Virus record (IMG/VR): IMGVR_UViG_3300023109_000164
Span: 1 to 22,051 of that record
Source of the DNA: a virus
Strand: one strand, 5' to 3'
Length of the DNA: 22,051 bases
Part shown: piece by piece, positions 1 to 22,051 of the stretch
How the letters are laid out: the number at the start of each line of letters is the position of its first letter
Numbering within the stretch: position 1 is the first letter of the stretch
Program-made: the position numbers and the translations under genes
The notes under the pieces: model-generated
What the model saw: the letters and a program-made list of their open reading frames with translations, nothing else
What the model was told of the DNA's origin: nothing
Databases searched by the model: none

Positions 1-857
1 AAGGTATTCAAGGTTCGCAAGGTGTACAAGGTTTCACTGGCCAAATCGGTCCTCAAGGTGTTCAAGGTCTACAAGGTACAGCTGAAGCTTCTGAAATAAT
101 TACAAATAATCTTCATGCTGCTGACACATCGTTGCAACAGGCAGCTATGTTCCCTGCAATGGTTGAAGGTGGCGGTGGTGCAGAAGCGCCATATACAACT
201 GCAGGTCTCAACAGCGGCAATGAATCAAACTTCTACTATATCAACTCTGAAGATAAACTATACGTTGAAAACATACAGGTTGAAGGTAACATTCAGTTAA
301 CAGGTACATTGAATGGTGGTTCAGGCGATTTCTTACAAGCTGATGTAGCTGATACTAAATCTTCAGGGAACTTAACGTTTAGCAGTAACATTGCTGCGGT
401 CTTTGGTCCAGTAGCTACTTCTAAAGTTTATTACAAATCATCTGATGGAAAAATGCACATTGAGCAAAAGTCAACAGTCGGCGGTTTAGTAATAACAGAA
501 GATGATGGCGGAACTATAACAACTAACTTTGAGTTAACAAACAGCAATGGTAACTTAACTGTTAGAGGAAACATAAATTCAACATCTGATGCAAGAACTA
601 AGGAAAATGTTATAACTGTTGATAATGCTCTCGACAAAGTAACAAAACTAAGAGGTGTTTATTTTGATAAAATAGACAACCCAGGAACAAGGTACTTAGG
701 TGTTATTGCACAAGAAGTACAAGAAGTCATTCCTGAGGTTGTTTTAGACAATGGTCCGGACACTATGTTAAGTGTTTCATACGGAAACTTGGCAGGCCTC
801 TTTATTGAAGCGTTAAAAGAATTGAAGAAAGAAGTCGACGAAATCAAAGGACTTTAA
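1..857 (+). CDS. Collagen-like tail fibre with C-terminal S74 chaperone (5' truncated)
   Basis: The reading frame is open from base 3 and has no credible start in the window, so the N-terminus lies upstream. The visible part opens with nine Gly-X-Y triplets, mostly ending in Gln. A low-complexity beta-rich region follows, with the motif 'GNIQLTGTLNGGSGDF' typical of phage fibre shafts. The C-terminal ~90 residues match the peptidase S74 / endosialidase-type intramolecular chaperone: SDARTKEN, then GVIAQEVQEVIPEVV, then SVSYGNLAGLFIEALKEL, ending in a short amphipathic helix. In this family the domain trimerises the fibre and then cuts itself off between Ser and Asp of the SD motif. The Ser codon is at 585-587 and the partner Lys at 600-602. 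An internal ATG at 132 exists, but the collagen triplets continue in frame upstream of it, so it is not the start. Role in host adsorption is inferred from the family. Confidence 0.88.
   Translation, partial: GIQGSQGVQGFTGQIGPQGVQGLQGTAEASEIITNNLHAADTSLQQAAMFPAMVEGGGGAEAPYTTAGLNSGNESNFYYINSEDKLYVENIQVEGNIQLTGTLNGGSGDFLQADVADTKSSGNLTFSSNIAAVFGPVATSKVYYKSSDGKMHIEQKSTVGGLVITEDDGGTITTNFELTNSNGNLTVRGNINSTSDARTKENVITVDNALDKVTKLRGVYFDKIDNPGTRYLGVIAQEVQEVIPEVVLDNGPDTMLSVSYGNLAGLFIEALKELKKEVDEIKGL
3..83 (+). repeat. Collagen-like Gly-X-Y triplet array (coding)
   Basis: Nine consecutive Gly-X-Y triplets are visible: GIQ GSQ GVQ GFT GQI GPQ GVQ GLQ GTA. At the DNA level this is a 9-base degenerate repeat around 'caaggt'. 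The array is cut by the window edge, so its true length is unknown. Such arrays form trimeric triple-helix stalks in phage fibres. Confidence 0.9.
585..590 (+). other. Predicted S74 self-cleavage site (Ser-Asp)
   Basis: The codons for Ser (585-587) and Asp (588-590) lie in SDARTKEN. The spacing Ser to Lys (+5) matches the Ser-Lys dyad of endosialidase-type chaperones, which cut between Ser and Asp after folding. Cleavage here is predicted from the family only. Confidence 0.65.
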
Positions 858-883
858 TCTTGAATAATCTTTTACTAAAATAA

Positions 884-915
884 ATGAGGGGGCCTAGTGT
901 CCCCTTATCTATTTT
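884..915 (+). terminator. Rho-independent terminator after the collagen-like fibre
   Basis: Bases 884-893 (ATGAGGGGGC) pair with 899-908 (GTCCCCTTAT) around the 5-base loop CTAGT. This gives a 10-bp stem with two G-T wobbles, followed by CTATTTT. It lies 27 bases after the stop codon and before a late promoter, as expected for a transcription-unit boundary. Confidence 0.75.
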
Positions 916-929
916 CCCCATCTTAGTTT

Positions 930-937
930 TATAAATA
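930..937 (+). promoter_or_regulatory. T4-type late promoter TATAAATA
   Basis: This is an exact match to the T4 late promoter core, recognised in T4 by the gp55 sigma factor with the gp33/gp45 coactivation system. It is 21 bases upstream of the ATG at 958 and directly follows the terminator hairpin. It would drive the 109-aa and 1298-aa genes. Confidence 0.8.
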
Positions 938-957
938 AAGAAAAAAGAGAATGAAAA

Positions 958-1287
958 ATGTCCACAAAAGTTAATCTATATGCAGATCAAGGAACGGATT
1001 TTCGTACCACTATCGAACTCTTTGATGGTGATAACGATGAATTAGGTATCAGCACATATACATTCTTTTCAGATATAAGAAAAGTATACTCTGAAACCAA
1101 AAAGGCGTCCTTTGATATAGAGACAGCAAATAATGATGTTACATTGGTATTAACGGCAAATACCACTTCAAACTTAACTCCAGGCAAATACCAATATGAT
1201 GTGTTAATGCGAAAACAGTCAGGAGAACTATCGAAAATAGTTGACGGATTAATTTATATCCTTCCAACTATGACGGAGGTATCATGA
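958..1287 (+). CDS. Small virion protein, probable LtfC/p132/Gp6-like beta-sandwich
   Basis: A 109-residue protein without signal peptide or membrane segment. It follows the pattern of small phage beta-sandwich domains of the LtfC/p132/Gp6 type: an N-terminal 'VNLYADQGTDFRTTIEL' strand pair, a central 'SDIRKVYSETK' segment, and a C-terminal 'LTPGKYQYDVLM...GLIYILPTMTEVS' hairpin. Family assignment is by pattern recognition and is moderate. The ATG is preceded by a purine-rich but weak ribosome site (AAGAGA) and sits 21 bases after a late promoter. Its stop overlaps the start of the 1298-aa fibre gene (ATGA), so the two are probably made together. A role as a baseplate or fibre-attachment adaptor is inference. 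Confidence 0.7.
   Translation: MSTKVNLYADQGTDFRTTIELFDGDNDELGISTYTFFSDIRKVYSETKKASFDIETANNDVTLVLTANTTSNLTPGKYQYDVLMRKQSGELSKIVDGLIYILPTMTEVS
1275..1287 (+). promoter_or_regulatory. Strong ribosome site with ATGA stop/start overlap
   Basis: GGAGGT (1275-1280) lies 3 bases before ATG 1284. The TGA of the upstream gene (1285-1287) overlaps that ATG. This is classic translational coupling and fixes the start of the downstream fibre gene. Confidence 0.8.
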
Positions 1288-4200
1288 CCATTAAAGTTAA
1301 AGTCGGACAGCCATCCGTAAGACAAAATTTAAAAATAATTGCACGCGGTGAAAAGAAACCGGTCATTGTACCGGACTCAGTTACGCTGGGTGTTGATACT
1401 GTTGGAAATTACATTGCTCAGCTATATGCAGGCGATGGGATTATCGTTTCAAACAATAACATAGAAACCGCAAATGTTACTATCACTCACGGTGATACTG
1501 CAAATGGTGCAACGAGTTTAGTTAATTCAGAATTAGGATTTATAAGGTCAACTGAAATAGATCAGTTTGGACATGTTATTGGATTAACAAGCACAACATT
1601 TAATTCTGCTGATTTTGCAGCGGCGAATAATGAACTATCATTAGCCGACAATTTAAATATAGATGTTGACTCAATTGTTGGTACAAGTAATACTGTAAAC
1701 TTCCCGGGTCAAATACTTAGCGGTGTTGCAAACCCAGTCGCAAATAATGATGTTGTAAACAAAGCATTCTTACTTCAAGAACTTGACTCCCTTGAAACAA
1801 CAATTAAAGTATTTGACGATCCTATACTTCCAACTGACGCAGCAAATAAAAGATACGTTGATGGTATTGCACAAGGTATTGTTGTAAGACCTTCGGCAAT
1901 CGCAGCTACAACCGCGGATCTTGGCGGATCTTATGCATCAGGAAACTCCTCAATTGGAGATACTCTTACTTTATCCCCAGCTGCCACTCTTAACATTGAT
2001 GACGTCATAACTTGGAGTCTTGGCGATAACATAGTTGTTAAAGATCAAACAGATGCTAAACAAAACGGCAGTTATGATATTATTCAAGTCGGCGGTGCAA
2101 GTACTGATTGGATTTTAAGAAGAGCTAAATGGCAATATTCATCTGATGATTTGCCAGGATCTTTTGAGTTTGTTACTGACGGTACAGTAAACGGTCAAAC
2201 AAGCTGGGTTATTACTGTTGCTGATGCAGAAAGCTTTGCAGTTAATGTTGACGATATTACTTGGACTCAATTTTCAGGTGTAGGAACATTTACAGCTGGA
2301 ACAGGGTTAACTTTAAATGGTACCGAGTTTGTAGTTAATGAATCTCAAATTATTGAAACTATCAATACACCAAATGAATCGTTCTTAATAAACGGCAGTG
2401 GTGCTATAAAAATACCAGCTGGTGAAACAGCGGATCGTCCTGCACCAGCATCAGGTATGCTTCGTTTCAATACAACGGATGGTAGATTTGAAGCATATGA
2501 CGGATCGCAATGGGCAGGTCTTGCTGGTTCAGTTATTGATGTTGACCAAGATACAAAAATCATTGCTGAAAGTGGTGCAGGTACTGATAACGACCAACTT
2601 CAATTCTATACAGCTGGAAACCTATCAGCTCAAATTGATAGTGATGGTACGTTTAATGTTTATGATAGATTTGTTTTGCCAACAGGAAATACAGCTGTAA
2701 GATTTTCCCCATCTATCCAAGGTTCAATTAGGTTTAACACAGAAGATTTAATCTTTGAAGGTTATGACGGAACAGCTTGGGCTGGTTTAGGCGGAGTAGT
2801 TGACGGCGACCAAGATACAAAGATCACTGCTGAAAGTAGTCCTGGATCCGACGAAGATCAATTACAATTCTTTACGAATGGAACTTTAGCTGCTAAGATT
2901 AATAATGCAAACAACGCATTCTTTTATGGTAATGTTGATATCGCAGGTAATCTTACCCTTGGCGGAAACATAACAATCGGGGATCAGCAAACTGACTCTA
3001 TTGAAGTTATTGCAGATTTCACAAGTAATCTTGTACCAAACGAAGACTCAACATACAACCTAGGTTCATCAGATAATAATTGGTACCGGTTGTGGGTTGA
3101 TGAAATTAAAAATAAAGATAATATAGTTAAAATTGCTTCAACCGGATCGTTGATATTGCCAGTAGGTGGAACAGGAGATCGTCCAACCGCAGCTACAGGT
3201 ATGATTCGTTATAATACTTCTACTTCACAGTTTGAAGGTTATGACGGAAATGCGTGGGCAGGCCTTGGCGGTATTATTGACGGTGACCAAGACACTCTTA
3301 TTAAAGCTGAGTCGTCTGCAGGCGCTGACAACGATGAATTAGAATTTATCACAGGCGGCACGAGTCAATTAAAAATCGGTACTCAAATTGTTGCTAATTC
3401 TACAATTACATCAACTGGCGATTTGGTACTTGATGCACCAGCTAATAGTCATATCAGTGTAAGTAATAATAGAATTATTAATGTAGGAACTCCAATTGAT
3501 GCTAATGACGCTGCAACGAAAAGTTATGTTGATACTTTTGAGTCAGTACTTACAGTTAATGATGGCGCTAATACTTTTAATAATATTGACCTTATCCAAT
3601 CACCTACTCTTACACTTGGTAGAGGTATGGCGGTTGAAGAAGAACAAGCTTCTAACAATGCTATCACAATCGGTGTTGAGGTATCAGGAGTAACCGCAGG
3701 CCTTTACGGTCAAGACGGATTTTCTCCAAGAATTGCAATTGATGAAACTGGGCGAGTAACATTTGCTACTGACATCCCCGTCGAACTTCAAGCTAACGCT
3801 ATTCCTGACTTTACGGAAACTGTGCATGACCTTGTCGGAGAAATGTTTAGAAATAATACTGAAGTAGGTATTAGAGTTACTCACGACGATCCTAACGATA
3901 AAATGGATCTTGAGATTACTGCAGATTATGTTGAAAGTTTTAATGCAGGATATGGCATTACAATTGACCACACTGTTGAAACTGGTTCTGTTGCTAATGT
4001 TTCAATTAATACAGTAGAAACTGACGCAAGATATCCAAAATTAGATGGCGGTGCCAATGCCGTATTTACAGACACAATTACCGCAACAAAATTTATAGAT
4101 GCTGATGACGACGACTTCTTTGCGGATCCTGCATCTGAAAGTAGTTTCAATACGTTAAAACTTGGGGAAGGCCAAAACAGTACTCAAATTAAATTTAGAG

Positions 4201-5180
4201 GTAGTGAAGGTACTGCGTATTTAAATACAGACGGTAAAAAAATACGTTTTCTTAACTCAGGATTTGGTACAGGTTTTGAATATGATAGGTCCACAGGAAA
4301 CGTTGATGTTCCTGGCGGCGATGTATTAGCTGAAAGATTTATTGATACAGATGACCAAACGTATATGATCCACCCAGGTGGTTCTGGATCTAAAATTAAA
4401 TCTATAGAAATAACAGAAACCGCGACTGTAGGTAATTTAACTATTACTGGAAATCAGCTTACGTCAAATACTGGGATTGTTAGTTTAGCAACTAATAAGA
4501 TTGCAAACTTAGGTACTCCCACAGATTCAACGGATGCTGCTAATAAATCATATGTTGATAGTGTTGTCCAAGGGGTTGTTGTAAGACCTTCGGTTCTTGC
4601 GGCCACAGTTGCAGATTTAGGTGGTACTTATAGTAGTAATGATGACACAATTACTTTGTCCGCCAATACAACTCTTGATATTGATGGCGTGGTGGATTGG
4701 GTATTAGGTGAAACATTACTTGTTAAAGATCAAATCAATGCTCTGCAAAACGGTGCATACGAAGTAACAACAGTTGGTGATGCAATTACTGATTGGGTGT
4801 TTACGAGAACTGTTTATTCAAATGACTCTGCAGAAATTCCAGGTAGTTTCCACTTTGTAACCGATGGCGATACATATCGTAATACAGGTTGGGTGGCAAC
4901 AGTTACAGATGCTGAGTCTTTTGTAATTGGAGTTGGTGACATTGTTTGGACTCAGTTCTCAGGATCTGGTACATTTACTGCTGGTGTTGGTTTAACATTA
5001 ACAGGAACTGAGTTTTCAATAACAAATCCGCAAATTACTATAGCTGGTGAAAGTGGAGCAAACCAAGATATAACATTAGGTGGAACTTTAGAGTTCGAAG
5101 GTACAGATGGAGTAAATACGACAATCTCTGCCGGCAAAGTTTCCATCGCTGTTGATGAGATTGATGGTGGTACGTTTTAA
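1284..5180 (+). CDS. Large repeat-containing tail fibre protein (1298 aa)
   Basis: An Asn/Asp/Gly/Thr-rich, beta-strand-rich protein of phage tail fibre type. Recognisable modules are: an N-terminal 'GQPSVRQNLKIIARGEKKP' segment, possibly for attachment; DAANKxYVD linkers at about residues 185, 739 and 1084; a ~165-residue 'VVRPS...VKDQ...NGxY...WTQFSG.GTFTAG' domain present twice (185-351 and 1084-1246); and a ~69-residue 'DRP...GMxRxNT...YDGxxWAGL..DQDT...AES' module present three times (378-446, 466-534, 626-693). Two copies of the 'FIDxDDxxF..DPAS' motif that dominates the 3117-aa fibre occur at about residues 935 and 1015. No S74 or lectin-like C-terminal domain is seen, and the C-terminus is short. 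The start is set by GGAGGT and the ATGA overlap. It is probably an adhesin fibre; the exact position on the virion is unknown. Confidence 0.85.
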   Translation: MTIKVKVGQPSVRQNLKIIARGEKKPVIVPDSVTLGVDTVGNYIAQLYAGDGIIVSNNNIETANVTITHGDTANGATSLVNSELGFIRSTEIDQFGHVIGLTSTTFNSADFAAANNELSLADNLNIDVDSIVGTSNTVNFPGQILSGVANPVANNDVVNKAFLLQELDSLETTIKVFDDPILPTDAANKRYVDGIAQGIVVRPSAIAATTADLGGSYASGNSSIGDTLTLSPAATLNIDDVITWSLGDNIVVKDQTDAKQNGSYDIIQVGGASTDWILRRAKWQYSSDDLPGSFEFVTDGTVNGQTSWVITVADAESFAVNVDDITWTQFSGVGTFTAGTGLTLNGTEFVVNESQIIETINTPNESFLINGSGAIKIPAGETADRPAPASGMLRFNTTDGRFEAYDGSQWAGLAGSVIDVDQDTKIIAESGAGTDNDQLQFYTAGNLSAQIDSDGTFNVYDRFVLPTGNTAVRFSPSIQGSIRFNTEDLIFEGYDGTAWAGLGGVVDGDQDTKITAESSPGSDEDQLQFFTNGTLAAKINNANNAFFYGNVDIAGNLTLGGNITIGDQQTDSIEVIADFTSNLVPNEDSTYNLGSSDNNWYRLWVDEIKNKDNIVKIASTGSLILPVGGTGDRPTAATGMIRYNTSTSQFEGYDGNAWAGLGGIIDGDQDTLIKAESSAGADNDELEFITGGTSQLKIGTQIVANSTITSTGDLVLDAPANSHISVSNNRIINVGTPIDANDAATKSYVDTFESVLTVNDGANTFNNIDLIQSPTLTLGRGMAVEEEQASNNAITIGVEVSGVTAGLYGQDGFSPRIAIDETGRVTFATDIPVELQANAIPDFTETVHDLVGEMFRNNTEVGIRVTHDDPNDKMDLEITADYVESFNAGYGITIDHTVETGSVANVSINTVETDARYPKLDGGANAVFTDTITATKFIDADDDDFFADPASESSFNTLKLGEGQNSTQIKFRGSEGTAYLNTDGKKIRFLNSGFGTGFEYDRSTGNVDVPGGDVLAERFIDTDDQTYMIHPGGSGSKIKSIEITETATVGNLTITGNQLTSNTGIVSLATNKIANLGTPTDSTDAANKSYVDSVVQGVVVRPSVLAATVADLGGTYSSNDDTITLSANTTLDIDGVVDWVLGETLLVKDQINALQNGAYEVTTVGDAITDWVFTRTVYSNDSAEIPGSFHFVTDGDTYRNTGWVATVTDAESFVIGVGDIVWTQFSGSGTFTAGVGLTLTGTEFSITNPQITIAGESGANQDITLGGTLEFEGTDGVNTTISAGKVSIAVDEIDGGTF
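1836..2336 (+). repeat. Duplicated fibre domain, copy A
   Basis: Encodes residues 185-351 of the 1298-aa fibre: DAANKRYVDG, IVVRPSAIAATTADLGG, VVKDQTDAKQNGSYD, WTQFSGVGTFTAG. It is colinear with the copy at 4533-5021 over the whole length, with one small indel. The 'VKDQ...NGxY' pattern is common in phage fibres. Confidence 0.85.
2415..2621 (+). repeat. 69-aa fibre module, copy 1 of 3
   Basis: Starts PAGETADRPAPASGM and ends LQFYTAGN. It shares the frame GMxRxNT, YDGxxWAGL, DQDTxIxAES with two later copies in the same gene. Confidence 0.85.
2679..2885 (+). repeat. 69-aa fibre module, copy 2 of 3
   Basis: Starts PTGNTAVRFSPSIQG and ends LQFFTNGT. It is colinear with copy 1 without gaps. The DRP triplet has diverged to VRF. 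Confidence 0.85.
3159..3362 (+). repeat. 69-aa fibre module, copy 3 of 3 (68 aa)
   Basis: Starts PVGGTGDRPTAATGM and ends LEFITGGT. It is one residue shorter than the other two and separated from copy 2 by a ~90-residue spacer. Confidence 0.85.
4533..5021 (+). repeat. Duplicated fibre domain, copy B
   Basis: Encodes residues 1084-1246: DAANKSYVDS, VVVRPSVLAATVADLGG, LVKDQINALQNGAYE, WTQFSGSGTFTAG. It is clearly homologous to copy A near the N-terminus of the same protein, so two similar domains bracket the middle of the fibre. Confidence 0.85.
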
Positions 5181-5215
5181 CTAATTGTTTTAACAACCAT
5201 AGAGTATTATTATTA

Positions 5216-5227
5216 AGGTATATACCT
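5216..5227 (+). other. 12-bp perfect palindrome in a 69-base gene gap
   Basis: AGGTATATACCT is self-complementary over all 12 bases and lies 23 bases before the ATG at 5250. The gap also holds a GTTTTAAC direct repeat (5174-5181 and 5187-5194). It could be a protein binding site or a weak hairpin. No canonical TATAAATA is present here, and function is unknown. Confidence 0.4.
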
Positions 5228-5249
5228 ATTATAACAAAGGGACATAGAT

Positions 5250-7547
5250 ATGTCAACAATTAAATTACGCCGTAGTTCGGTTGCTGGCCGAATTCCGACC
5301 ACCGCTCAGTTAGAGCTCGGTGAAATTGCTATCAACACTACTGATGGTAAATTATATTTTAAGAAATACGACGCTGTTGCTAATACGGAATCAATCATTG
5401 ACGTATCTGCAGATTTAGACGCAGCAGCAATCCTTTCACTTTTAACTGGAGTTGACGGCGCAGGTTCAAACCTTGATGCTGACCTCCTTGATGGTGAGGA
5501 AGGATCTTATTATTTAGATTGGGGAAACTTTACGAATACGGCTACAGGTGTAGTCGCAAATACGTATGGTTCTTCAACAGAAATTCCAGTTCTTACAATA
5601 GATGCTGATGGCAGAATCACAACAGCCAATACAACTGCGGTTGCCGGCGTTGATGATTTTACATATGACGCAGCCAACAACCAATTGGCCCTTACAACTG
5701 GTGATGGTACTGTATATAACTTATTCTTAAATCAATTTAAAGATTTAGTTGTTGAAGATCTTACCGCTAACTCAATTAACATTGATACGCTTGGCTTTGA
5801 CGCATTAGACGTCGCTGGTGATATTAGTGCAAACAATGGATTCTTCGCAGGAGACATTACAGTTGATGGCGTAGTTAAATCTGATTTAACAGTTACCCTT
5901 ACAGGCGATGTTACTGGTACAACAACTTCTAACACAGGAATTGTTTCTGTTGTAACTGATATTGCGGCATCAGGTGTTACTGCAAATACATATGGCTCTG
6001 CAACCGCCATCCCAGTTGTCACAGTTGCCGCCGATGGTCGTATCACAAATGCAACAACAACTCCAGTTGCCGGCGTTGATAGTTTTACTTATGCTGCTGC
6101 CAATAACACAATTACATTAGAAACCGGAGACGGTTCTGTATTTCATATCGCAACTGAAACAGAAGTTACTCTTACAGGTGATGTTACAGGAACTGCAACC
6201 GCAACCGACGGTAATCTTTCAATAGCCGCTGATATAGCCAACTCAGGGGTCACTGCAGGCTCGTATGGATCATCTTCGCAAATTCCAGTTGTTACTGTTG
6301 GCCTTGACGGGCGCATCACTTCTATGTCTAATACGGCTGTTGCGGGTGTTGATGATGTATCCTGGGTGTCTGCAAATAGTACTTTAATTATTGAAACCGG
6401 AGACGGATCATCATACTTTACAACTATTGATACATTCGATGAAATCACAATGGTTGGAAACGGAACTGTTGACGGAAGAGATCTTTCTGTTGATGGTGCT
6501 AAACTTGACTTAATAGAAGACGGCGCTACCGCAGATCAAACCGCAGCAGAAATTCTTGCAGCATTGTTAACTGTTGACGGTGATGGGTCAGGTTTAGACG
6601 CAGATACTGTTGATGGATATTCCGCTGCTGAAATTTTAGATGCCGCGGCAAATAATGCTCAATCATTGGTCGGTGCGGGTGATGTTACTATCACGGCAAA
6701 CAATGGCTTGATTGGCGTAGCTGAGTTTAATGTTAATACTTCAAATACTGAAAACTTTTCAATATCACACGCAGATACTTCAAGTGTTGCTAACGTTGCT
6801 AATTCAGACGGCAACGTATTACAAGATATTGGGTTTGATACTTTTGGGCACGTGCAATCAGTTGCATCAGTAGATCTTGACGGACGTTACTATACTGAAA
6901 CAGAAACAGATGGATTTTTAGTATTAAAAGCTGATAAGACTATTGCAATTACTGCAGGCACTGCATTAACTGGCGGCGGTACACTCGGCGCAAATATGAC
7001 TATTAATCACGGGGATACTTCATCACAAGCAAACCTAGCATTTGCAAATACAGGTTTAAATCCTGAATTTATTGATGCAATAAATTTTGATGACCACGGC
7101 CACGTCTTATCAATTGTTAAAGGTATCAGACAGTATTTAGATACTGCAACCGCAGACGCAAGATATGTTAATGTAACAGGCGACACGATGTCTGGAGTAT
7201 TAACGGTTAATGCAAATATCAACCAAACAAACTCTACGCATTTTGATGCAAGCGTTACAACAACTGCAACAACGCAGGCAACCGTATACGCGTTCCCACA
7301 TGCATCTTACGGTGGTGCAGAGATTACAATTACTGCGTCAAGTGGCAGTAATCGTCATGTAACTAAGCTTTTGGTTACACACGACGGCTCTACTGCAATC
7401 GCAACAGAATATGGTGTTGTCTATACAAATACAGAATTAGCAACATATGATGTATCAATTTCTGGTCCTGTCTTGCTTATTCAAGCAACTCCTGCTTCTG
7501 CAAGTTCTACGAAGTTCCAAACCTTTGGGCAGCTTGCCAAAGTATAA
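5250..7547 (+). CDS. Tail fibre with KLRRS-type (Mtd-like) N-terminal domain (765 aa)
   Basis: The N-terminus 'KLRRSSVAGRIPTTAQLELGE' followed by 'AINTTDGKLYFKK' (residues 5-39) is the widespread phage fibre N-terminal domain related to the Bordetella phage Mtd N-domain. It is probably used for attachment to the virion. Then come 'LDADLLDG' and 'LDADTVDGYSAAEIL' motifs and three copies of a 54-residue 'YGSxxxIPVxTxxxDGRIT...AGVD' module (residues 103-156, 245-298, 336-389). Copies of 'VTLTGDVTGT' precede the second and third. The C-terminal ~80 residues (HVTKLLVTHDGSTAIATEYG, then a LATYDVSISGPVLLIQATP segment) resemble a terminal domain seen in other marine phage fibres. No S74 domain is present. 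The start has AAAGGGA (5236-5242) 7 bases upstream. The stop codon lies inside a late promoter for the next gene. Confidence 0.87.
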   Translation: MSTIKLRRSSVAGRIPTTAQLELGEIAINTTDGKLYFKKYDAVANTESIIDVSADLDAAAILSLLTGVDGAGSNLDADLLDGEEGSYYLDWGNFTNTATGVVANTYGSSTEIPVLTIDADGRITTANTTAVAGVDDFTYDAANNQLALTTGDGTVYNLFLNQFKDLVVEDLTANSINIDTLGFDALDVAGDISANNGFFAGDITVDGVVKSDLTVTLTGDVTGTTTSNTGIVSVVTDIAASGVTANTYGSATAIPVVTVAADGRITNATTTPVAGVDSFTYAAANNTITLETGDGSVFHIATETEVTLTGDVTGTATATDGNLSIAADIANSGVTAGSYGSSSQIPVVTVGLDGRITSMSNTAVAGVDDVSWVSANSTLIIETGDGSSYFTTIDTFDEITMVGNGTVDGRDLSVDGAKLDLIEDGATADQTAAEILAALLTVDGDGSGLDADTVDGYSAAEILDAAANNAQSLVGAGDVTITANNGLIGVAEFNVNTSNTENFSISHADTSSVANVANSDGNVLQDIGFDTFGHVQSVASVDLDGRYYTETETDGFLVLKADKTIAITAGTALTGGGTLGANMTINHGDTSSQANLAFANTGLNPEFIDAINFDDHGHVLSIVKGIRQYLDTATADARYVNVTGDTMSGVLTVNANINQTNSTHFDASVTTTATTQATVYAFPHASYGGAEITITASSGSNRHVTKLLVTHDGSTAIATEYGVVYTNTELATYDVSISGPVLLIQATPASASSTKFQTFGQLAKV
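5556..5717 (+). repeat. 54-aa 'YGS-DGRIT' module, copy 1 of 3
   Basis: Encodes ANTYGSSTEIPVLTIDADG through TGDGTVY in the 765-aa fibre. It is gap-free relative to the other two copies. Confidence 0.85.
5982..6143 (+). repeat. 54-aa 'YGS-DGRIT' module, copy 2 of 3
   Basis: Encodes ANTYGSATAIPVVTVAADG through TGDGSVF. It is preceded by VTLTGDVTGT, as is copy 3. Confidence 0.85.
6255..6416 (+). repeat. 54-aa 'YGS-DGRIT' module, copy 3 of 3
   Basis: Encodes AGSYGSSSQIPVVTVGLDG through TGDGSSY. It is the most diverged of the three copies. Confidence 0.85.
7523..7542 (+). other. Hairpin at the 3' end of the 765-aa fibre gene
   Basis: CTTT (7523-7526) and GGCA (7528-7531) pair with TGCC (7535-7538) and AAAG (7539-7542) around loop GCT, with one bulged G. 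It lies inside the last codons and abuts the late promoter. There is no T-tract, so if functional it is more likely an RNA 3'-end stabiliser or weak terminator. Confidence 0.4.
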
Positions 7548-7550
7548 ATA
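7543..7550 (+). promoter_or_regulatory. T4-type late promoter TATAAATA overlapping a stop codon
   Basis: An exact late promoter core. The TAA stop of the 765-aa fibre (7545-7547) is inside it. It lies 34 bases before the GTG start of the giant fibre, a suitable distance for a late transcript leader. Confidence 0.78.
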
Positions 7551-7569
7551 AAAGTAAATAAGCCAATTT

Positions 7570-7577
7570 GGGGAGAG
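7570..7577 (+). promoter_or_regulatory. Ribosome site that supports a GTG start
   Basis: GGGGAGAG lies just upstream of GTG 7584 (GGAG ends 8 bases before it). The first in-frame ATG is far downstream, at about base 8097. The N-terminus read from GTG (MANDKQFIVKNGLLTQENV) looks like other fibre starts, so GTG is preferred. Confidence 0.75.
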
Positions 7578-7583
7578 TGAACC

Positions 7584-10500
7584 GTGGCGAACGATAAACA
7601 GTTTATAGTCAAGAATGGACTCTTGACACAAGAAAATGTTGTTATTGGATCTACTACCGACACTGGAGAAAAGCTTCAGGTAACAGGTACTACGAAAGCC
7701 ACCGGGCAAGTTGAAATTACTCAAGCCACAGCATCTCCTAGTTTAACCGTAAAAAATACTAATAATACTCTCTACGACCAATTCATAGAATTTGAAGGTA
7801 GAACATCATCGCTTGTCTTACGTGACATTGGTGATGGAGATTATGGTTGGTATAATACAAGCGGCGCAACTGAAATTAAATTTAATAATAATGCCGGAAA
7901 CGGATTAGAGTTTTATGTTGGTAACAATAGCAAATTCCAACTTACAACAACTCAAGCAGATTTTAAAGTTGACCCAACAGTTAACGGCAGTACTATATGG
8001 TACGCTGACAATGACGGCACAGGATCAGGATTAGACGCAGACCTCCTAGATGGAGTTGAAGGCGCAAGTTTTGTAAGATCTGACGAAGATGATACAATGT
8101 CAGGCAGTTACGTTATTACTGGTAACTTGACAGTTCAAGGCACAACAACCACAGTTAATTCTGAAACAGTTTTAATTGCTGATAACTTACTTACACTCAA
8201 CAGCAATTTCACATCAGGTACACCAACGGAAAATGCTGGTTGGGAAGTTCTTCGTGGTAATTTAAATTCATCATCTTTGCAATGGGATGAAACAAACGAT
8301 TGGTTTAAACTAATTTCTGCAGGTACAGACTTAGGTCGTATTATTACAACTGCGGATGAAGGTTCAGGCAACGGTTTTGACGCTGATACAGTTGACGGTT
8401 TAGAGGCTGAGCAATTCTTGAGAGCAGATGCAGACGATACTGCAACTGGTAATATTACAATTGAGCAAGTTCTTACAATTGGTAATGACTCAGGGCCTGC
8501 ACGGATTAATTTTGATGGCAATGGAACAAATAGATCTATTTACAGCACAGCTGGAAATATTGGTTTTACAAACAATTCTTTATCTTGGTCAGCATATTCA
8601 GATACGTCGGATAACTGGAGGGTAACTAACGATATCTATGCAAAGCGTTTCCTTGACTCCGACGATAATACATTTTTAGTAGATCCTGCATCAACTTCTA
8701 AAGTTAATAATATTGAACTGGATGGAAACCTTAGTGGTACTGGCGGCAACACTAACGATTATATTACTTTTGCTAGCAGCACAGTACAAACTCATATTGA
8801 CAACATTGTAAGATGGACTGTTGGTTTAACTGAAAACGTATCAGACGTTATAATTAAAGCTCCTGCATACTATGACTCAAACGATATAACCTATTTCTTA
8901 GATCCTGCTGGTGACTCAGAATTAAAAACAATCCTACTTGATGATTACATTATTCATAGAGGTGACACTGATACTTATATGGGGTTTGATGCTGCAGACG
9001 CAATGACATTTGTGACAGGCGGAACAGAAAGATTTAACCTTGATAACGATAGCGCTGATTTTTCTGTAAATGTATATGCTCCAAAATTTATCGACTCAAA
9101 TAACAATACTTATTTCTTAGATCCTGGTGCAACATCAGGCCCGTCTCTTGTTGTCAGCCAACAAATTCAAGGCGATGACGGCACAGCCGGTATCCCAGGT
9201 TATGGTTTTGAGGCAGGCACAAGTACTGGTATGTACAGATCTAGTGCTGATGTTCTTGCATTTACTCAAGGCGGTGTAAATCGCTTCTTCGTAGGATATT
9301 CAGGTGGCGCTGCTAACTGGTCATTGCTTGATATGAGAGCTCCTAGATTTGTTGACTCTGATAATACGGCTTATTATGCAGATCCTGCGTCTGACTCTCA
9401 AATGAATACTATTGACATTGATGATTACGTTCGTCATCGTGGTGATATTACAACTTATATTGGTTTCCCAACTAACGGACAAATATCAACATTTACTAAT
9501 GGCGCTGAAAGAATGCGCACAACCGATACTCTTACGTATTTTGACCAAAATGTAAGTATCGGTACAACAAGCAATGCCTATACATTAGACGTATATCATG
9601 CTACTCTTGATACGGTTGCGCGCTTTAAGAGTGGCGATAACAGAGCGTCCATTGCAGTATCGGATGATGATACAACCGCATATGTTTTAGCAGAAAATTC
9701 ACTTGCCCACTTTGGTATGACATCGTTTATTGATGAAGCCAATTTAGTTATTAACGCAGATGGTAATGTTGGGATTGGTACTGTAACACCAAACGAAGCA
9801 AATCTTAATCTTAGCACAAGATCGGCCGCAACAAACAATCCATTTGCTTCAGGTAATAAACTGTTATCATTGCAAGATAACGATACTGAAAAATCATATT
9901 GGGCCTTAGACAATTCAAGTAATGTCTGGATTATTGGAAACGGTGAATACTTATTTTCAACAACAGGCGCAAACATTGGTGTTACAATAGATGCAGGTAA
10001 CGGTGAACTTGTTATTGGCGACCAAAGCGGTACTTATTCAACAATGGATGGTGCTTACGAAGGAGTTTCAATTGCGGCGACACCTTCGCCATCTGCAAAC
10101 AAACTCCATGTAAATGGTTCAGTTCAATTAAATTCACAAACCGACGTATTTGCAATTAGCGCAGCTGATAGTGGTAATGCTAATATCAACGCAGCCACAT
10201 TCTTAGGTGTTAATGAATTAGGATTTTCTGCTGGTGGTGGCTTCTTTATGGATGACACTACCACGATTAAAACTCGTGGGAATAAAAATATACAAACCAC
10301 AGGCGATATGTACGCAGGACGTTTTTACGATGACGATGATAATAATTACTATGTAGATCCAGCCGGCGATTCTCAATTAAATACTATTGATATTGATGAT
10401 TACATCAGACACCGTGGAGATACAAATACTTATATTGGATTTGAAGCTGACGATACATTTAGAATTTGGACTGGTGGAACGCAAAGATTTAACATTGATA

Positions 10501-13500
10501 ATAACTCTGCTGATTTTGCTGTTAACGTATATGCTCCAATATATTTTGATTCTAATAACAATACTTATTACGGCGATTTTGGTAATACTGATGTTTCAAT
10601 CAAAATGGCAGGAGAAATACTTGGTGGAAATGGCGCACTTGCTACTCCAACATATGCGTTTAACAGTCAAGCAAACAGCGGCATGTACAAGTATGCTACA
10701 AACGTATTAGGATTTGCTGCAAACGGCAACGATGAGTTTAGAGTATACAGCGACCATACATTATCAGTGGGTTCCTCGAGAGCACCTATCTTTTACGATA
10801 GTGATAACACGGCGTATTATACCAACCCAGCCAGTACATCTTACTTGTATAACGCATATATTAAAGGTGGCCATGATGATACCAGATTACAGCTTTGGTA
10901 TCCAAGTAGCACAGCTGCAAACGAAGCATTCTTAACTTTATGGGCGTCCGAGCCAGGACTTACTTATCATGGTGCAGGTATAGGCTCAAACATTGACTTT
11001 AATGGTCAGTATTATGGACGTGAAACTGCAGGTCAACCGTATGGTGTTTATTTAAGATTTAGACCAGATATAGGTGAGGCATCTCTCAACACTACAATTG
11101 GTACTCCTGATACGGCTGGCGCAGCGCAGATAAAACATTTTTATGTTCAAGCATCCGGTGACGCATTTGCACGAGTATCATACAGGGCACCAATTTTCTA
11201 TGACTCAAACAATACCGCATTTTATACAGACCCAGCAAGTACCTCAATTCATAATGTTCAAAGAGCTCAGCAATTTCAAGTTGACAGCGCAACATATACA
11301 ATTGATGGCGTAACTGGCGATTACGGATCTATTAAAGTTTCGGGAGATACTAATGCTTATGCAGGATACGCAATCAATGACGATTGGGTATTCATGGCTA
11401 ATGGCAGCTCTAGCATGGGTCTTTATAACGATACCCGCAATGAATGGGTTTTAGAGGCAACTGATAATAGTTGGACAAGATTGTATGCAAACGGCGTTCA
11501 TCAAATTGGCGCTGAAAATGGTTACGGTTATGCCCCTAATCAAATGCGCGCTCCAATCTTTTATGACTCAGATAACACTGGATTCTTTGCCAACTTTGCG
11601 GCTGGAAATACTTCCACCGCGATTAGCGTTAATGGTCAAATAAGCAGATCAGGTTTTGCAACTGGCGATGTTACAACCAACAAATATCTTGTAGCTGAAG
11701 ATCGTAACCATTGGATTTGGACTCCTACAAATAACTGGGGTATTTTCTGGGCAACAACAACATCATCACTTGCTCATTTTGGTTCTGCTAATCCAAACGA
11801 AATTACATTCGTAGGTAATGGAGATATTAAGGCATCTATTGATTTAGATAGCGGTAACTTCTACGCCAAAGGTGAAGGTACATTCTCAAATATCAGAATT
11901 AGTGGTGGTAACGAAGATCTTCCACTTCTCAAATCATATGGCTCAGGTCTTGCTGATACAGTTCTATTTGATGGAACAATGTATTGGGAAAAACGAGTTA
12001 TTCAGGCTATGCAAGGTACTGAAGACAGTGCAACAACTAATACGGCGGACTTTGTTAAATCAGGTATTGCGCCAGTTGCATCAAGCTATATAATCAGAAC
12101 AAACGGCTATCGTACATTTGTATCTGACTATATCGAAGTTGAACCTGGTGAAGAACTTTACGGTGAAATTGCTGCAAGATATGTATCAGGCAGTGGATCT
12201 ACATTGTATTTTGGTATTGAGCGTTTTGATAAAAACAAAGTGCCAATTGCCGCTAATACTGGCACAACGTATTTCGTTGCAAGTAATGCTAACGTTAGCT
12301 CAACAAGTTGGACAACCTATTCAGGTCATACAACAATTCCAACAACTCATACGCCATTCAGCGGATCTGATGGGGAAGGCGTTAAATACGTTCGTATTCG
12401 CCTATTGATGAACTATCAAACAACTGGTGCTCTTCGTGAATTTGGTCCTCCAATTCTAAAAAGAACTCAAGTTCATAGCAGACTTCGTAGCTCAAATATT
12501 TATGCTCCGATTTTCTATGATAGCGATGATAACAATTATTATTTAGATCCTGCTTCAACATCTAAGTTGAACCAAGTAGACGCAAGTAACTTTAGAGATA
12601 GAGATAACACTGCTTACTTTATGAACCCTGCCTCGGGTGGTAAGGTTGCAGGTTCTTGGGATTGGACAAACGGTTCAATTGAAAATCTAAACAATCTTTC
12701 ATTCAATGATCCAGGTCCTCAAGAAGGTATTCGTTGGAAATCTGGTAACGAATGGAAGATTTACGAATCGCCAAACGATCTAACTACAAACGCAGGCGGT
12801 AACCTGCAGTTTACTTCAGGAACTGGTGCTGGCACAATGCGCATGCGCGTTGAGAGCGACGGAGATGTTTTTGCTGGAAACAACATGTATGCCGCGGCGT
12901 TTATTGACACAAACAATACTAGCTTTTCTGCAAATCCTGCAGGTACTTCTGTATTCAGTAAACTTCACATCGGCTCGACGTCAAACTTAGGTGATGGTAC
13001 TGACCCAGATATTTCAACCAGTATAATGCAAGCAACATCCAAAGTTGTAACACCAAAACTTGTGTTTTTAAACGATAGCGCTGGAGATGACAATTATATT
13101 CAGCATAGCGACACCAACAGCGCGCACACTGCAGCAGGACAGCAAATGGGCGCATGGTTTGAATTTGTTGGCGATAAGCTTGGTGCAACTACTTCAAACT
13201 CAGCTGGTCTTGTTGCATCAGGACTTAAGTCAAGATATGGGCAATTCGAAAACCGACTTGATGCTGCAATTATGTACGACTATAATAACACAGGTTATTA
13301 TGTAGATGCTGCTTCGACATCACGTCTAAATACACTACGCACAAACAGGCTGTATCCTGCTTACGATAATAACAGTGGTGTATACATTGATTACCCAACT
13401 GGCGATTATGGATCCATCCAAGTAAACGGTAACGGTAAAGGTAACTACGAAGGTTACTCCATTAATGGTCGATATGTCTTCATGTCTTCAGACGCAAATA

Positions 13501-16500
13501 ATGTTGGTATTTACAACGATCAAGACAACGAATGGATGATATATGGTGCAAGAAACGCGGGCGTTGACTTATATTATAACGGTAGTGTTCAGCTTGAAAC
13601 TGAAAACGGATATGCATTGGCAAGAAGCCAAATGCGATCGCCAATATTCTATGACTCAAACAATACTGCATACTATGGCAATTTTGCTAGCACGTCAAAC
13701 TTAAATGTCTTACAAACTAATAGCATAACAAACTCTGGCGTGGCCACTATGAACGGTCTTTTGTATATTGACAACGTGATGGATTATGACCAGACTGCAA
13801 TAACAGGTTTAACAAACGCGCCAATTTCAACAAGAAACCGTGATACAAGCGTAGGTGGAACAAACCGGTACTTGCCACTTATACATACAACTGCTTTGTA
13901 TAGCTCAGGTTATAGAACTCATATGAACATGGGTCTTTATAAAGTTGCAAGCGGCTGGGGTGATAATAACACCGGGTTTTATGTTGCATTAGGTGGTAAT
14001 GACTCTTATCCAACAAAACATTGGAAACTAACATACGGTCACCTTCTTTATAACTCAGACGGATATGTATCACAAACCGGTTCATTCCGTGCACCGATAT
14101 TCTATGACTCAGATAATACAGGTTATTACGGTAACTTTGCATCAACTTCACGTATGAACGTGAACCGTGTTAACGAGACAGAATACTGGGCAGGCGGACA
14201 AGCACATTTCTATACTGCAGACGGTAATCTTCGTGGTTATATTCAAGCTACTGAGCTCGACGATGGGCATTTAAAAATTGCTACTTCAGGCGGGGAAGAT
14301 ATCAAGTTCCTTGATGGTGGATTAGATGGTCAATGGAATATGATTATTCGCGGTGATGGCGATGCCTTGACAAATAGAAACCATTATGCTCAGGCATTCT
14401 ATGATCGTAACGACACGGCTCGCTATTTAAATCCAAATGGTACTTCTGAATTGGGTACAGTACGTGCTGATCGCTTTGATATGCGTGATCGTGGAGATTT
14501 TATTACTTTCTATGGTGATGATAGTACAAACCACGGCATTGCATCTCGCAATAACGCCGGTACCGCATCTGACGATCTTCGTATTAACACATACGGAAGT
14601 ATATTTATTAACTTAGATTCAAACGAAAACAATTCAAACTCTGCTGATTTTAGAATTGGCCGCCATGGCGGATCAACGAGCTCTATCGACGAACTGGGTT
14701 TATTTGATGTTTATGGCGACTCATTATATGTTTACTCTGCGTATAGTTTCCGTTCTCCAATCTTTTATGACTCAAACAACACTGCGTATTATGGTAACTT
14801 TGCCAGCACATCTGTAATGAATGTGCTTGACGTTCGTGGTGAAGTATATAATGATGGTTGGTTCCGTAACGATACAGGTGGCCGCGGTCTTTATAGTACA
14901 GCTCACGCAATGCATTGGTATGCAACCGATGATAACTATTGGGATCTTGCTCATAACGACGATAATGCGTCAATTGGTATTCGATTAAGAGGTACTTATG
15001 ACGGCACAATTCGCGGTTATCTTTATGGCGAGTCTGATAACGACTTTGGTCTATTAGGGTCTACTGGTAGCTGGCGATTAAGAATTGTTGCTAACGACTG
15101 GGTTGATATTGCGGGATCTAGCGCAAGAGCTAAGATATTCTATGATCGTGATAACACAGGTTACTACTTCGATGGTGCTTCAACTTCACGTTCAAACTAC
15201 CATAGAATTAACAACCTTTATGACTCGCAAGAACGTAGATATACTGCTCCAAACGGTGGTACATATACTACAACAACGAGCTCTGTAACTGGTGCAATTC
15301 GTATTAGAATGCCAACCAACAGATTTAAATCTAATACAATGTTGAAGTTCAAAGTTTCTGTTTATGAATACTCAACAGGTAGAACACATGAATTTTTGAT
15401 CTCTGGCTATAACAACAACAACACTAGCCAAACATGGTACAACGAAGCTGCAACTCAGTTAACAGACGATAACCGCCAAGCGTTTACCGTTCGTTGGGGT
15501 GGTAACGGAACTGATAACATTGTTTGGATTGGTGAAACAAATACTACTTGGTCTTATCCGCAGGTTCACGTTCAGTGGGTTGACGTTGGTTATTCTGGTT
15601 ACTCAACAAACTGGGGTCAAGATTGGATCGTTGATTTTGTAACATCGTTCAACACAATAACAAGAACAAGAACCGCATCATTAGTTTATACTCTGAATAA
15701 CAGAGATAACTGGCAATACGATCTTCGTGGTACATTGTTTTATGATAACAATAACACTGGTTATTACTGTGATCCTGCTTCTACATCAAACTTTAACTTA
15801 GTATTAGCAAATCGTCTTCGTCTTGATGACGGAGGTGTTAACGGGCATATTTACACCGATGATACGTATTTAGATATTGCATACGGCGACACGGGCGCCG
15901 GCGGTATTCGCCTATACGATAGCGAAGATGTACTTCAAGGTTATTGGTACGCTAACGGGTCAGGTGAGCATGGCTTCTTAGATAATGACGGAAACTGGGC
16001 AGTTCGAGTTCGGACTGGAACCAATTCTATGCTGTTCTATACTGATGACAATAACGAATTCCAAATCCACACTACTTATACAAATTCTCCTGGATCTTCA
16101 AGAGCGCCAATATTCTATGATAGCAATGATACGGGTTATTTTACAAACCCCAATGGCACATCTCAAATGGATAGGATTTCAAAATTAGAGCGTTTAACAT
16201 TTGACAGTGGCCCATACATTGCTGATGCTGGCAACGATAATAGGTTGAATTTCTATTGTAGTGATAGTGACAACGGCAGTTTCTATTTTACAGAATCAGG
16301 CGGACAAGGTGGTAGAATTTATGCGGATGATGATGGTTCTATTTTTGCATTGTATCATGACAACGGCGAAGCAATTCTTTACGCTGACCAAGATTATATT
16401 ACCTACATTTATTACAACGGTACTTGGGAAGGTCGTACAAGATCTTCTTACTTTGAAGCTCGGGGCTCGTTCCGCGGTCCACTTTTCTATGACCAAAACA

Positions 16501-16937
16501 ATACATTTTATTACACCAACCCAGCAAGCACTTCACGTATGAATGCAATTAGCGCATACGGTGAAATTCGCTCAGATGAAAACATTATTGCTTACTACGA
16601 TTATTCTGATATTCGTTGGAAGGAAAATGTTAAAATTATTGATAATGCCGTAGATAAAGTTAAGCAACTCGATGGTATTACATATAACTATATTGACCGT
16701 GAAGGTGAATATACTGGTGTAATTGCGCAACAAGTTGAAAAAGTTCTTCCTGGTGTCGTATATGATACCGAAGATATGAAAACTGGTAAAGAACGTAAAG
16801 GTGTTCGTTACGGTAATATGGTAGGCCTATTGATTGAAGCTACAAAAGAGCAGCAAGAAACAATAGAAAAACAACAAGAAGAGATTGACAAACTAAAAGA
16901 AATGGTATATAATCTAATGGAAAAGTTAGATAAATAA
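7584..16937 (+). CDS. Giant modular tail fibre with C-terminal S74 chaperone (3117 aa)
   Basis: An uninterrupted 9.35-kb frame. The N-terminal region has 'LDADLLDG' and 'FDADTVDG' modules and a 'VLIADNLLTLNSN' module. From about residue 353 to 2984 an 'APIFYDSxNTxYYxxPASTS' motif recurs about 21 times at irregular spacing. Larger units between these also repeat: 'DDYxxHRGDxxTYxGF' three times, 'GMYxxxxxVLxF' twice, a ~97-residue 'TGDYGSI...NEW...ENGY' unit twice, and 'GLLGSTGSW / GFLDNDGNW' twice. Two non-repeat domains stand out, at about 1503-1633 and 2553-2713. The C-terminus is an S74 chaperone: SDIRWKEN (Ser3008, Asp3009, Lys3013), GVIAQQVEKVLPGVV, VRYGNMVGLLIEATKEQ, then a coiled coil to the end. 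Predicted self-cleavage would leave a ~3008-aa fibre. It is very probably a trimeric host-recognition fibre. It is much longer than T4 gp37 (about 1000 aa). Confidence 0.9.
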   Translation: MANDKQFIVKNGLLTQENVVIGSTTDTGEKLQVTGTTKATGQVEITQATASPSLTVKNTNNTLYDQFIEFEGRTSSLVLRDIGDGDYGWYNTSGATEIKFNNNAGNGLEFYVGNNSKFQLTTTQADFKVDPTVNGSTIWYADNDGTGSGLDADLLDGVEGASFVRSDEDDTMSGSYVITGNLTVQGTTTTVNSETVLIADNLLTLNSNFTSGTPTENAGWEVLRGNLNSSSLQWDETNDWFKLISAGTDLGRIITTADEGSGNGFDADTVDGLEAEQFLRADADDTATGNITIEQVLTIGNDSGPARINFDGNGTNRSIYSTAGNIGFTNNSLSWSAYSDTSDNWRVTNDIYAKRFLDSDDNTFLVDPASTSKVNNIELDGNLSGTGGNTNDYITFASSTVQTHIDNIVRWTVGLTENVSDVIIKAPAYYDSNDITYFLDPAGDSELKTILLDDYIIHRGDTDTYMGFDAADAMTFVTGGTERFNLDNDSADFSVNVYAPKFIDSNNNTYFLDPGATSGPSLVVSQQIQGDDGTAGIPGYGFEAGTSTGMYRSSADVLAFTQGGVNRFFVGYSGGAANWSLLDMRAPRFVDSDNTAYYADPASDSQMNTIDIDDYVRHRGDITTYIGFPTNGQISTFTNGAERMRTTDTLTYFDQNVSIGTTSNAYTLDVYHATLDTVARFKSGDNRASIAVSDDDTTAYVLAENSLAHFGMTSFIDEANLVINADGNVGIGTVTPNEANLNLSTRSAATNNPFASGNKLLSLQDNDTEKSYWALDNSSNVWIIGNGEYLFSTTGANIGVTIDAGNGELVIGDQSGTYSTMDGAYEGVSIAATPSPSANKLHVNGSVQLNSQTDVFAISAADSGNANINAATFLGVNELGFSAGGGFFMDDTTTIKTRGNKNIQTTGDMYAGRFYDDDDNNYYVDPAGDSQLNTIDIDDYIRHRGDTNTYIGFEADDTFRIWTGGTQRFNIDNNSADFAVNVYAPIYFDSNNNTYYGDFGNTDVSIKMAGEILGGNGALATPTYAFNSQANSGMYKYATNVLGFAANGNDEFRVYSDHTLSVGSSRAPIFYDSDNTAYYTNPASTSYLYNAYIKGGHDDTRLQLWYPSSTAANEAFLTLWASEPGLTYHGAGIGSNIDFNGQYYGRETAGQPYGVYLRFRPDIGEASLNTTIGTPDTAGAAQIKHFYVQASGDAFARVSYRAPIFYDSNNTAFYTDPASTSIHNVQRAQQFQVDSATYTIDGVTGDYGSIKVSGDTNAYAGYAINDDWVFMANGSSSMGLYNDTRNEWVLEATDNSWTRLYANGVHQIGAENGYGYAPNQMRAPIFYDSDNTGFFANFAAGNTSTAISVNGQISRSGFATGDVTTNKYLVAEDRNHWIWTPTNNWGIFWATTTSSLAHFGSANPNEITFVGNGDIKASIDLDSGNFYAKGEGTFSNIRISGGNEDLPLLKSYGSGLADTVLFDGTMYWEKRVIQAMQGTEDSATTNTADFVKSGIAPVASSYIIRTNGYRTFVSDYIEVEPGEELYGEIAARYVSGSGSTLYFGIERFDKNKVPIAANTGTTYFVASNANVSSTSWTTYSGHTTIPTTHTPFSGSDGEGVKYVRIRLLMNYQTTGALREFGPPILKRTQVHSRLRSSNIYAPIFYDSDDNNYYLDPASTSKLNQVDASNFRDRDNTAYFMNPASGGKVAGSWDWTNGSIENLNNLSFNDPGPQEGIRWKSGNEWKIYESPNDLTTNAGGNLQFTSGTGAGTMRMRVESDGDVFAGNNMYAAAFIDTNNTSFSANPAGTSVFSKLHIGSTSNLGDGTDPDISTSIMQATSKVVTPKLVFLNDSAGDDNYIQHSDTNSAHTAAGQQMGAWFEFVGDKLGATTSNSAGLVASGLKSRYGQFENRLDAAIMYDYNNTGYYVDAASTSRLNTLRTNRLYPAYDNNSGVYIDYPTGDYGSIQVNGNGKGNYEGYSINGRYVFMSSDANNVGIYNDQDNEWMIYGARNAGVDLYYNGSVQLETENGYALARSQMRSPIFYDSNNTAYYGNFASTSNLNVLQTNSITNSGVATMNGLLYIDNVMDYDQTAITGLTNAPISTRNRDTSVGGTNRYLPLIHTTALYSSGYRTHMNMGLYKVASGWGDNNTGFYVALGGNDSYPTKHWKLTYGHLLYNSDGYVSQTGSFRAPIFYDSDNTGYYGNFASTSRMNVNRVNETEYWAGGQAHFYTADGNLRGYIQATELDDGHLKIATSGGEDIKFLDGGLDGQWNMIIRGDGDALTNRNHYAQAFYDRNDTARYLNPNGTSELGTVRADRFDMRDRGDFITFYGDDSTNHGIASRNNAGTASDDLRINTYGSIFINLDSNENNSNSADFRIGRHGGSTSSIDELGLFDVYGDSLYVYSAYSFRSPIFYDSNNTAYYGNFASTSVMNVLDVRGEVYNDGWFRNDTGGRGLYSTAHAMHWYATDDNYWDLAHNDDNASIGIRLRGTYDGTIRGYLYGESDNDFGLLGSTGSWRLRIVANDWVDIAGSSARAKIFYDRDNTGYYFDGASTSRSNYHRINNLYDSQERRYTAPNGGTYTTTTSSVTGAIRIRMPTNRFKSNTMLKFKVSVYEYSTGRTHEFLISGYNNNNTSQTWYNEAATQLTDDNRQAFTVRWGGNGTDNIVWIGETNTTWSYPQVHVQWVDVGYSGYSTNWGQDWIVDFVTSFNTITRTRTASLVYTLNNRDNWQYDLRGTLFYDNNNTGYYCDPASTSNFNLVLANRLRLDDGGVNGHIYTDDTYLDIAYGDTGAGGIRLYDSEDVLQGYWYANGSGEHGFLDNDGNWAVRVRTGTNSMLFYTDDNNEFQIHTTYTNSPGSSRAPIFYDSNDTGYFTNPNGTSQMDRISKLERLTFDSGPYIADAGNDNRLNFYCSDSDNGSFYFTESGGQGGRIYADDDGSIFALYHDNGEAILYADQDYITYIYYNGTWEGRTRSSYFEARGSFRGPLFYDQNNTFYYTNPASTSRMNAISAYGEIRSDENIIAYYDYSDIRWKENVKIIDNAVDKVKQLDGITYNYIDREGEYTGVIAQQVEKVLPGVVYDTEDMKTGKERKGVRYGNMVGLLIEATKEQQETIEKQQEEIDKLKEMVYNLMEKLDK
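11313..11600 (+). repeat. ~97-aa fibre unit, copy 1
   Basis: Encodes residues 1244-1339: TGDYGSIKVSG, GYAINDDWVFM, GLYNDTRNEW, ENGYGY, ending in an FYDSDNTGFF motif. It is homologous to 13398-13688. Confidence 0.85.
13398..13688 (+). repeat. ~97-aa fibre unit, copy 2
   Basis: Encodes residues 1939-2035: TGDYGSIQVNG, GYSINGRYVFM, GIYNDQDNEW, ENGYAL, ending in an FYDSNNTAYY motif. It is one residue longer than copy 1. Confidence 0.85.
16605..16610 (+). other. Predicted S74 self-cleavage site of the giant fibre
   Basis: Ser3008 (16605-16607) and Asp3009 (16608-16610) lie in SDIRWKEN, with Lys3013 five residues after Ser as in the endosialidase-type Ser-Lys dyad. Cleavage would release the ~109-residue chaperone. 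Prediction from family only. Confidence 0.65.
16929..16936 (+). promoter_or_regulatory. Late-promoter-like GATAAATA
   Basis: One base from TATAAATA. It overlaps the last two codons and stop (16935-16937) of the giant fibre and sits 31 bases before the next ATG. It could start a late transcript for the two small paralogues. It could equally be chance from an Asp-Lys-stop ending. Confidence 0.5.
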
Positions 16938-16966
16938 ACTTATAATTAACAACGGAGAAAAATAAA

Positions 16967-17347
16967 ATGGCTTTTACATACGAATGGTCAGTGACCAACC
17001 TTAAGGTTAAGGATCAAGTTAACTCAGAAGGTGCTACTTTAACAAATGCAGTAGTTCAAACTTACTGGAAAGTAATTGGTACTGACGAAAATGGCAATAC
17101 TGCAGAATTTTCTGGTGCAACACCGTTTACAGCAGAAAACGTTCCAGCAGGTACATTCACAGCGTTTGCAGATTTAACTGAAGCTAATGTTTTGGCTTGG
17201 ATCCAAAACGTAGTCAATTCAGATGCAGGATATAAAGCGCATATTGACGAACGCCTTCAGTTTGAAATTGACAAAGACCAAGTAACTGAAGTTGAATCTG
17301 ATTCACTTCCGTGGGCGACTGGTGGTGACGCCGAAGCTCCAGAATAA
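16967..17347 (+). CDS. Small conserved phage protein, paralogue 1 (126 aa)
   Basis: An acidic 126-residue soluble protein of unknown function. It has no signal peptide or membrane segment. The pattern is YEWSVTNLKVKDQVNSEG, TLTNAVVQTYWKVIGTDENG, then TAFADLTEANVLAWIQNVV and an acidic tail. It aligns along most of its length with the 110-aa protein encoded next to it. Proteins of this kind occur next to structural genes in marine T4-like phages and are usually left as unknown-function families. CGGAGAA (16953-16959) is a good ribosome site. Context suggests a virion-associated or fibre-assembly role, which is inference. Confidence 0.8.
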   Translation: MAFTYEWSVTNLKVKDQVNSEGATLTNAVVQTYWKVIGTDENGNTAEFSGATPFTAENVPAGTFTAFADLTEANVLAWIQNVVNSDAGYKAHIDERLQFEIDKDQVTEVESDSLPWATGGDAEAPE

Positions 17348-17364
17348 GGAGAGGTACTTAATCC

Positions 17365-17697
17365 ATGGAATATACTTGGAAAATTATAAAGTATAGTACT
17401 AGGGACGAGGTAAACGCTGATGGCGTTACTCTTTCAGATTCTGTTGTGTTAGTAGATTGGAAAAAAACCGGTACTGCGCTCAACGGCGTGTCTTCACGAT
17501 ATTTAGGAACAACTGAAATTTCGGCTGCTAATACAACTGCAGCCGATTTTGTTCCCTTAACGGATATTACTGAAGATAATTTAATTGAGTGGGTTAAAGA
17601 TGCTTTATCCGACGAAGACGAATATTTAATAAATGAAACTTTAGCTAAAAAAATTACAAAGAAAAACGACGTAAAACACCAAGCGGCTTTTAGCTAA
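17365..17697 (+). CDS. Small conserved phage protein, paralogue 2 (110 aa)
   Basis: A 110-residue paralogue of the preceding gene product. Shared positions include the opening 'YTW' (YEW in paralogue 1), 'DEVNADGVTLSDSVVLVDWK', 'GT', and 'DITEDNLIEWVKDAL', with a different, Lys-rich C-terminal tail (KKITKKNDVKHQAAFS) in place of the acidic one. AAGGAG (17346-17351) overlaps the upstream stop and precedes ATG 17365 by 13 bases; GAGAGGT (17349-17355) is closer. Function is unknown. The acidic/basic tail contrast could mean that the two proteins interact, but that is speculation. Confidence 0.78.
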   Translation: MEYTWKIIKYSTRDEVNADGVTLSDSVVLVDWKKTGTALNGVSSRYLGTTEISAANTTAADFVPLTDITEDNLIEWVKDALSDEDEYLINETLAKKITKKNDVKHQAAFS

Positions 17698-17700
17698 ATA
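17693..17700 (+). promoter_or_regulatory. Weak late-promoter-like GCTAAATA
   Basis: Differs from TATAAATA at two positions and overlaps the stop of the 110-aa gene (17695-17697). It lies 27 bases before ATG 17728. Only a candidate for driving the sugar cassette. Confidence 0.25.
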
Positions 17701-17727
17701 AACTGAAATCTATATTATGGAGGTACT

Positions 17728-18768
17728 ATGCACGAATTGCATACAGGTGGCCTAGTTAAATACGCATTACGTAGAGGCGGATCTATTCATCCAGTCATTG
17801 TCCCGGAGTCGGTTTTAGGTAACCAAACTGGGACAATGAATCCATCTATCTTTGTTCATAAAGATAAAATTCTTATGAACTTGCGGCATATCAATTATAT
17901 TTTATATCATAGCGAAGGTAAAAAGTTTCCTCATACGTGGGGTCCTTTGGTATATGTACATCCACAAAACGACGTAACATTAACTACCTATAATGTTATG
18001 TGCGAGTTTGATTTAAATTTAAATTTGGTGGCTGCCGGCAGAGTTAATACTTCTGACTTTGATACTAAACCAACCTGGAACTTTATCGGTTTAGAAGATG
18101 CTCGTTTATTCAGTTGGGATGACAAGCTTTATCTTTGTGGTGTACGTAGAGATTGCTATGATGATAAAGGTAAAGGCCGGATGGAAATGGCTGAAATAGA
18201 ATTTCACAACAATGAATGGAAAGAAGTATCTCGTAATCCAATTCCAGCGCCAGGAGATGATAGCAGCTATTGTGAAAAGAATTGGATGCCAATTAATGAT
18301 ATGCCTTATCATTTTGTTAAGTGGTCAAATCCAACGCAGGTAGTACATTTTGACATTGAAAATAAAGTTACTACTGATGTAACTCTTAAAACAATGGAAG
18401 AAAGGTTTCCATTAGACAAAGACCTTCGTGGCGGGTCTCAAGTTATTCGTATAAATGAAAACCGTCGGATGTGTTTAGCCCATGAAACAAATTTGTTAAA
18501 AGATCCGTTTAACAGAAAAGACGGAAATTATGCTCACCGCGTTGTAATATATGATAACGATTGGAATATTACAAATGTTTCGCGTGAATTCCATTTCTTA
18601 GGTACTTATTATGATCACGTAAAAGGCCAAGATTATAATATTGAATTTTGTACTGGTGTTGCGGCTGTTGGTGATGATTTGTTAATATCTTTTGGTTTAT
18701 CAGATAATGTGTCTTACATACTAAAAATTCCAACAGGTGTGTTTTTTGATTTTGTATCTAAAGGATGA
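17728..18768 (+). CDS. Beta-propeller protein, glycosidase/glycoside-phosphorylase-like (346 aa)
   Basis: A soluble 346-residue protein with the blade pattern of five-bladed beta-propeller carbohydrate enzymes (GH130/GH43/GH32-like). Visible motifs are NPSIFVHKDKILMNLR, GLEDARLFSWDDKLYL (residues 121-136, Glu123 and Asp124 as candidate acidic residues), EKNWMP (183-188), GGSQVIRINENR (235-246), YAHRVV (~268) and EFCTGVAAVGDDLLISFG (306-323). The EDAR motif is the strongest link to this fold; the exact family and whether it hydrolyses, phosphorolyses or only binds glycans cannot be decided from sequence by eye. GGAGGT (17719-17724) sets the start. The stop is 3 bases before the next ATG, marking an operon with two other sugar-related genes. 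It may trim or bind a surface glycan (inference). Confidence 0.72.
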   Translation: MHELHTGGLVKYALRRGGSIHPVIVPESVLGNQTGTMNPSIFVHKDKILMNLRHINYILYHSEGKKFPHTWGPLVYVHPQNDVTLTTYNVMCEFDLNLNLVAAGRVNTSDFDTKPTWNFIGLEDARLFSWDDKLYLCGVRRDCYDDKGKGRMEMAEIEFHNNEWKEVSRNPIPAPGDDSSYCEKNWMPINDMPYHFVKWSNPTQVVHFDIENKVTTDVTLKTMEERFPLDKDLRGGSQVIRINENRRMCLAHETNLLKDPFNRKDGNYAHRVVIYDNDWNITNVSREFHFLGTYYDHVKGQDYNIEFCTGVAAVGDDLLISFGLSDNVSYILKIPTGVFFDFVSKG

Positions 18769-18771
18769 TAA

Positions 18772-20010
18772 ATGAGTAATATTCAACAACTCTTAAATGA
18801 CTTTGTTATGGATTACAAAAATCCATTTAAAATGTATGAACTTGCAAAAGAATATGATAAATTAGATCAAGACGCCGCCGCCCTTACTTATTATTTAAGA
18901 GCCGCTGAGTTTTGTGATGGCAAAACATACAATGAAAAACTACTTCAATATAGAGCTTTGATTATGGGAGCAAAGTGCTTTGCAGATCAAAAAAATAGAC
19001 AAGTAACGGTTTACAGTTTATTAAAAATGGCAATCACGGTTCTACCGAACAGACCTGAAGCTTATTATTTTATGTGTGATTATTGCGAGGAAAACGGGGA
19101 ATGGCGTGAATCTTTAGTTCATTCAACAATCGGATTATTGTTTGCTGACATAGAGTTAAGTATAGGTGATGATGATATTAATTATCCAGGAAAACAAGGA
19201 TTGATATATCACAATGCGTCAGGAAGCTGGAAAGATAATGGTACTGATGAATCAAAACGTTTACTTTTTAATATGGCCTACGATAATAATGTAGAAACTG
19301 AATGGAAAAATAAAGCTATAGGATGGCTAAATAACATAGGTTACCCAAGCTATATTCCATACGAAGGAGACGTAGAAAAATATAAGTTTCCATTTCCTGG
19401 TATTGAAAAGATCACAAATAATTATGCAAGACATTATCAAGATATGTTTGTGTTATCTGCATTGGATGGAAAAGAAAACGGTTTATGGGTAGAAGTTGGA
19501 TCCGGGTTACCATATAAAGCAAACAACACTGCATTGCTTGAGGACACGTTTAATTGGAAAGGATTGTCTATTGACAATTCAGAAAGAGCTTGTTATAATT
19601 ATTCCGAGGAAAGAAAAAGCACTATAGTTATGGCAGACGGTAAGGATATTCATTATGCTTCAATGTTTAAACAAAGTTGCATGACAGATTGGATTGACTT
19701 TTTAAGAATTAATGCAGAGCAAGTATCGCTTGAAGTATTAAAGAAAATACCTTTTGGCCAACACGAATATGGGGTAATTCAATTTCAGCATAATGCGTGT
19801 TGGTGGGGTCCTGAGTTTAGAGAAGAATCAAGAGCATACCTTAAAGGAATAGGATATGTGTTAGCTGTAAACGACGTGTCTATGGATCCTTCTTCTAATT
19901 ATGAAGATTGGTGGCTGCATCCACAAATAGCACAACAAAAACCAAACATGGTTATAAACGGCCACCCTGACAAAAAGAACTTTATATATGATTATGTAAT
20001 GAAGGAGTAG
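18772..20010 (+). CDS. TPR-like repeat plus FkbM-type methyltransferase protein (412 aa)
   Basis: Residues ~18-125 form three helix-turn-helix pairs of TPR character (YELAKEYDKLDQDAAALTYY; YRALIMGAKCF; NRPEAYYFMCDYCEENGEWRES). Residues ~235-360 look like an FkbM-type SAM-dependent methyltransferase: motif I LWVEVGSG (240-245 is VEVGSG), LSIDNSE (265-271), and DWIDFLRINAEQVSLEVL (306-323). In FkbM proteins the last motif normally reads IDxLKxDxEG; here Asp is Asn314 and Gly is Gln317, so activity is uncertain. AAAGGA lies directly before the start and overlaps the end of the upstream gene. The next start follows after 3 bases. The role may be O-methylation of a sugar or protein on the virion or host surface; this is inference. 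Confidence 0.7.
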   Translation: MSNIQQLLNDFVMDYKNPFKMYELAKEYDKLDQDAAALTYYLRAAEFCDGKTYNEKLLQYRALIMGAKCFADQKNRQVTVYSLLKMAITVLPNRPEAYYFMCDYCEENGEWRESLVHSTIGLLFADIELSIGDDDINYPGKQGLIYHNASGSWKDNGTDESKRLLFNMAYDNNVETEWKNKAIGWLNNIGYPSYIPYEGDVEKYKFPFPGIEKITNNYARHYQDMFVLSALDGKENGLWVEVGSGLPYKANNTALLEDTFNWKGLSIDNSERACYNYSEERKSTIVMADGKDIHYASMFKQSCMTDWIDFLRINAEQVSLEVLKKIPFGQHEYGVIQFQHNACWWGPEFREESRAYLKGIGYVLAVNDVSMDPSSNYEDWWLHPQIAQQKPNMVINGHPDKKNFIYDYVMKE

Positions 20011-20013
20011 ACT

Positions 20014-20787
20014 ATGAAAATTGTTATTGTTACTGGTGGATTTGACCCAGTCCACTCAGGCCATATTGAATATTTTAAAGCTGCAGCTGCGCTAGGAGAT
20101 AGGCTTTGGGTTGGTGTTAACAGTGATGAATGGTTGTCACGTAAAAAAGGTAGGCCATTTATGCCTATAGAAGAACGCACAGCAATCATAGAAGCTTTAT
20201 CAGTTGTTGACTGCGTATTTGAATTTGACGATAGTGATGATACTGCTGTAGGTGCTATAAGACAGGTAAGAGAACAATTTCCTGATGCTGAAATTGTATT
20301 TGCAAACGGAGGGGACCGCCAAAAAGGCACGACACCTGAAGTTGAATATGCAAAGGAATTGATTGAAGAAGGCAAAATTGTTTTTGTGTTTGGTGTTGGC
20401 GGAAACGATAAAAAGAATAGCTCGTCGTGGCTTCTTGAAAACTGGGATAAGCCTGAGGTACAAAGACTGTGGGGTAAATATCGTAACCTTGATAACAACG
20501 GTCATTGGCAAGTTAAAGAACTGTCTATTGATGTTAAAAAATCACTTTCAGACCAAAAGCATTTTGTTCGCTCAGAACATTGGCACATCGTTGATGGCAA
20601 ACTTGAAATGAATCTTGAGTTTCCAAATGGATATAAGACTTCAAAAGTTTATTCCACAGGAGACAGTATTGATATTCCACCATGTACTTGGCATAAAGCA
20701 ATTAACGTAGGTAAAAATCCAGTTAAAGTGATTGAAGTATGGATGGGTGGTTTATTATCAGAGGATGACATAGAACGGCGAGATTAA
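20014..20787 (+). CDS. Nucleotidyltransferase-cupin fusion for activated-sugar synthesis (257 aa)
   Basis: Residues 1-150 are a TagD/HldE/RfaE-type nucleotidyltransferase: GGFDPVHSGHIEYF with the HxGH signature His14-Ser-Gly-His17, EERTAIIEALSVVD, and KKNSSSWLLENW near the place of the C-terminal ISSTR-like motif. Members join a nucleotide to glycerol-3-phosphate, heptose-1-phosphate or similar. Residues ~170-257 match the cupin of type II mannose-6-phosphate isomerase / GDP-mannose pyrophosphorylase: SEHWHIVDGK (His189, His191 as metal ligands), IDIPPCTWHKAIN (His227), VIEVWMGG, and the end motif EDDIERRD. Such enzymes usually carry this cupin after a mannose nucleotidyltransferase, so the pairing is unusual. 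AAGGAG (20002-20007) overlaps the upstream stop. Substrate is not known. Confidence 0.85.
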   Translation: MKIVIVTGGFDPVHSGHIEYFKAAAALGDRLWVGVNSDEWLSRKKGRPFMPIEERTAIIEALSVVDCVFEFDDSDDTAVGAIRQVREQFPDAEIVFANGGDRQKGTTPEVEYAKELIEEGKIVFVFGVGGNDKKNSSSWLLENWDKPEVQRLWGKYRNLDNNGHWQVKELSIDVKKSLSDQKHFVRSEHWHIVDGKLEMNLEFPNGYKTSKVYSTGDSIDIPPCTWHKAINVGKNPVKVIEVWMGGLLSEDDIERRD

Positions 20788-20795
20788 ATTTCGCC
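20777..20795 (+). terminator. Hairpin with the stop codon in its loop
   Basis: GGCGAGAT (20777-20784) pairs with ATTTCGCC (20788-20795), 8 bp with one G-T wobble, leaving TAA (20785-20787) as loop; that TAA is the stop of the nucleotidyltransferase-cupin gene. The following bases are not a clean T-tract, so it may act as a weak terminator or as an mRNA 3'-end structure at the end of the sugar cassette. Confidence 0.55.
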
Positions 20796-20809
20796 CTACC
20801 TCTACATAT

Positions 20810-20817
20810 TATAAATA
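20810..20817 (+). promoter_or_regulatory. T4-type late promoter TATAAATA upstream of gene 13
   Basis: An exact late promoter core, 34 bases before the gp13 ATG and 15 bases after the hairpin. It would start a separate late transcript for the neck genes. Confidence 0.8.
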
Positions 20818-20850
20818 GACTATAAAGCAAAAGTATCTTAGAGGTTTACT

Positions 20851-21594
20851 ATGGCTCAGCCTACCACCAAAGAAGAATTCAAAGACTACGTCCTTAGAAA
20901 ATTAGGTGCACCTGTTATTGAAATAAACGTGTCTGAAGAGCAGATAGACGATCGTGTAGATGAGGCTGTTTCTTTTTGGAGAGACTATCATTATAACGGG
21001 AGTCAACTTGTTTATTTAAAGCATGCTATCACGCAAGATGATATTGATAATGGTTACATTACACTTCCTACACGTCTTTTAGGTATATCAAAAGTATTTG
21101 ATTTACAGACTTCTATTAGTGCAGGCGTTGGAATGTTCAATGTTCAATACCAATATACTTTAAACAATATAAGAGATATTACTGGATATAATATTCAAAA
21201 CTATTATATGACTATGTCTTATATTGAGTTCTTACAAGAAATGCTTGTAGGGAAACCTTTAATCAGATTTAATAAACATGTGAATAAGCTATACGTTGAT
21301 GTTGACCAAAAGATTTGGACCGTCGGCGATTTCATTATTATTGAAGCTTACGATATTATTGACCCGGCGGAATATGCTGAAGTTTGGACAGATCGTTGGC
21401 TGCAAAATTATACTGCCGCTTTAGTAAAAGAAAATTGGGGTGCAAACCTTACCAAGTTTGTTGGAATGCAATTGGTTGGCGGTGTAACATTTAATGGCGA
21501 ACAAATTTTACAAGAAGCAAGAGAAGAACGCCAACGGATGGAAGAAGAAGCTGTTAATTCACTTCAACCACTTACGTATAATTTTATTGGATAA
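20851..21594 (+). CDS. 13: T4-like neck protein gp13 (head completion)
   Basis: A 247-residue protein recognised as the T4 gp13 neck/head-completion family, which with gp14 closes the DNA-filled head and joins it to the tail. Typical features are the N-terminal 'FKDYVLRKLGAPVIEINVSEEQIDDRVDEA' stretch (given here as description of residues 10-39: FKDYVLRKLGAP, then VIEINVSEEQIDDRVDEA), FWRDYHYNGSQ, ITLPTRLLGISKVF, and WTDRWLQNYTAALVKENWGANLTKF. T4 gp13 is about 309 aa, so this is a shorter, aquatic-phage-like version. TAGAGGT (20839-20845) precedes the ATG by 5 bases. The stop is 3 bases before the gp14 start. Confidence 0.92.
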   Translation: MAQPTTKEEFKDYVLRKLGAPVIEINVSEEQIDDRVDEAVSFWRDYHYNGSQLVYLKHAITQDDIDNGYITLPTRLLGISKVFDLQTSISAGVGMFNVQYQYTLNNIRDITGYNIQNYYMTMSYIEFLQEMLVGKPLIRFNKHVNKLYVDVDQKIWTVGDFIIIEAYDIIDPAEYAEVWTDRWLQNYTAALVKENWGANLTKFVGMQLVGGVTFNGEQILQEAREERQRMEEEAVNSLQPLTYNFIG

Positions 21595-21597
21595 GTT

Positions 21598-22051
21598 ATG
21601 GCAACGAACCCTTATTTCAGAAATTACGGTAACTTCAACGAGCAAAACTTAATTGACGATTTAGTTATCGAGTCAATTAAGATGTATGGTGTTGACGTTG
21701 CATACATACCAAGAAACTTTGACTCTATTGATAATATCCTAAACGAAGACGATACTTCAACCTTCGGTGGCGACTTAACAACACAAGGTGGTAATAACTA
21801 CAGTATCATTTACGATATGGAAATGTATGTTAAGAGTGTTGACGGATTTGAAGGTGAAGGAGATTTCCTAAGCAGGTTTGGTTTACAAATACGTGACCAA
21901 GTAACATTTACTGTTGCGTATAGAACGTTTGAACGTTTTGCCACTCGTTTAGATCCAGAACAAACAAGGCCAAACGAAGGCGATGTAATTTACTTTCCAC
22001 TTAACGATAAAATATTTAAAGTTATGTTTGTTGAACACGAGTCAGTATTTT
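21598..22051 (+). CDS. 14: T4-like neck protein gp14 (3' truncated by window end)
   Basis: 151 complete codons are visible before the window ends. The opening MATNPYFRNYGNFNEQNL, then LVIESIKMYGVDVAYIPRNF, FGLQIRDQVTFTVAYRTFE and DVIYFPLNDKIFKVMFVEHE, match the T4 gp14 neck protein family, partner of gp13 in the head-tail connector. The start ATG is 3 bases after the gp13 stop. The ribosome site is weak (GGATAAG), so translation is probably coupled to gp13. About half or more of the protein should be present compared with T4 gp14 (about 256 aa). Confidence 0.92.
   Translation, partial: MATNPYFRNYGNFNEQNLIDDLVIESIKMYGVDVAYIPRNFDSIDNILNEDDTSTFGGDLTTQGGNNYSIIYDMEMYVKSVDGFEGEGDFLSRFGLQIRDQVTFTVAYRTFERFATRLDPEQTRPNEGDVIYFPLNDKIFKVMFVEHESVF

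Follow-up and report, generated by a model that had tools for sequence, protein, structure and literature searches.

Sequence comparison and structure modelling of a marine T4-like virus of bacteria pointed to a late-expressed, three-gene phage module that may decorate a virion protein with a glycan of mannose type, a reading to which we assign a probability of roughly 0.48. The module was found in a stretch of 22,051 nt (hereafter, the window) from IMG/VR record IMGVR_UViG_3300023109_000164; this record is a 22-kb fragment only, and for this phage the analysis covered that fragment. Its products are a predicted GH130/GT108-type propeller (P1), a TPR protein with an FkbM-type methyltransferase fold (P2), and a nucleotidylyltransferase-cupin fusion (P3).

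Locus organization and transcription signals

The three ORFs were present on the plus strand in the order and with the 3-nt gaps between each stop and the next start that the original prediction had described (Table 1). The spacing was dropped as a special feature because gp13 and gp14 are equally separated by 3 nt in the window and the gaps within the trio differ in size among relatives. The 5' to 3' order is a 3117-aa fibre ORF, two DUF7936 genes, P1-P2-P3, gp13, and gp14; the setting between fibre and neck genes was thus described correctly, except that the two DUF7936 genes intervene between the fibre ORF and the trio. DUF7936 protein 1 lies upstream of P1 in every trio locus that extends far enough. 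No membrane segments were found in the trio proteins, no lipid-carrier enzyme, flippase, or polymerase gene adjoins the trio, and no RNA families were matched.

A T4-type late box (TATAAATA) heads the DUF7936-P1-P2-P3 operon, being exact in 21 of 26 distinct relatives and carrying one mismatch in the other five, the window included, against a background of about 1% of random 90-mers. The late box before gp13 likely marks the next transcription unit. The proposed timing with virion assembly agrees with the late-type box before the operon, but it does not extend to four other P1 clusters, whose P1 gene is flanked by those for DNA polymerase and UvsX, at a distance from virion genes.

Table 1. 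Positions of predicted genes, domains, motifs, and promoter elements in the window
Feature	Position	Strand	Basis
Putative promoter TTGACA-17-TATAAT, before first DUF7936 gene	16885..16913	+	12/12 match to sigma70-type consensus
Putative late-type box GATAAATA, before first DUF7936 gene	16929..16936	+	One mismatch to T4-type consensus
DUF7936 protein 1 (126 aa), first operon gene	16967..17347	+	Pfam PF25590, 2.2e-13
DUF7936 protein 2 (110 aa), paralogue of protein 1	17365..17697	+	Pfam PF25590, 7.5e-12
P1 (346 aa), predicted GH130/GT108-type five-bladed propeller and beta-mannosyl-transferring enzyme	17728..18768	+	AlphaFold, Foldseek, VIA, hhalign
Motif G121-L-E123-D124-A-R126 of P1, corresponding to GH130 G-x-E-D-P-R with its catalytic Asp	18088..18105	+	Alignment
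P2 (412 aa), whole ORF	18772..20010	+	
P2 N-terminal TPR domain (residues 1-190)	18772..19341	+	Top matches are TPR proteins including O-GlcNAc transferase
FkbM-type methyltransferase fold in C-terminal part of P2 (residues 200-412)	19369..20010	+	Foldseek, Pfam matches of relatives
P3 (257 aa), whole ORF	20014..20787	+	
P3 N-terminal nucleotidylyltransferase domain	20014..20433	+	PF01467, 8.1e-15; PHROG 7878, 1.4e-28
P3 C-terminal type-II phosphomannose-isomerase (PMI) cupin	20452..20778	+	PF01050, 1.4e-22, 80.5 bits vs cut-off 23.6
T4-type late promoter box TATAAATA, before gp13	20810..20817	+	Consensus match
gp13, head-tail adaptor Ad2; syntenic neighbour outside module	20851..21594	+	PHROG 211, 2.3e-41
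gp14, T4 neck protein; neighbour, truncated by window end	21598..22051	+	PF11649, 7e-29

Conservation of the trio

Relatives were selected by gp13 alone, giving a counted set of 47, each with at least 3 kb upstream. Rather than lying mostly apart in related phages, the genes stayed together: P2-P3 occupied the same place in 43 of the 47, P1 was also there in 37 of these 43 (the remaining six probably stop short of it, at the end of the contig or locus), and the trio was missing in four. The order was repeated in dozens of contigs, corresponding to 19 P1 clusters at 90% identity, and was kept down to about 59% P1 and 40% P2 identity, which exceeds chance. P1 and P2 distances correlated at 0.85, compared with 0.65 and 0.55 with gp13, and co-variation of P3 with P1-P2 was weak (0.42).

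Predicted functions of the three proteins

The AlphaFold model of P1 (pLDDT 81, pTM 0.86) matched GH130 (1.3e-8) and GT108 (8.7e-8) in Foldseek, and VIA Z scores were 20-23.5 to GH130, ~17 to GT108, and about 16-17 to GH43, so that GH130 fits the fold better than GT108 does. Superposition on GH130 chains gave 3.5-4 Å over ~270 residues. The hhalign value to GH130 was 96-98%, with unforced local alignment covering only the C-terminal blade or two and an unsure full-length register in blades 3-4. P1 residues N38, R53, E123, D124, and D326, which show little or no variation across 116 sequences, align with the -1 subsite and catalytic residues N74, R89, E141, D142, and D363 of BT3780; the role of the Glu-Asp pair in GH130 is taken from PMC4599007. 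H252 falls on the GH130 His, and the arginines among the three basic phosphate-binding residues that mark the GH130 phosphorylase subgroup had no reliable alignment.

Pfam PF04041 (GH130) did not match window P1 and was weak in 5 of 28 P1 relatives (best 1.3e-4), which files P1 as a relative rather than a member of GH130, and a P1 sequence profile gave chance matches only against solved structures. P1 is predicted to share the full-length five-bladed propeller of the GH130 beta-mannoside phosphorylases and mannosidases (Teth514_1788, RaMP1, Uhgb_MP, and BT3780), whose active-site positions are matched by N38, R53, E123-D124-x-R126, H252, and D326, whereas identity is only 10-16% and P1 genes, unlike those of GH130, belong to virion regions and have a TPR-FkbM partner. 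The Leishmania GT108 mannosyltransferase/phosphorylases (MPT-1, -2, and -4) have the same fold and use GDP-mannose or mannose-1-P biosynthetically, as proposed for P1, but their Z score is below that of GH130 and their setting is a eukaryotic storage sugar. On the model, P1 is predicted to be a beta-mannosyl-transferring enzyme of GH130/GT108 type.

The C-terminal part of P2 matched the Bud23 methyltransferase in Foldseek (1.1e-4), and Pfam Methyltransf_21 (PF05050) was detected in 8 of 23 P2 relatives (best 4.7e-7). P2 thus has a SAM-type fold in common with FkbM-type methyltransferases, a label also carried by P2 of cyanophage DSL-LC02, but it adds a TPR domain in front; window P2 had no PF05050 match, and its sequence profile retrieved only TPR proteins among solved structures. 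Across 80 trio-clade sequences, N314, Q339, and N341 are fixed where other P2 proteins have D, E, and D. In the alignment, trio-clade P2 has lost three acidic residues that we infer to be catalytic, which makes ordinary methyl transfer by P2 doubtful.

In P3, the N-terminal domain scored 55.6 bits against PF01467 (cytidylyltransferase-like; cut-off 21) and 76.2 bits (2e-21) against TIGR02199 (RfaE domain II), below the cut-off of 181.5. Its motifs H14-S-G-H17, R43-K-K-G46, G100-D101-R102, and K133-K-N-S-S-S138 were near-invariant in 92 sequences, as were R186-S-E-H-W190, H227, N231, and I240-E-V...E250-D-D-I253 of the cupin, which carries the RxEHW / HxxxN / IEV signature of the PF01050 family. 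This cupin is of the type found at the C terminus of type-II PMI-GMP enzymes (AlgA/ManC-like), here joined to a cytidylyltransferase-like domain, a different nucleotidylyltransferase, in place of the GMP domain. The GMP domain was absent before the cupin, since the TIGR01479 (PMI-GMP) match was restricted to model positions 356-460 of 467 (71 vs 373 bits); P3 therefore scores under the equivalog cut-offs of both RfaE domain II/HldE nucleotidylyltransferases and PMI-GMP. By sequence, both domains are sugar-phosphate activation types. P3 had no match in plasmids at 1e-20. Structure predictions and profile matches thus bore out the propeller, TPR-FkbM, and nucleotidyltransferase-cupin assignments of the original prediction, and no unrelated functions emerged (GH130/GT108-like for P1, FkbM-type for P2, and PMI-type cupin plus nucleotidylyltransferase for P3). 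Each of the three proteins is compatible with mannose chemistry.

The P1-P2 pair beyond the trio

P1-P2 is an older unit than the trio. P2, or its TPR part, comes directly after P1 or is fused to it in essentially every P1 locus across several phage groups. Genes for fibres or tails are usually close by: of 28 P1 clusters outside the trio, about 20 had fibre, sheath, tube, or gp13-like genes in the vicinity. In cyanophages S-SCSM2R and DSL-LC02, P1 (42-48% identity) and P2 are adjacent and overlapping, but there is no fused P3 downstream as in the window, and S-SCSM2R has a P3-like nucleotidylyltransferase elsewhere in its genome. The DSL-LC02 pair, annotated as beta-mannosyltransferase and FkbM, is flanked by tail-fibre genes. 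At locus L137, collagen-like tail genes surround the pair and a GT4 enzyme is encoded upstream; at L298, P2 without P1 follows a collagen-like fibre gene, between DUF4422 and a GT2-like enzyme; and at L139, a neighbour of the pair has a GT25 (LPS-type) domain. P1-like propellers also occur in giant viruses, as parts of long proteins that go by the names of fucosyltransferase, LicD, or polysaccharide pyruvyl transferase.

A gene for a 2OG-Fe(II) oxygenase often adjoins the GH130/GT108-type enzyme with its TPR-FkbM partner. A bacterial origin was also considered: a pattern-based scan of 84,980 genomes, which may overlook distant relatives, returned six P1 loci, all followed by P2 and several with phage genes, the latter probably being phage contigs binned into MAGs. 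A non-exhaustive literature search found no description of the phage P1-P2 gene pair.

Proposed pathway and alternatives

In the pathway that we propose, the P3 cupin would supply mannose-6-P from fructose-6-P, a host mutase would convert it to the sugar 1-phosphate, and the P3 nucleotidylyltransferase would activate this product. P1, as an inverting GH130/GT108-type enzyme, would use the sugar phosphate or NDP-sugar as donor and attach its mannose, or another sugar of manno configuration, to an acceptor recognised by the P2 TPR domain. The SAM-type domain of P2 may cap or shape the glycan; alternatively, trio-clade P2 may be mainly a targeting partner. The acceptor would most likely be a virion protein produced simultaneously, either the giant neighbouring fibre or the pair of DUF7936 proteins encoded in the operon itself. 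Counted for this reading as a whole were the P1 fold and residues, the P3 domain types, the trio being in place in 43 of 47 relatives, the adjacency or fusion of P1 and P2 and their co-divergence, the virion genes near P1 clusters and in DSL-LC02, the glycan-enzyme neighbours at L137 and L298 and in giant-virus chains, the late box at the operon head, and the lack of membrane segments. Counted against this reading were N/Q/N in P2, the polymerase-UvsX P1 clusters, the unplaced P1 arginines, the weak P3 co-variation, and the four relatives without the trio. On balance, the interpretation given in the original prediction was partly supported.

The trio might instead make or alter a sugar of the host LPS or capsule and thereby mask the receptor, either against sibling phages or against progeny fibres at release. 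Precursor supply for LPS and capsule typically involves PMI-type cupins and RfaE-type domains, nucleotidyltransferase homologues of cyanophage S-SM2 lie in surface-polysaccharide-like clusters, and the GT25 domain at L139 fits as well. We regard host-surface editing as a serious but less likely alternative, because the constant partners of the trio are virion genes, expression appears late, when a receptor change helps less, and the membrane segments and lipid-carrier, flippase, and polymerase genes are missing, a lack with which cytosolic LPS-type transferases are still compatible. Carbon metabolism, with P1 as a mannoside phosphorylase degrading a glycan or solute from the host or the medium while P3 channels mannose phosphate into metabolism, would suit the closer fit of P1 to GH130, whose enzymes are for the most part degradative phosphorylases (PMC4599007, PMC8950772); it appears quite improbable for a late operon amid virion genes, and P2 (TPR plus FkbM), the same-chain neighbours in giant viruses, and the GT neighbours are biosynthetic or modifying.

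The transferred sugar could be manno-configured yet other than mannose, such as a heptose from the RfaE-type domain, given that the best-scoring families with a name for the P3 N-domain, TIGR02199 (2e-21) and PHROG 7878 (1e-28), comprise heptose 1-phosphate adenylyltransferases. With a TIGR02199 score of 76 far below its cut-off, an operon lacking genes for a heptose kinase or isomerase, and a fused cupin of phosphomannose-isomerase type, this is decidedly improbable. Glycosylation of DNA or a small molecule, comparable to T4 glucosyl-hydroxymethylcytosine, is brought to mind by the T4-like phage and by the P1 genes between DNA polymerase and UvsX, but it seems extremely unlikely: the operon has no nucleotide-modifying gene and, to our knowledge, the GT-B-type DNA glucosyltransferases have a fold unrelated to P1.

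Implications

Beyond the mannose-glycan module of the window, a wider and distinctly speculative extension is virus-wide glycosylation, in which a GH130/GT108-type mannosyltransferase and a TPR-FkbM targeting partner would modify fibre proteins, perhaps at residues pre-hydroxylated by a 2OG-Fe(II) oxygenase, parallel to collagen glycosylation, with the giant-virus propellers serving glycans of their own. In the window proteins, neither Pfam nor PHROGs flags this GH130/GT108-type class as phage machinery. The occurrence of P1-P2 in cultured Synechococcus phages makes the claim testable. If it is true, sugar chemistry through late-expressed genes would be a stable trait of a marine T4-like phage clade, and fibre glycans would alter what can be concluded from sequence about host range, adsorption, and the stability of fibres.

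Locus organization and conservation

The three open reading frames of the original prediction (P1, P2 and P3, here the trio) were confirmed on the 22,051-base virus fragment, all on the + strand with stop-to-start gaps of 3 nt. Because gp13 (head-tail adaptor) and gp14 (neck protein) are separated by an equal gap, this spacing shows tight packing and no special link. The predicted position between fibre and neck genes held on the gp13/gp14 side, whereas on the fibre side a DUF7936 pair intervenes.

Features of the trio locus
Feature	Position	Strand	Context
P1	17728-18768	+	
P2	18772-20010	+	
P3	20014-20787	+	
Upstream of trio			two paralogous DUF7936 genes, then 3117-aa fibre-like ORF with S74-type region at its end
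Downstream of trio			gp13, gp14
TTGACA-17-TATAAT, perfect	16885-16913		before DUF7936
TTGACA-17-TATAAT, perfect	19571-19599		inside P2
Exact TATAAATA sites	930-937, 7543-7550, 20810-20817	same as gene behind	

All 76 relatives' loci found with P3 kept the same order as far as sequence reaches: DUF7936, DUF7936, P1, P2, P3, often three small virion-type genes, gp13 and gp14. As P3 had selected this set, the count was repeated with gp13 as query. P2 and P3 were present in 43 of the 47 loci that extend 3 kb or more upstream (P1 was also seen in 37 of these 43, within the locus sequence available), and four carried none of the trio, which is therefore a stable but dispensable trait, kept together in related phages. 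Of the four relatives lacking it upstream of gp13 (L184, L199, L200 and L201), two carry a nucleotidylyltransferase-like gene of 141 aa on the far side of gp14, downstream of it. In many relatives (L081:557-1585, L093:1537-1998, L108:1800-2363), a radical SAM protein, a cupin and a 2OG-Fe(II) oxygenase replace the fibre gene. Tandem DUF7936 paralogues (16967-17697) always precede the trio; their distant relatives in Roseobacter phages CRP-227, CRP-5 and CRP-902, together with locus L134, hint at a Rhodobacteraceae host.

The P1-P2 pair is more widespread than the trio. P1 was present in 66 of 73 P2-found loci, three of the seven exceptions being cut by a contig end, and in P1 loci from several further groups of phages P1 is directly followed by, or fused to, P2 or the TPR part of P2. 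Distances correlated at 0.85 between P1 and P2 and at 0.65 and 0.55 between these and gp13, and P3 tracked the pair less closely (0.41-0.42).

Probable late expression

In 21 of 26 distinct relatives an exact TATAAATA lies no more than 90 nt from the start of the first DUF7936 gene, and the other five have it with one mismatch; of random 90-mers of the window, about 1% contain it. P1, P2 and P3 individually have no such box beyond chance, and in the window a separate exact box precedes gp13. This arrangement supports a putative single late operon, DUF7936-DUF7936-P1-P2-P3, and the predicted timing in step with virion assembly gains support from the late-type box in 21 of 26 relatives. The window's own box before DUF7936 has one mismatch, with a perfect sigma70-type promoter match just upstream. 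The window's three exact sites, a number equal to chance expectation, all lie 28-41 nt before a same-strand gene start. The two perfect TTGACA-17-TATAAT matches fall within 4.2 kb of sequence. A few close relatives also have the match that precedes DUF7936, with 0-1 mismatch.

Predicted protein functions

Family-profile searches with P1 of the window returned no family match. AlphaFold, with an alignment of 26 relatives, gave a confident propeller (pLDDT 81, pTM 0.86), bearing out the predicted glycan-active-type beta-propeller. In the Foldseek ranking, GH130 mannoside phosphorylases came out on top (1.3e-8) and Leishmania GT108 enzymes were among the top matches (8.7e-8); VIA-align Z scores were 20-23.5 against GH130, about 17 against GT108 and 16-17 against GH43. 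Pfam GH130 was weakly matched by 5 of 28 P1 relatives (best 1.3e-4), and a profile-profile alignment of P1 to GH130 proteins encoded in bacterial genomes reached 96-98% probability. In that alignment N38, R53, E123-D124-A-R126, H252 and D326 fall on GH130 positions, and these residues are invariant or nearly so (n = 116 sequences); the equivalents N74, R89, E141, D142 and D363 of BT3780 bind mannose or are required for activity (PMC4599007). Since H252 stands where the GH130 hydrolase subgroup has Glu, P1 leans towards a phosphorylase or transferase, other phosphate-binding positions being without sure alignment. In a viral structure library, P1 was matched best by giant viruses and by an uncultured tailed phage; some of the giant-virus matches are parts of long chains that bear the names fucosyltransferase, LicD or polysaccharide pyruvyl transferase. 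Actinomycetia phage DSL-LC01 (L173:7451-8332) has a very distant P1 (23%), annotated as beta-mannosyltransferase, which adjoins a methyltransferase and a TauD/TfdA dioxygenase.

The P2 model (pLDDT 86) contains both halves of the TPR-FkbM methyltransferase-like protein that had been proposed: a TPR half matching TPR proteins, O-GlcNAc transferase among them, and a Rossmann-type half matching a methyltransferase. Pfam FkbM was matched by 8 of 23 P2 relatives. P2 of the trio clade retains the SAM-motif glycines and acid, but N314, Q339 and N341 invariably take the place of the D, E and D of other P2 proteins, from which we infer that the chemistry of this branch is altered or lost.

P3 is, as predicted, a nucleotidyltransferase-cupin fusion, its N-terminal cytidylyltransferase-like domain and C-terminal phosphomannose-isomerase cupin both exceeding Pfam cut-offs; it falls below the equivalog cut-offs of both heptose-1-P adenylyltransferase and PMI-GMP. 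The motifs HSGH, RKKG, GGDR, KKNSSS, RSEHW, HxxxN and IEV...EDDI are near-invariant (n = 92 sequences). At least 594 viral contigs match P3, the best 80 over its full length, and none of the phage records searched spans the entire fusion. Cyanophages (L174-L177) carry a stand-alone homologue of its nucleotidylyltransferase (47-49% identical) between DNA polymerase and UvsX, in many cases with a 2OG-Fe(II) oxygenase as neighbour; P1 occupies this niche in L038-L053.

Proposed mechanism

P3 would supply and activate mannose, P1 would transfer the sugar, and P2 would provide targeting and possibly capping, the acceptor being a virion protein synthesized concurrently. The analysis shows the folds, residues, synteny, co-divergence and promoter; the sugar, the reaction direction and the acceptor are inferred. 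The main rival explanation places the target in host-surface polysaccharide. Outside the trio there are 28 P1 clusters at 90% identity; in about 20 of them P1 is at most a few genes away from fibre, sheath, tube, structural or gp13-like genes, and in four it lies between DNA polymerase and UvsX. The P1-P2 pair is flanked by tail-fibre genes in phage DSL-LC02, and in locus L137 it lies amid tail genes of collagen-like type together with a GT4 enzyme; in L298, P2 without P1 follows a collagen-like fibre and has DUF4422 on one side and a GT2-like enzyme on the other. A 2OG-Fe(II) oxygenase often adjoins (35 trio loci, 14 others), which may be coincidental because these phages commonly encode such enzymes.

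The domains of the trio are already known; the phage P1 subfamily, the P1-P2 unit, the P3 fusion and their fixed place in the T4-like late region appear to be a new variation on them.
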